Assembly: GCF_021278965.1 (NCBI RefSeq)
Contig: NZ_CP065589.1
Span: 5,151,001-5,215,000, forward strand
DNA length: 64,000 bases
Origin: Chryseobacterium capnotolerans
GTDB taxonomy: Bacteria; Bacteroidota; Bacteroidia; Flavobacteriales; Weeksellaceae
Direction: 5' to 3'
Shown here: positions 1 through 64,000 of the stretch, piece after piece
Layout of the letters: each line of letters begins with the position of its first letter
How positions within the stretch are numbered: the stretch's first letter is position 1
Translations under genes and position numbers: made by a program
The notes under the pieces: generated by a model
Seen by the model: the letters and a program-made list of their open reading frames with translations, nothing else
Databases searched by the model: none
What the model was told of the DNA's origin: nothing

Positions 1-1
1 G

Positions 2-331
2 ATCAAAAAAAATGATGAAAACCTTACGATCGAATTGGTGAAAAATCCAGATATTCTTAAAACAATGGGAGAAAAGAAAACCCACCAGTTTCTGGTAGGA
101 TTTGCTTTGGAAACCCAGAATGAAGAAGAGAATGCCAAAGGAAAGCTGGAGAAGAAAAATCTTGACATGATTGTGTTGAACTCTCTTCGGGATGAAGGGG
201 CAGGCTTTAAAAATGACACCAATAAAATTAAGATCTTCACCAAAACAGAAAAAAGAGAATTTGATCTGAAGTCGAAAGGAGAAGTGGCAAAAGATATTCT
301 CAATTTTGTTGAATCTCAGCTTTTAAAATAA
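2..331 (+). CDS. coaBC: CoaBC, C-terminal part (phosphopantothenoylcysteine synthetase/decarboxylase), 5' truncated
   Basis: The reading frame is open from the window edge, so only the last 109 codons are present. The stretch LVGFALETQNEEENAKGKLEKK followed by LDMIVLNSL and later DTNKIKIFTK is typical of the C-terminal phosphopantothenate-cysteine ligase (CoaB) domain. The full enzyme joins cysteine to 4'-phosphopantothenate using CTP and decarboxylates the product on the way to coenzyme A. In flavobacteria coaBC is usually followed by a DUF4835 gene and recN, as seen here. The TTG at 35 is internal and not the start. Confidence 0.88.
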   Translation: MKKNDENLTIELVKNPDILKTMGEKKTHQFLVGFALETQNEEENAKGKLEKKNLDMIVLNSLRDEGAGFKNDTNKIKIFTKTEKREFDLKSKGEVAKDILNFVESQLLK

Positions 332-367
332 TTTTAATAAATTTCCGTTCTCAATTTTTAATAGACA

Positions 368-454
368 ATGAAACCGTCAAAATTTACAAAGACAGATATC
401 TATAAAGAAGGAACGATTACATTTGACATTAAAAAAATAAGTATCTCCATATGA
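368..454 (+). CDS. Possible 28-codon ORF overlapping the DUF4835 start
   Basis: A short frame beginning ATGAAACCGTC ends with a TGA that shares bases with the ATG of the next gene (ATGA overlap at 451-454). That arrangement is common in translationally coupled genes. The peptide is charged, with no signal sequence and no family I recognise. It could equally be chance in a 119-base gap. No separate promoter is visible. Confidence 0.22.
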   Translation: MKPSKFTKTDIYKEGTITFDIKKISISI

Positions 455-1356
455 AAAGAATTATCAGTTTGTTTTTTCTGTTATGTATCTGTAATCTTGG
501 TTTTTCCCAGGAGTTGCTGGCAACCGTTCAGGTTAATTCCCAGCAGATAGGAGGTAGTAACCAGCAGGCTTTTAAAGCATTGGAAAAAAGTCTTAGGGAC
601 TTTATCAATAATACCAGCTGGACAGGGAAGAAATTACAGAATTTTGAAAAAATCAAATGTGGTTTTTCCATTGTCATTTCAGAGAGAGATGTCAATAAAT
701 TTAAAGGAGCTATTGTCGTTCAGGCGGTACGTCCCGTATATAATACCACGTATGAGTCTCCTTTGTTGAACCTTCAGGATCAGAGATTCAGCTTTGAGTA
801 TATTGAAAATGAAAACCTTATTTTCAACGAGAGACAATTTTCCGGAAAAAATCTTACGGATGTTATCAGTTATTATATTTATCTTATCTTGGGGTATGAT
901 GCAGATAGCTTCCAGTCTATGGGAGGAACTCCATGGTTTACAAAAGCGCAGCAGATTGCTCAAAACTCTCAAAACAGAAACTATGACGGCTGGAATACAA
1001 TCAATGAACCGAGAAGCCGTACAATACTAATTAATGAAATTATGAATCCCAACTGGAGCCAGTTGAGATCTACTATGTATACCTATCACAGGTCAGGAAT
1101 GGATAATCTTTTTAACCAGGATCAGACCCCGGCTAAAAAAGTGATTTTTGATGCCCTGATGCAGCTTAAAATGTATGAAAATACATTCCAACAGGGCTTT
1201 TATTTCAATCTTTTCATGGATACGAAAAGTGATGAGATCTTCAATGTTTTCAATTCGGGAACTAATGGGGGACTTGTTCTTAATGATCTGAAACAAACGA
1301 TGATTGTTCTTTCTCCTAAAAACATTGATAACAAGTGGAATAAATGGAAGAACTAA
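451..1356 (+). CDS. DUF4835 family secreted protein
   Basis: A 301-residue protein beginning MKRIISLFFLLCICNLGFSQ, a standard signal peptide with likely cleavage after FSQ, so it is periplasmic or outer-membrane associated. Length and position between coaBC and recN match the DUF4835 family, which is almost confined to Bacteroidota and has no proven biochemical role. The mature part is mixed alpha/beta with many aromatic residues and no catalytic motif I can identify. Its last 13 bases overlap the SMI1/KNR4 gene, so the two are probably co-translated. Confidence 0.85.
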   Translation: MKRIISLFFLLCICNLGFSQELLATVQVNSQQIGGSNQQAFKALEKSLRDFINNTSWTGKKLQNFEKIKCGFSIVISERDVNKFKGAIVVQAVRPVYNTTYESPLLNLQDQRFSFEYIENENLIFNERQFSGKNLTDVISYYIYLILGYDADSFQSMGGTPWFTKAQQIAQNSQNRNYDGWNTINEPRSRTILINEIMNPNWSQLRSTMYTYHRSGMDNLFNQDQTPAKKVIFDALMQLKMYENTFQQGFYFNLFMDTKSDEIFNVFNSGTNGGLVLNDLKQTMIVLSPKNIDNKWNKWKN

Positions 1357-1877
1357 AATATGAAGAAGGTGAAATTGAAGAAATTATAGACCGGACTCTT
1401 AATTTTTGGGTTGAAAATAAACTCAATCAACTTCCTGGTGATATTGAGGATAAAATGCTTGCCCCGGATCAGCCTGACGAAGAATGGAAATTCTGGCTTC
1501 CCGTTACAAGTACAATTACAGATGATGAACTTCATGAATTTGAAGCCGAAGCTGGTTTTACCTTCCCGGAAGATTTTAAAATATTCCTAAAATATAAACA
1601 TTTCTACGAACTTCAGATCTCAGAAGTCTCTTTTTGCTCACTTCCTGTTAGCTCATGGAGAGCTTCTCTCCGTGAAATGATGTTTGAAACCTATCCAAGA
1701 GAATTTCTTTTTGACAAGGGATATGTTCCCTTTGCAATATATAGTGACTGGGGATTGTTGTGCTTTGATACTCATAACAATAATGCTATTGTCCGCTGGG
1801 ATCATGAAGATCAAGATTCTTTTGAATATCAACATCAAAGCTTTTATGAACTGCTTACAGACATTTCAAAAGCGTAG
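1344..1877 (+). CDS. SMI1/KNR4 family protein
   Basis: A 177-residue acidic protein. From about residue 50 it shows the SMI1/KNR4 (SUKH) pattern: ITDDELHEFEAEAGFTFPEDFKIFLK, then VPFAIYSDWGLLCFDT and a late IVRWDHEDQDSFEYQHQSF (positions about 135-170). SUKH proteins often act as immunity proteins against polymorphic toxins in bacteria, but no toxin gene adjoins this one. The start overlaps the DUF4835 gene by 13 bases, implying shared expression. It sits inside the usual DUF4835-recN neighbourhood and may be an acquired or orphan immunity gene. Cytoplasmic, with no signal peptide. Confidence 0.85.
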   Translation: MEELKYEEGEIEEIIDRTLNFWVENKLNQLPGDIEDKMLAPDQPDEEWKFWLPVTSTITDDELHEFEAEAGFTFPEDFKIFLKYKHFYELQISEVSFCSLPVSSWRASLREMMFETYPREFLFDKGYVPFAIYSDWGLLCFDTHNNNAIVRWDHEDQDSFEYQHQSFYELLTDISKA

Positions 1878-1973
1878 GTCCTCCTATTTAATCTTGATCT
1901 GCCGTTTCTGTTTTCGTTAAAAAAACTTATTTTTACAATCAATATTAATCTTTGATAAAAACGCGGATTATCC

Positions 1974-3623
1974 ATGCTTTCAAGAATTTACATTAAAAAT
2001 TTTGCCCTGATTGATACTCTTGAAGTATCATTGAATAACGGTCTTCAGGTAATTACCGGAGAAACCGGAGCAGGAAAATCCATTATTTTGGGTGCACTGC
2101 GCCTTATCCTGGGAGAAAGAGCAGATGTAAAATCCATTTCAAAAGCAGAAGAAAAAAGTGTGGTAGAAACCGAGTTTGCACTGAATAATCAATTCAAGAA
2201 ATTCTTTATTGAAAACGATCTGGATTATGAATTGCAAACCATTATCAGAAGAGAAATATTGCCATCCGGAAAATCCAGGGCATTTATCAATGATGTTCCG
2301 GTAACTTTGGATATACTGAAAGAGCTCTCTTCCCAGTTAATTGACATCCATTCCCAATTTGAAACGTCTAATCTTTTTACTTCAGAATATCAGTTTAAAA
2401 TTATCGACGGACTTTCTGAGAATAAAAAAATTATTGAAGACTATCAACTAGAGTTTTCAACATTTCAGAATCTGAAAACATTGCTTAAAAAGCTTAAGAC
2501 GGAGCTTTCAGAAGCTAATAAAGAAAGTGATTATAAAGATTTCCTGCTCAACGAACTTGAAGAATTAAAACTGGATGATGTAGATTATGAAGATATTCAG
2601 AATCAGTTATCTATTCAGGAAAATGCAGGGATGATCTCTGAAAATGTAGGTCAGATCCTCTCAAGATTTCATCAGGAAGAAATTGGAATTCTTTCATTTT
2701 TTAATGAAGCCAAAGCTAAGCTTTCCAAAATTGCAGGTCTTTCAACCAATTTTGCAGAACTGGATCAAAGGCTTGAAACTTCATTTGTAGAGTTGAAAGA
2801 TATTATTTCTGAGCTGGAACATGAGGCTGAAAAACTGGAGACCAATCCGGAAAACCTTATCGTTCTTACCGAACTGAATAATAAAATCAATGCTTTATTC
2901 CTGAAACATAATGTTTCGGATCTTACTGAGCTGATTGAGATCAGAAATACACTGGCTGGAGATCAGAAAGATGCCTCAGAATTGGAAGCGCAAATCATTG
3001 AAACTGAAGAAAATATTATTGAAAAAGAAAAGTCACTTCAGATTCTTGCAGAAAAACTTTCCAAAAACAGAAAAAAGAATATCCCTGTTTTCATTAAAAA
3101 AGCAGAAGGACTTCTTAAAAAATTAGGGCTTGAAAAAGCCAGAGTGGATATAGAATTACAGGATAGCGGGGAATTCAATCTATTTGGAAAAGAAAATATC
3201 CAGCTTTTATTCCAGGCTAATTCAGGATTCCCTTTAAAGCCAATTCAAACGGCTATTTCCGGTGGTGAAAGATCAAGGGTAATGCTGGCGGTAAAAAAGA
3301 TCATTGCAGAAAGTGATGAATTGCCAACATTGATTTTAGATGAAATTGATACCGGAGTTTCAGGAAAAGTAGCCGAAGAAATTGGAAACCTTATGCGTGA
3401 AATGTCTGAAGATATGCAGCTGATTGTTATTTCTCACCTGGCACAGGTTGCAGCCAAAGGAAATGATAATTATAAAGTGGTAAAACAGGATATTGCGGGG
3501 AAAACCCAATCTACCATCATTCCATTAAGTGATGAAGAAAAACTAAATGAAATTGCCCAGCTGCTTTCAGGAAGCAAAATTACTGAAGCAGCCCTTGCTC
3601 AGGCGAAAGAACTTATTGGCTAA
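1974..3623 (+). CDS. recN: DNA repair protein RecN
   Basis: A 549-residue SMC-like ATPase. The Walker A motif GETGAGKS lies at residues 29-36. A long coiled-coil central region (about 150-370) follows, and the C-terminal half of the ATPase has the signature ISGGERSRVM and Walker B LILDEIDTGVSG. RecN acts early in recombinational repair of double-strand breaks, holding DNA ends and helping RecA loading. Length is normal for the family. It has its own spacer of about 96 bases after the SMI1 gene. The ATG at 1974 gives the expected N-terminus MLSRIYIKNFALID. Confidence 0.96.
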   Translation: MLSRIYIKNFALIDTLEVSLNNGLQVITGETGAGKSIILGALRLILGERADVKSISKAEEKSVVETEFALNNQFKKFFIENDLDYELQTIIRREILPSGKSRAFINDVPVTLDILKELSSQLIDIHSQFETSNLFTSEYQFKIIDGLSENKKIIEDYQLEFSTFQNLKTLLKKLKTELSEANKESDYKDFLLNELEELKLDDVDYEDIQNQLSIQENAGMISENVGQILSRFHQEEIGILSFFNEAKAKLSKIAGLSTNFAELDQRLETSFVELKDIISELEHEAEKLETNPENLIVLTELNNKINALFLKHNVSDLTELIEIRNTLAGDQKDASELEAQIIETEENIIEKEKSLQILAEKLSKNRKKNIPVFIKKAEGLLKKLGLEKARVDIELQDSGEFNLFGKENIQLLFQANSGFPLKPIQTAISGGERSRVMLAVKKIIAESDELPTLILDEIDTGVSGKVAEEIGNLMREMSEDMQLIVISHLAQVAAKGNDNYKVVKQDIAGKTQSTIIPLSDEEKLNEIAQLLSGSKITEAALAQAKELIG

Positions 3624-3673
3624 GAAGCTGTAACGTTTTTTACGCTGTAGTTACTAATGTAAAAAACTAAACT

Positions 3674-5139
3674 ATGTTTCTAAAGTTCCTTAATCTGGAA
3701 ATCAAAAGCTTCTTCCGTGGGACCTCTCTAGGAGTTAATCTTACCATGAAAATTCTGAGATTCATTGCGATTCTTTATTTCATGGGCTGTCTTGCCGGCG
3801 CGGCCTTTTTGGTCTTTAAGTATGTTCAGGAAGAAATGCATCAGGATCCTTTAAAGATTGTTTCTACCCTCTTACTCATAGGTTGGGTCGCCGATTTAGC
3901 CATCAAATATCTATGGCAGGAAATCCCCACACAGAATATCAAACCTTTCCTTACACAGAATATAAAAAAGAGAACCCTGGTTAATTATCTGTTGGTAAAA
4001 ACTTTTTTTCAGCTTTCAGCTGGTTGAATTCCCTCTTTTTCATTACATTTTCAGGAATTGCATTATTTCATGGGTATAATGTTGTAGGAATTTTGTCGTG
4101 GTTGATTGGTATTTCCGCATTGTTTTATCTGAATAGCTTTGTCAATATTTTTCTGAACAGTACAGAAAAGGTTGCGATTGTGGCGGCTGTAATCATTGTG
4201 ATCGTAGCCGCATTAGGTTATTATCATATTATTCCGATACTGTCTTACTCGGAAATTGCGTTCTATGGTCTTTATGAAAAGCCTTATCTTTCCCTGATTC
4301 CTGCTGCATTGTTTGTGATATTATGGGTTTTTAGTTTTAGATATATCCGCAAAGAGTTTTACCTGGATCAAGGTCTTGAAGCTAAAAAATCAATAGGGAA
4401 AACAGAAAATATAGCATTTCTGAATAAATATGGGGTCATAGGGACATTCATCAATAATGATGTTAAAATGCTGAGACGTAATAAAGTAGCCAAAGGAATT
4501 CTTTTAGGAAGCTTTATGTTTCTTTTCTATGGCTTGCTGATGTATACTTCCAAGGCATATAAAACTCCGGCAATGACTATGTTTATGGGACTTTTTGTAA
4601 CCGGAGGATTTCAGTTTCTGTTTGGGCAGAGAGTTCCTGCCTTTGACAGTTCTTATTATCCGCTGATGATGACCCTTAATGTTCCTTACAAAGAATATTT
4701 AAAAGCCAAGTGGTGGCTGATGAATATTGTGACTGGAGTTTCAATCATTATAGCAGCCCTTTATAGTTATTTTGGCTGGGAAATTTATGTTACCTTTTTC
4801 GCGGCTGGGCTCTATAATATTGGCGTAAATTCACAATTTACACTTTAGTCCGGAGCGTTCAACAAAACACAGATTGATCTCAATGCAAAAGAAAAAAGAT
4901 TTGGACAGAAAAATAGCTTCAATTTAAAGTCAATGCTGTTGATGATTCCCAAAATGCTTCTTCCTATGGCTGTATTTGCCGGTGCAAAATCACTTTTTGG
5001 AATTACGGCGGGAGTGGTAAGTATTGCCATACTGGGGCTTATAGGATTTTTATTTCGGGAAAAGATCTTTGATATCATTGTAAAGCATTATAAAAAAGAA
5101 AAATACAGCACTTTAGAAGCGTTTAAAAATAAAGACTAA
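3674..5139 (+). pseudogene. DUF5687 ABC exporter permease, interrupted by one frameshift and one in-frame stop
   Basis: Three consecutive pieces (3674-4027, 4024-4848 and 4849-5139) together make one DUF5687-type membrane protein of about 488 residues with many hydrophobic segments. Lesion 1: a T7 run at 4003-4009. One extra T restores the reading FFSAFSWLNSLFFITFSG. Lesion 2: a TAG at 4846-4848, in frame with what follows (SGAFNKTQIDLNAKEKRF), where a tyrosine codon would be expected. Lesion 1 matches the homopolymer pattern seen across this window. Lesion 2 is a substitution and cannot be explained that way, so the gene may be truly inactive. The partner ATPase begins 4 bases downstream and is intact. 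Confidence 0.8.
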
Positions 5140-5142
5140 GCT

Positions 5143-5871
5143 ATGATTACTATACATAATTTATCTAAAACATACGGAACAGCAACCGTTCTGAATATTG
5201 AACATCTTGAAATTTCTAATGGTGAAACTTTCGGTTTGGTAGGAAACAACGGGGCAGGAAAAACTACTCTTTTCAGCCTGATGCTAGACCTTATTCAGGC
5301 AAGTACAGGTTTTGTAAGCATTGATGGAATAAAAGTAAATGAATCTGAGATCTGGAAAAATAAAGTTTCCGCATTTGTAGACGATTCCTTTCTTATTGGG
5401 TATCTGACTCCCGAAGAATATTTTTATTTTATTGGTGAATTAAGAGGCCAGAATAAGGCTTCTGTAGATGAGTTTTTAAAACCTTTTCATGATCTTTTTA
5501 ATGGCGAAATTCTTAAATCGGGAAAGTATATCCGGGACCTTTCGAAAGGAAATCAGAAAAAAGTAGGAATTGTAGGAGCGATTATTGGAAATCCTGAAAT
5601 CATCATTTTGGATGAGCCATTTGCTAATCTGGATCCATCTACCCAGATTAAGCTTAAAAATCTGATCAAAGAATTATCAAAACAGGATGGAGTGACATTT
5701 CTTATTTCCAGCCACGACTTATCGCATACTACAGAAGTTTGTAACAGAATTGTGGTAGTGAATAAGGGTCAGTTGGTAAAAGACATTCAAACAACTCCTG
5801 AAACTTTAAGAGACCTTGAACAGTATTTTTCAGATCAGGTTTCCGGAGCAAATGAATTTGCCGGATCATAA
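5143..5871 (+). CDS. ABC transporter ATP-binding protein
   Basis: A 242-residue ATPase of an ABC-2 type exporter. Walker A is VGNNGAGKTT near residue 34, the signature is DLSKGNQKKVGIVGAI, Walker B is IIILDEPFANLDPS, and the switch histidine lies in LISSHDLSHTTEVC. It should power the neighbouring DUF5687 permease, an export system of unknown cargo found throughout Bacteroidota. It lies 4 bases after the permease frame and is followed by a strong terminator, so the pair is one operon. The ATPase is intact although the permease is broken as read. Confidence 0.9.
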   Translation: MITIHNLSKTYGTATVLNIEHLEISNGETFGLVGNNGAGKTTLFSLMLDLIQASTGFVSIDGIKVNESEIWKNKVSAFVDDSFLIGYLTPEEYFYFIGELRGQNKASVDEFLKPFHDLFNGEILKSGKYIRDLSKGNQKKVGIVGAIIGNPEIIILDEPFANLDPSTQIKLKNLIKELSKQDGVTFLISSHDLSHTTEVCNRIVVVNKGQLVKDIQTTPETLRDLEQYFSDQVSGANEFAGS

Positions 5872-5878
5872 TTTACAA

Positions 5879-5908
5879 GACAGGAAAGCTCTATTTCCTG
5901 TCTTTTTT
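5879..5908 (+). terminator. Intrinsic terminator after the ABC operon
   Basis: A perfect 9-bp stem (GACAGGAAA with TTTCCTGTC), loop GCTCTA, then a run of T residues. Confidence 0.9.
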
Positions 5909-5996
5909 TACAATTCAATTAATTCAAAATAAAAAATATTTTTTTTGTGTAACCTTTTACAATTTTCATTGTCTTTATAGTAGAAACAGTATTAGA

Positions 5997-6557
5997 ATGA
6001 AATTTTTGTTCGGAAATAAAAAAGATGATTTGTTGAGCCTTCTGAAGAAACAGGATCCGGCTGCACAGAAGCTTTTCTATGAGCAGAATGTAAAGAGATT
6101 TCTGAGTGTGGCAAAAAGTTATGTAAGTGACTTGTACCAGGCGGAAGATTGTCTCATTAAAGCATTCTGTAAAATATTTAAGCATATAGAAAGCTTCCGG
6201 GAAGAAGCAAATCTAGAAAGCTGGGCCAGGAGAATTGTTGTGAATGAATGCCTGAACTTTATTAAAAGTCATAAAACGGTATTTTATCTCGACGAGATCA
6301 ATCAGTCTTTTCAGGAAGATGCCCATGAACCGAATATTGAATTTGATTTTAATGCCCAGGAATTATTGGATCAATTGCCGGATGCTTACAGAATGGTTTT
6401 CAATCTGTATGTATTAGAAGGCTATTCTCACCAGGAAATTGCTGATACTTTGCAAATTTCTCTTGCAGTGAGCAAAACACAGTTGTTCAGAGCAAAAGAA
6501 AAATTAAGAAAGATCTACTTTCAACAACAAAAAAAAATGAAAAATGAACACGTCTAA
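5997..6557 (+). CDS. RNA polymerase sigma factor, sigma-70 (ECF) family
   Basis: A 186-residue protein with region 2 around residues 25-85 (AEDCLIKAFCKIFKHIESF, then NLESWARRIVVNECLNFIKS) and region 4 around 125-175 (LPDAYRMVFNLYVLEGYSHQEIA followed by a helix-turn-helix ending in LFRAKEKLRK). This is the size and layout of an ECF sigma factor. The next gene overlaps it by 14 bases and encodes a membrane-anchored protein, the usual place for a matching anti-sigma factor, although that protein is not a known anti-sigma family. Its regulon is unknown. Confidence 0.92.
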   Translation: MKFLFGNKKDDLLSLLKKQDPAAQKLFYEQNVKRFLSVAKSYVSDLYQAEDCLIKAFCKIFKHIESFREEANLESWARRIVVNECLNFIKSHKTVFYLDEINQSFQEDAHEPNIEFDFNAQELLDQLPDAYRMVFNLYVLEGYSHQEIADTLQISLAVSKTQLFRAKEKLRKIYFQQQKKMKNEHV

Positions 6558-7155
6558 AGATAATTTTGAATGGCAAATCAGAAAACAGATTGAAGAACGG
6601 GAAATTACTCCTTCCAGAGATCTTTGGTCTGAAATTGAAATGCAGTCCGGGAATAAGACCACCACAGGATCAAAAATAAACTGGTTTTTAGTAGCTGCAT
6701 GCATCGTCCTGAGTTTCAGCTTAGGAACAGTTTTATTTTTACTGAATGATTCATCATCAGCTCAACCGGAATTGGTAAAAGAGACACCGAAACATGATGT
6801 GGAACAAATAATCACTATACCGAAGCAGGATCAAGCTCAGTTAGCAGAAAAAACCAATACAAAGAAAGAACTGAAAAATGTTCCCATTCCAAAAGAAACT
6901 GAAAAGATCGCAGTTTTACCTATCACAAAAGAAAGTAAAATAAGTTCCAAAGAAATTATTTCTGAAAAGAAAATTGAAATACTCCGCATTCAGGCTCCGA
7001 AAACTCTTGCAAAGATAGACTCTTCAAAAGTTCAGGTGAAAAAGAAAAAATATGTGGATCCCTCCACACTTCTTTTCTCAGTAGAACATAAAGATGTAAT
7101 TGAAAAAACAAAAGGTGGAAGTAATGTGGCTACTATAGAGTTGAATACTAAATAA
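6544..7155 (+). CDS. Single-pass membrane protein, possible anti-sigma partner
   Basis: A 203-residue protein of unknown family. Residues 1-40 are charged and cytoplasmic-looking, one hydrophobic helix follows (NWFLVAACIVLSFSLGTVLF, about 47-66), then a long Lys/Glu/Thr-rich periplasmic stretch. It overlaps the sigma gene by 14 bases, so the two are translationally coupled. A short N-terminal cytoplasmic domain, one membrane helix and a periplasmic tail is the topology of many anti-sigma factors. This is inferred from context, since no zinc-binding anti-sigma motif is present. Confidence 0.75.
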   Translation: MNTSKDNFEWQIRKQIEEREITPSRDLWSEIEMQSGNKTTTGSKINWFLVAACIVLSFSLGTVLFLLNDSSSAQPELVKETPKHDVEQIITIPKQDQAQLAEKTNTKKELKNVPIPKETEKIAVLPITKESKISSKEIISEKKIEILRIQAPKTLAKIDSSKVQVKKKKYVDPSTLLFSVEHKDVIEKTKGGSNVATIELNTK

Positions 7156-7185
7156 TTATCTCCAAATAATAAAAAAAATAATAAC

Positions 7186-8223
7186 ATGATCAAGAAATTA
7201 ATCGTAATGGGAATGGTGTGCCTTGTTTCGACATCATTTTATGCGCAAAAGAAGTTCAATATCAATTTGTCTAAAAAAGATACTGAAGTAAGCCCTATTG
7301 TGAAAGAAAAAGTTGAAGAATATGCAACAAAAATTAATGCAATTATTCAGGAAGAAAAGAAATTGATGGGAGAAGAGCTTGAGGTATTGAAATCCAGAAA
7401 TCTTGATACTGCAGATTTTAATAGAGAAAAAGCTCAGATTGCAGATCGTTATTCAGAAAAAATGGATAAAAGAATTGAAGATCTTGGATTTGATCTGGAT
7501 GAGGTCATCCAAAAGCAGGTCAGATATTCACTTTTAAATACGGATGTGAACTCTAATGAAGAACTTAAAGCAAAGCTGTTAAAGAAATTTCGTCCAACAA
7601 GAAACCTTACCGGGTATTTTTCTTACGGAGTAATGACGCTGACCAATAATCTTCCGGACAATATGTTAGATAAGAATATCGGATATGCAAATAATCTCGA
7701 ATTTGGATTAAAACTAAATTATCAGCTAAGCCGAACAAGCCCTTGGGCTATAACTTCCGGACTAGGATTTTCCTGGAGAACCATTAGAATGGATAATAAT
7801 ATGTTATTTACAAAAAGTCAGGATAATGGAGTTGCCCTTGAGCAATACAACGGAAATCTGAGCAAAAGTAAATTGAGAACAGGGTATATTATGATTCCGC
7901 TAGGAGTGCAGTATAACTTTTCAAAACTTAAAAATGCAGGAATGGACATCCAGTACCGAAATTATTACAGAGGTTTCAAAGTAGGAGCCAATGTATATGG
8001 AGGAGTGAAAATGACGACCAACAATATTGTAAAAGGAGACGAGGGTGAGATCAGAAATAAAGGAAATTATCAGGTAAATCCTTTTGTGTATGGAGCTCAG
8101 CTTACATTTTCTTACAACAGTTTCAGCGTATTTGTGAAGAAAGATTTTAGTAACTTCTTTAAAGATAGCTATTTTAAAAATGACAAAGCTCTTGTTTTCG
8201 GGATTTCCATTGGAATAGAATAA
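7186..8223 (+). CDS. Secreted protein with helical N-terminus and outer-membrane beta-barrel-like C-terminus
   Basis: A 345-residue protein with signal peptide MIKKLIVMGMVCLVSTSFYAQ. Residues about 30-135 are strongly charged and look helical (EEYATKINAIIQEEKKLMGE, REKAQIADRYSEKMDKRIED). From about 145 the sequence turns into alternating aromatic/polar strands (GYFSYGVMTLTNN, LEFGLKLNYQL, FGISIGIE at the end), typical of an outer-membrane barrel. It lies 30 bases after the putative anti-sigma gene and is the last gene of that operon. I do not recognise the family. It may be a target or sensor of the sigma module. Confidence 0.75.
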   Translation: MIKKLIVMGMVCLVSTSFYAQKKFNINLSKKDTEVSPIVKEKVEEYATKINAIIQEEKKLMGEELEVLKSRNLDTADFNREKAQIADRYSEKMDKRIEDLGFDLDEVIQKQVRYSLLNTDVNSNEELKAKLLKKFRPTRNLTGYFSYGVMTLTNNLPDNMLDKNIGYANNLEFGLKLNYQLSRTSPWAITSGLGFSWRTIRMDNNMLFTKSQDNGVALEQYNGNLSKSKLRTGYIMIPLGVQYNFSKLKNAGMDIQYRNYYRGFKVGANVYGGVKMTTNNIVKGDEGEIRNKGNYQVNPFVYGAQLTFSYNSFSVFVKKDFSNFFKDSYFKNDKALVFGISIGIE

Positions 8224-8246
8224 TCTTTCATTGATATCAATTAAAA

Positions 8247-8270
8247 ACACCGGAGAAAGTTCTCCGGTGT
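8247..8270. terminator. Bidirectional intrinsic terminator between the sigma operon and fumC
   Basis: A perfect 10-bp stem (ACACCGGAGA with TCTCCGGTGT) and loop AAGT. On the minus strand it is followed by TTTTT, so it serves fumC best. The plus-strand tail is weaker. Confidence 0.85.
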
Positions 8271-8304
8271 CTTATTTAAAGTCTATGAATGAAAATAGGA
8301 ATTG

Positions 8305-9699
8305 CTATTTCAGGCTCCCAACCATATCTTCAGGTTTTACCCATTGATCAAATTGTTCAGGAGTTAAAAACCCAAGATTTACAGCTTCTTCTTTAAGAGT
8401 TGTTCCGTTTTTATGAGCTGTTTTTGCGATTTTTGCAGCATTTTCGTACCCAATATGAGTATTTAAAGCCGTTACAAGCATTAATGATTTATCTACAAGC
8501 TCTTTAATTCTCTCATGATTGGGCTCAATACCTACAGCACAATGGTCATTGAATGAAATACATGCATCGGCAATAAGTTGAGCAGATTGCAGGAAGTTAT
8601 AGGCCATTACCGGTTTGAAAACATTCAGCTCATAATTTCCCTGAGTTCCGGCAAAAGAAATGGTTGTGTCATTCCCTAGAACCTGAGCACAAACCATTGT
8701 CAGAGCTTCATTTTGAGTAGGGTTTACCTTTCCGGGCATGATGGATGATCCTGGTTCATTTTCCGGAATATAGATCTCCCCGATTCCTGAACGAGGTCCG
8801 GATGCCAGTAATCTGATATCCTGAGCAATTTTGAATAAAGAAACAGCCAGTTGTTTTAAAGCTCCGTGGCTTTCAACAATAGCGTCATGAGCAGCTAATG
8901 CTTCAAATTTGTTCTCTGCAGTGATAAACGGATGGTTGGTAAATTTTGCAATATATTCAGCCACTTTTACATCATAACCGGCTGGTGTATTCAGCCCTGT
9001 TCCTACTGCTGTACCACCCAAAGCCAATTCAGAAAGATGAGGTAGAGTATTTCTCAAAGCTCTTAAGCCAAATTCCAATTGAGCAACATAACCGGAAAAT
9101 TCCTGCCCCAATGTAAGTGGAGTCGCGTCCATTAAGTGCGTTCTTCCGATTTTTACTACATCTTTGAAGGCCTTGGATTTTTCAGAAAGCGTATTTTTCA
9201 ATTTTTCAACTGCCGGAATGGTGACTTCCACTACCTTTTTGTAGGCTGCAATGTGCATCGCTGTTGGATAAGTATCGTTGGATGACTGGGATTTATTCAC
9301 ATCATCATTCGGGTGAATTTCAGATTTCTCTCCTAAGGTTCCGCCATTATTCACATGTGCACGGTTGGAGACAACTTCATTCACATTCATGTTGGACTGA
9401 GTTCCCGAACCCGTCTGCCAGATAACCAAAGGAAACTGGTCATTCAGTTTTCCTTCAAGGATCTCATCACAAACTTTAGCGATCATGTCTCTTTTTTCAG
9501 AAGAAAGAGCTCCCAAATCAGTATTGGTATAAGCTGCAGCCTTCTTTAAATAAGCAAAAGCCTCAATGATCTCGTGCGGCATAGATCCTTCAGGGCCGAT
9601 TTTGAAATTGTTTCTGGAACGTTCTGTCTGTGCACCCCAAAGTTTATCTGCAGGAACCTGCACTTCTCCCATGGTGTCTTTTTCTATTCTGTAATTCAT
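8305..9699 (-). CDS. fumC: Class II fumarate hydratase FumC
   Basis: A 464-residue enzyme starting [28 protein letters not shown]. The superfamily signature [16 protein letters not shown] is present near residue 315, with [14 protein letters not shown] and [16 protein letters not shown] upstream. These are the active-site regions of the fumarase/aspartase family. It hydrates fumarate to L-malate in the TCA cycle as a soluble, iron-free tetramer. It is transcribed away from the iron-sulfur fumarase at 9897, with a spacer of about 200 bases, and ends at a bidirectional terminator. Confidence 0.97.
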
Positions 9700-9871
9700 T
9701 GTGGTTGAAATTTTATAGTCTTTTTAATTGTGAAGCCGGTTCTTTTCCTTGTTGGGCCCCATTATTTGATTAGTATAAAGGTACTTATAAACTCAAAAAC
9801 TCGCAATTTATAATCATTATAAATATCAATTTTAATGACTGATTTTGCTCATATTTTTTTAGAGGAAGCCG

Positions 9872-9879
9872 TATTTTTG
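9872..9879 (+). promoter_or_regulatory. Candidate -7 box TATTTTTG for the class I fumarase
   Basis: Matches TAnnTTTG, with the start codon 17 bases beyond its end. A TTTG lies at 9844-9847, but its spacing of 24 is slightly long, so only the -7 element is claimed. Confidence 0.55.
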
Positions 9880-9896
9880 TACAAACAAAAAATTGA

Positions 9897-11504
9897 ATGG
9901 ACTTTAGATATCAGGATCCGTATCCAATTCAGAAAGATGATACGGTGTATAAAAAGCTTACATCAGATTATGTAAAGGTTGAAAAATTGGGTGACAGAGA
10001 AATCTTAACCGTTGACCCAAAGGGGTTGGAATTATTGGCTGAAGAGGCTATGGCGGACGTTTCTTTCATGTTGCGTTCTTCACACTTAGAAAGCCTTAAA
10101 AGAATCATTGATGATCCTGAAGCTACCGATAATGATAGATTTGTTGCTTATAATTTATTACAAAATGCTGCTGTAGCGGCAGAAGGAGCGCTTCCTTCCT
10201 GTCAGGATACAGGAACGGCGATTGTAATGGGTAAAAAAGGAGAAAACGTTTATACAGGAGTGGATGACGGTGAATTCTTAAGCCGTGGAATCTTCAATAC
10301 CTATCAAAAAAGAAATTTAAGATATTCTCAGGTTGTTCCTTTAACAATGTTTGATGAGAAAAATTCAGGATCTAACCTTCCGGCGCAGATTGATATTTAT
10401 GCCAAAAAAGGAGATTATTATGAATTCTTATTCTTAACAAAAGGAGGAGGTTCAGCGAACAAAACATTTCTTTACCAAAAGACAAAATCTTTACTGAACG
10501 AGAAATCTCTTGAAGAATTCATCAAAGAAAAGATTTCAGATCTTGGTACAGCAGCTTGCCCGCCTTATCACCTAGCATTGGTAATTGGAGGAACTTCAGC
10601 TGAGGCTAACCTTGCTGCTGTGAAAAAAGCTTCTGCAAAATATTACGACAATCTTCCAACAGAAGGAAATGAAGCCGGTCAGGCATTCAGAGACCTTGAA
10701 TGGGAAGCTAAAGTTCAGAAGATCTGCCAGGAAAGTGCCATTGGTGCACAGTTTGGAGGAAAATATCTTACTCACGATGTAAGAGTAATCAGACTTCCAA
10801 GACATGCTGCTTCTTGTCCGGTAGGTATGGGTGTTTCATGCTCAGCAGACCGAAATATCAAAGGGAAAATTACCAAAGACGGGATTTTCCTTGAGCAGCT
10901 GGAACAGGATCCGAAAAGATTTTTACCTGCTACACCTCCACATCTTGAAGAAGCGGTTGAAATTAATTTGAATAAGCCAATGCCTGAAATTCTGGCTGAG
11001 CTTTCAAAATATCCAATCAAAACAAGATTAAAACTGAACGGAACATTGATCGTAGCAAGAGATATTGCTCATGCTAAGATCAAAGAAATCATCGATAGCG
11101 GAAAACCAATGCCAGAATATTTCAAAAACCACCCAATCTATTATGCAGGACCTGCAAAGACACCTGAAGGAATGGCTTCAGGGAGTTTCGGACCTACCAC
11201 TGCAGGAAGAATGGATGTGTATGTAGATGAATTCCAGAGCCATGGCGGAAGTATGATTATGCTGGCAAAAGGAAACAGAAGTCAGGATGTTGCCAATGCT
11301 TGTAACAAGTACGGAGGATTCTATCTTGGATCTATCGGTGGACCGGCAGCTATTCTGGCGAAGGATAATATTGTGTCAGTAGATGTGGTAGACTTCCCTG
11401 AATTAGGAATGGAAGCAGTAAGAAAGATCGAAGTAAAAGACTTCCCGGCATTCATCATTACGGATGATAAAGGAAATGATTTCTTTGCAGACCTAGCTCA
11501 TTAA
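9897..11504 (+). CDS. Class I [4Fe-4S] fumarate hydratase
   Basis: A 535-residue enzyme of the FumA/FumB type. The N-terminal alpha domain has [19 protein letters not shown] with the first cluster cysteine. Two more cysteines lie in [17 protein letters not shown]. The beta domain contains [20 protein letters not shown] and [15 protein letters not shown]. The three cysteines bind an oxygen-sensitive 4Fe-4S cluster that activates water for fumarate/malate interconversion. It lies next to fumC in the opposite direction, so the cell can use an iron-free or an iron-sulfur form of the same step. The ATG at 9897 follows a TATTTTTG box. Confidence 0.95.
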
Positions 11505-11624
11505 TCAAAATAAAAGACCTTGGGAGTGGAGGTATGAGATGTTTGCAAAAGCCTCAAATCTCTATTCCCACCGCCTTAAAATCTATATAGAATTAAAATA
11601 AATTAAAAAATAGAGCAGGTATCT

Positions 11625-11656
11625 TTTGTGTAAAAAAGAAAAAAGCTTTACTTTTG
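11625..11656 (+). promoter_or_regulatory. Promoter TTTG-N20-TACTTTTG
   Basis: -33 TTTG at 11625-11628 and -7 TACTTTTG at 11649-11656, with 20-base spacing as expected for Bacteroidota. The possible TTG start at 11654 lies inside it, so translation should begin at the ATG at 11675. Confidence 0.75.
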
Positions 11657-11674
11657 CCTAAAATCTTTAAGAGA

Positions 11675-11959
11675 ATGATAACTATTTTATCAGCATTTTG
11701 GCCGTTCTACCAGTTCCTTTGGACTGTATTCTTTATTACTATGTTCTTAGTAGGATTCTGGTGTATTTTTATGTTCTTCGGATTAGTAATCCCAATGTGG
11801 CTAACTGAAGGTTTGAAAGAGTACTTCGGAAAAGTAAAACCTTTCGATCCTGAAGATATCAGAAGAAAAAATATATATGAACAGGAGGGAGTAGAGGTTA
11901 TTTTTAACGAACCTAAAGGAAACGGACCATTCCTTCACGATCACGGACATCATCATTAA
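11675..11959 (+). CDS. Small membrane protein with histidine-rich C-terminus
   Basis: A 94-residue protein starting MITILSAFWPFYQFLW. Two adjoining hydrophobic stretches at about residues 8-50 make one or two membrane helices. A charged tail follows (GLKEYFGKVKPFDPEDIRRKN) and the protein ends HDHGHHH. The terminal histidines could bind metal, but this is a guess. I do not recognise the family. It has its own promoter and terminator, so it is a single-gene unit. The ATG at 11675 was chosen over an upstream TTG because that codon lies in the -7 box. Confidence 0.8.
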   Translation: MITILSAFWPFYQFLWTVFFITMFLVGFWCIFMFFGLVIPMWLTEGLKEYFGKVKPFDPEDIRRKNIYEQEGVEVIFNEPKGNGPFLHDHGHHH

Positions 11960-12023
11960 TTGATTGTCATTGCTTTTTCACCTGAATTCTGAAAAAGTAA
12001 TATCAAAGCAAAACAACATATAT

Positions 12024-12050
12024 AAACCGCTTAATTTTTTAAGCGGTTTT
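12024..12050. terminator. Bidirectional terminator between the small membrane protein and the AraC gene
   Basis: Stem AAACCGCTTAA with TTAAGCGGTTT (11 bp) and loop TTTT, flanked by a T run on the plus strand. It sits 2 bases from the stop of the convergent AraC gene. Confidence 0.85.
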
Positions 12051-12051
12051 T

Positions 12052-12945
12052 CTATTTATTACTCCGCAAGTGTTCCGGTGATACTCCAAACTTCTTTTTA
12101 AAAGCGCGGGTGAAATTCTGAAGATATTCATATCCACATTCAATAGCAATTTCTTTAATCATAATATCCTTGTCTGTAATAAGTTTCCGGGCTTTCAACA
12201 TCCTAAGTTCCGAAATGTAGTGGCTGATCGTAATGTGATATTCTGCTTTGAACTCTTTCCTGATAAGATTTTGATTGACCCCTATCAACTTTCCGATTTC
12301 TTCTGCCTTAATATTCCGGTGATAATTTTCATCAATGAATTTTTTTACCATTTCAGGAGTTTTTGATACAATCTCCAGGGTATTCTTTTCATTAAACTGT
12401 TCAAAGATGAGAATCAGCAGTTTGATGATTTTTGCTTCAATAAACAGCTTTTGCATGACTCCCTTTTTAGAATAGGTTAAAATTTCTTTTAAAATAATAT
12501 GCATTTCAACGGTCATGTTGGGAGGAGTGGTTTTTTGAAGAAAGATGAAGTTATTATGGATCATGTTTTCCAGGATTTCTGCCCCTTCTCTATTGCTTTC
12601 CGAGTTGATAAGATTTGAAATATATTGATAATTGAGTTGAATATGAAGGTATTTAAGATTCTCTTCACTGTCAGTCCATAATTCTGCCTTGTTTTTGCGT
12701 GATGAATAATGAAGGATATACTGGTTTTTTTTAAATAAGAATTGCGTATCACAATCATGAGCCTTCAGATGAATATCCGGGCTTAATAAGAACAGAAGAT
12801 TGAAACTTGAAGTAGGTTCAAGTAGATATGATTTTGGAGAGCCTTCAGAAGCAGATAAATGCTGCATATTAATTTCAATATTCTCTGATCTGAAAACAAG
12901 CTCTTTTCCCTGTTGATCCCCCATACAGCATATTTTTACAGCCAT
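12052..12945 (-). CDS. AraC family transcriptional regulator
   Basis: A 297-residue regulator. The C-terminal 100 residues form the double helix-turn-helix: AEEIGKLIGVNQNLIRKEFK, then IKEIAIECGYEYLQNFTRAF and the closing KKFGVSPEHLRS. The N-terminal 190 residues are a divergent ligand or dimer domain without recognisable motifs. It is divergent from the FISUMP gene at 13068 across a spacer of about 120 bases, so it may regulate that gene, itself or both. No operator repeat was identified. Confidence 0.92.
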   Translation of the reverse strand: MAVKICCMGDQQGKELVFRSENIEINMQHLSASEGSPKSYLLEPTSSFNLLFLLSPDIHLKAHDCDTQFLFKKNQYILHYSSRKNKAELWTDSEENLKYLHIQLNYQYISNLINSESNREGAEILENMIHNNFIFLQKTTPPNMTVEMHIILKEILTYSKKGVMQKLFIEAKIIKLLILIFEQFNEKNTLEIVSKTPEMVKKFIDENYHRNIKAEEIGKLIGVNQNLIRKEFKAEYHITISHYISELRMLKARKLITDKDIMIKEIAIECGYEYLQNFTRAFKKKFGVSPEHLRSNK

Positions 12946-13017
12946 AGTACCACGTAAAGCACCTTTATAGGATAACTAAAAGGTGGGAAATGATAACCCG
13001 GAATTAATTACGTAAGG

Positions 13018-13025
13018 TACTTTTG
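13018..13025 (+). promoter_or_regulatory. Candidate -7 box TACTTTTG for the FISUMP gene
   Basis: Perfect TAnnTTTG match 42 bases before the ATG at 13068. No well-placed TTG -33 element, which would fit an activator-dependent promoter. Confidence 0.55.
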
Positions 13026-13067
13026 TGCAAAATTAAATTAAATTTAGAATAATTAAAAATAATATTT

Positions 13068-14096
13068 ATGATTGGAGATTTATATTTTGCAGTGCGAAAC
13101 CTGGGAATAGGAATATTGCTGATGGCAGGAGGTACGTTGGGAGCTCAACAAACCTGCAATAATACGAATCCGGGCAGTAATGCTGGAGATCTGGGGTGTG
13201 TGACCTTTATTTATCGCGGACAACCAGTTACTTACACTACAGTAAGGACTGTGGATGGAAATATATGGCTTCAGCAAAATCTTGGGAGTGAAAGAGTAGC
13301 AGAAGCAATGAACGATGATAAAGCCTATGGAGATTTGTTTCAGTGGGGAAGATGGGATGACGGGCATCAGCTGCGATCTTCGTCTACAGTTTCTTCTCCT
13401 TCTGTGAACTCTCCGGATGGTTTACAGAATGGGTCTTTTATTACAGGATCTCCAGCATGGTGGTCTGGTAATGGACTGACTGACAAATGGGAGGGTTCAG
13501 GTTTTTCAGAAGTGGGTGAGACCGTTGGAATTGACCCATGTAAGGCTATAGGGGCAGGCTGGAGACTACCTACTCAGGCAAATTGGGCAGATGTTATTGA
13601 TATTGCCGGAATTTATACCCCTTTAAAGGCTTATGAAGGAATTTTAAAATTACCGATGGGAGGTTTCCGTGGTTCCTCAGATGGAAGTTTTACATCTGTA
13701 GGACAAAAAGGGTACTACTGGAGTTCTACTCCTACGGGAATTGGTGGTAAATATTTGTTTATAGGAACTACCATTGCCAATCCCTCTGCAGGAGCTTCAA
13801 GAGGGCAAGGGTCTTCAGTAAGATGTATAAAAATAGAATCAGAGCTTGGAACGTCTGATATTAACTTGAAGAAAAATGCTGTTGAGGTTTTTCCTAATCC
13901 AGTAAAGGGAATGCTTACTGTAAAAAGTACTTTCTTGATTGAAGGTCTAAAGATTATTAATACTGTAGGACAAAGTGTGCCAGCTTCATTTTCAGATAAC
14001 CAGATTAATATGAATAGCTTGCCTTCAGGTTTATATATGATAGAGTTAAAATTAAAGAACGGAGAATCCGTGGTAAAGAAAATTATGAAAAATTAA
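13068..14096 (+). CDS. FISUMP domain surface protein with T9SS sorting tail
   Basis: A 342-residue protein with N-terminal signal segment (NLGIGILLMAGGTLGAQQ). The central domain has marks of the Fibrobacter succinogenes major paralogous (FISUMP) family: DGNIWLQQNLGSERVAEAMN, GDLFQWGRWDDG, CKAIGAGWRLPTQANWADV, YYWSSTP and SSVRCIKIE. The C-terminal 75 residues are a type A sorting domain (VEVFPNPVKGMLTVKS, LPSGLYMIELKLKNGE, VVKKIMKN), so the protein should cross the outer membrane by T9SS and be anchored or released. Role unknown, with adhesion or substrate binding likely. It is divergent from an AraC regulator. Confidence 0.88.
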   Translation: MIGDLYFAVRNLGIGILLMAGGTLGAQQTCNNTNPGSNAGDLGCVTFIYRGQPVTYTTVRTVDGNIWLQQNLGSERVAEAMNDDKAYGDLFQWGRWDDGHQLRSSSTVSSPSVNSPDGLQNGSFITGSPAWWSGNGLTDKWEGSGFSEVGETVGIDPCKAIGAGWRLPTQANWADVIDIAGIYTPLKAYEGILKLPMGGFRGSSDGSFTSVGQKGYYWSSTPTGIGGKYLFIGTTIANPSAGASRGQGSSVRCIKIESELGTSDINLKKNAVEVFPNPVKGMLTVKSTFLIEGLKIINTVGQSVPASFSDNQINMNSLPSGLYMIELKLKNGESVVKKIMKN

Positions 14097-14172
14097 TATT
14101 TTTTAATAGTTGAATCAATATATCTATTAGATTTCCGTTACATACGATAGTTCATTACAATTACTTTTATTG

Positions 14173-14207
14173 AAAGGCTCATTGAAATTTTTTCATGAGC
14201 CTTTTTT
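14173..14207 (+). terminator. Intrinsic terminator after the FISUMP gene
   Basis: 10-bp stem (AAAGGCTCAT with ATGAGCCTTT), 12-base loop and a run of six T residues. Confidence 0.85.
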
Positions 14208-14294
14208 ATGTGATGTTGATATTTGTTTGATCAAAATAGAATAAGATGATCATTGCAAAGAGAAATTAATATTATATTCGATAAAAATAAAGAC

Positions 14295-17129
14295 ATGAAA
14301 AAATTATATTCCGCTGCTTTGTTATTCATTACAATGTTGGCTTTTGGACAGATTAACTATACGATTTCTCCAAATCCGTTTAATGAAACAGATGCAATTA
14401 CCCTCACAATTCCCGGCGATCAGATTGATGAATCGGCCTGGGGAGTAACTAATAATTCAATTTATATCTGGTCATGGTCCTTTGATACCAATTATCAGAG
14501 CAGCCAGGATTGTCCTACCAATGGAAGCTGGAATAATTCCAACGATTTGAATAAGCTTAGTTACAATGCTGCAACCGATATATACTCAATAACACTGACG
14601 CCAACAGCCTTCTTCGGGAGAACGGGTATCGGAAGGTTTGGGTTTTTATTAAAGGATAAAACCGGTGCACACCAGACATCCCCTGATATCTTTGTAAATG
14701 TAGGTATTTTGAACCTGAGTTTAACTAATCCTTCGGCCAACAGCCTTACAACAGTACCGGTTGGAAGTTCGATCAATATTACCGCAACAACGAATGTAAA
14801 TACTACTTTCCAGCTTAAAGCGAATGGAGTAGTGGTGAATTCTACCTCTGCTCCTTCTCAATCTTATTCTTACAGTTATACAGTTACAGAGGATGCCAGT
14901 ATGGAGCTGATTGCTACAGAGGGGAGCAATTCCAAAAGTGCAGCATTCATTCTGCAGGTTCCCCGGAATGTGGTTTCTGAAGCTATTCCAGATTGGATCA
15001 GGCAAGGAATAAATTACAGTCCAATAAATCCTACTAAAGTTGGGCTTGCTTTGTATGCTCCTCACAAAAACTTTGTTCATGTGATAGGAAGTTTCAATAA
15101 CTGGACGGTGAATGATACTTATCTGATGAAAAGGGATACCGTAAATCCGGATCTTTACTGGATTGAGCTAAATGGATTAACTCCACAGCAGCTTTATACG
15201 TTCCAGTACAGAACAAACGATTTGAGGAGGGTAGCAGACCCTTATTCTCCACAAATTTTATCTTCTTATGATGATCCGTGGATTTCATCTTCCACATATC
15301 CGAATCTTCCGGCATTTCCAGCTGGCCAGGGCTTTGAGGTTTCAACATTCAAACTCGGGCAAACTCCTTATAACTGGCAGGCAGGCAATTTTCAAAGACC
15401 AGCTAAGGAAGATCTTGTAGTGTATGAGCTGCTGTTAAGAGATTTTACCCAGGAAAAAAACTGGCAGTCTTTGATTAATAAAATCTCATATTTAAAAAAT
15501 CTGAAAATCAATGCTATTGAATTGCTTCCAATTATGGAGTTTGACGGGAATCTTTCATGGGGATATAATACTTCCTTCCATTATGCCTTAGACAAAGCGT
15601 ACGGAACTCCTGAAAAGTTCAAAGAATTTGTTGACTTGTGCCATCAGAATGGGATAGCTGTGATTTTGGATGTAGCTTTTAACCATGCCACAGGGCGCTC
15701 CCCTTTAGTAAGGCTTTGGAATATTGACCCGGATGGTGATGGCTATGGTGATGTGGCGGCTAATAACCCTTATTTCAATCAGGTCCCTAAGCACTCTTAT
15801 AATGTATTCAATGATTTTAACCATAGCAGTCCTTCAACTCAGTATTACGTTGAAAGATGTCTTCAGCAATGGCTGACAGAGTATCGTATTGATGGCTTCC
15901 GTTGGGACTTAACAAAAGGTTTTACCCAAAACTGCTCTGAAAATGATGAAAACTGTACCAATGCTTATCAGCAGGACAGAGTAGATATTATGAAACATTA
16001 TGCAGATAAACAATGGGCCCTTGATCCAAACTCTTATATGATATTCGAACACCTTGGAACGGATGCAGAAGAACAGCAGTGGGCTAATTACAGAATAGCA
16101 GAAGGAAAAGGAGTGATGCTTTGGAATAAACAAACAGAGCCTTACAATCAAAATACGATGGGGTATAAAGATAACAGCAATTATGACCGTATGAATCACA
16201 GTCTTCATGGCTTTACCAATATGCATGCTGTAGGGTATGGAGAAAGTCATGATGAAGAAAGGCTGATGTTTAAAAACCTTGCTTACGGAGCTATTAATGG
16301 AAGTTATAGTGTGAAGAACTTGAATACAGCTTTAGAAAGAATGAAAACATTTGGAGCCACTTTCTTTACCATTCCCGGTCCAAAGATGATCTGGCAGTTT
16401 GGAGAGCTGGGGTATGAATTCAGTATCAACCGATGTGCTGATGGAAGTATCAGCAACGGATGCAGGACTGATGAAAAACCTGTAGCTTTCACATTGGGAT
16501 ATGATAGTGATGTTAACAGAAAAGCAGTCTATGATACATGGGCAAAGATTATTGATATCAGAAATACCCATCCGGTATTCAAATCAAAAACGTATAGTAT
16601 AGAATCCAATAACCTTGCAAATGATCCTGATGGATTAATCACAAGGATTTATGTGTATGACAGTACCATCAATGGAATGAAAAATGTAGTCGTTCTGGCG
16701 AATTATTCTACAGCCGTACAAAATATTACGCCTTATTTTCCGTATGTTGGACAGTGGAAAAATCTGATGGATGATACCGTTTCAAATATTGTTTCAACTA
16801 CGGAACTCATTACTTTGCAGCCTGGAGAATTCAGAATTTTTGGAAACAATGCAGGATCTTTATCTACTTCTGATGTGAATGCAGCAAACAAATTATCCCT
16901 TCAGATCGCTGATAATCCGATCAAAAATGGGTTTGCTAAACTGATTTTCAATAAAGCCAGAAACGGAGAAATCATCATTTTCGAAATGAGTGGTAAAAAG
17001 CTTGATGCGTTCAAACTCGATAAAGAAAATGGTACTTATGAACTGAAGGTCAGTTATCCACCCGGAACTTATCTGGTTCATCTGAAATCAGAAACAGGAA
17101 TCGCTATTCAAAAGATGATTGTAAAATAA
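14295..17129 (+). CDS. GH13 alpha-amylase family glycosidase with T9SS sorting tail
   Basis: A 944-residue secreted enzyme. Signal peptide MKKLYSAALLFITMLAFGQ fixes the ATG at 14295 rather than the TTG at 14253. N-terminal beta-sandwich modules include a CBM48-like segment (VHVIGSFNNWTVND). The GH13 barrel shows VILDVAFNHATG, YRIDGFRWDLTKGF (nucleophile Asp), MIFEHLGTDAEEQQW (acid/base Glu) and GYGESHDEERL (third Asp). The last 80 residues form a T9SS sorting domain (LQIADNPIKNGFAKL ... GTYLVHLKSETG). It likely hydrolyses or transfers alpha-glucans at the cell surface. The exact specificity (amylase, pullulanase or branching) is not clear. Confidence 0.93.
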   Translation: MKKLYSAALLFITMLAFGQINYTISPNPFNETDAITLTIPGDQIDESAWGVTNNSIYIWSWSFDTNYQSSQDCPTNGSWNNSNDLNKLSYNAATDIYSITLTPTAFFGRTGIGRFGFLLKDKTGAHQTSPDIFVNVGILNLSLTNPSANSLTTVPVGSSINITATTNVNTTFQLKANGVVVNSTSAPSQSYSYSYTVTEDASMELIATEGSNSKSAAFILQVPRNVVSEAIPDWIRQGINYSPINPTKVGLALYAPHKNFVHVIGSFNNWTVNDTYLMKRDTVNPDLYWIELNGLTPQQLYTFQYRTNDLRRVADPYSPQILSSYDDPWISSSTYPNLPAFPAGQGFEVSTFKLGQTPYNWQAGNFQRPAKEDLVVYELLLRDFTQEKNWQSLINKISYLKNLKINAIELLPIMEFDGNLSWGYNTSFHYALDKAYGTPEKFKEFVDLCHQNGIAVILDVAFNHATGRSPLVRLWNIDPDGDGYGDVAANNPYFNQVPKHSYNVFNDFNHSSPSTQYYVERCLQQWLTEYRIDGFRWDLTKGFTQNCSENDENCTNAYQQDRVDIMKHYADKQWALDPNSYMIFEHLGTDAEEQQWANYRIAEGKGVMLWNKQTEPYNQNTMGYKDNSNYDRMNHSLHGFTNMHAVGYGESHDEERLMFKNLAYGAINGSYSVKNLNTALERMKTFGATFFTIPGPKMIWQFGELGYEFSINRCADGSISNGCRTDEKPVAFTLGYDSDVNRKAVYDTWAKIIDIRNTHPVFKSKTYSIESNNLANDPDGLITRIYVYDSTINGMKNVVVLANYSTAVQNITPYFPYVGQWKNLMDDTVSNIVSTTELITLQPGEFRIFGNNAGSLSTSDVNAANKLSLQIADNPIKNGFAKLIFNKARNGEIIIFEMSGKKLDAFKLDKENGTYELKVSYPPGTYLVHLKSETGIAIQKMIVK

Positions 17130-17135
17130 ATAGAG

Positions 17136-17170
17136 AGGCAAATTGGCAATTCAGCGAATTTGCCTTTTTT
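17136..17170 (+). terminator. Intrinsic terminator after the GH13 gene
   Basis: 9-bp stem (AGGCAAATT with AATTTGCCT), 12-base loop and T-rich tail. Confidence 0.85.
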
Positions 17171-17190
17171 CTTTATAGGGCTCATTCGCT

Positions 17191-17221
17191 TTTGCATATT
17201 TGAAAAATTAGTCTACCTTTG
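17191..17221 (+). promoter_or_regulatory. Promoter TTTG-N19-TACCTTTG for the riboswitch operon
   Basis: -33 TTTG at 17191-17194 and -7 TACCTTTG at 17214-17221. Expected transcription start is a few bases before the riboswitch P1 helix. Confidence 0.75.
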
Positions 17222-17226
17222 CACTA

Positions 17227-17332
17227 GATTTATCAAGAAAGGTGGAGGGATTTGGCCCAATGAAACCTTAGCAACCTGCATAATTCCAGAAATGTAAAGG
17301 TGCTAATTCCAACCCGATGGGGGAGATAAGTG
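17227..17332 (+). promoter_or_regulatory. SAM-I (S-box) riboswitch
   Basis: The conserved S-box core is directly visible: TATCAAGAAAGGTGGAGGGA at 17231-17250, GGCCCAATGAAACCTTAGCA from 17254, AAAGGTGCTAATTCC near 17297-17310 and GGGGGAGATAAG ending at 17330. P1 pairs TTTATC (17229-17234) with GATAAG (17325-17330). SAM-I binds S-adenosylmethionine and shuts off methionine synthesis or uptake genes. No clear terminator follows. An 8-base segment TTTCTTGA (17359-17366) is perfectly complementary to TCAAGAAA (17233-17240) in the 5' side of the aptamer and could be the competing pairing. The downstream operon is a TonB-dependent receptor and an amino-acid permease. Confidence 0.93.
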
Positions 17333-17426
17333 AAGTCAATATTTCTATATGAATTCCATTTCTTGAAGTCTTGTGTATCTGCAGTATAATCTGCGGAAGA
17401 ATATTTATTAATTGGCAAGAACAAAG

Positions 17427-19871
17427 ATGAAAAAACTAAGCACAGCTGTATTATTGCTGGGGACAATATGGGTCGCTGCCCAGGAGCAGGAGGAAAAAGG
17501 AAAACAAATCGAAGACATTATCATCGTAGGAAACCGTAACGTTAAAAGAACAAAACTGGAAACACCGGTTCCTGTAGATGTGATCAATATTGATAAAGTT
17601 CAAAGATCATCTCCGCAAATGACGGCTCAGGACCTTTTGAACTATGTTATTCCTTCATTCAATTCTGTAAGACAATCCGCTTCAGATGGAACGGAACATA
17701 TTGATCCTGTAACGTTAAGAGGAATGGGACCAGATCAGGTTTTAGTATTGCTTAATGGGAAAAGAAGGCATACAACATCTCTTGTCAATTATCAGAATAC
17801 CGTAGGAAACGGATCTGTAGGAACAGATCTGAGTACTATTCCTGTGATAGCCATAGAAAAAATTGAAGTATTAAGAGACGGTGCTGCTGCACAATATGGT
17901 TCTGATGCTATTGCCGGAGTGATTAATATTATTCTAAAAAAGAATGCCGGAGCTTCCGCAAGTTTAACCTATGGATTAAGTGGAAGAAATGACGGCGATA
18001 CTTACCAGGCGGGAGTTAATTATGGAACTTCTCTTGGGAAAAATGATGGATTTGTCAATCTTTCATTGCAATTAAGCCACAGAGGAAAAACAACGAGAAC
18101 CCAAAATCATGATCTTGATATTTTCGGAAATAATTTTGCCTATGAATTTGCAGATAATCCAGATATTGCAAGACAAAATGATGATGATGAAATAAGGAAA
18201 AGGGGATTAACAAGAGACTATTTTAATTTCCAGATCGGAGATGCACAAATCAGACAAGGGCAATTGTTTTTCAATGCAGAATATCCCTTGAACGATAACT
18301 TTAAGTTCTATTCTTTTGGTGGGTTCAGTATTAAAGAAGGGAAAGGATATGGTTTCAGAAGACTTCCCAACGAAGATTTTAATATTGTTAAAGAAATATA
18401 TCCCAATGGTTTTCAGGCAGTCCTGAATTCTCAGATTTATGATATCTCTTATGCTGTAGGAGCGAAGTATAATGTCAACGATTGGTTGATTGACCTGAGC
18501 AATACTTTTGGAAGTAATACTTTCAACTATCATGTAAACAATACCAATAATGCCTCTCTTGGAATCAAGTCCCCAACACAGTTTTATGCGGGAGCTCATA
18601 GCTTTTTGCAAAATACGGTCAATCTTGATGTTTCAAAAAAAATCAAGAACTTCAATATCGCATTCGGTGGAGAATTCAGATTTGAACAATATCAGATCAA
18701 AGCAGGAGATGAGGCATCTTATACCCAATATGATGAAAACGGAAATATAGCAACAAAAGACTCTAAAGTAATCGGTGCGGGAGGTTCACAATCTTTTATA
18801 GGTTTTTCACCAGACAATGCCTTAAAAAAAGACAGACACGCCACTGCAGTATATGCTGATATTTCTTATGATCTGGATAAAAAACTGAATATTGATGCCG
18901 CTGCCAGATTTGAAAACTATTCAGATTTTGGGAGTACCCTGAACGGAAAGTTAGCAGTAAGGTATGAGTTTATAAAAAATTATGCAGTAAGAGCAGCCGT
19001 TGGAACCGGATTTAGGGCACCATCGCTTCAGCAGCAGTATTTTAATAACTCGTTTGCAGATATTTCTACATCAGGAGGGGGAATTGTGAGGAAAGGAATT
19101 TTTAATAATGATAGCCAGGCTGCACAGGTTCTGGGATTTGATAAATTAAAACAGGAAACATCCGTTAATGGGAGTGCTGGGTTTACCCTACGACCTGCTA
19201 AAGGCCTTTTCATTACCGTAGACGGATATATTATTAAAGTGAAAGACAGAATTGTCATTACCAGCAATATTACAGATTCCAGATTATCTGATCGTAATGT
19301 AGTAGGAGAAGGAAATCAGGTGGAAAGCGGCAGATTCTTTGCCAACGCCATTGATACCGAAACGAAAGGAGTGGATGTAGTTGTTTCTTATGATTGGAAG
19401 CTGGCTGGCGGAAACTTAAATATCAACCTTGCCGGAAATTATGCCGAAACCAAAATTACAGATTTCCATTTCCCGGAGAATTTGGACACCCCACAAAAAG
19501 AATTCTTTGGCCCGGATCAGATTAATATCACTGAAACTCTTTCTCCTAAAACAAAAGCATCATTGGGGTTGACCTATGGAATTGGAAAATTCAATTTTCT
19601 CGTGAGAAATACCTATTTTGGTAAAGTCATAAGAGATGGGTATCCCTTCGGAGAAGTTCAGGAGTTTGCACCAAAAGTAGTTACTGATGTAAGTGTAGGC
19701 TATGATATCACAAAGAATATCAACTTTACAGTAGGGGCCAACAATGTATTTGATGTTTTCCCGGATCTACAGATTTATAAAAATTCATACTATGGAGTAT
19801 TCAAATATGCACCGGTTCAGATGGGTACATTGGGAAGCTATTTCTTTGGAAGGCTTAATTTTAATTTTTAA
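17427..19871 (+). CDS. TonB-dependent receptor under SAM riboswitch control
   Basis: An 814-residue outer-membrane receptor. Signal peptide MKKLSTAVLLLGTIWVAAQ sets the ATG at 17427, not the TTG at 17412. A TonB-box-like EDIIIVG follows the signal. The plug domain covers about residues 40-155 (TAQDLLNYVIPSF, VTLRGMGPDQVLVLLNGKRR, IEKIEVLRDGAAAQYGSDAI) and the rest is a 22-strand-type barrel ending YFFGRLNFNF. There is no SusD partner. The SAM-I leader and the permease 8 bases downstream suggest uptake of methionine or a methionine-containing compound across the outer membrane. The substrate is inferred from regulation only. Confidence 0.92.
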   Translation: MKKLSTAVLLLGTIWVAAQEQEEKGKQIEDIIIVGNRNVKRTKLETPVPVDVINIDKVQRSSPQMTAQDLLNYVIPSFNSVRQSASDGTEHIDPVTLRGMGPDQVLVLLNGKRRHTTSLVNYQNTVGNGSVGTDLSTIPVIAIEKIEVLRDGAAAQYGSDAIAGVINIILKKNAGASASLTYGLSGRNDGDTYQAGVNYGTSLGKNDGFVNLSLQLSHRGKTTRTQNHDLDIFGNNFAYEFADNPDIARQNDDDEIRKRGLTRDYFNFQIGDAQIRQGQLFFNAEYPLNDNFKFYSFGGFSIKEGKGYGFRRLPNEDFNIVKEIYPNGFQAVLNSQIYDISYAVGAKYNVNDWLIDLSNTFGSNTFNYHVNNTNNASLGIKSPTQFYAGAHSFLQNTVNLDVSKKIKNFNIAFGGEFRFEQYQIKAGDEASYTQYDENGNIATKDSKVIGAGGSQSFIGFSPDNALKKDRHATAVYADISYDLDKKLNIDAAARFENYSDFGSTLNGKLAVRYEFIKNYAVRAAVGTGFRAPSLQQQYFNNSFADISTSGGGIVRKGIFNNDSQAAQVLGFDKLKQETSVNGSAGFTLRPAKGLFITVDGYIIKVKDRIVITSNITDSRLSDRNVVGEGNQVESGRFFANAIDTETKGVDVVVSYDWKLAGGNLNINLAGNYAETKITDFHFPENLDTPQKEFFGPDQINITETLSPKTKASLGLTYGIGKFNFLVRNTYFGKVIRDGYPFGEVQEFAPKVVTDVSVGYDITKNINFTVGANNVFDVFPDLQIYKNSYYGVFKYAPVQMGTLGSYFFGRLNFNF

Positions 19872-19878
19872 TGAATAA

Positions 19879-21176
19879 ATGAGTACTGCTTCACATCAGA
19901 TTGGCTGGAAAACAGCCGCAGCCATTGTCGTTTCCAATATGATAGGGACAGGGATTTTTACAACCCTGGGATTTCAGTTATCTGATATTACCAATACCTA
20001 TAGTATTTTCTTATTATGGGTAATCGGAGGCATTCTGGCGTTGTTCGGAGCTTTCTGCTATGCCGAATTAGGCTCTCATTTTAAAGGAAACGGGGGTGAT
20101 TTTATCTATCTTAAAGAAACATATCATCCCTTATTCGGATACCTGATAAGCTGGATTTCCCTGATTATCGGATTTTCTTCACCCGTTGCATTGGCGGCTT
20201 TAGCCATGTCAAAATATCTTTCCGTATTTGAGTATTCATTTGGAAATGGCTTTGCCATTGCCGCTATATTTTTAGTAGCTATTACCCTGTCATTCAGTTT
20301 AAAGACTTCAAGCCGGTTTCATAATTTTTTTACATTTATCAAAATTACCTTTATTATTGTACTGGTAATCTTGGGTGTAGGATTATCAGATTCTCCAGAG
20401 ATTGGAAACAGTCTGAACTTCAGTGACAGCTGGCAGCATGAAATTATGCTTCCTGCCTTTGCAACCTCGCTGGTTTTTGTTACCTATTCTTATACCGGAT
20501 GGAACTCTGCGTCCTATATTGCCGGAGAAATAAAAGATGTTCAGAAGAGTCTGCCTAAATCACTGATTATAGGAACCGTTTTTGTGACGATAAGTTATAT
20601 TTTGGTAAATTATATTATGCTGAAACATGCTCCGGTAAGCCAATTAGCGGGAAAAGAAGATGTAATGGGCGAGGCTGCAGTAAATATGCTGGGGCTTTCC
20701 TTTGGAAAGATTGTGAATGTTTTTATCGCATTACAGCTCATTGCAACCATCAGTGGATATCTGTGGGTAGGATCAAGGCTTACCCAGGCTTTTGCAAAAG
20801 ATACCCGCATCTGGAAGCCGCTTTCAGTAGGGAATAAAAAAGGAATCCCAGTAAGAGCGATCTTTGCTCATGCCATCATCGCTACAATCATTATTTTAAC
20901 AGGAAGTTTCAAGGAAATCTTTGTATATACGGCATTTATCCTTCAGTTATTTGCAAGTTTAGCGATATCAACCGTATACTTTCTTAAAAAGAAGATCGAA
21001 AAATATTTAAATCCAATGCTTTTTATATTTTCCCAACTGTTTTCTTACTGTTCAGTATTTATATTCTGTATTTTACCTTTATTCATAACCCTAAAGAAAG
21101 CTTAATAGGATTAGGAATTATTGCGGTAGGGCTCATTTTATATTGGATAGACAGAAGACTTTCTAAAGAGGTTTAA
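19879..21176 (+). CDS. APC superfamily amino-acid permease, one apparent frameshift
   Basis: About 432 residues with around 12 hydrophobic helices. The N-terminal APC hallmark is AAIVVSNMIGTGIFTTLGFQ and helix 6 contains TYSYTGWNSASYIAGEIKD. As read, the frame stops at 21105. In another frame the sequence continues SNAFYIFPTVFLLFSIYILY and ends IDRRLSKEV at 21176, the expected C-terminus. One missing base in the A5 (20999-21003) or T3 (21006-21008) run explains this. It is the second gene of the SAM-riboswitch operon, 8 bases after the TonB receptor, so methionine import through the inner membrane is a good guess. Confidence 0.87.
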
Positions 21177-21296
21177 GAGGAATGTTGAAAGCATAAAAAG
21201 TGGATTGGTTAATTTATAAACACATCTTTTTACCATTTTATGCCCTTGATCCCTAATGCTCAAAAATTTATACTTTAATTTTGAATTAATAATTCT

Positions 21297-21304
21297 TATC
21301 TTTG
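21297..21304 (+). promoter_or_regulatory. Candidate -7 box TATCTTTG for prfA
   Basis: TAnnTTTG match 18 bases before the ATG at 21323. The nearest TTTG upstream (21280-21283) is closer than usual, so the -33 element is uncertain. Confidence 0.55.
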
Positions 21305-21322
21305 CACCTAAAAAATTCGACA

Positions 21323-22408
21323 ATGTCTAAATCATTAATTCCAAAATTAGAAGCTATAAAACAAAGATATAATGAGGTTGCAGACCTTATTATACAGCCT
21401 GATGTCATTTCAGACCAAAAAAGATATTCTTCTTTGAACAAAGAATATAGTGATTTGGGGAAAATTGTAAGAGTTTACGATCAGTATAAAGGTGCTTTAG
21501 ACAGCATTGAAGAATCTGATGAAATTATTGCAGATGGCTCAGACAGAGACCTTGTAGATCTTGCAAAAGAAGAAAAACTGGAAGCTCAGTCTAAACTTCC
21601 AGGGTTAGAAGAAGAGCTTAAAGTTCTATTGATTCCTAAAGATCCTGCCGATGACAAAAACGTTATCGTTGAATTACGTGCCGGAACAGGAGGTGATGAA
21701 GCAGCAATCTTCGTGGAAGATGTGTACAGAATGTATACCATGTATTTCAAAACAAAAGGATGGAGACATGAAGTGACAGATTCCAATGAAGCAGCAAAAG
21801 GATACAAGGAATTGATCATGAAGGTGGAAGGTGAAGGTGTATACGGAATTATGAAATTCGAATCCGGAGTTCACCGTGTGCAGCGTGTACCTGAAACAGA
21901 ATCTCAAGGTAGAGTTCATACCTCTGCTATTACCATTGCTGTTCTACCGGAAGCAGAAGAAGTAGACTTCGAACTGAATCCTGCTGATATTGAAATGCAG
22001 ACTTCACGTTCAGGAGGTGCCGGTGGTCAGAACGTAAACAAGGTTGAAACAAAAGTACAGTTGACCCACAAGCCTTCAGGAATGGTAGTGGTTTGTCAAC
22101 AGGCTCGTTCTCAGTTGGCTAACCGTGAATTGGCAATGGAAATGCTAAGAACTAAGCTATACGATATCGAACTTCAAAAAGTACAGGGAGATATTGCTGC
22201 ACAACGTAAATCTATGGTTTCTACGGGTGACCGTTCTGCAAAGATCAAAACATATAACTATCCACAGGGAAGAGTAACAGATCACAGAATTAACAAATCA
22301 ATGTATAATCTGGATGCTTACATGAATGGAGATATTTCTGAAATGATTGATGCCGTAATTATGGCTGAGAATGCAGAAAAAATGAAGGGAGAAGAAGAAA
22401 ACTACTAA
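21323..22408 (+). CDS. prfA: Peptide chain release factor 1
   Basis: A 361-residue RF1, start [18 protein letters not shown] (the in-frame codon at 21302 lies in the promoter). The catalytic loop is [17 protein letters not shown], whose GGQ enters the peptidyl-transferase centre. The stop-codon recognition tripeptide region reads [11 protein letters not shown], aligning with the PxT of RF1 (UAA/UAG) rather than the SPF of RF2. A cytoplasmic housekeeping gene with its own promoter and terminator. Confidence 0.97.
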
Positions 22409-22427
22409 GAGTTTACAAAAAATAAAC

Positions 22428-22458
22428 AAAGCCTCTGATTTTCTCAGGGGCTTTTCTT
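22428..22458 (+). terminator. Intrinsic terminator after prfA
   Basis: 11-bp stem with one G-T pair (AAAGCCTCTGA with TCAGGGGCTTT), then TTTTCTTTT. Confidence 0.8.
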
Positions 22459-22489
22459 TTAAGCACAACAATTATTCAAATTATAAACT

Positions 22490-23155
22490 ATGAAAAACTA
22501 CAAAATTATTTTTTTATTATTGCTTACCATGATGGGGCAATACGTTTCTGCACAAACAGAGGTAAAGAATCCCAAAGAAGTCTTTGAGCTGTACTTCCGG
22601 ACTTTAGTAAATAACGATGATGCAGCCTTAAATAAGCTTAATGATTATTTAAGACCTACAGTAGAAGGGCAGGATGCTTACCAGATCAATTTCAAAGAAT
22701 CTTCGCAGGAAATGATCAACAGCAGTGTAGAGAATTTCCTTTCTGCTTTTCCTAAAGCCACGGCTTCAGCATGTAAAAAAGAAGCGGAAGATTATTTCAT
22801 GGCAATGATCGGGAATTTTAAAAAAGCAAAAGTAACCGTTAACAACGTAAAAATTGTTCCTAACGAATACCTTGAAGGAGAAAAAATTGCAGAGATAAGC
22901 TATACCGTAAGTTTTCAGCTGCCATCAAAATTGACCCATGGGCCTGAAGGTGATACGAAGAAAGTAAAGGCTGAGGAACTGAAAAAATATTTAATTCAGA
23001 TAATTGAAGATTTTAAAAATGCAGATAAAACAGTAACCACAGACCAGAACTTTAGTCTGTATGAGCTGAAAGAAGGAGGTAAAATATACTATTGGAACGG
23101 GAGCCCGGATCAAATTGTTACCAATCTTACCGATTTCTATTTTGACAGCTTTTAA
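22490..23155 (+). CDS. Secreted protein of unknown function
   Basis: A 221-residue protein with signal peptide MKNYKIIFLLLLTMMGQYVSAQ. The mature part begins TEVKNPKEVFELYFRTLVNND and is helical, then mixed, with no metal or catalytic motif I recognise. The shape (a small periplasmic domain that could be NTF2-like) is only suggestive. It is a single-gene unit between two terminators. Confidence 0.8.
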   Translation: MKNYKIIFLLLLTMMGQYVSAQTEVKNPKEVFELYFRTLVNNDDAALNKLNDYLRPTVEGQDAYQINFKESSQEMINSSVENFLSAFPKATASACKKEAEDYFMAMIGNFKKAKVTVNNVKIVPNEYLEGEKIAEISYTVSFQLPSKLTHGPEGDTKKVKAEELKKYLIQIIEDFKNADKTVTTDQNFSLYELKEGGKIYYWNGSPDQIVTNLTDFYFDSF

Positions 23156-23192
23156 TTGGCGGAGAACTGATTAATAGCTTCTTGAATAATCT

Positions 23193-23220
23193 AAAGTCCC
23201 GAAATTTAGGGACTTTTTTT
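23193..23220 (+). terminator. Intrinsic terminator
   Basis: 8-bp stem (AAAGTCCC with GGGACTTT) followed by a long T run. Confidence 0.85.
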
Positions 23221-23237
23221 ATTTCACATACTTTATG

Positions 23238-23245
23238 TATTTTTG
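23238..23245 (+). promoter_or_regulatory. Candidate -7 box TATTTTTG for the prolyl oligopeptidase gene
   Basis: TAnnTTTG match 16 bases before the ATG at 23262. No clear -33 element. Confidence 0.5.
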
Positions 23246-23261
23246 ATAAAAACTGTTCAGT

Positions 23262-25364
23262 ATGAATTTTAAACCTATGTTATTAACGGCTGGAGTTCTA
23301 TTTTCAGCATCTTTTTATTCTCAAACAATGAATTATCCAAAAGCATTAAAGGGGACTCAAAGCGATACTTATTTTGGAACTGCAGTTTCTGATCCGTATA
23401 GAGATCTGGAAAATGATTCTGAAGCAACCAAAAAATGGGTGGATGAAGAAGTAGCGTATAGCCAGAATTACCTTTCAAAAATTCCATTCAGGGATAAAAT
23501 TAAAAATCAGCTGAAAGATATCTGGAATTATGAAAAAATTTCTGCTCCATTCAAGGAAGGTGATTATACTTATTATTCCAAAAATGATGGATTGCAGGCA
23601 CAATCTGTTTTATACAGAACAAATAATAAGACCAAAGCTACGGAAGTATTTCTAGATCCTAATAAATTCTCTGAAAAAGGAACCACTTCAATGTCTAACC
23701 TTTCTTTCAATAAAAAAGGAAATTTGGCTGCGTACTCTATTTCTGAGGGTGGAAGTGACTGGAATAAAATTATCATCATTGATGCTGTTACCAAAAAACA
23801 GATTGATGAGACTTTAGTAGATGTAAAATTCAGTGGAATTGCATGGCAGAATGACGAAGGATTCTATTATTCAAGTTATGACAAACCGAAAGAAGGTACT
23901 GTACTTTCCGGAATGACAGATAAACATAAAGTGTATTTTCACAAGCTGGGAACAAAGCAATCTGAAGATAAACTGATCTTCGGGGGTGAAAAAACACCAA
24001 GAAGATATTTGGGAGCAAGCGTTTCAGACGATCAGAGATATTTGATCATTTCTGCAGCGAATGCTACTAATGGAAATGAGCTTTTTATCAAAGATTTGAA
24101 AAAAGGAGGTGATTTTGTACAGATTAATAAAGGATTTGACATCAATGCAAATATTGTAGACACTCAGGGAGATGACCTTTTTATTTCCACAGATAAAGAT
24201 GCTCCGAATATGCGTCTTGTAAAAACTACAATCAGCAACCCGGCTCCGGAAACATGGAAAGATGTCATTCCACAAACGGAAAACGTATTGGGAATCTCTT
24301 CTGGAGGCGGATATTTCTTTGCAACGTATATGGTGGATGCCATAGATCAGGTAAAACAATACGATAAAACCGGAAAACTAATCAGAGAAATTACCCTTCC
24401 GGGTAAAGGAAATATTTCAGGTTTCGGAGGAAAAGAAAAAGAGAAAGACCTTTATTATTCTTTCAGTAACTATATCACGCCGGGAACTACTTATAAATTC
24501 AATGTAGATTCAGGAAAATCTGAGGTATATCAAAAACCGAAAGTAAAATTCAATCCGGATGATTATGTTTCTGAGCAGGTATTTTACACTTCCAAAGACG
24601 GAACAAAAGTTCCGATGATGATTAACTATAAGAAAGGAACTAAGCTGGATGGTAAAAACCCAACTATTCTATACTCTTACGGAGGTTTCAATATCAGTTT
24701 ACAGCCATCTTTCTCAGTCGTAAATGCGATCTGGATGGAAAATGGCGGAATCTACGCTGTTCCAAACATCCGTGGAGGTGGTGAGTATGGTAAAAAGTGG
24801 CATGATGCTGGAACAAAAATGCAGAAAAGAAACGTTTTTGAAGACTTTATTGCAGCAGGAGAATATCTACAAAGCAAAGGGTATACATCAAAAGAATATA
24901 TGGCCCTTTCCGGAAGATCAAACGGAGGTTTACTGGTTGGAGCAACAATGACTTTACGTCCTGATTTGGCGAGAGTAGCATTCCCGGGAGTTGGAGTACT
25001 GGATATGTTAAGATACAACAAATTTACAGCTGGTGCAGGATGGGCTTATGATTACGGAACAGCAGAAGACAACAAAGAAATGTTTGAATATCTGAAATCC
25101 TATTCTCCGGTACACAATGTAAAAACAAAAACATGTTATCCATCTACCATGATTATTACCAGTGATCATGATGACAGAGTAGTCCCGGCTCACTCTTTCA
25201 AATTTGGAGCAGAACTTCAGGAAAAGCAAGCTTGTAAGAACCCTATTTTATTAAGAATTGAGAAAAATGCAGGACACGGAGCCGGAAGATCAACAGATCA
25301 GGTAATTGGTGAAAATGCAGATTTGATATCGTTTGCTTTATATGAGATGGGCGTAAAACTTTAA
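23262..25364 (+). CDS. Prolyl oligopeptidase family serine peptidase (S9A)
   Basis: A 700-residue exported peptidase with N-terminal signal (MLLTAGVLFSASFYSQ). Residues about 30-420 form the beta-propeller, starting YPKALKGTQSDTYFGTAVSDPYRDLEND. The C-terminal alpha/beta hydrolase has the nucleophile motif ALSGRSNGGLLVGATMT, Asp in TSDHDDRVVPAHSFKF and His in NAGHGAGRSTD, completing the triad. It cleaves after proline in short peptides, here in the periplasm. Single gene with its own terminator. Confidence 0.95.
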   Translation: MNFKPMLLTAGVLFSASFYSQTMNYPKALKGTQSDTYFGTAVSDPYRDLENDSEATKKWVDEEVAYSQNYLSKIPFRDKIKNQLKDIWNYEKISAPFKEGDYTYYSKNDGLQAQSVLYRTNNKTKATEVFLDPNKFSEKGTTSMSNLSFNKKGNLAAYSISEGGSDWNKIIIIDAVTKKQIDETLVDVKFSGIAWQNDEGFYYSSYDKPKEGTVLSGMTDKHKVYFHKLGTKQSEDKLIFGGEKTPRRYLGASVSDDQRYLIISAANATNGNELFIKDLKKGGDFVQINKGFDINANIVDTQGDDLFISTDKDAPNMRLVKTTISNPAPETWKDVIPQTENVLGISSGGGYFFATYMVDAIDQVKQYDKTGKLIREITLPGKGNISGFGGKEKEKDLYYSFSNYITPGTTYKFNVDSGKSEVYQKPKVKFNPDDYVSEQVFYTSKDGTKVPMMINYKKGTKLDGKNPTILYSYGGFNISLQPSFSVVNAIWMENGGIYAVPNIRGGGEYGKKWHDAGTKMQKRNVFEDFIAAGEYLQSKGYTSKEYMALSGRSNGGLLVGATMTLRPDLARVAFPGVGVLDMLRYNKFTAGAGWAYDYGTAEDNKEMFEYLKSYSPVHNVKTKTCYPSTMIITSDHDDRVVPAHSFKFGAELQEKQACKNPILLRIEKNAGHGAGRSTDQVIGENADLISFALYEMGVKL

Positions 25365-25421
25365 GCCATAAAGCTAAAACCAATCTCATTAAAACGAGAA
25401 ACAGATTAAAATAAACTGAAT

Positions 25422-25450
25422 AAAGTCCGGATGTATATTCGGACTTTTTC
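25422..25450 (+). terminator. Intrinsic terminator after prolyl oligopeptidase
   Basis: 8-bp stem (AAAGTCCG with CGGACTTT), 10-base loop and T-rich tail. Confidence 0.85.
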
Positions 25451-25538
25451 TTTCCTAATATTCAGTAAAACTGAATGTTAACAGAAGTTTCATGTTTCGT
25501 TCAAAAAAATTAACTTTACGGAGACAAAAATTATTGGA

Positions 25539-27658
25539 ATGCGAAAAACAATTTCTGTGAAAAAGCCCGATTTTAGTGTATTGCCTCAGGAAAGAGAAAT
25601 TTACAACTTTGAAAAAGACGGGCTGGAACTTAAGTCATCCTATGAAAAAAGGATGTGAAAGATGAATCATTAACACAGACTTCTCCAGGAATTGAACCTT
25701 ACCTGAGAGGCCCGTATTCCACCATGTATGTACAAAAACCATGGACCATCCGTCAGTATGCTGGTTTCTCTACCGCCGAAGAGTCCAATGCTTTTTATAG
25801 AAGAAATCTTGCAGCAGGACAAAAAGGACTTTCCGTAGCTTTTGACCTTGCTACACACAGAGGATATGACTCTGACCACGCAAGAGTTGTAGGAGATGTT
25901 GGAAAAGCAGGAGTAGCCATCGATTCAGTGGAAGATATGAAGATTCTTTTTAATGAAATTCCATTAGATCAGATCTCTGTTTCCATGACAATGAATGGTG
26001 CTGTACTTCCCATCTTGTCTTTCTATATTGTTGCAGCAGAAGAGCAGGGCGTGAAGCAGGAATTACTTTCAGGAACTATTCAAAATGATATTCTGAAAGA
26101 GTTCATGGTGCGAAATACTTATATTTATCCACCTGCACCGTCCATGAAGATCATTGCAGACATTTTTGAATATACTTCGCAAAACATTCCAAAATTTAAC
26201 TCTATTTCCATTTCAGGCTATCACATGCAGGAAGCAGGAGCCACTCCGGTATTGGAAATGGCTTACACGCTGGCAGACGGCCTTGAATATGTAAGAACAG
26301 GGATCAAAGCAGGAATGAATGTAGATGATTTTGCCCCACGATTATCATTCTTCTGGGCAATCGGGATGAACCACTTCATGGAAATTGCTAAAATGCGTGC
26401 CGCAAGATATATTTGGGCAACACTTTTAAAACAGTTTAATCCTCAGAATCCAAAATCCTTAGCATTAAGAACGCACTCTCAAACTTCAGGGTGGTCATTA
26501 ACAGAGCAGGAACCTTTTAATAATATCACAAGAACCGCTATTGAAGCGCTATCTTCAGCATTAGGTGGAACGCAGTCTCTACATACCAATGCCTTGGATG
26601 AAGCTATTGCTCTTCCTACCGATTATTCAGCTAAAATTGCAAGAAATACACAGATCATTCTCCAGCAGGAAAGCGGAATTTGCGATGTAGTAGACCCGAT
26701 GGGAGGCAGTAACCTTGTAGAAAGTCTTACTCAGCAGATGATTGAAGAAGCGATGAGGTATATTGATGAGGTAGAACAGGAAGGAGGAATGACCAAAGCC
26801 ATTGAAGCGGGAATCCCAAAAATGAGAATCGAAGAAGCTGCCGCTAAAAAGCAGGCTAAGATCGATAGTGGTGAAGAATTCATCATCGGAGTCAACTCAT
26901 TCAAATCATCATTAAAACAAGATGCCATTGAGATTCTTGATATTGATAATACCGAAGTTCGCAGAAAGCAAATCGAACGATTAACTACTATCAAAGCAGA
27001 GAGAAGCTCTGAAGCGGTAACAGAAATTCTGAATGAAATCCGCGAAAGTGCAAAAACAGGAAAAGGAAATCTATTGGCACTTTGTATTGAAGCAGCAAGA
27101 AGAAGAGTTACCCTTGGCGAAATGAGTGATGCCATGGAAGAAACCTTCGGAAGATATAAAGCAAACATTAAAACAATCTCTGGAGTATACGCTATGAATG
27201 CCGGAAAAAATGAATATTTTGAAAAAGCCCTTCATCTGACTCAAAAGTTTGAAGAAGAAGAAGGACGCCGTCCAAGAATTATGGTGGCTAAAATGGGGCA
27301 GGATGGGCATGATAGAGGAGCAAAAGTAGTAGCAACAGCATTTGCAGATATGGGATTTGATGTCGATGTGGCTCCATTGTTCCAAACTCCGGAAGAAGTA
27401 GCAAAGCAGGCCGTAGAAAATGATATTCATATTTTGGGAGTATCTTCCCTGGCTGCAGGACACAAAACATTAGTTCCTCAGGTGGTAGGAGAATTAAAAA
27501 AACTGGGTGCAGATGATATTACCATTGTTGTAGGAGGAGTTATCCCGCAGCAGGATTATGAATTTCTGTATGCGAATGGAGCAGATTTTATTTTCGGTCC
27601 GGGAACAAACCTTCCAAAATGTGCTGTTGAGATCCTGGAAAGGTTTTTAGAAAACTAA
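25539..27658 (+). CDS. scpA: Methylmalonyl-CoA mutase large (alpha) subunit, one apparent frameshift
   Basis: About 706 residues once joined. The ATG at 25539 reads [18 protein letters not shown] and stops at a TGA near 25657. The rest ([20 protein letters not shown] onward) continues in another frame. One extra A in the A6 run at 25645-25650 joins them as [13 protein letters not shown]. The N-terminal TIM-barrel substrate domain is followed by the cobalamin domain with DGHDRGAKV (the B12-binding DxHxxG), so this is the catalytic subunit that interconverts methylmalonyl-CoA and succinyl-CoA. No small subunit adjoins it. Its GTPase chaperone meaB lies at 34857. Confidence 0.92.
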
Positions 27659-27702
27659 TCCCAAAAAGCTTTAAATTTCATTAGTAAATTAAAAGCAAAT
27701 CT

Positions 27703-28689
27703 ATGGGTTTAAAAAATAAACTAAAGCCTACAAAGAAAAAGCTGATTTTCTTTGTAGGCTTTCTCTTTATAGCTATTGTATTATTCGTTTCAATAGGAAA
27801 AAAGGAGCGAACTGTACAAACTTCTCCTGTTCCTGCAGATAGTACACAGATTAAGAAACATTTGGTCGCCCTTACCCAGACTCCAAAGTTCCGGAATCAT
27901 AAAAATGTAGCTCAGCTGAATATCATTGCAGATTATATTCGCCAAACATTCAAAACATATAGTGACAGCACAGGCTTTCAAGAGTATAAAGTAGGTGGGC
28001 AAACTTATAAAAATGTAATCTGCTCCTTTGGAACTGAAAATAGCAAAAGAATAATAATTGGAGCCCATTATGATGTCTGTGGAGATCAGCAGGGAGCAGA
28101 TGATAATGCCACAGGAGTTACGACGCTTTTAGAATTAGCCAGAATGCTCAAAGGGCAAAAGCTCAATTATCGGATAGATCTTGTGGCCTATACATTAGAA
28201 GAACCGCCATATTTCAGGACAGAGAATATGGGCAGTTATATTCATGCAAAATATTTAAAAGACAATCATATAGACGTTTATGGAATGGCCAGTGTAGAAA
28301 TGATTGGCTATTTTAAAGATGAAAAAGGATCTCAGGATTTCCCTGTAGGCATTCTTTCGTGGATCTATGGAGACAAGGGGAATTTTATTACTTTGGTGAA
28401 AAAGTTCAGCGGAGCAGGGCCGTTCGTTGGAAACTTTATAGATCATTTTAAACACTCAAATCAGATAAAAACAGAAACATTTCCCGCCCCGAAATTTGTA
28501 AGCGGAGTCGACTTCTCAGATCATTTGAACTATTGGAAATCCGGTTTTTCCGCGCTTATGATTACTGACACTTCCTTCTTTAGAAACAAAAATTATCACA
28601 AATCTACAGACACTTTAGAAACATTGGATATCCAACGGATGACAAAAGTTATTGATGCTATTTTTCTAAGCATTATTTACCTCAAGTGA
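27703..28689 (+). CDS. Membrane-anchored M28 family metallopeptidase
   Basis: A 328-residue protein with an N-terminal membrane anchor (KKKLIFFVGFLFIAIVLFVS, residues about 12-31). The M28 aminopeptidase fold is marked by IIIGAHYDVCGDQQGADDNA (first zinc His and bridging Asp), AYTLEEPPYFRTENMGS (catalytic Glu) and a late YHKSTDTLETLD with the final zinc His. It probably acts in the periplasm on peptide N-termini. It lies 44 bases after the mutase gene and ends at a bidirectional terminator. Confidence 0.9.
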   Translation: MGLKNKLKPTKKKLIFFVGFLFIAIVLFVSIGKKERTVQTSPVPADSTQIKKHLVALTQTPKFRNHKNVAQLNIIADYIRQTFKTYSDSTGFQEYKVGGQTYKNVICSFGTENSKRIIIGAHYDVCGDQQGADDNATGVTTLLELARMLKGQKLNYRIDLVAYTLEEPPYFRTENMGSYIHAKYLKDNHIDVYGMASVEMIGYFKDEKGSQDFPVGILSWIYGDKGNFITLVKKFSGAGPFVGNFIDHFKHSNQIKTETFPAPKFVSGVDFSDHLNYWKSGFSALMITDTSFFRNKNYHKSTDTLETLDIQRMTKVIDAIFLSIIYLK

Positions 28690-28692
28690 AAA

Positions 28693-28729
28693 AATAAAGG
28701 CTGTTTCAACGTCTGAAACAGCCTTTATT
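28693..28729. terminator. Bidirectional terminator between the M28 and lipoprotein genes
   Basis: A perfect 16-bp stem (AATAAAGGCTGTTTCA with TGAAACAGCCTTTATT) and 5-base loop, adjoining the stop of the convergent gene. Confidence 0.9.
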
Positions 28730-29572
28730 CTATTTTTTCTGAACGATTTTACCATCATCCATAATCTGATAATGAGTTTTAGTTATCCTTTGACTATTTC
28801 CATCAATCTTATGATCTGTTGTTACAGTGATTTCTCCTGATTTATTGATTTCATAGCTGCTGAATTCCTCCTTCTTATCATCTTGTCCGGGATCAAACCA
28901 AATACCTTCCACATAGGCTTCCCCAGCGATGCTGTTATTCATTACGGTAAGCAGATAGTACCGGTAATCAAAATCTCCGCAATCCATTGGGACAAGAATC
29001 AGTTCAACATTTTTATATCGGGCTAAAGGAAAATACCTGAACTTTGATTCTCCACAGCTGTACTGTTCTGAACCTTCCACCGCAAAATCTGTTTCTATAA
29101 ATTTTACATCTACCTGAGGAAGATTTTCAATAGGTAAGTTATAAAGTCCTGGTTTTAATAAAGATTCTATTGCGGCAGGCTCATTTTTGCTTTTTCTCCA
29201 TTGCTCAATAGAAATATATTCTCCGGATACAGGTTCTAAAATAGCTAAAGTGTTACATTGAGCACTTGAAGCATGGAAAATATGATAGGTTTCAAAACGA
29301 TCCGGACCATTATACCCAACAGAAATAGAATAATCCCAACCAGTATTTACTTTTGTACTGTCTACAAGAAATCCGATTTTACCCTTTCCTTGGGTTTGTG
29401 AATCCAGAAACTTTGCCTGATCTTTTATTTCCTCCAAATCAAGAATTTTTTCCATGAAATTCGTAGAGAAACAGCCTTTTTCTGATACTTTTATTACCTC
29501 CTTTTTTACAGGTTCTTCTTTCTTGCATCCTATAAAAAGCATTGGAAGTAAGGCCAATAAAACTTTATACAT
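28730..29572 (-). CDS. Lipoprotein of unknown function
   Basis: A 280-residue protein starting MYKVLLALLPMLFIGCKKEE, with a signal and lipobox ending in Cys16, so it should be lipidated and held in a membrane facing the periplasm. The mature part contains VSVGYNGPDRFETYHIFHAS, ILEPVSGEYISIEQW and a C-terminal YRYYLLTVMNNSIAGEAYVE. I do not recognise a domain. A candidate minus-strand -7 box lies 16 bases upstream of the start. Confidence 0.82.
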   Translation of the reverse strand: MYKVLLALLPMLFIGCKKEEPVKKEVIKVSEKGCFSTNFMEKILDLEEIKDQAKFLDSQTQGKGKIGFLVDSTKVNTGWDYSISVGYNGPDRFETYHIFHASSAQCNTLAILEPVSGEYISIEQWRKSKNEPAAIESLLKPGLYNLPIENLPQVDVKFIETDFAVEGSEQYSCGESKFRYFPLARYKNVELILVPMDCGDFDYRYYLLTVMNNSIAGEAYVEGIWFDPGQDDKKEEFSSYEINKSGEITVTTDHKIDGNSQRITKTHYQIMDDGKIVQKK

Positions 29573-29587
29573 AAAACTCTTTTTTCA

Positions 29588-29595
29588 CAAAAATA
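29588..29595 (-). promoter_or_regulatory. Candidate -7 box TATTTTTG for the lipoprotein gene
   Basis: Minus-strand TAnnTTTG match (plus strand CAAAAATA) 16 bases before the start codon at 29572. No clear -33 element. Confidence 0.5.
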
Positions 29596-29607
29596 AGATT
29601 TAAATAA

Positions 29608-29637
29608 TTGATGATTAAAAAAATAATTCTATATTTG
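29608..29637 (+). promoter_or_regulatory. Promoter TTG-N19-TATATTTG for the attenuator-like leader
   Basis: -33 TTG at 29608-29610 and a perfect -7 TATATTTG at 29630-29637, spacing 19. It drives the leader unit at 29640-29811 and points towards the RtcB/PrfH operon. Confidence 0.75.
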
Positions 29638-29671
29638 CACCTGAAAATCAAGTTTAACCATTTAAAAACAA

Positions 29672-29811
29672 CGAAGCAATGTTCAGAACTAATCAGAATT
29701 CTACAGTTGGATTACCCCTTATGGTGGTAAGGCTTCGCGGTTTGGTACATTCTTAGAATAATAGTACAATACAATATCAAAACCCGAAGTCGTAAAGATT
29801 TCGGGTTTTTT
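29672..29811 (+). promoter_or_regulatory. Candidate translation-coupled transcription attenuator
   Basis: Three mutually exclusive pairings are visible. (1) Terminator: AACCCGAAGTC (29781-29791) with GATTTCGGGTT (29797-29807), an 11-bp stem with one G-T pair, followed by T residues. (2) Antiterminator: CTTCGCGGTTT (29733-29743) with AAACCCGAAG (29780-29789), 10 pairs and one bulged C, using the same 5' arm as the terminator. (3) CGAAGC (29672-29677), just before the leader start codon, with GCTTCG (29732-29737), which would hide the antiterminator arm. A local hairpin CCTTA/TAAGG lies in the leader ORF. The layout resembles classic ribosome-controlled attenuators. The function is inferred and no energies were computed. 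Confidence 0.6.
29679..29756 (+). CDS. 25-residue leader peptide ORF
   Basis: An ATG 41 bases after the -7 box opens a 25-codon frame: MFRTNQNSTVGLPLMVVRLR then GLVHS, stop TAG at 29754-29756. The start is preceded by A-rich sequence (AAAAACAACGAAGCA), as expected for Bacteroidota. The second half is rich in Val and Leu. The stop lies 11 bases after the antiterminator arm, so a terminating ribosome would mask that arm. There is no homology I recognise. The alternative is an sRNA in which this frame is accidental. Confidence 0.5.
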   Translation: MFRTNQNSTVGLPLMVVRLRGLVHS

Positions 29812-30069
29812 ATTGCGCAATATTTCAAACTCACGTTTCCCCGAAATCTTTTTAAGTGTTTTTAAGAACAAAATAGTTGAGGTTTTATATCCCAAACTAT
29901 AACTGTTCATCATTATTAATTCATTCAACTATTATTTTAGTTGAGAAAGAAAATAGAAGAAGATCAAATCCGGTATTCTGGATATTGTATCTGATATCTT
30001 GTGTCTTACATGGAAAATGATAACCTTCTGTCTTATAGGCTAAGAAGCCTGAGAAGCAGAAAAAGAACA
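29812..30069 (+). other. Spacer between the attenuator and the RtcB operon
   Basis: About 258 bases with no perfect TAnnTTTG box. The nearest are TATTTTAG around 29930 and TATCTTGT near 29995, both imperfect. A weak hairpin TCAACT/AGTTGA lies near 29926-29945. The lack of a clear new promoter fits expression of the operon by read-through from the leader promoter. In-frame codons GTG 30001 and ATG 30010 lie here, but I prefer the A-rich-preceded ATG at 30070 as start. Confidence 0.45.
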
Positions 30070-30756
30070 ATGAAAAAAGATGTAGAAAAACAGATAAGAA
30101 AAAAGTATAAACGTAGTAAGGAAGTCTGGCATATAAGAAAAAACATTCCATTGATTCCTCTGCAAACTCCTTATCAATTAGGATTCGTAAGATTCTTTGT
30201 AGTAAGGGATGATGTTATGCGGAGCAGCGATGGAGAGTTCTTTGAAGGACTTTTGAAGAAAATCAATACGTATATGTATTCCGAAAGCCGTCAGTTTTTA
30301 AAAAAGAAAAGAAAATTTGGCAGAAGAATATATGTAGAAAGAGAACAAAAGCTCAATCGCGTTTCTTCATACTCCTGGAGCAGTCCAAAATTCGGGCTCA
30401 CCCCAAGAGAAAGACAGTATTTCCTGAAGAGGGAAGAATACTGCCCCTTCCGGAAATGCAATGAAACTTACTACGAATTTACGGAACCGTGGAGATTTAC
30501 CCTGAGGACAAGACCGCATATGATTACCCATCAAAAACCTATAGATGCGGAACTGGAAAAAGAACAGGCAGAACTGGATGCCTATCTGGAACAGCATAAA
30601 GTCATAGGAATTCTTCAGAAAAAAATGCACGGAAAATCTAATCCATGGAAAATGGAATACGAAACAGATCTTATCAAAAGCAGGAAATATACTACCTGCG
30701 CAATGTCTGCAACAGAGATTGCAGAAAGTTTTTTGGACGATGAGTCCTTCATTTAA
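30070..30756 (+). CDS. Basic protein of unknown function, first gene of the RtcB/PrfH operon
   Basis: A 228-residue protein (up to 251 if GTG 30001 is used, 248 from ATG 30010). The ATG at 30070 is preferred because AGCAGAAAAAGAACA precedes it. It starts MKKDVEKQIRKKYKRSKEVW and is very rich in Lys and Arg. Notable parts are PYQLGFVRFFVVRDDVMR, FGLTPRERQYFLKREEYC with a C-x4-C pair (CPFRKC), and FTEPWRFTLRTRPHMITHQK. No signal or membrane helix is seen. Its basic nature and position suggest RNA or ribosome binding. Function unknown. Its stop is 10 bases before rtcB. Confidence 0.78.
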   Translation: MKKDVEKQIRKKYKRSKEVWHIRKNIPLIPLQTPYQLGFVRFFVVRDDVMRSSDGEFFEGLLKKINTYMYSESRQFLKKKRKFGRRIYVEREQKLNRVSSYSWSSPKFGLTPRERQYFLKREEYCPFRKCNETYYEFTEPWRFTLRTRPHMITHQKPIDAELEKEQAELDAYLEQHKVIGILQKKMHGKSNPWKMEYETDLIKSRKYTTCAMSATEIAESFLDDESFI

Positions 30757-30766
30757 AACAAAAATA

Positions 30767-32158
30767 ATGGGAAATTTAAAACTAAAAGGAAAAGATATAT
30801 TAAAACTGGGCTATCCAAATAATCAAAGTGTAAACGTAGCCTTGGAGGTCATGAAGAGAAATTTTGCTACTAAAAATATTCATTATGTAAAATCTCTTCT
30901 CAAGGAAATTCTGATGCATCCGGAGCAATTCGAAAAAGATTTAACCTTCGGGCAAATTGCGGAAACCTTGCTCTCCTCTAAAAAAACAGAAAAAAGGATG
31001 TTGAATGCACAGCGTGCAGACTTTCAGATCTTTGGGGATAATATTTCCGAAGAAGCTAAAAATCAGCTGTACACGGCATTGAAGCTTCCTGTTTCTGTTC
31101 AGGGCGCATTAATGCCAGATGCTCACAGCGGTTATGGCCTTCCGATTGGAGGTGTTTTAGCCGTAGAAAATGCTGTAATTCCTTACGGAGTAGGGATGGA
31201 CATCGGCTGCAGAATGAGTCTTAGCATTTTGGATACCCCCGTTTCATATCTGAACGGAGCAAGGGATAAATATGAAAAAGCCCTTGCCGAACATACAAAA
31301 TTCGGAATGTATGAGACTCATAAATCTCATATAGATCATGAAATCTTTGATAGAGATACGTTTGATATGATCCCTATTTTAAGGAGATTAAAAGGAAAAG
31401 CGATCAAACAGATGGGATCTTCCGGAGGAGGAAATCACTTTGTGGAATTTGGTGAAGTGGACATCACAGAAGAAGATGAGCAAATAGGATTGCCTAAAGG
31501 AAAATATTTGGGAATCCTTTCACACAGCGGTTCTCGGGGATTAGGTGCTGAAATAGCTCAATATTACTCAAGAGTAGCAGTAGAACAATGTCCGCTGCCT
31601 AAAGAAGCTCAGCAATTTGCCTGGCTGGATCTAAACACACACCTCGGTTTGGAATATTGGACGGCCATGAACCTTGCAGGAGATTATGCTTCTGCCTGTC
31701 ATGATGATATCCACAGAAGGCTGGTAAAAGCAGTCGGCGGAAGGGTAAAAGCCAGAATTGAGAACCATCACAACTTTGCATGGAAAGAAATCCATCATGG
31801 AAAAGAAGTGATCGTTCACAGAAAAGGAGCTACTCCAGCCAATGAAAATGAATTGGGAATGATTCCTGGCTCTATGACTGCCAAAGGATTTATCGTCCGT
31901 GGAAAAGGAAATCCAGAATCTCTGAACTCAGCTTCACATGGAGCAGGAAGAGCCCACTCAAGAGGAGAATGCAGGAGTCTTTTTACTCAGAATGACATCA
32001 AAAAAGAATTGAAACTTAAAGATGTTACCCTCATGGGCGGAAATACAGAAGAAGCACCTATGGCTTATAAAGACATTCATGAAGTCATGAATGCGCAAAG
32101 TGAGTTGGTAGACATTCTGGGAACATTCCAGCCAAGAATTGTGAGAATGGATAGATAA
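30767..32158 (+). CDS. rtcB: RtcB family RNA ligase
   Basis: A 463-residue RtcB, start MGNLKLKGKDILKLGYPNNQ. Metal and active-site motifs include MPDAHSGYGLPIGGV (Asp118, His120), GVGMDIGCRMS (Cys148), SSGGGNHFVEFGE (about 219-230), LSHSGSRGLG (251-260), ENHHNFAW and VIVHRKGATPA, whose His351 should carry the GMP. RtcB joins RNA 3'-phosphate or 2',3'-cyclic phosphate ends to 5'-OH ends with GTP and Mn2+. Together with prfH downstream this recalls RtcB-PrfH modules proposed to repair or rescue cleaved rRNA. It begins 10 bases after the previous gene. Confidence 0.95.
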   Translation: MGNLKLKGKDILKLGYPNNQSVNVALEVMKRNFATKNIHYVKSLLKEILMHPEQFEKDLTFGQIAETLLSSKKTEKRMLNAQRADFQIFGDNISEEAKNQLYTALKLPVSVQGALMPDAHSGYGLPIGGVLAVENAVIPYGVGMDIGCRMSLSILDTPVSYLNGARDKYEKALAEHTKFGMYETHKSHIDHEIFDRDTFDMIPILRRLKGKAIKQMGSSGGGNHFVEFGEVDITEEDEQIGLPKGKYLGILSHSGSRGLGAEIAQYYSRVAVEQCPLPKEAQQFAWLDLNTHLGLEYWTAMNLAGDYASACHDDIHRRLVKAVGGRVKARIENHHNFAWKEIHHGKEVIVHRKGATPANENELGMIPGSMTAKGFIVRGKGNPESLNSASHGAGRAHSRGECRSLFTQNDIKKELKLKDVTLMGGNTEEAPMAYKDIHEVMNAQSELVDILGTFQPRIVRMDR

Positions 32159-32172
32159 CTTCAGTGTAAATC

Positions 32173-32205
32173 AAACCTTATGGGTTTCAAAAGCCTATAA
32201 GGTTT
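32173..32205 (+). repeat. Stem-loop between rtcB and the NTase-fold gene
   Basis: A 12-bp stem with one G-T pair (AAACCTTATGGG with CCTATAAGGTTT) and 9-base loop, without a T tract. More likely an mRNA stability or processing element, or a weak attenuator, than a full terminator. Confidence 0.6.
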
Positions 32206-32258
32206 AATACTATGACATATCAAATAGCTGTCTATTATTAACCCTCAACGAAAAAAAA

Positions 32259-32804
32259 ATGGGAGCACCTCATAATATAAAAAGATATGGAGAAGTCTGG
32301 CCGGAATTCAGAATCCTGCTAGGCCTCGAAATTTTAAAAAAACTAAGGAATAAAGTAATTATATCAGGTGGCTGGGCATGGCATTTTATGTCTGAAACAG
32401 GACATACAGAACATAAGCATGCTCATGACCACAAGGATATTGATGTTTTTGTAAAGAAAGAAAACGTTGCTGAAGTAGTTATCATTCTTCAGCAGGAAGG
32501 ATTTCAAAAAGTATGGACCCGCTATGATCATCTTCCGAGTGAAGAAAACTTTAGACGGTACGAAAAAACAGTAGAACTGGAAAATGAAAAGTATCACAGA
32601 ATCACTATCGATTTTTTTGAAAGAAATGATCTTGAAACTGTTGAAACCAATGGATTTACAGTGGTGAAACCTGATGTTCTACTTTCATTCTACAGAAATA
32701 TTCATTCCAGCGATAAATGCTGGGCCGTAATGGCGGCAAAAGAATTATTACAAAAGGGAATAAATCCTGTTGGACATCCCTTATTAAGCAAAATGCCAAA
32801 ATAA
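32259..32804 (+). CDS. Nucleotidyltransferase-fold protein in the RtcB/PrfH operon
   Basis: A 181-residue protein with pattern GGWAWHF (Gly37-Gly38), then DHKDIDVFV (Asp60 and Asp62) and RITIDFFE (Asp118). This Gly-Gly, Asp-x-Asp and third Asp arrangement is the core of the nucleotidyltransferase superfamily. The spacing to DxD is longer than usual because of a His-rich insert (HTEHKHAHDH, 49-58). Such folds include tRNA nucleotidyltransferases and NMP-transferring MNT-type enzymes. Here it could trim, extend or modify RNA ends, but the substrate is unknown. prfH starts 2 bases after its stop, showing tight coupling. Confidence 0.75.
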   Translation: MGAPHNIKRYGEVWPEFRILLGLEILKKLRNKVIISGGWAWHFMSETGHTEHKHAHDHKDIDVFVKKENVAEVVIILQQEGFQKVWTRYDHLPSEENFRRYEKTVELENEKYHRITIDFFERNDLETVETNGFTVVKPDVLLSFYRNIHSSDKCWAVMAAKELLQKGINPVGHPLLSKMPK

Positions 32805-32806
32805 CA

Positions 32807-33505
32807 ATGGAAAAATTAATACAGATCACTTCAGGAAGAGGTCCTTTAGAATGCCAATGGGTAGTCTCTAAAGTATTAAAGACCTTTTTAGAAGAAGTAA
32901 AAGAAAATAATATAGGTTACGAAATTATTCATCGTGAAAATGGCGATGTAAATATGACCGTGAAGTCTGTAACCATACTTTTAAAAGGACAAAATATAAA
33001 AGAATTTTTAAAGACATGGTTAGGAAGTGTCTGCTGGGAAGGGAAGAGCACATTCAGGAAACTGCATAAAAGAAATAAATGGTTCATCGGTATCTTCGAA
33101 GTGGAAAATCTGGAAACCATTAATTTCAACGAAAGAGAAATAAAATTTCAGACAGCCAGAAGTCAGGGAAGTGGCGGGCAGAATGTTAATAAAGTGAATA
33201 CAGCCGTTCGTGCTATCCACATTCCAACCAATGAATCCGTATTTGTGCAGGATACACGCTCACAACTGAAAAATAAAAAGCTATCCATTATCAGGTTAAA
33301 AGAAAAGGTAATGGGAGTCTATATTCAACAGTTGGAACACAGAATGAAAGAAACCTGGAATCTTCATCTTCAGGTTGAACGCGGAAATCCTGTCCGTACA
33401 TTTTCCGGAACAGATTTTAAAAATACGTATCAGGATAAAACCTATAAAAAACAAAGGAATATCCTTAAACAGGAATTAAAAAACTACAGCAATGACCTTA
33501 ACTAA
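32807..33505 (+). CDS. prfH: Peptide chain release factor H
   Basis: A 232-residue protein, start MEKLIQITSGRGPLECQWVV (ATG 32807, since the upstream frame overlaps the previous gene). It matches the RF-H family: short, with SGRGPLECQW near the start, KRNKWFIGIFEVE in the middle, then [19 protein letters not shown]. The catalytic GGQ is at 123-125 and is followed by VFVQDTRSQLKNKKL. RF-H lacks the codon-recognition parts of RF1/RF2 and is found next to rtcB in many bacteria. Work on an E. coli RtcB2-PrfH pair links it to ribosomes cut in the 16S decoding centre. The neighbouring ligase supports the same role here. Confidence 0.95.
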   Translation: MEKLIQITSGRGPLECQWVVSKVLKTFLEEVKENNIGYEIIHRENGDVNMTVKSVTILLKGQNIKEFLKTWLGSVCWEGKSTFRKLHKRNKWFIGIFEVENLETINFNEREIKFQTARSQGSGGQNVNKVNTAVRAIHIPTNESVFVQDTRSQLKNKKLSIIRLKEKVMGVYIQQLEHRMKETWNLHLQVERGNPVRTFSGTDFKNTYQDKTYKKQRNILKQELKNYSNDLN

Positions 33506-33997
33506 GAATAAATACTATTTTGAAGCATTGGACTATTTCCCATATATATGGCAGAGTGCCTGGATGCTCTGAACTATGCCCTATCCTATGAACCTGAAGA
33601 TGCAGACAGCCTTTGCCTTATGGGAAGAGTATATTCAGAAGTTTTGAAAGACTATGAAACAGGTAAAAAATATTTTGAAGAAGCCATGCAGAGCAATATA
33701 GGAAATGTGAACACCCCTAAATACTATATTGAATGCCTTTTGAGTAATGAAGATTATGAGGAAGCAGAGAAGCTTATCAAATATGCTTTAAAAATGAAGG
33801 GAATAGATAAGGCTGAAATTCTTAATTGTGCGTCTCTTTTATTGGAAAGAAAAGGAGAATATAAACAAGCATTAGAACAGCTTAAAGAAGCGAGAAAATT
33901 CAGCTTTTGCAAAAGTACTTTTGAGATTTTGGAAGAGAGAGAAAAGGCGGTTCAGAATAAAATGCCTAAAGCGAGAACAAGGAAAAAGGCAGAATAA
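33492..33997 (+). CDS. TPR-repeat protein, last gene of the RtcB/PrfH operon, one apparent frameshift
   Basis: About 168 residues once joined. The ATG at 33492 overlaps the end of prfH by 14 bases and reads MTLTKNKYYFEALDYFPY, then runs out of frame near CATATATATGG (33541-33550). One extra A there gives NMAECLDALNYALSYEPEDA, the remainder of the protein. Helical TPR repeats follow (DADSLCLMGRVYSEVLKDYE, EDYEEAEKLIKYALKMKG, GEYKQALEQLKEARKF), and the C-terminus is basic. TPR proteins mediate protein contacts. It is probably an accessory subunit of the operon. Confidence 0.85.
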
Positions 33998-34034
33998 TAG
34001 ATCCTGTTTGTATATAATTGATTTGCAAATAAAA

Positions 34035-34064
34035 AATAAGCTTTCATCTGAAAGCTTATTTTTT
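34035..34064. terminator. Bidirectional terminator between the RtcB operon and cytochrome c genes
   Basis: A 12-bp palindromic stem (AATAAGCTTTCA with TGAAAGCTTATT), T residues on the plus strand and A-rich flank on the other side. It overlaps the stop codon of the convergent cytochrome gene. Confidence 0.85.
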
Positions 34065-34343
34065 ATTTGCAGAGATCAGATAATCATAGACCATTTGATG
34101 TTGGTCATCGCTAAGCTTGGCTTTAGGAGCCATTCTACTTAACGTATTAATCCAGCCCTGATTATCATGTTTGGTAGGTTCTGGCAGTTTATGGCATTTC
34201 GAGCAGGAATTTTCAAAAATAGTTTTCCCTTGGGCCAGCTGTTCAGATGAGGTATATTTAGGACCCGTTACTGCCGTACTTTTAGGTCCACAGGATATCA
34301 GAAATACTGATGCTGCAATACCGCTTAAGATTAACTTTTTCAT
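34056..34343 (-). CDS. Monoheme cytochrome c lipoprotein
   Basis: A 95-residue protein with signal and lipobox (ILSGIAASVFLISC, Cys18). A single heme site CSKCH lies in GKTIFENSCSKCHKLPEPT and the likely distal methionine is in SRMAPKAKL. It would be a membrane-tethered periplasmic electron carrier or a sensor subunit. It is closely similar to the next gene upstream, so the two are a tandem duplication. They are 22 bases apart and likely co-transcribed. Confidence 0.9.
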   Translation of the reverse strand: MKKLILSGIAASVFLISCGPKSTAVTGPKYTSSEQLAQGKTIFENSCSKCHKLPEPTKHDNQGWINTLSRMAPKAKLSDDQHQMVYDYLISANKK

Positions 34344-34365
34344 ACCTTTTTATTTTGTTTGATGA

Positions 34366-34659
34366 TTACTTTTTCACAGAAACAATATAATCATATACCC
34401 ATTTGTGCTGTTCATCCGTTAGTTTAGCCTTAGGAGCCATAGCATTCATAATTCCTACCCATTGTATAGAATTGTGTGAAGTAGGATCTGGCAGTTTATG
34501 GCACTTTCCACACGAGTTTTCAAATATTGTTTTTCCTTGGGCAATCTCTTCAGCCGTAGAAGTTGAAGTTCCTGCTGTAGCAGCAGACGTTGATGCTTTA
34601 GGAGTACAGGAAACTAAAAGAATTGCAGTGAATGATGCCGCAGCAAAGAGTTTTTTCAT
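34366..34659 (-). CDS. Monoheme cytochrome c lipoprotein (tandem copy)
   Basis: A 97-residue protein starting MKKLFAAASFTAILLVSC with lipobox Cys18. A Ser/Thr/Ala linker precedes EEIAQGKTIFENSCGKCHKL with heme motif CGKCH, and NAMAPKAKLTDEQHKWVYDY holds the candidate axial Met. The ATG at 34659 is preferred because the signal peptide starts there. It shares the GKTIFENSC-x-KCHKLP core with its neighbour at 34056. The partner oxidoreductase is not nearby. Confidence 0.9.
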   Translation of the reverse strand: MKKLFAAASFTAILLVSCTPKASTSAATAGTSTSTAEEIAQGKTIFENSCGKCHKLPDPTSHNSIQWVGIMNAMAPKAKLTDEQHKWVYDYIVSVKK

Positions 34660-34820
34660 GTTTCTTATTTTGATATATAACAAATGTAATAAATTCCGGA
34701 ACCCTTTGATAGAGCGTGCTGTAGTTTTAATTTAGAAGAAATAAAATTTGAATTATTGTGAATACTATAATATAAAATTGACTACTCCGCATTTTTTATT
34801 TTGCCTTTAAGGATGAACTA

Positions 34821-34851
34821 TTGACCGTTAGCTTTTTAATTATTAATTTTG
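34821..34851 (+). promoter_or_regulatory. Promoter TTG-N20-TAATTTTG for meaB
   Basis: -33 TTG at 34821-34823 and -7 TAATTTTG at 34844-34851. The ATG at 34857 is only 5 bases beyond the -7 box, so the mRNA may be leaderless or nearly so. Confidence 0.6.
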
Positions 34852-34856
34852 AATCA

Positions 34857-35849
34857 ATGAAATTTTCTACAGAAGAACTTATTGAGGGAATACAGTCAGG
34901 CAACAAGCGTCTGATTGCAAAGGCTATTACTTTAGTTGAAAGTAAAAAAGCTGAGCATAGAGTACAGGCGGAAGAACTTCTGAAAAAAATTATGCCTTTA
35001 ACAGGAAACTCTATAAGGGTAGGAGTAACTGGAGTACCCGGTGCAGGGAAGTCTACTTTTATTGAAAGTTTCGGTAGATTAGCTATTGCCCAAGGCAAAA
35101 AAGTGGCTGTCCTTGCCATTGATCCTAGTTCATCAATCAATAAAGGGAGTATTTTGGGAGATAAAACCCGAATGGAAGAACTCGCAAAAGAAGAAAATGC
35201 ATTTATACGCCCTTCCCCAAGCTCAGGATTCCTGGGCGGAGTAGCCAATACCACCTTTGAGACAATGATGATCTGTGAAGCTGCTGGGTATGATTATATT
35301 TTAATTGAAACTGTTGGAGTAGGGCAGTCTGAAGTTTTAGTCGCTGATATCACTGATGTTTTTTTATTCCTTAAAATCATTGGTGGTGGAGATGAGCTCC
35401 AGGGAATAAAACGTGGAATCATGGAAATGGTAGACGTTATTTTCATCAACAAAGTAGATCAGGATAACCTTCAAAAAGCAAAAAATACCAGACTTGAATT
35501 AAAGAGAGCCCTGGATTTTATTCCGCCAAAAGAAAAAGGATGGAAGATCCCTGTGCTATTGGGTTCTGCTTTGCACAATGAAGGGCTGCAGGAAATATAT
35601 GACAAAATCTTTGAGTTTATTGATTTGAAAAAGAAAACCGGACGTTTTGAAGAAATCCGTATCCAACAAGCCGAGAAACGTTTCGAATATTGGGTTCAGG
35701 AATACATTCTGTCTCTTCTGAAAAAGAGTAATGGAGTAGAGGAAGCTTATCAAATGCACAAAAAAAATGCTTCAGAGATGGTTTCAAATCCAAGCACTGA
35801 AGCCAAATTATTTGTTGAAAAATTTTTATCAGGTGAAAATAGAGGTTAA
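34857..35849 (+). CDS. meaB: MeaB GTPase (methylmalonyl-CoA mutase chaperone)
   Basis: A 330-residue G3E-type GTPase. Walker A is GVTGVPGAGKSTF, switch regions include AIDPSSSINKGSILGDKTRM and SPSSGFLGGVANTTFE, the DxxG-like region is ILIETVGVGQSEV, and the base-specificity motif is FINKVDQDN. MeaB loads and protects the adenosylcobalamin cofactor of methylmalonyl-CoA mutase, whose large subunit is at 25539. The ATG at 34857 gives the expected N-terminus; the TTG at 34821 is part of the promoter. Its stop overlaps that of the convergent DUF4251 gene. Confidence 0.93.
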   Translation: MKFSTEELIEGIQSGNKRLIAKAITLVESKKAEHRVQAEELLKKIMPLTGNSIRVGVTGVPGAGKSTFIESFGRLAIAQGKKVAVLAIDPSSSINKGSILGDKTRMEELAKEENAFIRPSPSSGFLGGVANTTFETMMICEAAGYDYILIETVGVGQSEVLVADITDVFLFLKIIGGGDELQGIKRGIMEMVDVIFINKVDQDNLQKAKNTRLELKRALDFIPPKEKGWKIPVLLGSALHNEGLQEIYDKIFEFIDLKKKTGRFEEIRIQQAEKRFEYWVQEYILSLLKKSNGVEEAYQMHKKNASEMVSNPSTEAKLFVEKFLSGENRG

Positions 35850-36397
35850 GGTTTTTCCTTTTCCTGTTTTACTTCACTTTTAGAAACATAGCCGTCATAC
35901 GTGATCGGTTGTCTGTCATTACTTTTTATTGAAACGAATGCTTTTCCGTTTTTAAAGATCTCAATATTAATCTCTTCAGCAGTGCTTACATCTTTAGGCT
36001 GAATTTTCACAGTCCAGGTTCCCTTTTTATTCTGAGATTTATTGATGGTGAAATCCTTTGAAGTAAATCTGTAGCCATTTTTATCAGTATTTCCAAACGA
36101 AGGATTGAATAATCTTCCAAAATAGGGAAGTACTACATCCACACTATTTTTACTTACATCAATCGTATAATCTCCTGTATTCAGATTCAACATTCTGGTT
36201 GAAGTAGAATTGGGCATAGAGTTCATTACATTGATGACATCATAATTGGTAGGGTTAGCTTTCTGTGCGTAGAAAGTAAATTCCTGGGAATCTACTAACG
36301 CGTTTACTATTGTTGGATCTGATGAACCCTGTGATGCGCAGCTCTGAAAGCTAAATAAAAATCCAAAGATCGTCAGAATATAAATATACTTTTTCAT
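35846..36397 (-). CDS. DUF4251 domain lipoprotein
   Basis: A 183-residue protein starting MKKYIYILTIFGFLFSFQSC (lipobox Cys20). The mature domain begins after ASQGSSDPTIVNALVDSQEF and contains NVMNSMPNSTSTRMLNLNTG, DVVLPYFGRLFNPSFG and KGTWTVKIQPKDVS, matching DUF4251, a Bacteroidota periplasmic beta-rich domain of unknown role. The ATG at 36397 is chosen because the signal starts there. The stop shares three bases with meaB. Confidence 0.82.
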   Translation of the reverse strand: MKKYIYILTIFGFLFSFQSCASQGSSDPTIVNALVDSQEFTFYAQKANPTNYDVINVMNSMPNSTSTRMLNLNTGDYTIDVSKNSVDVVLPYFGRLFNPSFGNTDKNGYRFTSKDFTINKSQNKKGTWTVKIQPKDVSTAEEINIEIFKNGKAFVSIKSNDRQPITYDGYVSKSEVKQEKEKP

Positions 36398-36503
36398 GAT
36401 AGAGATAATTATTAAATTTAAATAGCAAAATGTATGCAAAAATTCGATATCAAAAATATTTTGGAATAAAAATTGTTAAGGTTGAATTATTAACACTCAA
36501 ACT

Positions 36504-37310
36504 ATGAAAGTTACACATCTATTAGGAATGGGAGCATTCGCTCTGTTGGTCGCTGCCTGTACTACAAATCCAATTACGGGAAGATCATCTTTACAGCTGG
36601 CCAATAATTCAGAAATTTTAACAATGTCTGCACAGGAATATAAAACGACATTGTCTAAAGGTAAACTTATTACCGGAACAGCAGATGCAAAGAGAGTGGT
36701 AAATGTAGGAAACAGAATTAAAAATGCAGCAGAGAGATATTATCAGAGTATAGGAAGATCTGCTGATCTTGCCAATTATAGCTGGGAGTTTGCTCTTTTG
36801 CAAAGCAATGAACTGAATGCATGGTGTATGCCAGGAGGTAAAGTAGCTGTTTATACAGGAATTTTACCTGTTACCAAAGATGATAATGGACTTGCCGTGG
36901 TAATGGGACATGAAGTTTCTCACGCATTGGCTGGTCATGGAAATGAAAGAATTTCTCAGGCTATGATGGCTCAGTATGGTGGAGCTATCCTTGGTGGAGC
37001 TATTTCTAATGCACAATGGGCAAGCGTTTTCCAGAAAGTATACCCTATTGGATCACAAGTTGCATTATTAAAATATGGTAGAGGCCAGGAATCGGAAGCT
37101 GATGAAATGGGGCTTTATCTGATGTCTATGGCGGGGTATGATCCAAGAGCTGCTATCCCCTTCTGGAACAGAATGGAAGCTGCTTCTTCGGGAGCAAGAC
37201 AACCGGAATTCTTATCTACTCACCCGAGCCCGGATACAAGAATTTCAGATATCAATAAAGACTTACCAAAAGCTTTAGAATATTATAAAGCTGCGGGAGG
37301 AAAGTTATAA
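36504..37310 (+). CDS. M48 family metalloprotease, lipoprotein
   Basis: A 268-residue protein with signal and lipobox (LLGMGAFALLVAAC, Cys19) followed by TTNPITGRSSLQLAN. The zinc site is VVMGHEVSHALAGHGNERIS (HExxH) and the third ligand is in RGQESEADEMGLYLMSMAGY. This is the LoiP/YcaL class of small periplasmic M48 proteases involved in outer-membrane quality control. STHPSPDTRI near the end is also a family mark. Ends at a terminator. Confidence 0.93.
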   Translation: MKVTHLLGMGAFALLVAACTTNPITGRSSLQLANNSEILTMSAQEYKTTLSKGKLITGTADAKRVVNVGNRIKNAAERYYQSIGRSADLANYSWEFALLQSNELNAWCMPGGKVAVYTGILPVTKDDNGLAVVMGHEVSHALAGHGNERISQAMMAQYGGAILGGAISNAQWASVFQKVYPIGSQVALLKYGRGQESEADEMGLYLMSMAGYDPRAAIPFWNRMEAASSGARQPEFLSTHPSPDTRISDINKDLPKALEYYKAAGGKL

Positions 37311-37325
37311 TCTATTAGCTTATTA

Positions 37326-37363
37326 TAAAAAGACGGACTGATTTTTAAAATGAGTCCGTTTTT
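37326..37363 (+). terminator. Intrinsic terminator after the M48 gene
   Basis: Stem ACGGACT with AGTCCGT extended by A/T pairs, followed by TTTTT. Confidence 0.8.
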
Positions 37364-37473
37364 ATTTGATAATATTTTTCTTTTTCACATAATTTGGAAT
37401 AATAATGGTTATGTTTATTATTGAAAACACCATTAAAATATGATTCCTGTATAAAGGCTTATTAATTTTTTAG

Positions 37474-37481
37474 TAAATTTG
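37474..37481 (+). promoter_or_regulatory. Candidate -7 box TAAATTTG
   Basis: TAnnTTTG match 38 bases before the ATG at 37520. No TTG at the expected -33 distance. Confidence 0.45.
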
Positions 37482-37519
37482 GTTTAGCTTTTATAACATA
37501 ATTACTTAAACACAATATT

Positions 37520-37830
37520 ATGAAGAGTTTATCAATTACCGGTCTTATCCTCTTAGCGGTTTCTGCTTTATTATTTTATCTTACCACTGATTTTGCTGTA
37601 GAGCAGATCAAAATTTCTCACATCATGGGTATCATGGCTGGAGTAGGAATTGGACTTATCATTGGCGGAATGGTAGGATATCTGAGTAAAGGAAGTGCTA
37701 TAAAGGCTGAACAAAAGAAAAAGAATTCAAGCAGCTTCAGAAAGAAAAAGAAGAATTGGAAAAGCAGGCGGCAGACATTGCAAAACGCCAGGCTGAGCTT
37801 GAAGAGCAAAATAAAAATCCTCAAATATAA
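37520..37830 (+). CDS. Small membrane protein with coiled-coil tail, one apparent frameshift
   Basis: About 103 residues when joined. Two hydrophobic helices occupy about residues 4-25 and 33-57 (ITGLILLAVSALLFYLTT, HIMGIMAGVGIGLIIGGMVG). As read, the frame then turns into a Lys/Ser-rich tail. With one extra A in the A5 run at 37718-37722 it becomes a clean heptad coiled coil (EFKQLQKEKEELEKQAADIA, then KRQAELEEQNKNPQI) ending at TAA 37828-37830, immediately within a terminator hairpin. The repaired version is far more protein-like. Function unknown. Confidence 0.75.
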
Positions 37831-37842
37831 ATTTGAGGATTT
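37815..37842. terminator. Bidirectional terminator
   Basis: A 12-bp stem (AAATCCTCAAAT with ATTTGAGGATTT) and loop ATAA. A T run follows on the minus strand, so it serves the outer-membrane protein gene best. It overlaps the repaired stop of the plus-strand gene. Confidence 0.75.
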
Positions 37843-37866
37843 AAAGTTGTTATTTTCGGTTGTTGA

Positions 37867-38478
37867 TTAAAATTTATATCCCAAACCAACCATAAACAGG
37901 TTAGGTCTGTTGTCATATCTGATTTCCGAACCGGAAACTTTATTGATGAAGTTTCTTTCATCTTTACTGAAAGCTCCTTCATATCTTGCGTTTACAATAA
38001 GTTTCTTGATTTCAAGCTGAGCTCCAAACTGATAACCTACAGTAAAGTTATTTTTTGCATTTTCTTTAAAATCGTTGTAAGTATTGTCTTTGCTTAGGTT
38101 AAAGCTTCCTACCGGCCCTACAAAAACACCTAACATATTCCCTAAAAGATTATATCCTAAAAGAACCGGAACATCAATACGGTTGCTTTTTACATCAAAA
38201 GTGGTATTCTCAGTAGTAAACTCATTCTTAAAGTGAGTATAATATACCTCGGGCATTAAGAATAATGAAGTAGGTAATCCTACTTTCATTGAAAGTCCTA
38301 CATTGAAACCTACGTTGTTTTTTCCTGTTCCTTCAATAGCATCATTCACAGTTCCTTTAATGTTGGACCATGATGGTGAGCCTGTAGGAAATATTATATT
38401 GGCCTTACCTGCCAGTGAGATCTGTGCAGAAGCCCACATTGAAAACCCTATTAACGCTATACTAAATACCTTTTTCAT
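37867..38478 (-). CDS. Outer-membrane beta-barrel protein
   Basis: A 203-residue protein with signal peptide MKKVFSIALIGFSMWASAQ. The mature part is a PorT/OmpW-like small barrel: VGFNVGLSMKVGLPTSLFLM, VLLGYNLLGNMLGVFVGPVG, VGYQFGAQLEIKKLIVNARYEG, ending LFMVGLGYKF with the C-terminal aromatic. Its start overlaps the end of mlaF by 17 bases, so it is in the mlaEF operon and may be an outer-membrane part of that lipid-transport system. Confidence 0.85.
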   Translation of the reverse strand: MKKVFSIALIGFSMWASAQISLAGKANIIFPTGSPSWSNIKGTVNDAIEGTGKNNVGFNVGLSMKVGLPTSLFLMPEVYYTHFKNEFTTENTTFDVKSNRIDVPVLLGYNLLGNMLGVFVGPVGSFNLSKDNTYNDFKENAKNNFTVGYQFGAQLEIKKLIVNARYEGAFSKDERNFINKVSGSEIRYDNRPNLFMVGLGYKF

Positions 38479-39271
38479 TATCGTCTAATTTTGTATTCTC
38501 AATTGTTTTATTATTCTCAAGTAAATATTCTCTCAGCTCTTTAAACAGTTCTGAAGAATAAACGAAGTCTATCAGGTTTTTATTGCCTGCTGTAATCAGG
38601 ATGTCTTTATTCCCTTCCCATTCCTTGATACCAAGTCTTAGGTATACAATTTTCTCGCCAATCGTCATTACAGAGTTCATATCATGGGTATTGATAATGG
38701 TCGTCGTATTATACTCTTTGGTAATTTCATAAAGAAGATCATCAATGACTTTTGAAGTATATGGATCCAGTCCTGAGTTAGGCTCATCGCAGAATAAATA
38801 CTTTGGATTGTTTACAATAGCTCTTGCAATGGCCACCCTTTTCTGCATTCCCCCTGAAATTTCAGAAGGATATTTTCTTTCTGCTTTGTCAAGATGTACT
38901 CTTCCTATTACTTCGAATACTCTTTTCTTTTTCTCTCTGTAAGTAAGGTTGGTAAACATGTCAAGAGGGAACATAATATTTTCCTCCACAGTTAAAGAGT
39001 CAAAAAGGGCACTCCCCTGGAATACCGTTCCAATTTCTGAACGAAGATGCTGCTTTTCATCACGGGTCATCGTGTTAATATCTTTACCATCAAACAGAAT
39101 TTCTCCTGATGAAGGATCATATACATTGAGTAAGCTTTTAAGAAAAACTGTTTTTCCTGAACCACTCTGCCCAATAATAAGATTTACCTTGCCTTTATCA
39201 AATGTGGTTGAAATTCCCTTAAGTACTTCAACATCACCAAAACTTTTCTTAAGATCTTTTACCTCAATCAT
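38462..39271 (-). CDS. mlaF: MlaF-like ABC ATPase (lipid transport)
   Basis: A 269-residue ATPase starting MIEVKDLKKSFGDVEVLKGI. Walker A is IIGQSGSGKTVFLKS, the signature ISGGMQKRVAIARAI, Walker B YLFCDEPNSGLDPYT and switch His NTHDMNSVMTI. This is the MlaF/Ttg2A class that works with MlaE on phospholipid movement between membranes. Its ATG overlaps the stop of mlaE (TAATG), so the two are coupled. The window also holds an MCE (MlaD-type) gene at 57544. Confidence 0.92.
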   Translation of the reverse strand: MIEVKDLKKSFGDVEVLKGISTTFDKGKVNLIIGQSGSGKTVFLKSLLNVYDPSSGEILFDGKDINTMTRDEKQHLRSEIGTVFQGSALFDSLTVEENIMFPLDMFTNLTYREKKKRVFEVIGRVHLDKAERKYPSEISGGMQKRVAIARAIVNNPKYLFCDEPNSGLDPYTSKVIDDLLYEITKEYNTTTIINTHDMNSVMTIGEKIVYLRLGIKEWEGNKDILITAGNKNLIDFVYSSELFKELREYLLENNKTIENTKLDDNEKGI

Positions 39272-40023
39272 TAGCTTAATATTAATTGGGTTAGAATTAA
39301 TTCGGAAATGATAATAAATACCATTGTCCAAACCACCGCCTGGGTACTCGCTCTACCTACTTCAAGAGAACCTCCTTTTACAAAATATCCGAAATAAGAA
39401 GGAACAGTGGCAATGATAAAGGCAAAAACAGCTGTTTTTGTAAATGCGTAATAGACAAATAAATTAGGCATATACATTTGAATCCCAGTGATATAGTCGT
39501 TTTCTGTCCAGTTTCCTGTTAAGATACCAGCAATATAACCTCCGGCAATACCAAAGACAATGCTGATAGCAATCAAAAGAGGATTAAAAATCATACAGGC
39601 AATGATTTTTGGGAATATCAGAAAGTTGGGCGAATTGACTCCCATGATATCCAAAGCATCAATTTGTTCAGATACTCTCATTGTTCCAATACTGGAAGCA
39701 ATATAAGATCCCACTTTACCCGCTAAAATTAAACTGATGATGGTAGGCGCGAACTCTAATACAAGTACTGCTTTTGTTGCATATCCTACAAATGAAGGAG
39801 GGATTGGAAACGAAGAAGCATCAAAGTTGTTGAACATCTGAATAGCTACTACTGCCCCCACGAAGATCGAGGTGAAGACTACAAGTCCGAAAGAATTTAC
39901 TCCCAAATCATTAATTTCCCTCATGAGCAGCTTCCAAAAAACCCTCATTTTCTGGGGTTTCTGCAGGGATTTTCCCAAAAGAATAATATATTCCCCTACT
40001 GCTGTGAAAAACTTTTTTAACAT
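39271..40023 (-). CDS. mlaE: MlaE-like ABC permease (lipid transport)
   Basis: A 250-residue permease with about five to six hydrophobic helices. Family marks are FTSIFVGAVVAIQMFNNF, LEFAPTIISLILAGKVGSYI (the conserved Glu/Ala-Gly-Lys/Arg-x-Gly region), ASSIGTMRVSEQIDALDIMG and CMIFNPLLIAISIVFGIAGG. MlaE is the membrane part of an ABC system that moves phospholipids with an MCE-domain periplasmic partner. First gene of the mlaE-mlaF-barrel operon. Confidence 0.92.
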   Translation of the reverse strand: MLKKFFTAVGEYIILLGKSLQKPQKMRVFWKLLMREINDLGVNSFGLVVFTSIFVGAVVAIQMFNNFDASSFPIPPSFVGYATKAVLVLEFAPTIISLILAGKVGSYIASSIGTMRVSEQIDALDIMGVNSPNFLIFPKIIACMIFNPLLIAISIVFGIAGGYIAGILTGNWTENDYITGIQMYMPNLFVYYAFTKTAVFAFIIATVPSYFGYFVKGGSLEVGRASTQAVVWTMVFIIISELILTQLILS

Positions 40024-40118
40024 ACCGCTAAATTAGACTTTTTTATTGAATTAGGCTAAGGTTGAAGTGAAGACTGATGTCCAGATAATGTTAAAATTAT
40101 CCTAACCTTAGCATAGCT

Positions 40119-41488
40119 TTATTTTGCATTTTTATCCCCGCCTATTACCAGTAACACGGTTTTTAATATAATCACCAGATCCAGAACAAAACTCCAGTTC
40201 CTTACATAGAAAGCATCAGCAAGAACTCTTTTCTTCATTTCTACCTCTACATCTCCAAAGTCACCACGCAATCCGCTTACCTGTGCAAGTCCTGTAATTC
40301 CAGGATTTACCATACTCCTTAAGCTATATCTTCCGATTTTTGGTTTGTAGTAATTATCAACGGCCAACATATGAGGACGAGGACCTACCACAGACATTTG
40401 CCCCCTCAGAACATTGATGAATTGAGGAAGCTCATCAAGGCTGGTTTTTCTTAAAAATTTACCGACCTTGGTGATTCTTGTATCATTTTCTTTGGTAGTA
40501 CTGGTGGTAGATTCGTCATTCACCACCATGGTTCTGAATTTGATGCAGTTGAATACTTCTTCATGGAATCCATATCTTTTCTGTAAGAAAAAGATAGGTC
40601 CTTTAGAGCTTATCCTGATTAAAACAGCAATGACCGGGAATAGCCAGGTACAAATAAAAACCAACACAAATATGGAAAAGAAAATATCAAAAGTTCTTTT
40701 CATCAGGAAGTTGGAATAATAATCCAATGGATATCTTGCCTGATTAAGAACGGGCTGAGTTTGAATATAGGCTAAATCGTACAGGAAGAAATCACTATGG
40801 GTGATACTTGGAACCAATGAGATATGAACTTTATTTTCTTCTGCCAGCTTGAATATTTCAGATTCAGCACTTTCACTATAAGAATTTTCTGTAGATAAAA
40901 ACAGAGTATGGATTCCGTTTTTCTTCCAGAAACTCACCAGTTCGGCTGTATTGGTATCTGCGTTTTCATGTTCAAATATTCTATAGCCATAATCTTTACG
41001 TTCCTTAAAAATGTTTTTTAGGATTTCTGTAGAATCACCATTTCCTAAAAACATGATATTTCGATAATTAGCACCTAAAGAGCGTAGATACTTAATAGAA
41101 AAATAGATGAATGATTTTGCTAAAAAGATAAATATAAAAAGATAAAGAGACAGCCAATAAATGTCTGAATTAAAGAATACATTATTACTGACCTTTCCAA
41201 TAAGCAAAACTCCTAATATAAAGGATATGAAGTGAATCAATAGCCTTTCCAGAAAGAGTGTATACGTAAGGTTCCTTGGAATATTATATATTTTTGTTCT
41301 ACCGCTGAGAAGCACCCAGAACAAAAACAATAAAACCAGAGAAAAAGCATTCTGATACCAGGTTTCCTTATGACATTTCAGATTTTCGTTTCTGCTTATA
41401 AAAAGAATATGAAGATAGATGCAATAACCATGAGGTCAAGCAAAATAATGATTGATTTCAGGTATCTAGAGTATCGAATTCTCTGCAT
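40119..41488 (-). CDS. Undecaprenyl-phosphate sugar phosphotransferase, one apparent frameshift
   Basis: About 456 residues when joined. The C-terminal bacterial sugar transferase domain is clear: LMKRTFDIFFSIFVLVFICT, GPIFFLQKRYGFHEEVFNCI, KFRTM, KTSLDELPQFINVLRGQMSV, VGPRP and NPGITGLAQVSGLRG. The N-terminus is multi-spanning with a Rossmann-like middle (NIMFLGNGDSTEILKN). As read, the ORF starts at 41330. The true start is probably ATG at 41488 (MQRIRYSRYLKSIIILLDLM), separated by one missing base in the A5 run at 41400-41404. The enzyme loads the first sugar phosphate onto undecaprenyl phosphate for exopolysaccharide or O-antigen synthesis. Confidence 0.9.
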
Positions 41489-41532
41489 CTATCGGTTATT
41501 ATTACAGGAACGGCCAGCTAATGTACGTAATT

Positions 41533-42162
41533 TTACGGTATATTCAGATATTTATGGGTTTGAACTGAAGCCTGCCATTCCGGGTGTTCCAGAATAAAGT
41601 CGGTAATCTTAGGATACATATCATTTCTTTTGCTCCATTCACTCTGAAGGTAAAGCTTACAGTTTTCAGAAACTTTGGCAGCTTGCTCTTCAGCAAATGC
41701 AAAGTCATGATTATTGAAAACGATTACTTTAAGCTCGTGTGCTTTTTGATAAATCTCTTCTTTCGGCAATCCTGTTTTCTTTGGGGAAAGGGTAATCCAG
41801 TCCAGATGTCCGCTCATAGGATATGCTCCTGAAGTTTCAATATGGATAGTACATCCAAGTTCCTTTAATTTTGAAGTTAGGATCTCCAGATTCCATGTAA
41901 GAGGTTCACCTCCTGTAAGAACGATGGTTTTACAATGTTTAGCTGCTGTTTCTGCAATTTCCACAGCGTCCATCAACGGATGAAGCTCCGGATCCCAGCT
42001 TTCCTTTACATCACACCAGTGGCAGCCCACATCACAACCTCCTAATCTGATAAAATAGGCGGCTTTTCCTGTGTGTGCTCCTTCTCCTTGTAAAGTGTAA
42101 AAATGCTCCATTACAGGGAGCATTTTACCTTCTTTTAATAAAATATCTTGTTCTTTATTCAT
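41533..42162 (-). CDS. queE: QueE, 7-carboxy-7-deazaguanine synthase
   Basis: A 210-residue radical SAM enzyme starting MNKEQDILLKEGKMLPVMEH. The 4Fe-4S/SAM motif C-x3-C-x2-C is in LGGCDVGCHWCDVKESWD. KTIVLTGGEPLTWN and CTIHIETSGAYPM are also typical. It converts 6-carboxytetrahydropterin to 7-carboxy-7-deazaguanine in queuosine synthesis. The ATG at 42162 is preferred over the longer frame. It lies 7 bases after folD in the same direction, so the two are likely co-transcribed. Confidence 0.95.
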   Translation of the reverse strand: MNKEQDILLKEGKMLPVMEHFYTLQGEGAHTGKAAYFIRLGGCDVGCHWCDVKESWDPELHPLMDAVEIAETAAKHCKTIVLTGGEPLTWNLEILTSKLKELGCTIHIETSGAYPMSGHLDWITLSPKKTGLPKEEIYQKAHELKVIVFNNHDFAFAEEQAAKVSENCKLYLQSEWSKRNDMYPKITDFILEHPEWQASVQTHKYLNIP

Positions 42163-42169
42163 TTTAAAA

Positions 42170-43054
42170 TTAGTCGTTATAGACCGAAGTTTTATAAGCA
42201 ATGATGGTGTTTTTCATCAACATCGCTCTTGTCATTGGGCCTACTCCTCCAGGAACCGGTGTAATCCAGCTGGCTTTTGCTGCGCAGCTATCAAAATCTA
42301 CATCACCGGCAAGGTAATATCCTTTTGGAGAATCATCGTCTACTCTGGTGATACCCACATCAACGATAACAGCACCCTCTTTAATCATTTCTCCTTTTAA
42401 GAAATGAGGATCTCCCAAAGCTGTAATAACGATGTCTGCCTTTTTTGTATATTCTTCAATGTCTTTTGTGTACGAGTGTGTAAGGGTAACGGTTGAATTT
42501 CCTGGGAAATCTTTTCTTCCCATTAAGATACTCATTGGTCTTCCTACAATTTTACTTCTTCCGATAATTACACAGTCTTTTCCTTTGGTTTCAATATTAT
42601 ATCTTTCCAATAATGTTAAAATCCCGAAAGGAGTCGCTGGTAAGAAAGTATCCATTTCAAGAGCCATTTTCCCGAAGTTTTCAGGATGGAATCCGTCCAC
42701 ATCTTTTCTAGGGTCAATAGCATTGATAATTTTTTCCTGGTCAACCTGATCTGGTAAAGGAAGCTGAACAATAAATCCATCCACTGCTTTAGACTTATTC
42801 AGTTCATCAATTTTTTCCAATAATTCGGATTCCGAAACGGTGCTAGGGAATTTGATTAAGCTGGATTGAAATCCTACCTCTTCGCAGTCTTTTACTTTAG
42901 CATTTACATACGCCTTACTTGCTCCGTTGTTTCCTACAAGAATTGCTACCAAATGAGGTGCTCTTCTTTTGCTTGCAAGGATTTTTTCCACTTCAACTTT
43001 GATCTCTGCTTTGATTTCCTTGGATACTTTAAGTCCGTCTAGAATTTCTGCCAT
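42170..43054 (-). CDS. folD: FolD, methylenetetrahydrofolate dehydrogenase/cyclohydrolase
   Basis: A 294-residue bifunctional enzyme. Marks are VGNNGASKAYVNAKVKDCEE with the catalytic Lys of YVxxKxK, GFIVQLPLPDQVDQ, the NADP-binding IIGRSKIVGRPMSILM and the C-terminal TPVPGGVGPMTRAML. It interconverts 5,10-methylene- and 10-formyl-tetrahydrofolate in one-carbon metabolism. Cytoplasmic. It precedes queE. Confidence 0.97.
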   Translation of the reverse strand: MAEILDGLKVSKEIKAEIKVEVEKILASKRRAPHLVAILVGNNGASKAYVNAKVKDCEEVGFQSSLIKFPSTVSESELLEKIDELNKSKAVDGFIVQLPLPDQVDQEKIINAIDPRKDVDGFHPENFGKMALEMDTFLPATPFGILTLLERYNIETKGKDCVIIGRSKIVGRPMSILMGRKDFPGNSTVTLTHSYTKDIEEYTKKADIVITALGDPHFLKGEMIKEGAVIVDVGITRVDDDSPKGYYLAGDVDFDSCAAKASWITPVPGGVGPMTRAMLMKNTIIAYKTSVYND

Positions 43055-43079
43055 TTTTACTTTTTACTTTTATTTAGAT

Positions 43080-43903
43080 TTAGATTTTTTCAAATACTAC
43101 AATATCCTGAAATTCATCGGCGCCTTCTTTTTCTACATCATATCTCCAGAATCCTCCTTGTATTGTTTTCACTTTCAGACCTGCTTCATGAGCCATTTGA
43201 TTCAATAATGGAATGCTTACAGCGATATTGGCTGCTGTTACTTTATCATCCATAAGTCGGTATCCTTCATATTGATGAGGGAAGTGCATACTGCCGCCTT
43301 CTTTTTTAGATTCATCATACAGAAAGAATGTTGCCAGACATTGCCCGCCATTTTTAAAACCCTGCTGATCTCATTCAGGTATTGCTTGATCTCAGGGATC
43401 TGCATATGAGTGAATACGGAAAACAGAAATGCCTTGTCAAATTGAGCATCCTTATAAGGAAATGTGAAATTTTCCGCTTTCTGGCTGAAAGTATTATACA
43501 GATCATTATAAATCGGTGTAAACTTAAAGTTGAAATTCGGATATTTTTTATGGATGTGTTTGTCGCACCATCTGATTCCTTTTTCTACAGCATCAAAACC
43601 GTCATAAGTCCCTTGGTCTATAAATCCGGAGAGAGCAATAGCGGTTCTTCCGATTCCACAGCCTATATCCAGAACATGGTCTGTATTTTTGAGTGCGATA
43701 TGTTTTTTAAGGACATCCATCTGACGGATTCCATGGGGAATAAAATCGCTGCTCCCCACATAAATGTCTCCTTTTTTAGGTTCGTTTTTAGCTCTTTTTC
43801 CTGTAATTCCTTCATAAAGGTCTATAGGAAAATAATAGAGTTTTCTTCCTAAAAGTCTAAAGCCGGGAGGCAGTTTATAATAATATGATCGTAATGCAGA
43901 CAT
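43080..43903 (-). CDS. Class I SAM-dependent methyltransferase, one apparent frameshift
   Basis: About 274 residues when joined. The start is MSALRSYYYKLPPGFRLLGR. SAM motif I is HVLDIGCGIGRTAIALSGF and motif post-I AVEKGIRWCDKH. Near ISRVLK the frame breaks: as read it gives MAGNVWQHSF and ends early, while one extra T in the T5 run at 43351-43355 gives NGGQCLATFFLYDESKKEGG and continues to QDIVVFEKI at 43080. The substrate is unknown. It lies 3 bases after pgi in the same direction, so it may be co-transcribed. Confidence 0.87.
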
Positions 43904-43906
43904 CTG

Positions 43907-45547
43907 CTATTTATTTCCTTTATAATAATTAATCAATCCATTGGTAGAGCTGTCATGTGAGGTGATCGTCTCATTGCTTTCAAGCTCAGGTAAGATTTTG
44001 TTAGCAAGTACTTTACCTAGTTCTACTCCAAACTGATCGAAGCTGAAAATATTCCAGATAACCCCCTGAACGAAGATTTTATGTTCATACAGGGCAATTA
44101 ACTGTCCTAATGAAAAAGGAGATAATTCTTTGAATAATATAGAGTTAGTAGGGGTGTTTCCATGGAAAACCTTGTAGTTTAATACCTGATCTATTTCCTC
44201 ATCTGATTTTCCTGCATTTCTAAGTTCTTCTTCCACCTCTTCTTCTGTTTTTCCGAAAGCAAGGGCTTCTGTTTGAGCGAAGAAGTTGGCTAATAATTTA
44301 TCCTGATGGTCAGAAACTTTATTAGAGCTTTTAGCATAGGCAATAAAGTCTGCTGGAATCAATTCTGTACCTTGGTGAATCAATTGGTAAAATGCATGTT
44401 GACCATTCGTTCCAGGTTCTCCCCAAATGATTGGTCCTGTTTCATATTCTACAAATTCGCCATTTCTGTCTACACATTTTCCGTTACTTTCCATATCTCC
44501 TTGCTGAAGATAAGCTGCAAATCTGTCCAGATATTGTGAATAAGGAAGGATTGCATAGGTAGTTGCTGCGTAGAAATTACGATACCAGATTCCTAAAAGT
44601 CCCATTAATACAGGAACGTTTTCGGAGAAATCTTCAGTCTGGAAGTGCTGGTCTGTATCAAAAGCTCCTTTTAAAAGCTGTTCAAAGTTTTCATAACCTA
44701 CAGCCAATACAATGCTTAATCCGATGGCACTCCAAAGTGAATATCTTCCGCCTACCCAATCCCAGAATTCGAAAATGTTTTCTTCTGCGATTCCGAATTG
44801 TTTAACCGCTTCAATATTGGTAGATAAAGCTACAAAGTGCTTAGCTACATCTTCCTGTTTTCCTGCTTTTAGGAACCAGTCTTTTGCTGAATTGGCATTC
44901 GTCATCGTTTCCTGAGTGGTAAACGTTTTAGAAGCAATAATGAATAGGGTGGTTTCAGGATTTAGGTTTTTAAGAACCTCTGCAATATGATTTCCGTCCA
45001 CATTAGAAACAAAGTGAACATCTAGTCTTGTTTTAAAATGCTTTAAAGCTGAACAAACCATCACAGGTCCAAGATCTGACCCTCCAATTCCGATATTGAC
45101 TACATCCGTAATTTCTTTTCCGCTGAAACCTTTATGTTCTCCTGAAATTATTTTTTCAGAAAAAGCTTTCATGTGGTTCAATACTCTTTTGATCTGCGGC
45201 TTAATATTTTCACCGTCTACAAGAATTTCACGGTCAGAAAAATCTCTCAAAGCAGTATGCAATACAGCTCTTCCTTCTGTTTCATTGATTTTGTCACCAG
45301 AGAACATTTTAGAAATAGCATCTTTTAATTGGCATTCTTCTGCCAACTGTAATAACAGTTCTTTAGTTTTTGAATCAATCAGGTTTTTAGAATAATCGAA
45401 AAGATAGTTATCCTTTTGCAGAGAAAATTCTTCAAAACGGTTCGGGTTGTACTGGAAAAGGCTTCTTAGTTCAAGATCATTGGATGCAAAATGTTCATCA
45501 AGGGCTTTCCAGCTGTTGGTTTGTATAGGGTTTATTTTTGATAGCAT
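43907..45547 (-). CDS. pgi: Glucose-6-phosphate isomerase
   Basis: A 546-residue enzyme. Family signatures are [39 protein letters not shown] (signature 1), [20 protein letters not shown] and [21 protein letters not shown] (signature 2). It interconverts glucose-6-phosphate and fructose-6-phosphate in glycolysis and gluconeogenesis and supplies fructose-6-phosphate for envelope sugars. Length is normal. Confidence 0.97.
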
Positions 45548-45693
45548 GTCGTTGAGAATTTATAGTTCAGAAAATAATGTGCCGGATCAAATCTTTAGAA
45601 ATCCATAACGATTTATTTCTGATTTGCAAATTTAAGGAAAAATAAAACCTCAAATAAATTTGAAGATGATAAATAACGATTTTTTAAAAAACA

Positions 45694-45718
45694 AAACCCC
45701 AGAATTGATCTGAGGTTT
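45694..45718 (-). terminator. Terminator after the sigma-factor operon (minus strand)
   Basis: Stem AAACCCCAG with CTGAGGTTT (one mismatch) and 7-base loop. On the minus strand it is followed by TTTTGTTTTTT. Confidence 0.7.
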
Positions 45719-45752
45719 ACTTTTTATAGGGTTAAATATGTTTTTTTGAATG

Positions 45753-46358
45753 TTATTCGTCTATTTCATTCAGAATGTTTTCCAATTGCTTAGCTGAACG
45801 TCCATAAAAATATTTTGTCCATAGAATAATACTTGTTACGAAAAAAAGGGTTCCTACCAGAACAGCTAAAATTAAAGAATATTGATGAGCATTGGTAAGC
45901 TCGGATAGGGTTTTTCCCTTTTCTTCTAAAGTATTATAAATTACTAATCCGATGGTGAGCAGAAAATGAGGCAGAAGTAAAAACCCGAATGACTGATATC
46001 TTTCCATATTTAGTTTGAGTTCATGGAAAATTTTCCAAAGGCTGTTCTTTGTATTTCCGCTGTAGAGCTCAGTTTGCTTGTAAAACTTATAAAATCCGTA
46101 AAGATAATAGGACGATATCACTACCATCATGACATAGGATATATAATAAATAATATACTGAGAAGAAGGAAATTTAAACTGAAGAGGGAAGAATCCGATA
46201 AGAATGATCGCCAGAATCTGTGCTGGAAATTCTTTTTTCATGCTCTTCTGGATTTTTTCGATAGGGTGCTTGCTTTCCTTTAATTGCTGTATAGTGTCCG
46301 GAATATGAACATTGCTGTCTTCATTATTCCATTGTTCTTTTAATTGATCAAAATTCAT
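45753..46358 (-). CDS. Multi-pass membrane protein downstream of a sigma factor
   Basis: A 201-residue protein starting MNFDQLKEQWNNEDSNVHIP. Residues 1-45 are soluble, followed by helices IILIGFFPLQFKF, YIIYYISYVMMVVISSYYLY, FGFLLLPHFLLTIGLVIYN and YSLILAVLVGTLFFVTSIIL. It overlaps the sigma gene by 11 bases. The soluble N-terminus followed by membrane helices suits an anti-sigma role, but no known anti-sigma domain is visible. Confidence 0.78.
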   Translation of the reverse strand: MNFDQLKEQWNNEDSNVHIPDTIQQLKESKHPIEKIQKSMKKEFPAQILAIILIGFFPLQFKFPSSQYIIYYISYVMMVVISSYYLYGFYKFYKQTELYSGNTKNSLWKIFHELKLNMERYQSFGFLLLPHFLLTIGLVIYNTLEEKGKTLSELTNAHQYSLILAVLVGTLFFVTSIILWTKYFYGRSAKQLENILNEIDE

Positions 46359-46857
46359 AACCTGATTTTTTTATGATTTGCTGTATTTTTTCTTTGGTTC
46401 TGTTGAGTTTTACACGGGCATTGCCTTCGCTGAGCCCGAGGTTGTTTCCAATTTCTTTATGTGACATTCCCTCCATGAAATAAAAGATAACGGCTTTCTC
46501 CAGAGCATTCAATTCCTGAACGGCATGGTAAAAAATTTCCAGCTGTTTATCTTTTGTAGGATTGTAATCTTCTTGCTGTACTTCAAAATGATGAGGAGAG
46601 TCCGTATGGTTTTTTGCTCTCTGCTTTTCCTTCTTTAAATAAGTAATGGCAGTATTGATGGCAACACGATACATCCATGTAGAAAACTCGCTGTTTCCTT
46701 TGAAGTTTTGATAGGACTTCCACAGCTGGATCAGAATTTCCTGCTGAAGATCTTCCCGGTCTTCTATAGAATCGGCATAAATCCGGGAGGCTTTATATAA
46801 AATGCCTTTGTGCTGATTGACGAGCTTTAAAAAGGCTGTTTCAGTGGGCGTACTCAC
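46348..46857 (-). CDS. RNA polymerase sigma factor, sigma-70 (ECF) family
   Basis: A 169-residue ECF sigma. Region 2: ASRIYADSIEDREDLQQEIL, QLWKSYQNFKGNSEFSTWMY, RVAINTAITYLKK. Region 4: LNALEKAVIFYFMEGMSHKE, IGNNLGLSEGNARVKLNRTK. The next gene overlaps by 11 bases and encodes a membrane protein, a possible regulator. A TraB/GumN protein lies 24 bases upstream in the same direction. Confidence 0.94.
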   Translation of the reverse strand: MSTPTETAFLKLVNQHKGILYKASRIYADSIEDREDLQQEILIQLWKSYQNFKGNSEFSTWMYRVAINTAITYLKKEKQRAKNHTDSPHHFEVQQEDYNPTKDKQLEIFYHAVQELNALEKAVIFYFMEGMSHKEIGNNLGLSEGNARVKLNRTKEKIQQIIKKSGYEF

Positions 46858-46881
46858 AATAGTTTCATGGTTGGGTTATTG

Positions 46882-47757
46882 TTATAAGTTGGATACAGGT
46901 TTTACGGTGTATCCTTTTGACTGTAAAAGAGGAATAATTCCGTTTTCTCCCATTAAATGAGAGCCGCCCACAGCAAAAAATGAGCTTCCTGCCTTCATCA
47001 TTTCCGGCATTATCTTTACCCAATTTTTGTTTCTGTCAGTAAGCATGGCTTTTTCCTGCTGAGCATTCATAAATCTTTCATCTTTAAAAAGTGTGTATAA
47101 TGACTGAGCATCTTCATTTTTAAAGGCTGCTATCATCTTTTTAAATAATGTTTCATACTCTTTACCCAGTTTCAGCTGAGCAATAGTAGCTTTCAAATCG
47201 TAAGCATCATTGATAGCTTTCATCTGATCGTTTACTTTCTCCAGCCCTTTGATATTCTTTTTTTCTTTAACAGCATTCTTAAGCAATTCGATTTCATACA
47301 TCTTCATTTCAGTTTGAGGACATGGAATGGCTTTCATACTGAGGAGAGCGTAAAGAGCCTGAGGACTGGAGTTATTTATTTTTTCCAGACTCGTTCCATA
47401 ATCTGAAAGAATTTTATCCAATTCTTTGGCCTCATTGGGTGAAAGTTGGTCAGATATTTTCTTATCATTCTGATGCATCTTTTGTAACGCAGCCATTTCG
47501 TTGGGATCAGTAAAATTGATTTCCATTACAAAATTTTCTGATTTGTCAAGTGCTTTGAGTACCTTAGGTTTTATTTCAAAATCTTTACTGCATAAGATAT
47601 GAAAAGTTCCTGTAACATAAGATGGTTTCGAGAGTCCGTTTCCTGTTACCTCCCAAAGCAGCCCGTTTTCATTTGTTGTGCTCTTGCTCTGTGCGGAAGC
47701 AGTCATAAAATTCATTGATAATAATGCTGCAAACCCAAGTTTTATTAAATTTTTCAT
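46882..47757 (-). CDS. TraB/GumN family protein
   Basis: A 291-residue exported protein with signal peptide MKNLIKLGFAALLSMNFMTASAQ. Family marks are LLWEVTGNGLSKPSYVTGTFHILC with conserved Gly-x-His, the Glu in VMEINFTDPNEM, and SSFFAVGGSHLMGENGIIPLL near the C-terminus (GxxH). TraB/GumN proteins resemble Tiki-type metalloproteases and are common in Bacteroidota, with unproven roles. It may be co-transcribed with the sigma factor below it. Confidence 0.92.
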   Translation of the reverse strand: MKNLIKLGFAALLSMNFMTASAQSKSTTNENGLLWEVTGNGLSKPSYVTGTFHILCSKDFEIKPKVLKALDKSENFVMEINFTDPNEMAALQKMHQNDKKISDQLSPNEAKELDKILSDYGTSLEKINNSSPQALYALLSMKAIPCPQTEMKMYEIELLKNAVKEKKNIKGLEKVNDQMKAINDAYDLKATIAQLKLGKEYETLFKKMIAAFKNEDAQSLYTLFKDERFMNAQQEKAMLTDRNKNWVKIMPEMMKAGSSFFAVGGSHLMGENGIIPLLQSKGYTVKPVSNL

Positions 47758-47839
47758 AGTATTTTTTTTATTTTCTGTTCTTTTAAACAGTAGGTAAGAG
47801 ATGTTTTACAATCGTTACAGTTTTTTTCAAAAAAATAAA

Positions 47840-47861
47840 AACCTCCTGAAAACAGGAGGTT
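47840..47861 (-). terminator. Terminator after the DUF4349 gene (minus strand)
   Basis: A perfect 9-bp stem (AACCTCCTG with CAGGAGGTT) and loop AAAA, followed on the minus strand by TTTATTTTTTT. Confidence 0.85.
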
Positions 47862-47894
47862 GTAAAATCTAAAATTATGATGATAACCTATAGG

Positions 47895-48818
47895 TTAGGA
47901 GTTTTGTTCTGAAGGGTTAGGCTTTTCAGCTGTTTTTACTTTTCTTTTTCTTAAGAAATAAATGACCCCGCCAGCGATTAATATGATTGGCCAGATGTTG
48001 ATCAGTCCTACAATAATTCTTTGGATCAGATAAAATCCATAGACAAAGCTGTCTTTTGCATCGTGGATAAAGTTGTACTTGTATTTATTATCAATGCTGT
48101 CCGTATTGGTAACGGCAATTTCAGCGATGCGTAATTTGGGTTCCTTGATGTAGATGTCAACAGTGCTGTACTTGAGATTGTCAGCAATGCTCATAGTATT
48201 TAGCTTTTGAAGATTTCCTTCAGCCATATTATTGTCATCTAATGTTACTTTGTCTTTATTAGCCTTTATTTTATCAATGTTTTCTGAGGTCTGCTGGTTT
48301 CTTTTTGCTTCCAATTCAGAATATTTGATGTTGGCTGTAACATCTTCCGCATTGATTGTTCTTGAATTTAAAAATAATTTGCTGGTATTAATAGCAGTTA
48401 GAAATTCTCCCAGTTTTTCAGTAGGAACTCTTACCTGCATTGTGTTTTCAGTCTTATATTTTTTGATGAGCATCGCTTCAGTATCAGAAGTGTTGTAAGT
48501 ATCTTCATAAGTCACATTGCTCTGCAGGTTGCTTTTCGTAACAAAACCTCCAAGGTCCTGAACAGACTTTTCAATAGCAATAGTAGCATTATATACGTCT
48601 TTCACTTCCATATTAACATCTGCAGTTTTGATGAACTTTTTATCCTTTACTTCCATACTGGCAACAGATGAAATACTATCTTCAGAAACAGCTGTAGAAT
48701 CTGTAGTGGCTTCATAGCTTTTAAGCTCGCTGCTACTGGTGGCTTCACTTTTTTTACATGAATAAATTCCCAATAAAAGCACAGTTGATAATGATAGTCT
48801 AATATAATTCGTTTTCAT
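47895..48818 (-). CDS. DUF4349 lipoprotein
   Basis: A 307-residue protein starting MKTNYIRLSLSTVLLLGIYSC (lipobox Cys21). The DUF4349 domain includes KFIKTADVNMEVKDVYNATI, VQDLGGFVTKSNLQSNVTYE, NTMQVRVPTEKLGEFLTAIN, a coiled segment LEAKRNQQTSENIDK and a C-terminal helix IIVGLINIWPIILIAGGVIYF followed by LRKRK. The layout is a lipid-anchored periplasmic domain with a C-terminal inner-membrane helix. Role unproven. Confidence 0.9.
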   Translation of the reverse strand: MKTNYIRLSLSTVLLLGIYSCKKSEATSSSELKSYEATTDSTAVSEDSISSVASMEVKDKKFIKTADVNMEVKDVYNATIAIEKSVQDLGGFVTKSNLQSNVTYEDTYNTSDTEAMLIKKYKTENTMQVRVPTEKLGEFLTAINTSKLFLNSRTINAEDVTANIKYSELEAKRNQQTSENIDKIKANKDKVTLDDNNMAEGNLQKLNTMSIADNLKYSTVDIYIKEPKLRIAEIAVTNTDSIDNKYKYNFIHDAKDSFVYGFYLIQRIIVGLINIWPIILIAGGVIYFLRKRKVKTAEKPNPSEQNS

Positions 48819-49028
48819 AGCGTAAGATTTTTGAGGTTTTGCTTGAGTCAAAGTTCAGTCAGAATCTTTTGTAATGCTTGAAAAGGAAAAGTAAAAAACT
48901 TGTAAAGAGAATTTTCTATTTTAATTAATTGAATATTAGTGTTTTGTAAAACGTGTTAAAAGGAAAGGGTTTGCTTTCGGAGTAATTTTTGCTTATCATT
49001 TTACAAACCAAAATCACAATATATCATT

Positions 49029-50386
49029 ATGTCAAATACCTTTTCTAAAATCAGAAATGCAATAGGGCTATTCACGTCCATAGATTTTGATCAGCTAAGT
49101 GCTATTTCGCAAAAAGTAGATTTGCCCAAACTAATGCATAATTTTTCAAAACTGGATGATAAACAACTTGCCGGGCTTATGAAAATGCTTGATCCCGATA
49201 AGAAAAAAAAGAGCTTCCACCCATTGATGGAGATTTTTACGATATCTACCATACTTTGAGCCCTGAACAGCGGGAAATTCAGCTTAAAGTAAGGGCTTTT
49301 ATGGAGAAAGAGGTCAAGCCTTTGGTTAATCATTACTGGCTCAGAGATGAATTTCCTTTCGAATTGATTCCAAAATTCCAGAAACTAGATATTTGTGGTG
49401 TCACTTATGAAGGATACGGTTGTCCGGGAATGCCCTTCCTGATGGAAGGGGTTATTGCTATGGAAATGGCAAGAATTGATGCTTCTATTGCTACATTCTT
49501 TGGCGTACAGTCAGGGTTGGCAATGGGTTCTATTTATATTTGTGGTTCGGAAGAACAAAAACAAAAATGGCTTCCGCAAATGCAGAAGTTTGAAAAAATA
49601 GGAGCGTTTGGATTGACTGAACCGGAAGTGGGTTCCGGAGCTGCGGGCGGCCTTACTGTTACCTGTAAAAAAACAGAAGAAGGCTGGATTTTGAATGGTC
49701 AGAAAAAATGGATCGGAAATGCAACCTTTGCTGATCTTGTGATTATCTGGGCAAAAGATTTAGATAGTGGAGAAGTGAAAGGATTTATTGTTGAAAAAGA
49801 TAATCCAGGATATTCTGTAGAAAAAATAAAGGGTAAAATGGCCTTGCGAATCGTTCAGAATGGATTAATTACACTTAAAGATTGTTTGATCACAGAGGAA
49901 AACCGTTTACAGAATGCCAATTCATTTAAAGATACCGGGAAAGTGCTGAGAATGACAAGAGCAGGAGTAGCTTGGATGGCGACAGGATGTGCAAGAGGAG
50001 CCTATGAGAGTGCTTTAGCTTATACCCGAACAAGAGAGCAGTTTGGAAAACCAATTGCTTCTTTTCAGATGATTCAGGGGCATTTGGTAGAAATGTTATC
50101 CAATCTTACCGCTATGCAGACCATGGTTTTCAGATTGTCTGAGATGCAGGACGAAGGAATTCTCAAAGATGAACATGCTTCATTAGCTAAGGTTTTCTGT
50201 ACATTAAGAACCCGCGATATTGTTTCCAGGGCGAGAGAAGTAATGGGTGGAAATGGTATTCTCCTGGAATATGACGTCGCTCGTTTTGTAGCAGATGCTG
50301 AAGCAATTTACTCTTATGAAGGAACAAAAGAAATTAACTCGCTCATCGTAGGACGATCGATTACAGGATTTAGTGCTTTTATATAA
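49029..50386 (+). CDS. Acyl-CoA dehydrogenase with N-terminal extension, one apparent frameshift
   Basis: About 452 residues when joined. The first part, MSNTFSKIRNAIGLFTSIDF onward, runs to an A8 run at 49203-49210. One extra A gives KKKKELPPIDGDFYDIYHTL, which leads straight into SPEQREIQLKVRAFMEKEVK. The catalytic part has GAFGLTEPEVGSGAAGGLTV (FAD/substrate loop), KKWIGNATFADLVIIWAKD, AYTRTREQFGKPIASFQMIQ and a glutamate in AIYSYEGTKEINSLIVGRSI. It dehydrogenates an acyl-CoA, possibly glutaryl-CoA-like, passing electrons to ETF. The leading 75 residues are an extension absent from most family members. Confidence 0.9.
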
Positions 50387-50391
50387 TAAAT

Positions 50392-50420
50392 TAGCAGATG
50401 ATGGTTGTGGTCATCTGCTA
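50392..50420 (+). terminator. Stem-loop after the acyl-CoA dehydrogenase
   Basis: A perfect 10-bp stem (TAGCAGATGA with TCATCTGCTA) and 9-base loop. The T-tract is poor, so termination here is uncertain. Confidence 0.5.
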
Positions 50421-50438
50421 AATATTAGGTTCTAATGT

Positions 50439-50816
50439 TTATGCAATCAGATTCTTGTATTTTTCCCTATTGTCGATCAAGATCCAGAGATTAATCAGAA
50501 AAAGAATACCAGAAATACAAATTCCTGTGGTGGAAGGATCTCTGTAAACATTATGGATCAGAATTCCTGTCAGAACAGGAAGGATAATAATGGCTCCCAG
50601 TGCTCGTGTTTTTGGGAAGATAAATAGTAGCCCTCCTATTACTTCTACAGTCCCTACAAGTGGCAATAACCAGCCTATTTCTCCAAATGCTGCATACAGT
50701 TTCATTTGGGCTTCAGTGAGTGGTGGAACTGGATTGTAATGAAAGAACTTGTCTAATCCTGCATTAATAAACATAACTCCAAATAAGATGCAGATGATGA
50801 GTTTAATGATTTTCAT
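50439..50816 (-). CDS. DoxX-like membrane protein
   Basis: A 125-residue protein with four predicted helices (IIKLIICILFGVMFINAGLD, IGWLLPLVGTVEVIGGLLFI, ALGAIIILPVLTGILIHNVY, ICISGILFLINLWILI). GLDKFFHY early in the protein and the four-helix pattern fit the DoxX family. The role of such small DoxX proteins is uncertain. Convergent with the acyl-CoA dehydrogenase gene. Confidence 0.8.
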   Translation of the reverse strand: MKIIKLIICILFGVMFINAGLDKFFHYNPVPPLTEAQMKLYAAFGEIGWLLPLVGTVEVIGGLLFIFPKTRALGAIIILPVLTGILIHNVYRDPSTTGICISGILFLINLWILIDNREKYKNLIA

Positions 50817-50913
50817 AAAAAATATTTTATATCAAATGTAAAATAAAAAACACAATTGTATTGTGATTTTTTTAACAAAACATGACATTGTTTGTGTTAA
50901 TGAATGGTTAATG

Positions 50914-50946
50914 TTGTATTTTATCTTGTTTTATTATTTATATTTG
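50914..50946 (+). promoter_or_regulatory. Promoter TTG-N22-TATATTTG for the GG-leader peptide
   Basis: TTG at 50914-50916 and a perfect -7 TATATTTG at 50939-50946. The ATG follows 24 bases later. Confidence 0.6.
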
Positions 50947-50970
50947 AGTACAAACTAAACTAATAATATT

Positions 50971-51216
50971 ATGTTGAAAAATCTTAAAAAACTAAATCGA
51001 ACAAACTTAAGAGAAATCCAAGGAGGAGCAGGTATTGGAAAATGTGATATCGGCCCTGTAGGTTGTCCATGCAAAATTCCACCTGGTGATCCATGCCTGG
51101 GAGGTACTGGAGGTGGTGGACAGGATTACGGATACTGTCCGGATATCCAGGCCAATATTCTTTGTTCAGAAACTTGTCCAAATGGAATGCATCCTTACTG
51201 CGCTGCGGGTGTATAA
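50971..51216 (+). CDS. Double-glycine leader peptide precursor, Cys-rich ('bacteriocin-like')
   Basis: An 81-residue precursor. The leader MLKNLKKLNRTNLREIQGG matches the flavobacterial double-glycine leader, with cleavage expected after Gly19. The mature part is Gly-rich and has eight cysteines (CDIGPVGCPCKIPPGDPC, then YCPD, ILC, SETC, HPYC), suggesting disulfides. Such leaders are usually removed by a C39 peptidase/ABC exporter, but none adjoins. It has its own promoter and terminator. Antibacterial or signalling activity is not shown by the sequence. Confidence 0.82.
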   Translation: MLKNLKKLNRTNLREIQGGAGIGKCDIGPVGCPCKIPPGDPCLGGTGGGGQDYGYCPDIQANILCSETCPNGMHPYCAAGV

Positions 51217-51230
51217 GGTGTAAAAATAAA

Positions 51231-51259
51231 AATAAGGCTGCTTTTAAAGCAGCCTTATT
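51231..51259 (+). terminator. Intrinsic terminator after the GG-leader peptide
   Basis: Long stem AATAAGGCTGCTTT / AAAGCAGCCTTATT, followed by TATT. Confidence 0.8.
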
Positions 51260-51292
51260 TATTACTCATTATTTATCACTTATTGGTAATAT

Positions 51293-52405
51293 TTAGTCCA
51301 TTTCTTTCAAAGTAATATTCTTTGAAATTTTATAGCTTTTCTTCTTTTTGTTTGGTCTTTCTTCCTCTCCAAGCAGTTTTCCCCAAGGTTTTAAATCGTC
51401 AACTTTTTCGCAAATGATTTTAATAATAGCAATGGCGGGAATACAAAGAAACATTCCGGCAATTCCCCAAAGGTGTTCCCCTAAAAGAATTCCTATAAAA
51501 GAAAATAATGCATTGATTTTCACTCGGGAACCTACCACAAATGGGAGTACAATATTTCCATCTACAGCATGAATACCAATATAGCCGATCGCAACATAGA
51601 TGCATGTTGAAGGACTACCGGTTGCAAATGCGATAAAGCAGGATATAAGAAGTGATATGAAAATACCTAAATAGGGAATTACATTTAATAATCCTGTTAA
51701 AACTGCTAAAAGGATAGCATATTTTACTCCTAAAACGGTAAGTACAATAGAGGTTAGGATAGACACAATGATCACCTGAAGACAAAGTCCGAAGATGTAT
51801 TTCTTGGTCATGACACGAATTTCATTCACCGCGGCCTGTACACTAGATTTATGTCTTTCTTTAAATACTGTAACAATAAAGTTGTTCAACAATCTTCTGT
51901 AATTTAAAATAAAGATAAAAAACAGAGTAAAGAATATGATAAACCCAAATCCTGTTGAAAAGATCCCGAATGTAAAACCTAAAATAGCTCCTGAAGAAGA
52001 TAAAAGTTTATTCAATCCCTGATTGATATAATCTACCTGTTCATCTACTTTTACATTGAAGGTTTTGGAAACCCAATGCTGAGCATTATTAAAAACAGTG
52101 GTAAGCTGCTCTCTCAAATGAGGGAGGTCTTTGCTGAAATCAGATAATTGATTGGTGAAAAAATAAATAATCCCCGCTAAAATCATCAACATAATGAATA
52201 CAGAAGTCATTGTTGATACAGATCTTGGAAATCTTAGCGTTCTTTCCATGAAAGTGGCTATCGGTAAAAACAGCATAGCCATCAGGAATGCAAAGAAGAA
52301 GGGAGCTAAAATAGTTTGCCCCAATGCTAAAAGATACCCGATTCCAATAATCGAAATAACAACAAGGGTCAGCTTAACAAGGAAAGGAAGTCTAAGGAAA
52401 TTCAT
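51293..52405 (-). CDS. AI-2E family transporter
   Basis: A 370-residue membrane protein with about seven to eight helices, for example VISIIGIGYLLALGQTILAP, FFFAFLMAMLFLPIATFMER, VLTVLGVKYAILLAVLTGLL and NVIPYLGIFISLLISCFIAF. The conserved C-terminal region is DGNIVLPFVVGSRVKINALF and LLGEHLWGIAGMFLCIPAIA. This is the PerM/YhhQ/AI-2E family, whose substrates vary (ions, autoinducer-2 export and others), so the substrate is unknown. Confidence 0.9.
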   Translation of the reverse strand: MNFLRLPFLVKLTLVVISIIGIGYLLALGQTILAPFFFAFLMAMLFLPIATFMERTLRFPRSVSTMTSVFIMLMILAGIIYFFTNQLSDFSKDLPHLREQLTTVFNNAQHWVSKTFNVKVDEQVDYINQGLNKLLSSSGAILGFTFGIFSTGFGFIIFFTLFFIFILNYRRLLNNFIVTVFKERHKSSVQAAVNEIRVMTKKYIFGLCLQVIIVSILTSIVLTVLGVKYAILLAVLTGLLNVIPYLGIFISLLISCFIAFATGSPSTCIYVAIGYIGIHAVDGNIVLPFVVGSRVKINALFSFIGILLGEHLWGIAGMFLCIPAIAIIKIICEKVDDLKPWGKLLGEEERPNKKKKSYKISKNITLKEMD

Positions 52406-52532
52406 AATCTAAAAATCTGCAGTGTGGAATAAAAATAAGAAAAACCCGTCGATCTGAAGAATTTTTTATTCAAACCGTATGGATTTTTCTATCTCCAGAT
52501 CAAAATTCATTCCTAAAGCTCTTTATAAAAGC

Positions 52533-52565
52533 AGAAACACGCTCTGAAATTCAGAACGTGTTTCT
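52533..52565 (-). terminator. Terminator after lon (minus strand)
   Basis: Long imperfect stem AGAAACACG ... CGTGTTTCT with inner TCTGA/TCAGA pairing, followed by GCTTTTAT on the minus strand. Confidence 0.7.
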
Positions 52566-52597
52566 TATTGAGAAGTTAATATGTAAATGAATTGTTT

Positions 52598-55002
52598 TTA
52601 TTTTTCAATGGCGATATCAATGACCTCTTCCATTCTGTTGACATAATGTACTTTCAGATTCTTTAAATAATCTTTCTTGATTTCTTCTACGTCTTTTCGG
52701 TTAGCTTCACAAAGAATCACATCTTTTATTCCGGCTCTGGTTGCCGCAAGAAGTTTTTCTTTAATTCCACCTACAGGAAGTACTTTTCCTCTTAGCGTAA
52801 TTTCTCCTGTCATGGCAAGGTGTGGTTTTATCTTTTTGTTTTTGAAAGAAGAAACCATTGATGTCAGCATGGCAATACCAGCAGAAGGTCCGTCTTTAGG
52901 AGTTGCTCCCTCAGGAACGTGCACGTGAATGTTTTTCTTATCCAGGTCTTCCTGAGCAATTCCCAGTTCATCATGTTTAGCTTTAATATATTCAAGAGCA
53001 ATAGTAGCAGATTCTTTCATCACAGTTCCCAGGTTTCCGGTCATTGTTAAAGCTCCTTTTCCATTGCTTAGAATACTTTCAATATATAAAATGTCTCCAC
53101 CTACACTTGTCCAGGCAAGACCTGTAACTACACCAGGCACACCCGTAATTTCAGATAAGCTTTTTGGTCTTGGAACGCCAAGAATTTCATCTACTTTTTC
53201 CAATGAAATTTTAGGATCATATTCTTTTACTAAAGCAGTTTGTAATGCTACCCATCTTGCAACAGAAGCAATTCTTTTCTCTAAGGTTCTTACACCACTT
53301 TCGGATGTGTGAGCCTCAATGATATGTTTAAGTTCAGGATTTCCAAGCTTGAATGATTTGATGTCCAAACCATTCTCTTCCTGTTGTTTTTTGATTAAGT
53401 GTCTTTTTGCAATCTCAATCTTTTCCTCCAGAGTATATCCGGCAATCTGGATAATTTCTGTTCTGTCCAGAAGCGGAGTCTGAATGGTAGAAAGAGAGTT
53501 GGCTGTTGCGATAAACATTACTTTCGATAAGTCATATCCCATTTCCAGGAAGTTGTCATAGAAAGATTTATTTTGTTCAGGGTCAAGTACTTCTAAGAGT
53601 GCAGAGCTTGGGTCCCCGTGAAGTCCCTGTCCGATTTTATCGATCTCATCCAATACAATTACCGGATTTGAAGTTCGGACTTTTTGATGGACTGCAGGAT
53701 TCTTCCAGCCATTGCCCCAATATAGGTTTTTCTATGTCCGCGGATTTCACTTTCGTCATGAAGACCCCCTAAAGATAATCTTACATATTTTCTCCCTAAA
53801 GCATCTGCAATAGATTTACCTAATGAAGTCTTACCTACTCCCGGAGGTCCTACCAATAATAGGATAGGAGATTTCATGTTGTTTTTTAATTTTAAAACAG
53901 CCATGTGCTCCAGAATTCTTTTCTTAATGTCTTCAAGACCGAAATGGGCTTTGTCTAATACTTTTTCAGCCTTAGCAATGTCAAAAATATCTTTGGTGTA
54001 AGTTTCCCATGGAAGATCTGTGAAGAAATCCAGATAATTTCTCTGTACATTATAGTCCGGAGAATTAGGATTCTGTCTTTGTAATCTGCCGATTTCCTTC
54101 TGGAAATGTTCTTCAACCTCCTGGTTCCATTTTTTTGTTTTCGCCTTTGCAATAAGATCTGCCACATCACTTTCAGGTCCGCCACCCAGTTCTTCCTGGA
54201 TCGTTCTGATTTGTTGGTTCAGGAAATACTCTCTTTGTTGTTTATCAAGATCTTTTGAAGTTTTCTGATGGATCTGATTTCTCAATTCCAGCTTTCTGAA
54301 ATCCTCGTGCATCATTTCATAGCATTTATTGGCTCTTTCCATCATGCTTTTTTCCTCCAGTAATCTTTGCTTCTCCAAAGATGGGAAGCTGGCATTGGTA
54401 CAAATGAAATTCAGCAAATCATCATTGTTGTTGATGTTTTTGATCGCAAAGTTAGCTGCATTCGGAATATTAGGGTCAAGCTCAATGATTTTTAAAGCAA
54501 GATCTTTTACATTTTCCAATAAAGCTTCGTATTCCTCCTGGTTTTTAGGCTTTGTATCCTTTAGTTTTGTAATTTCAGCTTTGAAATAAGGTTGATTGTC
54601 AACAATCTTCTTGATTTTAAACCTGTGAAAACCTTTGGTAATAGCTGTAATATTACCCTCAGGAAGTTTTATAATCTTAATGATCTTTGCTAATGTACCG
54701 GTTGTGTAAATGTCTTTTTCGGTAGGTTGTTCAAGATCAGAATTCTTCTGGCTTACAATTCCAATGAAATCTCCATTTTTTTGCGCTTCTTCAAGAAGTT
54801 GTATAGAGGTTTTTCTTCCTGCAGTAATAGGAATTACCACATTAGGGAACATCACCATATTTCTTACGGGAAGTATTGGGAATATTTTCTGTTCGGAATT
54901 CTTTTCAGTCTCTCCAAAGTCGGAAAGATTGATTTCTTCAGTAACAATATCAAAACCGTCGCCGATCATTTCTTCTAAACTTATATCTTCAAATTCTGTC
55001 AT
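52598..55002 (-). CDS. lon: Lon endopeptidase, one apparent frameshift
   Basis: About 801 residues when joined. The N-terminal Lon domain begins [20 protein letters not shown] and Walker A is GPPGVGKT (385-392). The first frame ends [13 protein letters not shown]. The second begins [14 protein letters not shown]. One extra T in the T5 run at 53681-53685 restores [20 protein letters not shown], the conserved Walker B. The protease domain has [11 protein letters not shown] (catalytic Ser) and [20 protein letters not shown] (catalytic Lys). Lon degrades misfolded and regulatory proteins in the cytoplasm. The break falls exactly in Walker B, so as read no active enzyme could form. Confidence 0.93.
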
Positions 55003-55225
55003 AATGGATCTAATGACAAATTGTCATTTTCGTTTTTAATCGTTATATTGATTTTTTATAATATGCTCTGAAAACGTGTGCTATATTATAATGTACTAGA
55101 ATGCACAATACTTATGCCATTTGTTTTTTGCTTAAAAATATGGTCAAAATTTCCTTTTTTAGATAATCTTTACGAATTAAAATTAAAATAAAGAACTTCT
55201 GCTTCTCTAATTTCTTAAAAATGTG

Positions 55226-55233
55226 TATTTTCG
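55226..55233 (+). promoter_or_regulatory. Candidate -7 box TATTTTCG for the PPIase gene
   Basis: One mismatch to TAnnTTTG, 29 bases before the ATG at 55263. No TTG at -33. The 55003-55225 stretch upstream is AT-rich and shows nothing else I can name. Confidence 0.4.
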
Positions 55234-55262
55234 CAAACTGATAAAAAACTATAATTTATAAA

Positions 55263-57416
55263 ATGGCAATTTTAGGACAGATTAGGAGTAAGCCTTGGCT
55301 TTTAATGGGAGTAATAGCCTTAGCGCTTTTGGCGTTCTTGGTGAACCCAGATAGTATCGACAAGGTTTTTGGTAAGAATCCTGACGTTTTAGGAAAAGTA
55401 AACGGTGAGAAAATCACCCGCGAAGAGTTCAATGATCAGCTTTTCGTGCTGCAGCAACAGGCTGAGCAGCAAGGTCGTCCAAAGAACGGTCTTGAAGAGC
55501 AGGCTTGGCAGTTACTGGTTCAATCTAAGCTTATCAAGCAACAGTTTGAGAAATTGGGCTTTGAAATGACAGACGATTATTTCTGGAATCAAATCCAGTA
55601 TGATCAGATGTTCGCTCAAAATCAACAGTTTTTTGATGAGAAAGGGAACTTTAAAACTCAAGAGCTTAAAAAAGAAATTGAAACATTACAAAACACTAAC
55701 CCTCAGGGATATGCTCAATGGTTGAAAACTAGAAAATCAATCGAGTACAGACTGATGGCAAGACAAGTGTTTACCAATATTTCAGCAGGGATTACTACAG
55801 GTAAGAAAGAAGCTGAAGAATTGATGAAAGAAAGAGATCAGCTTGCTGACATCGACTTTGTAAAGGTAGACTATGCTGCTTACCTTCAGAAAACAAAGAT
55901 CAATGTTACTACAGCAGATCTTGCGGACTATATCAAACAGCATCCTGTAATGTTCAAAGCTGAGCCTAGCAGAAACTTAGGTATTGTATTTTTCCCTTCT
56001 AAGCCAAGTGCAGCAGATGATGCAGCCGCTTTAAAGGAGATCACTAAATTATACTCAGGAGGTACAGATGCCAGTGGAGGTACTGAAAACTTCCAAAATA
56101 CAAAGAATGACTCTATGTTTGTTATGGCAAACTCGGATTCACCTTTCAATCCTCAGTATGTGAAGCCTACACAATTGCCAGCTACTATACAAGGTCAGAT
56201 CGCAACAGCTGCGGTAGGACAGACTTTTGGTCCATATAAAGAACAAAATTTCTATGTAGTTTCTAAGCTTGTAGGTAAAAAGACTTCAGATTCTACATTG
56301 TCAAGACATATTCTGATCGCTTTCAAAGGAAGCCCTGCAGGAGAAGGAGTGACAAGATCTAAAGAGCAGGCTAAGAAATTGGCAGACTCTATTGGAGCGA
56401 TCGTAAAGTCAACACCTGCTAAATTTACAGAATTCCTTAAGTTGTCAAATGATCCAAATTCTGCTGCACAAGGTGGTAGCCTTGGTTGGACAACTCCAGA
56501 GACACCTTTCGTTCCTGAGTTCCTTACTTATTTGGCAAACAACCCTAAAGGAGCAACAGGAGTTGTGGAAACTCAGTTTGGGTACCACATTATCAATATC
56601 GAAGATAAAAAATCTGGATCGATGGGGTATAAGGTGGCCAATCTTGTAAAAGAGATCAAGCCTTCAGATGCAACAGAAGCTGAGACAGATAAAAACTCTA
56701 GAAAATTCATTCAGCAGGTTCAAGGAAAATCTTTCAACGATTTTGTGAACATTGCTAAGAAAGGAAACTTCCAGTTCACTAATCCTAAAGCGGCGAAGAG
56801 ATTCGAAGGACAACTTCAGGGATTAGGTACTGAAAAAGACAGCGATATCCTTACTTGGGCTTTTGATAAGAAAAGATCTAAAGGAGATACTGAGTTATTC
56901 AATGTAGACGGAACAGGAGATAAAATTGTAGTATATCTTAACGGAAAACAGGAAGCAGGACTTGCTGATCCTGAATCAGTAAGAGATCAGATTGAGATAA
57001 TTGTTAAAAACAAATTGGCAGCAAAACAAATTTCTGAAAAAATTGCAGCTGCAAAAGCTTCAGGTTTAGATCAGATTGCTACTATGTTTGCTACAACAAA
57101 ACAAACAGCTCAGGTGAATATGCTGAATCCTTCAGTAGCTGGAGCTATGGAACCTAAAGTTGCCGGTGCAGCATTCGGTGTTGCAAAAGGTAAGCTTTCT
57201 AAGCCGGTTGAAGGAGGAACAGGAGTTTATGTATTGATTAAAAAATCAGAAACAGTAAACAAACAACCTGGTGATCTTAAACAATTCACTGAGTCTATTT
57301 CTCAGAGAAATGCAGGAATGTTCGGACAGGCTTGGTTGAAGAGTCTTCAGGATAACGCAGATATCCAGGACTACAGAATTGAGATCTGGAACAAACTGGG
57401 AAATCAGCAGCAATAA
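55263..57416 (+). CDS. PpiD/SurA-type peptidylprolyl isomerase, inner-membrane anchored
   Basis: A 717-residue protein starting MAILGQIRSKPWLLMGVIAL with one N-terminal membrane helix. A SurA-N-like chaperone domain runs to about residue 190 (GKVNGEKITREEFNDQLFVL, NGLEEQAWQLLVQSKLIKQQ). A parvulin domain lies at about 340-450 (LSRHILIAFKGSPAGEGVTR, AQGGSLGWTTPETPFVPEFL, GVVETQFGYHIINIEDKKSG). This is the PpiD layout: a periplasmic folding helper for secreted and outer-membrane proteins. Ends at a strong terminator. Confidence 0.93.
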   Translation: MAILGQIRSKPWLLMGVIALALLAFLVNPDSIDKVFGKNPDVLGKVNGEKITREEFNDQLFVLQQQAEQQGRPKNGLEEQAWQLLVQSKLIKQQFEKLGFEMTDDYFWNQIQYDQMFAQNQQFFDEKGNFKTQELKKEIETLQNTNPQGYAQWLKTRKSIEYRLMARQVFTNISAGITTGKKEAEELMKERDQLADIDFVKVDYAAYLQKTKINVTTADLADYIKQHPVMFKAEPSRNLGIVFFPSKPSAADDAAALKEITKLYSGGTDASGGTENFQNTKNDSMFVMANSDSPFNPQYVKPTQLPATIQGQIATAAVGQTFGPYKEQNFYVVSKLVGKKTSDSTLSRHILIAFKGSPAGEGVTRSKEQAKKLADSIGAIVKSTPAKFTEFLKLSNDPNSAAQGGSLGWTTPETPFVPEFLTYLANNPKGATGVVETQFGYHIINIEDKKSGSMGYKVANLVKEIKPSDATEAETDKNSRKFIQQVQGKSFNDFVNIAKKGNFQFTNPKAAKRFEGQLQGLGTEKDSDILTWAFDKKRSKGDTELFNVDGTGDKIVVYLNGKQEAGLADPESVRDQIEIIVKNKLAAKQISEKIAAAKASGLDQIATMFATTKQTAQVNMLNPSVAGAMEPKVAGAAFGVAKGKLSKPVEGGTGVYVLIKKSETVNKQPGDLKQFTESISQRNAGMFGQAWLKSLQDNADIQDYRIEIWNKLGNQQQ

Positions 57417-57437
57417 GAGATTCATATCTATCAATAT

Positions 57438-57467
57438 AAAAGCGACAATTTTTTTGTCGCTTTTTTT
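57438..57467 (+). terminator. Intrinsic terminator after the PPIase gene
   Basis: Stem AAAAGCGACAA with TTGTCGCTTTT, loop of T residues, T tail. Confidence 0.88.
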
Positions 57468-57513
57468 GTATTTATCGCAGAACAATAAAGGAAAAGATTT
57501 ATTTAAAATGTAT

Positions 57514-57521
57514 TATATTTG
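57514..57521 (+). promoter_or_regulatory. Candidate -7 box TATATTTG for the MCE gene
   Basis: Perfect TAnnTTTG 22 bases before the GTG start at 57544. No clear TTG at -33. Confidence 0.5.
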
Positions 57522-57543
57522 CTTATTAGAAAAAAATTAGCAA

Positions 57544-58494
57544 GTGAAGTTCAGTAAAGAATTAAAAGCTGGTGTGATTGCACTTCTAGCTATCGTAGGC
57601 TTTGTGGTGTTGTTTCAATTTATGAAAGGGAAAAGCCTTTTTACTACCGACAATATCTTTTACGCAAAATATGACAATGTAGAAGGCCTCGCGCAATCTT
57701 CAGCGGTGTCTATTAATGGTCTTAAAGTAGGCCAGGTTGATAAGATCATTCCTCAAACAGCAAAGGATGGTAAAATCAGTTTTGTTGTAAAAATTACGGT
57801 TGATAACAAATTTGAATTTTCAAAAAATTCAACCCTGGAAATTTTTGAACCAGGATTAATGTCTGGTAAAGAAATGAGAGTAAACCTAATGTATGGCGGT
57901 GTAACTGCCAAGGATGGTGATACGTTGAAAGGGGCTTTCAAACTGGGAACACTGGGAAGTCTTTCTTCTCAGGTAGGTCCGGTAAAAGATCAATTGCAGG
58001 TAGTTCTCCACAGGGTAGACTCTTTAATGGCAAATGCTAATCTGCTGGTTGATGCACAAAACAGAGCTGAAGTAAAAGCTCTATTATCCAACCTTAACAA
58101 AACAGTAGGAGCACTTCAGACCACTGCAGGAAATGTAAACAGCCTGGTAGGTCATAACGATCCAAAACTTCAGAAAGTATTGGATGATGCAAGCCTTACC
58201 ATGCAAAGTGGAAAAGTAACTCTGGATAAATACGGAAACCTAGCACAGAGTATTGATACCAAGCAATTAAACGCAACGATTGCTAATCTTGATGCTACGG
58301 TAGGAAAACTGAATCAAGTAATTGGCGGAATAGACAAAGGAGAGGGAAGCTTAGGAAAGCTGATGAAGGATGACAAACTGTACAATAATCTGAACTCAGC
58401 GTCTTCTAATTTGAATTCATTAATTGAAGATATGAAAGCGAACCCTAAGAGATATATCAATTTCTCAGTTTTCGGTAAAAACAATAAAGACTAA
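57544..58494 (+). CDS. MCE-family protein (MlaD type)
   Basis: A 316-residue protein with a GTG start (VKFSKELKAGVIALLAIVGF) and an N-terminal membrane helix. The MCE domain follows: FYAKYDNVEGLAQSSAVSIN, GLKVGQVDKI, STLEIFEPGLMSGKEMRVNL. The rest is helical, with repeated Asn/Leu-rich segments. MCE proteins form hexameric rings that bind lipid between membranes and work with MlaE/MlaF-type ABC parts. These lie elsewhere in this window (38462-40023), which suggests one system split over two loci. The Fe-S protein gene starts 8 bases downstream. Confidence 0.92.
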   Translation: MKFSKELKAGVIALLAIVGFVVLFQFMKGKSLFTTDNIFYAKYDNVEGLAQSSAVSINGLKVGQVDKIIPQTAKDGKISFVVKITVDNKFEFSKNSTLEIFEPGLMSGKEMRVNLMYGGVTAKDGDTLKGAFKLGTLGSLSSQVGPVKDQLQVVLHRVDSLMANANLLVDAQNRAEVKALLSNLNKTVGALQTTAGNVNSLVGHNDPKLQKVLDDASLTMQSGKVTLDKYGNLAQSIDTKQLNATIANLDATVGKLNQVIGGIDKGEGSLGKLMKDDKLYNNLNSASSNLNSLIEDMKANPKRYINFSVFGKNNKD

Positions 58495-58502
58495 TATGCC
58501 TT

Positions 58503-59834
58503 ATGCAGTACATCGATAACATTATTTTCCTGATTTTATTAGTGGCCGGATTTGGACTGTTTGCCAAAAGCCTGCTGAAGATCTATAGAAATATCAGACT
58601 TGGTCATGAGATCAACAGAAACGATAGAAAATCTGAGCGCTGGAGTACTATGGCTAGAGTAGCTATGGGGCAGAGCAAGATGGTAAAGCGTCCTGTTGCC
58701 GGTGTTTTGCACCTTTTCGTGTACGTAGGTTTTGTGATTATCAATATAGAACTTATTGAAATTATTGTTGATGGACTGTTCGGAACACATCGTTTCCTAG
58801 CTTCAGTTTTCGGAAACGGATTTTATAGCTTCTTTACAGCGACATTGGAAGTTCTTGCACTTCTTGTAGTAATAGGAGTTGTCGTATTTTTCATCAGAAG
58901 AAACTTTTATGGAGTAAAGAGATTAACCATGAAAGAACTTTTCGGATGGCCAAAACAGGATGCAAATTGGATTCTTATCATTGAATTTGCCTTAATGATG
59001 GCTTTCTTTAAAATGAATGCTGCTGATTGGGTGCTACAGCAAAGAGGCGTAATGCCTGCACTGGGAAGTTTCCCTATTAGTTCTACTTTTTTAGGACCTA
59101 TTTTCAGTGGTTTTGGGGATGGATTTTTACATTTTACAGAAAAAGGAGCTTGGTGGTTCCACTTTGTAGGAATTCTGTTTTTCATGAACTATCTGTATTA
59201 TTCAAAGCATTTGCACATTATTTTAGCCTTCCCAAGTACTTGGTATGCAAATCTTGATAAAAAAGGAAAATTCAACAATCTTGATTCTGTAACCAAAGAG
59301 ATCAAATTGATGATGGATCCTAACGCTGATCCTTATGCTGCACCGGCAGAAGGTGCTGAAGCTGATGTGCCCTCTAAATTTGGTGCTGAAGATATTTTTG
59401 ACCTTAATCAGGTACAATTATTAAACGCTTATTCTTGTACAGAATGCGGACGTTGTACTTCTGTTTGTCCTGCTAATATTACAGGAAAAAAACTATCTCC
59501 GAGATTAATCTTAATGAAAACAAGAGACAGATTGGAAGAAGTTGGCAGAAATATTGATAAAAATGGAAAATTTGTAGACGACGGCAAAAAGCTGCTGAAT
59601 GACTATATCACCAAGGAAGAACTTTGGGCTTGTACTACATGTAATGCCTGTACAGATGCTTGTCCTGTATTGTTAGACCCACTTTCTATTATCTTTGAAA
59701 TGAGAAGGTTTCTGGTTATGGAACAGTCTGCTGCTCCACAGGAATTGAATCTGATGATGACGAACGTGGAAAATAATGCAGCCCCTTGGCAGTATAATCA
59801 GGCAGACCGTCTGAACTGGGCTAATGAAAACTAA
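58503..59834 (+). CDS. Membrane-bound 4Fe-4S dicluster electron-transfer protein
   Basis: A 443-residue protein. About five N-terminal helices (IIFLILLVAGFGLFAKSLLK, VLHLFVYVGFVIINIELIEI, ATLEVLALLVVIGVVVFFI, WILIIEFALMMAFFKM, FHFVGILFFMNYLYY) resemble a nitrate-reductase-gamma/HdrE-like heme-binding part. The C-terminal part has two ferredoxin-like motifs: CTECGRCTSVCP and CTTCNACTDACP. With the CCG-domain protein downstream it forms a heterodisulfide-reductase-like membrane complex that moves electrons between quinones and soluble partners. The physiological partner is unknown. Confidence 0.9.
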   Translation: MQYIDNIIFLILLVAGFGLFAKSLLKIYRNIRLGHEINRNDRKSERWSTMARVAMGQSKMVKRPVAGVLHLFVYVGFVIINIELIEIIVDGLFGTHRFLASVFGNGFYSFFTATLEVLALLVVIGVVVFFIRRNFYGVKRLTMKELFGWPKQDANWILIIEFALMMAFFKMNAADWVLQQRGVMPALGSFPISSTFLGPIFSGFGDGFLHFTEKGAWWFHFVGILFFMNYLYYSKHLHIILAFPSTWYANLDKKGKFNNLDSVTKEIKLMMDPNADPYAAPAEGAEADVPSKFGAEDIFDLNQVQLLNAYSCTECGRCTSVCPANITGKKLSPRLILMKTRDRLEEVGRNIDKNGKFVDDGKKLLNDYITKEELWACTTCNACTDACPVLLDPLSIIFEMRRFLVMEQSAAPQELNLMMTNVENNAAPWQYNQADRLNWANEN

Positions 59835-59841
59835 ATAATTA

Positions 59842-59915
59842 ATCAATTTGAAAATTTGAAAATTGATTAAAGTCAATTCATTTTCAAATTTCCAAATTCT
59901 CACATTTTCAAATTG
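59842..59915. repeat. AT-rich repeat with inverted symmetry between Fe-S genes
   Basis: Repeated units of TTTGAAAA and its complement TTTTCAAA occur four to five times (TCAATTTGAAAATTTGAAAA on one side, CATTTTCAAATTGGAAAAG on the other). This can fold into a long imperfect hairpin. Such elements are often scattered through flavobacterial genomes. Confidence 0.6.
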
Positions 59916-59923
59916 GAAAAGAA

Positions 59924-60709
59924 ATGGATTTCAATATAAAAACAATGGCAGAATATGCTGCCGAAGGAAAAGCACCGGAAGTTTTATTTTGGGTTGGTTG
60001 TGCAGGAAGTTTTGATGACCGTGCTAAAAAAATTACAAAAGCATTTTGCAAAATATTGAATAAGATAGGAGTAGAATTTGCTGTTTTGGGACAGGAAGAA
60101 AGCTGCACCGGAGATCCTGCAAAAAGAGCTGGTAATGAGTTTGTTTTTCAGATGATGGCTCTTACCAATATTGAAGTTCTGAATGCTTACGAAGTGAAGA
60201 AAATTGTAACAGCATGTCCACACTGTTTCAATACCCTTAAAAATGAATATCCAAGTCTTGGAGGTCACTTTGAAGTAGTTCACCATACTCAATTCCTTAA
60301 AACCTTAATGGAAGAAGGGAGATTGAAAATTGAAGGGGGGGCGTTCAAAGGGAAAAAAATTACTTTCCATGATCCATGCTACCTGGGACGTGCCAATGAT
60401 GAATATGAAGCTCCAAGAATGCTTCTTGAAAAATTGGATGCTGAACTTGTAGAAATGAAGCGCTGCAAAACAAACGGGCTTTGTTGTGGAGCCGGTGGTG
60501 CACAGATGTTTAAAGAACCTGAAAAAGGGAATAAAGACATCAATATTGAAAGAACAGAAGAAGCTTTATCTTTTGAGCCAAAGGTGATTGCTACAGGATG
60601 CCCATTCTGTAATACTATGATGACAGATGGAGTAAAGCATTTCAATAAAAATACAGAGGTTGCAGTAAAAGATATCGTTGAACTTCTTGCTGAAGCAGAC
60701 GATTTATAA
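59924..60709 (+). CDS. CCG-domain (Fe-S)-binding protein, HdrB/GlpC-like
   Basis: A 261-residue soluble protein with two cysteine-rich CCG domains. First: FWVGCAGSFDDRAKKIT with ESCTGDPAKRAGNEF and TACPHCFNTLKNEYP. Second: FHDPCYLGRANDEYEAPR, KTNGLCCGAGGAQMF and ATGCPFCNTMMTDGVK. These bind non-cubane 4Fe-4S clusters in HdrB-like subunits. It pairs with the dicluster membrane protein just upstream. Start MDFNIKTMAEYAAEGKAPEV. Confidence 0.92.
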   Translation: MDFNIKTMAEYAAEGKAPEVLFWVGCAGSFDDRAKKITKAFCKILNKIGVEFAVLGQEESCTGDPAKRAGNEFVFQMMALTNIEVLNAYEVKKIVTACPHCFNTLKNEYPSLGGHFEVVHHTQFLKTLMEEGRLKIEGGAFKGKKITFHDPCYLGRANDEYEAPRMLLEKLDAELVEMKRCKTNGLCCGAGGAQMFKEPEKGNKDINIERTEEALSFEPKVIATGCPFCNTMMTDGVKHFNKNTEVAVKDIVELLAEADDL

Positions 60710-60729
60710 TTGTAATCTTGTACCGGTTT

Positions 60730-61853
60730 ATGAAGGTAGAATTGAAACTCTCCTTTTTTTTGATTATTTCAATACTTGCTGCTCTTACATTCTGGAATTA
60801 CCAAAACAGAGTATATAACTGGGATATGCCGGGATATCTAGGAAGTATGTATACTTCTGAGTTCCCCAATTCACAGGATAAAGTTAGAATTATAACTTAC
60901 GATGAAATAAAAAAAGAAGCGCCTGCTGACCAGTATACAGATATCATCGGGATAAAGCAGTGGAATATTCCAAGGCAGTATTTCGTAAAAAATACACAAT
61001 CTTTTACAGAACAATTACCCTATTTTCAAATCAAAGTAGGGTATATTCTTGCAATAACTCTCTTTTATAAGTTGGGACTTTCCTCTCCAATGGCAGTCTT
61101 GTTTACCAGTCTTATTTCTTATTTTTTTCAGGGTTATTATTATTTTATATTATAAAACTCTTATTTCCGAAGAAATATTGGTTTGCAATAGGACTAACGG
61201 CAGCAGTCATGCTTTTGCCGCCCATGACAGATATGTCAAGAGTTTCGTCTCCGGATATGTTTATTTTCCAGTTTATCCTGATTTTTATCATTGGTTTGAT
61301 CAAAAAATGGAGTAAATGGGAGATGTTTGTACTTCTGTTTGCAATCACCCTTATACGTCCGGACTATATCACATTTGCCCTGACTTATATTATTGCTGTT
61401 TTCTTCTTTTACTATTTTAGAGAAAAGAAGATTGATTTTTCCCTTATTGCTCAGGGTGCAGTACTTCTGTTGATGTTTCTTGCAATTATTAAATTTTACC
61501 ATTATCCCGGTTGGAAAGACCTTTTTTATGATACTTTTATCTACAGAAGGCCTATTATTTCCACCCATCCTATTGAAATAAGCCTAAAAGACTATCTGAG
61601 TATTATGTATATCAAACTGATCTACTTTAAAAAAGTGACTCTGTCTGTAAGTATCATGATCGCAATAGTATTTTGGTGTTCCAAAGATGCATGGGTAAGG
61701 ATGATTTCAGTACTTTTCCTGGTGAATGTGTACATCAAATTCTTTTTCTTTCCGCATACGGCAGGATTGAGATTCTTCTTCCCGTTTATTTTTCCGCTTT
61801 TTCTTATGATGCTCCATGTATTGAGCCAAAAATATTATACAATTAAAAATTAA
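60730..61853 (+). CDS. Multi-spanning membrane protein, possible glycosyltransferase, one apparent frameshift
   Basis: About 374 residues when joined. The start MKVELKLSFFLIISILAALT is at ATG 60730. After NIPRQYFVKNTQSFTEQLPY and helix VGYILAITLFYKLGLSS the frame ends at 61155. One extra T in the T7 run at 61122-61128 gives ISYFFSGLLLFYIIKLLFPK and leads on through five to six more helices to YTIKN at 61853. Topology fits C-type mannosyltransferases/polymerases, and NWDMPGYLGSM carries an acidic residue after the first helix, as in that group. The substrate is unknown. It opens the polysaccharide region. Confidence 0.78.
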
Positions 61854-62009
61854 ATGATTGTATGTATTAAAAAATGGATATAAAATTGCTGTCGCTAGAC
61901 ATTTCAAGAACGTAAACTGTCTTTAATTGGAAAGAATATCTTTACAGGACGTAAGTCACATTCTGTCTGAATAAAAAATCGTAATTTTATCCTTTAAAAT
62001 TGATTAGAT

Positions 62010-62498
62010 ATGAAAATTGAAGAATCAAACGTTGTAGAAACAAACGATTACAGAGTTATTATATATCCGGCATCAAGACCATTTGAAACCAAAGAAGCAA
62101 AGATAATCACAGAAAAGCTGTTTGATTTTCTGGCAACCTGGGCTGCGCATGGAAAACCCCTTTCGTCATCATTTAAAATTGAAAAAAATCAATTCATTAT
62201 CGTATGTGTGGATGAAGAGAAGGAAGCTGCTTCAGGGTGCAGTATTGATGCTTTGGGTAAGATCATGAGAGAGATTGATGAGGAGTACCAATTAGGCTTG
62301 TTTGACAGAATGAAAGCGAGTTTTGTAGAAAACGGAGAAGTAAAAACATTGAAACTTCTTGACTTTAAGAACAAGCTAAGAAACGGTGAATTATCAAAAG
62401 ATATTCAGGTTTTTGATTTTTCTAAAAATACTTATCTTGATTTTCTAAGCCATTTTCTATTACCATTTGAAAAAAGCTGGGCTTCTTCTATAAAATAA
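62010..62498 (+). CDS. Conserved flavobacterial protein (often misnamed ABC transporter ATPase)
   Basis: A 162-residue soluble protein starting MKIEESNVVETNDYRVIIYP. Notable segments are FLATWAAHGKPLSSSFKIEK, FIIVCVDEEKEAASGCSIDA and GLFDRMKASFVENGEV. I see no Walker A, signature or Walker B, so the common database name is not supported. The Cys-Ser-Ile-Asp region with a charged flank may be an active or binding site. Function unknown. It lies 6 bases before the GT4 gene. Confidence 0.8.
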   Translation: MKIEESNVVETNDYRVIIYPASRPFETKEAKIITEKLFDFLATWAAHGKPLSSSFKIEKNQFIIVCVDEEKEAASGCSIDALGKIMREIDEEYQLGLFDRMKASFVENGEVKTLKLLDFKNKLRNGELSKDIQVFDFSKNTYLDFLSHFLLPFEKSWASSIK

Positions 62499-62504
62499 TC
62501 TCTC

Positions 62505-63617
62505 TTGAAAATTCTTTTTATATCCTCCTGGTTTCCGAATAGGCAAGAACCTACGAACGGTAATTTTGTACAGCGTCACGCAGAAGCAGTGGCGTTGTTG
62601 CATGAGGTGGAAATATTACATGCTATAGGAGATCCTCATCAAGAAGAAGAGCTTATTTTTGAAGATCAGATGATTAACGGAATAAGAACACTTATTGTAT
62701 ATTATAGAGGTTCCAGAAACCCGGTTCTGAATTTCAGAAATAGGATGAATGCGTATCAGAAAGGCTTTTCAGAGCTTAAAAAACCAGATCTGGTACATGC
62801 AAATATACTGCACAATTCTATGTTTTTTGCAGTATATTTAAAGGAAAAATTCAGAATTCCTTTTGTTGTATCAGAACATTGGTCTGGTTTCCTTCCTGTC
62901 AATAGGTTCAAACTATCTGTAATAAATATTCTTACGGCTAGGTATATTGGAGGTAAGGCATCTTATATTTTTCCTGTAAGCAAAGTTCTGATGAATAATT
63001 TAAAAGACCTTAAAATAGGGAAGAACTCTAAAGTTGTAGGAAATGTTGTGGATACTGAACTTTTTGTACCGCAAAAGCTTAAAAATAATATCTTTACTTT
63101 TCTTCATATCTCTAATCTTATTGCTCTTAAAAATCCAGATGCCATAATTAATGCAGCTGTTAGGCTTAGAAAAGAATTTGAAAATTTTGAACTTCACATT
63201 GGAGGTGATGGAGATGTAGAAAGGTTAGATAGCCTGATCTTGAAGTACAATGGAAAAGAATATATTAAAACTTTTGCTGAAATAGCCTATCAGGAAGTTG
63301 CTGAAAAAATGAGACAAAGTGATTGTTTTGTTCTTTTCAGTGATTATGAAAGCTTTTCATGTGTTCTTCTGGAATCCCTTTCTTCCGGTGTTCCGGTAAT
63401 TGCTACCAGAGTAGGGGCTATCCCCGAAATTATCAATGAAAATCAGGGGATCATTATTGATAAGTCTGAAGAAGAGCTCTATATGGCAATGAAAAATATG
63501 TTATGTGGAAATCATAAAACAGATTCCCCGGAAGCACTTCACCAGTATGTTGTAGATAATTTTTCTATACCAGCTATTGCTAAGCAATTTAGTGAAGTTT
63601 ATAAAAGCATTGTTTAA
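62505..63617 (+). CDS. Glycosyltransferase family 4
   Basis: A 370-residue GT-B enzyme, TTG start (LKILFISSWFPNRQEPTNGN). The N-terminal acceptor side has NGNFVQRHAEAVALLHEVEI and VVSEHWSGFLPVNRF. The donor side has FTFLHISNLIALKNPDAIIN, LHIGGDGDVERLDSLILKY and the family motif SDYESFSCVLLESLSSGVPV, IATRVGAIPEIINE (E-x7-E). It adds a sugar from an NDP-sugar during surface polysaccharide synthesis. A TTG start is accepted because no in-frame ATG fits and the residues align from the first codon. Confidence 0.9.
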   Translation: MKILFISSWFPNRQEPTNGNFVQRHAEAVALLHEVEILHAIGDPHQEEELIFEDQMINGIRTLIVYYRGSRNPVLNFRNRMNAYQKGFSELKKPDLVHANILHNSMFFAVYLKEKFRIPFVVSEHWSGFLPVNRFKLSVINILTARYIGGKASYIFPVSKVLMNNLKDLKIGKNSKVVGNVVDTELFVPQKLKNNIFTFLHISNLIALKNPDAIINAAVRLRKEFENFELHIGGDGDVERLDSLILKYNGKEYIKTFAEIAYQEVAEKMRQSDCFVLFSDYESFSCVLLESLSSGVPVIATRVGAIPEIINENQGIIIDKSEEELYMAMKNMLCGNHKTDSPEALHQYVVDNFSIPAIAKQFSEVYKSIV

Positions 63618-63662
63618 AGCAGTAAATTTGGTGTTTCTTTATTTCCTGTTGACTATACTGAA

Positions 63663-64000
63663 ATGAAAAGCTTAAAAGATTTTATTAATGCATTTCTTGC
63701 TAACAAAGGGCAGCATGTATTTTTTTCCTTGCTTATAATGAAAATATGTGCATTTTCAGGGTCTCTATTCATGATCAGGATATTGTCGGAAAAAGATTTT
63801 GGACTGCTAAGCATTGTAGCCTCTGTTTTTGCTGTTTTTGCTCCATTTAGTGGTTTTGGAAGCCCTCAAAGCCTTGTTAGATTTGGTTCTCTCAGTAATT
63901 CGGAAAAAGATAAAAAAGAATTATCTGCCTATTTGTTTAAAAAAGGATTTTACTATCAACTGATTTTAAGTCTTGTATTTTTTTTTATTGGCTTTTTTTT
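63663..64000 (+). CDS. Polysaccharide flippase/oligosaccharide repeat exporter, 3' truncated
   Basis: The frame is open to the window edge, giving 112 codons. Start MKSLKDFINAFLANKGQHVF, followed by FSLLIMKICAFSGSLFMIRI, SEKDFGLLSIVASVFAVFAP and FSGFGSPQSLVRFGSLSN. The N-terminal helices and the SEKDFGLLSI pattern are typical of Wzx/MATE-like polysaccharide exporters, which flip lipid-linked sugars across the inner membrane. Only the first helices are present. Confidence 0.82.
   Translation, partial: MKSLKDFINAFLANKGQHVFFSLLIMKICAFSGSLFMIRILSEKDFGLLSIVASVFAVFAPFSGFGSPQSLVRFGSLSNSEKDKKELSAYLFKKGFYYQLILSLVFFFIGFF

Follow-up and report, generated by a model that had tools for sequence, protein, structure and literature searches.

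Attenuators of the trp, his and leu type are laid out as two compatible helices, 1:2 and 3:4, set against a competing helix, 2:3. How cells notice cut ribosomes that are to be repaired by RtcB and PrfH is, to our knowledge, an open question. The RtcB2-PrfH pair of Escherichia coli protects cells from colicin E3, whose cut falls in the decoding centre of 16S rRNA, and gives no protection from the tRNA-cutting colicins E5 and D (PMC9223846). The closest described control system is that of Pseudomonas aeruginosa, in which the leader peptide PA5471.1 controls armZ (PA5471), an RtcB-like gene adjoining PA5470/prfH; in the proposed model, full translation of PA5471.1 leads to formation of a 3:4 terminator and ribosome stalling leads to read-through (PMC12057347, PMC13041342). 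Expression of armZ is raised by an amber codon at position 3 of PA5471.1 and by mutations in suhB and cca, which are presumed to make stalling more frequent (PMC12057347, PMC13041342), and a review terms the attenuation proposed and in need of confirmation (PMC12057347 / PMC13041342).

The window analyzed here, a stretch of 64,000 nucleotides from Chryseobacterium capnotolerans, contains an rtcB-prfH ribosome-repair operon preceded by a leader which, judged from its sequence, is very probably a ribosome-mediated transcription attenuator controlling this operon. We found no published report of this Flavobacteriales leader by title or abstract start in the open-licence literature; the strings "attenuat" and "leader" do not occur in an early paper on the rtcB-prfH pair (PMC1586002), nor does rtcB in a survey of new structured RNAs (PMC8632094).

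Organization of the leader and its operon

Every element named in a preliminary description of this DNA (promoter, 25-codon ORF, pairings, and terminator) was recovered at its place, and the observation is confirmed as real and far from chance; an additional hairpin (P2), a fifth segment, and the constancy of a phenylalanine at codon 2 are newly seen. The putative promoter (29608..29637, + strand, as are all leader and operon features below) combines a TTG at 29608-29610 with TATATTTG at 29630-29637, which fits TAnnTTTG, taken here to be the -7 promoter motif of Bacteroidota, and would start transcription at about 29641-29646. A simple consensus scan reported neither the TATATTTG promoter as such nor the leader terminator; of the four sigma-70-type sites that it gave, one (29608-29635) overlaps the promoter, and RNA folds do find the terminator.

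The RNA would form a chain of segments, each of which can pair with the next (1:2, 2:3, 3:4, and 4:5). Segment 1 (AAAC..CGAAGC, 29666..29677) lies immediately 5' of the start codon and has segment 2 as its partner; its core, CGAAGC (29672-29677), pairs with GCTTCG (29732-29737) of segment 2, and the single-sequence fold lengthens this helix by an AAAC/GTTT pairing. The leader ORF, MFRTNQNSTVGLPLMVVRLRGLVHS (29679..29756), runs from the ATG at 29679 through 25 codons to the TAG at 29754-29756 and contains hairpin P2 (29712..29730), just 5' of segment 2; the latter, GGCTTCGCGGTTT (29731..29743), has two alternative partners, segments 1 and 3. Segment 3, AAACCCGAAGTC (29780..29791), is either the 5' arm of the terminator or the partner of segment 2, in a 2:3 pairing (29731-29743 with 29780-29791) that has one bulged C. 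Segment 4, GATTTCGGG, together with the T-run (29797..29811), provides either the 3' arm of the predicted intrinsic terminator, whose hairpin spans 29780-29809 with the T-run extending to 29811, or the partner of segment 5, CCCGAAATC (29840..29848), which lies beyond the terminator and is a perfect 9-base complement of 29797-29805. The sequence right after the terminator, ATTGCGCAATATTTCAAAC at 29812-29829, is near-constant in the genus and far more variable in distant genera.

The single-sequence fold consists of 1:2, the inner hairpin, and the terminator, and 1 of 200 dinucleotide shuffles was at least as good (z -2.98); the comparative evidence given below is far stronger than this folding. 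Rfam 15 gave no family at its curated cut-off in the leader region, and nothing relevant there at E up to 10; the sole family at cut-off in the window is a SAM riboswitch (RF00162, 82.9 bits) at 17227-17332 (+). We also considered that AAGTCGTAA, in the terminator loop, might mimic the 16S decoding site, to which we assume it bears a likeness, and dropped this idea because the loop varies among relatives.

The first operon gene (30070..30756) encodes a protein of 228 aa for which no family was found and a search of solved structures gave no significant match; it is missing from the operons of many relatives, and other families and other orders have relatives of its product in their rtcB-prfH loci (L167, L169, L177, L193, L194, L198, and L199). 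It is followed by rtcB, of the RNA ligase family (30767..32158; PF01139, E 1.1e-79), for which the NCBIfam RtcB models score under their cut-offs, by a nucleotidyltransferase-like gene found in part of the operons (32259..32804; PF10706, 23.2 bits, cut-off 21), by prfH, encoding peptide chain release factor H (32807..33505; TIGR03072, 197.5 bits, cut-off 166.65; E 9.2e-96 against PDB 9mor), and by a last gene with TPR repeats (33548..33997), which directly follows the leader in one relative. PF01139 and TIGR03072 bear out the two downstream genes, an RtcB-family gene and prfH, that had been recognized from the sequence beforehand. PADLOC matched none of the five operon proteins tested, and no gene for amino-acid biosynthesis or tRNA charging lies downstream of the leader, where rtcB, prfH, and the TPR gene are found instead.

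Conservation of the locus, the pairings, and the ORF

The leader (29630-29811) was found in 146 of 148 genomes of the same genus, a match being required to cover positions 46-204 or more of the 208-base query, and so to reach from the ORF, or a point 5' of it, to the end of the terminator. G123, which is 73% complete, gave only a 58-base match whose end lies 21 bases from the end of a contig; G078, the sole near-complete genome of the genus without the leader, is also without rtcB. In all 70 loci examined, the leader lies 5' of rtcB; the genes 5' of the leader vary among these loci, and in most of them the first operon gene found starts ~450-700 bases past the leader start, the gap from leader to first gene being roughly 100-500 nt in most loci.

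At the family level, prfH was identified in 93 of 197 genomes, the copy of G298 being a fragment, and the remaining prfH matches lie near 1e-20, the level expected of RF1/RF2. The leader is present in all 50 same-genus genomes of this set and in all 44 prfH-bearing genomes of other genera. For 36 of these 44, it was detected by a genome scan at E<=0.03 (34 at E<=1e-3, and 2 weaker ones adjoining prfH); the other eight, from locus searches with E-values of 1e-4 to 0.08, were recognized by layout and reading, because chance matches arise at such values. An unmistakable leader is present in three of the 104 family genomes that lack prfH (G147, G196, and G153), in two of them before an operon gene. 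G196 has kept the leader and rtcB and has no prfH. In G153 (L149), which has lost rtcB and prfH, the TPR gene comes directly after the leader, which suggests that this gene is part of the regulated operon. G147 (L141) has lost the whole rtcB-prfH operon and retains, as could happen with a free-standing RNA, an intact leader, which adjoins genes normally found beyond the far end of the operon. A distant RtcB (31-33% identity) is encoded elsewhere in the genomes of G123, G147, G153, G196, and G298.

Other candidates in prfH-less genomes were discarded. A match in G284 proved on reading to be the terminator alone, and 15 weak matches to the R1 leader model (E 0.003-0.1) showed no leader by the layout rule, which recovers the leader in 5/5 positive controls; in L280 a 39-codon frame passes the bare rule, yet no leader-like sequence is present. 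Outside the family, the leader was 5' of rtcB in all 20 loci fetched, out of 30 genomes with prfH; the R1 model matched 19 of them at E<=0.041, and the remaining one, at 0.16, was verified by inspecting its sequence. The link with rtcB and prfH, initially noticed in a single genome, thus extends across an order of bacteria. In other orders of Bacteroidia, the R1 model gave 1 clear match (L183) in 18 loci; in several others (for example L184, L185, L187, and L191), as judged by eye and without a control, rtcB is preceded by a short ORF and by a terminator that differs in sequence.

We assessed the pairings by swap tests on 34 representatives hand-picked out of 118 leaders. Mean native energies were -10.1 kcal/mol for 1:2 (swapped, -7.9), -14.0 for 2:3 (swapped, -11.1), and -17.4 for 3:4 (swapped, -13.1), and in each case 0 of 20,000 permutations was as good. 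These counts are not probabilities, because the representatives are related by descent; the control pairing 1:4, which has equal relatedness, gave no signal, its native mean being reached by 6,935 of 20,000 permutations. Within the genus alignment (56 sequences), two-sided changes affect 0/6 pairs of 1:2, and because this helix hardly varies there, its support comes solely from comparisons between genera, where it takes the forms CGAAGC/GCTTCG, CGAAGAAA/TTTCTTCG, CGAAGACA/TGTCTTCG, and CTGAAG/CTTCAG. Compensatory forms of 2:3 (3' half of segment 2/5' half of segment 3) are GGTTT/AAACC, GCTTT/AAAGC, GGCTT/AAGCC, GATTAC/GTAATC, GGACTT/AAGTCC, and GCATTT/AAATGC. P2 shows two-sided changes at 5/8 pairs in the same genus alignment and varies freely in sequence between genera; in a swap test on 35 representatives with its halves split at the native loop, the native energy was -6.6 vs -3.8 kcal/mol when swapped (0/20,000). 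A lack of covariation had been named beforehand as an argument against attenuation, and all three pairings (1:2, 2:3, and 3:4) do covary.

Of 114 unique leaders, 112 have a segment-5-like motif (CCCGAAA or a variant) in the 75 nt that follow the T-run; its median offset is 31 nt, and it changes together with segment 4 (TTTCGGG/CCCGAAA, TTCCGGG/CCCGGAA, and TTTCGGA/TCCGAAA). For 4:5, the swap test on 35 representatives gave -12.1 kcal/mol for native, -9.9 for swapped, and -7.2 for shuffled pairs (0/20,000), and a CCG[AG] motif was found in 33/35 of them vs a maximum of 9/35 across 200 shuffles. The promoter motif is likewise widespread: TAnnTTTG lies within 100 nt 5' of the ATG in 107/118 leaders, and within 260 bases 3' of the terminator in merely 5/118. 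In the window, none occurs on the + strand at 29805-30780. A strong promoter at 29812-30070, held in the preliminary description to speak against attenuation, was thus not seen as TAnnTTTG, other promoter types being covered by the consensus scan.

A frame of 19-29 codons, starting 7-12 bases past the start of segment 1, is present in 118/118 leaders, 116 recognized by a script rule (12-40 codons) and 2 by hand. Its register is kept relative to segment 2: ATG-to-CTTCG distances of 53, 54, 55, 57, 60, 63, and 66 were found, and the length is divisible by 3 in 89 of 94 unique segments. Stops 5' of segment 2 occur in frame in 2/94 vs 84 and 28 in the other two frames, the parser's own minimum of 12 open codons partly favouring the low in-frame count. 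The usual leader stop is ~21 bases past the start of the CTTCG core of segment 2, and in the two leaders with an in-frame stop before segment 2, from related genomes (L125 and L129), it is immediately 5' of this segment. With an N/S ratio of ~0.6 among 72 unique 25-codon ORFs, the exact leader peptide appears just mildly constrained. What stays is the beginning: the start codon followed by TTY is near-constant, codon 2 being TTC or TTT in 92/99 unique leaders. Phe occupies codon 2 in 30/35 representatives vs 7/499 other (background) proteins, and is enriched across codons 2-8 with an odds ratio of 5.4. No Shine-Dalgarno motif was seen by eye before the leader ATG. The Val/Leu content had earlier raised the option of an amino-acid sensor, which we reject, as the Val/Leu codons change from one genus to another and Phe at codon 2 is what stays; nor is a run of codons for any one sensed amino acid kept across the leaders, solely this Phe. 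Taken together, comparative sequence analysis demonstrates the pairings and the ORF, as well as the promoter motif and the link between leader and operon.

Proposed switch and rival explanations

The transcription, termination, and read-through of the leader, and the signal that it reads, are described here as we infer them. In the OFF state, a ribosome finishing the ORF would cover segment 2 near the stop codon, and the 3:4 terminator would form; with no ribosome, 1:2 and 3:4 would form together and transcription would again tend to end. In the ON state, an initiated ribosome held within about the first five codons would cover segment 1, so that segment 2, left free, would capture segment 3 as an antiterminator and RNA polymerase would read through. 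Segment 4 would then be left single and could pair with segment 5. Because segment 1 precedes the start codon and can be covered only from about the first five codons, an estimate based on the size of the ribosome footprint, the signal would be a ribosome that has started and does not move, the likeliest being an initiated ribosome unable to elongate, for example with a cut decoding centre, the kind of damage that PrfH and RtcB reportedly repair. A ribosome-state sensor, as put forward in the preliminary description and as proposed here, fits this geometry and the PA5471.1 precedent; the broader attenuation reading gains support from the covariation of the three pairings and from the absence of TAnnTTTG between terminator and rtcB (29805-30780, + strand). 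Since 4:5 can form only once RNA polymerase has cleared the terminator, segment 5 may, at a guess, serve to lock the read-through transcript or to protect it.

Support for the switch from equilibrium folding is only partial. When the folding was constrained by a ribosome at the stop codon, 3:4 formed in 114/114 leaders without segment 5 and in 113/114 with it. With a ribosome at the start and segment 5 included, 3:4 formed in 62/114 leaders vs 101/114 without a ribosome, and 2:3 plus 4:5 in 52/114 vs 14/114; in the leader of the window, the pairs expected in this state were 8.1 for 2:3, 5.1 for 3:4, and 7.1 for 4:5. Without segment 5, 3:4 was still favoured in 87/114 leaders with the ribosome at the start. 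Moreover, before segment 4 is made and with no ribosome, 2:3 outcompetes 1:2 in 110/114. An equilibrium switch, defined as 1:2 in the free RNA before segment 4 and 2:3 once the start is covered, was seen in just 8/114 leaders (0/190 shuffles), and the simple thermodynamic form was given up. Given this departure from the simple picture, the order and speed of folding must matter.

The constancy of codon 2 bears on another reading, in which uncharged or damaged tRNA-Phe would stall the ribosome at this codon and cause antitermination, making the leader a sensor of phenylalanine or of the state of tRNA-Phe. The Phe counts (30/35 vs 7/499 at codon 2; odds ratio 5.4 over codons 2-8) speak for it, as does a study in which residues Gln3 and Phe4 of PA5471.1 are important for the expression of armZ in a P. 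aeruginosa cca mutant (PMC13041342). However, there is no run of Phe codons, leaders with Thr (L162, L163, and L175) or Ile (L181) as their second codon keep the pairings, the genes downstream do not serve the synthesis or charging of amino acids, and the E. coli RtcB2-PrfH pair does not protect from the tRNA cutters colicins E5 and D (PMC9223846); we consider such a sensor unlikely. It would also be conceivable that a free-standing small RNA lies beside the operon by chance, its 3' end being the terminator and the operon having a promoter of its own, given that the leader has its own promoter motif and terminator, stands ~100-500 nt from the first gene in most loci, and is retained by G147 after operon loss. 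This is very improbable in our judgement: the leader goes with the operon in 44/44 prfH genomes of other genera and in the 20/20 order-level loci fetched, 2:3 covaries although a small RNA has no need of it, the open reading frame is kept, and TAnnTTTG follows the terminator in merely 5/118 stretches. A switch worked by a bound protein or small molecule, with the ORF incidental, would account for the covarying hairpin P2 and for mutually exclusive pairings; we give it the least credence of all, as frame and ORF are kept, the sequence of P2 is free between genera whereas the start codon and TTY are near-constant, and no Rfam family was found at cut-off for the leader.

Within the preferred reading, ribosome-mediated attenuation, a pure general-stall model leaves Phe at codon 2 unexplained. 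A more specific and tentative version, which may well be wrong, is that the leader directly gauges whether ribosomes are intact: ribosomes cut in the 16S decoding centre would start, fail to accept Phe-tRNA at codon 2, and open the five-segment switch that transcribes the enzymes for their own release and re-ligation, 4:5 then locking the read-through RNA. A leader expressed only with an initiated, unmoving ribosome would be a concrete answer to how ribosome damage is sensed, and damaged ribosomes would in this way order their own repair. If this gauge is true, and with similar leaders standing before rtcB-prfH elsewhere in the Bacteroidia and among Proteobacteria, it would be a general feature of this repair system.

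Relation to known systems

The leader, whose conservation across a bacterial order is strongly backed by compensatory changes, would link PA5471.1, the sole published case that we found, to a wider pattern in which repair operons are switched by the damaged machine itself. By its sequence, it has the features of the PA5471.1 type: a short ORF behind a promoter, a predicted terminator with a competing antiterminator, and rtcB and prfH downstream. In the best-scoring 9 of 80 proteobacterial loci (the other 71 were set aside because low identity made ordinary release factors likely), a Shine-Dalgarno-led short ORF lies 5' of rtcB in 8/9 vs 170/1,800 shuffles, and in 5/9 vs 54/1,800 the sequence preceding its ATG can pair with the later part of the ORF at <= -12 kcal/mol. 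Their sequences are unrelated to the Flavobacteriales leader, the likeness covering the ORF and the pairing; the peptide encoded in the Pseudomonas sp. PH1b leader (L206), for instance, looks unlike those of Flavobacteriales.

Short ORFs that read the state of the ribosome and control a downstream gene are also known among uORFs that respond to ribosome-targeting antibiotics, such as that of E. coli topAI (PMC12121999) and those of ABCF gene leaders, whose cargo differs; rtcB, armZ, and PA5471 do not occur in PMC12121999. The comparison with PA5471.1, made from its published description, is closer. Both have a short leader ORF, segments 3 and 4 as terminator, and an RtcB-like gene with adjacent prfH, the PA5471.1 promoter being described as constitutive. 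P. aeruginosa belongs to another phylum, its ArmZ has the further role of relieving the repression that MexZ exerts on a drug pump, and the Flavobacteriales leader is set apart by its Phe codon 2, its fifth segment, P2 inside the ORF, and the lack of a Shine-Dalgarno motif by eye. With the PA5471.1 precedent, the Flavobacteriales leader would work like a known kind. Finally, it shares with the trp, his, and leu attenuators the layout of 1:2 and 3:4 against 2:3. Unlike them, it has no run of control codons and precedes repair genes in place of biosynthetic ones, and the segment to be covered lies before the start codon, so that the informative stall would be at the very start of the ORF.
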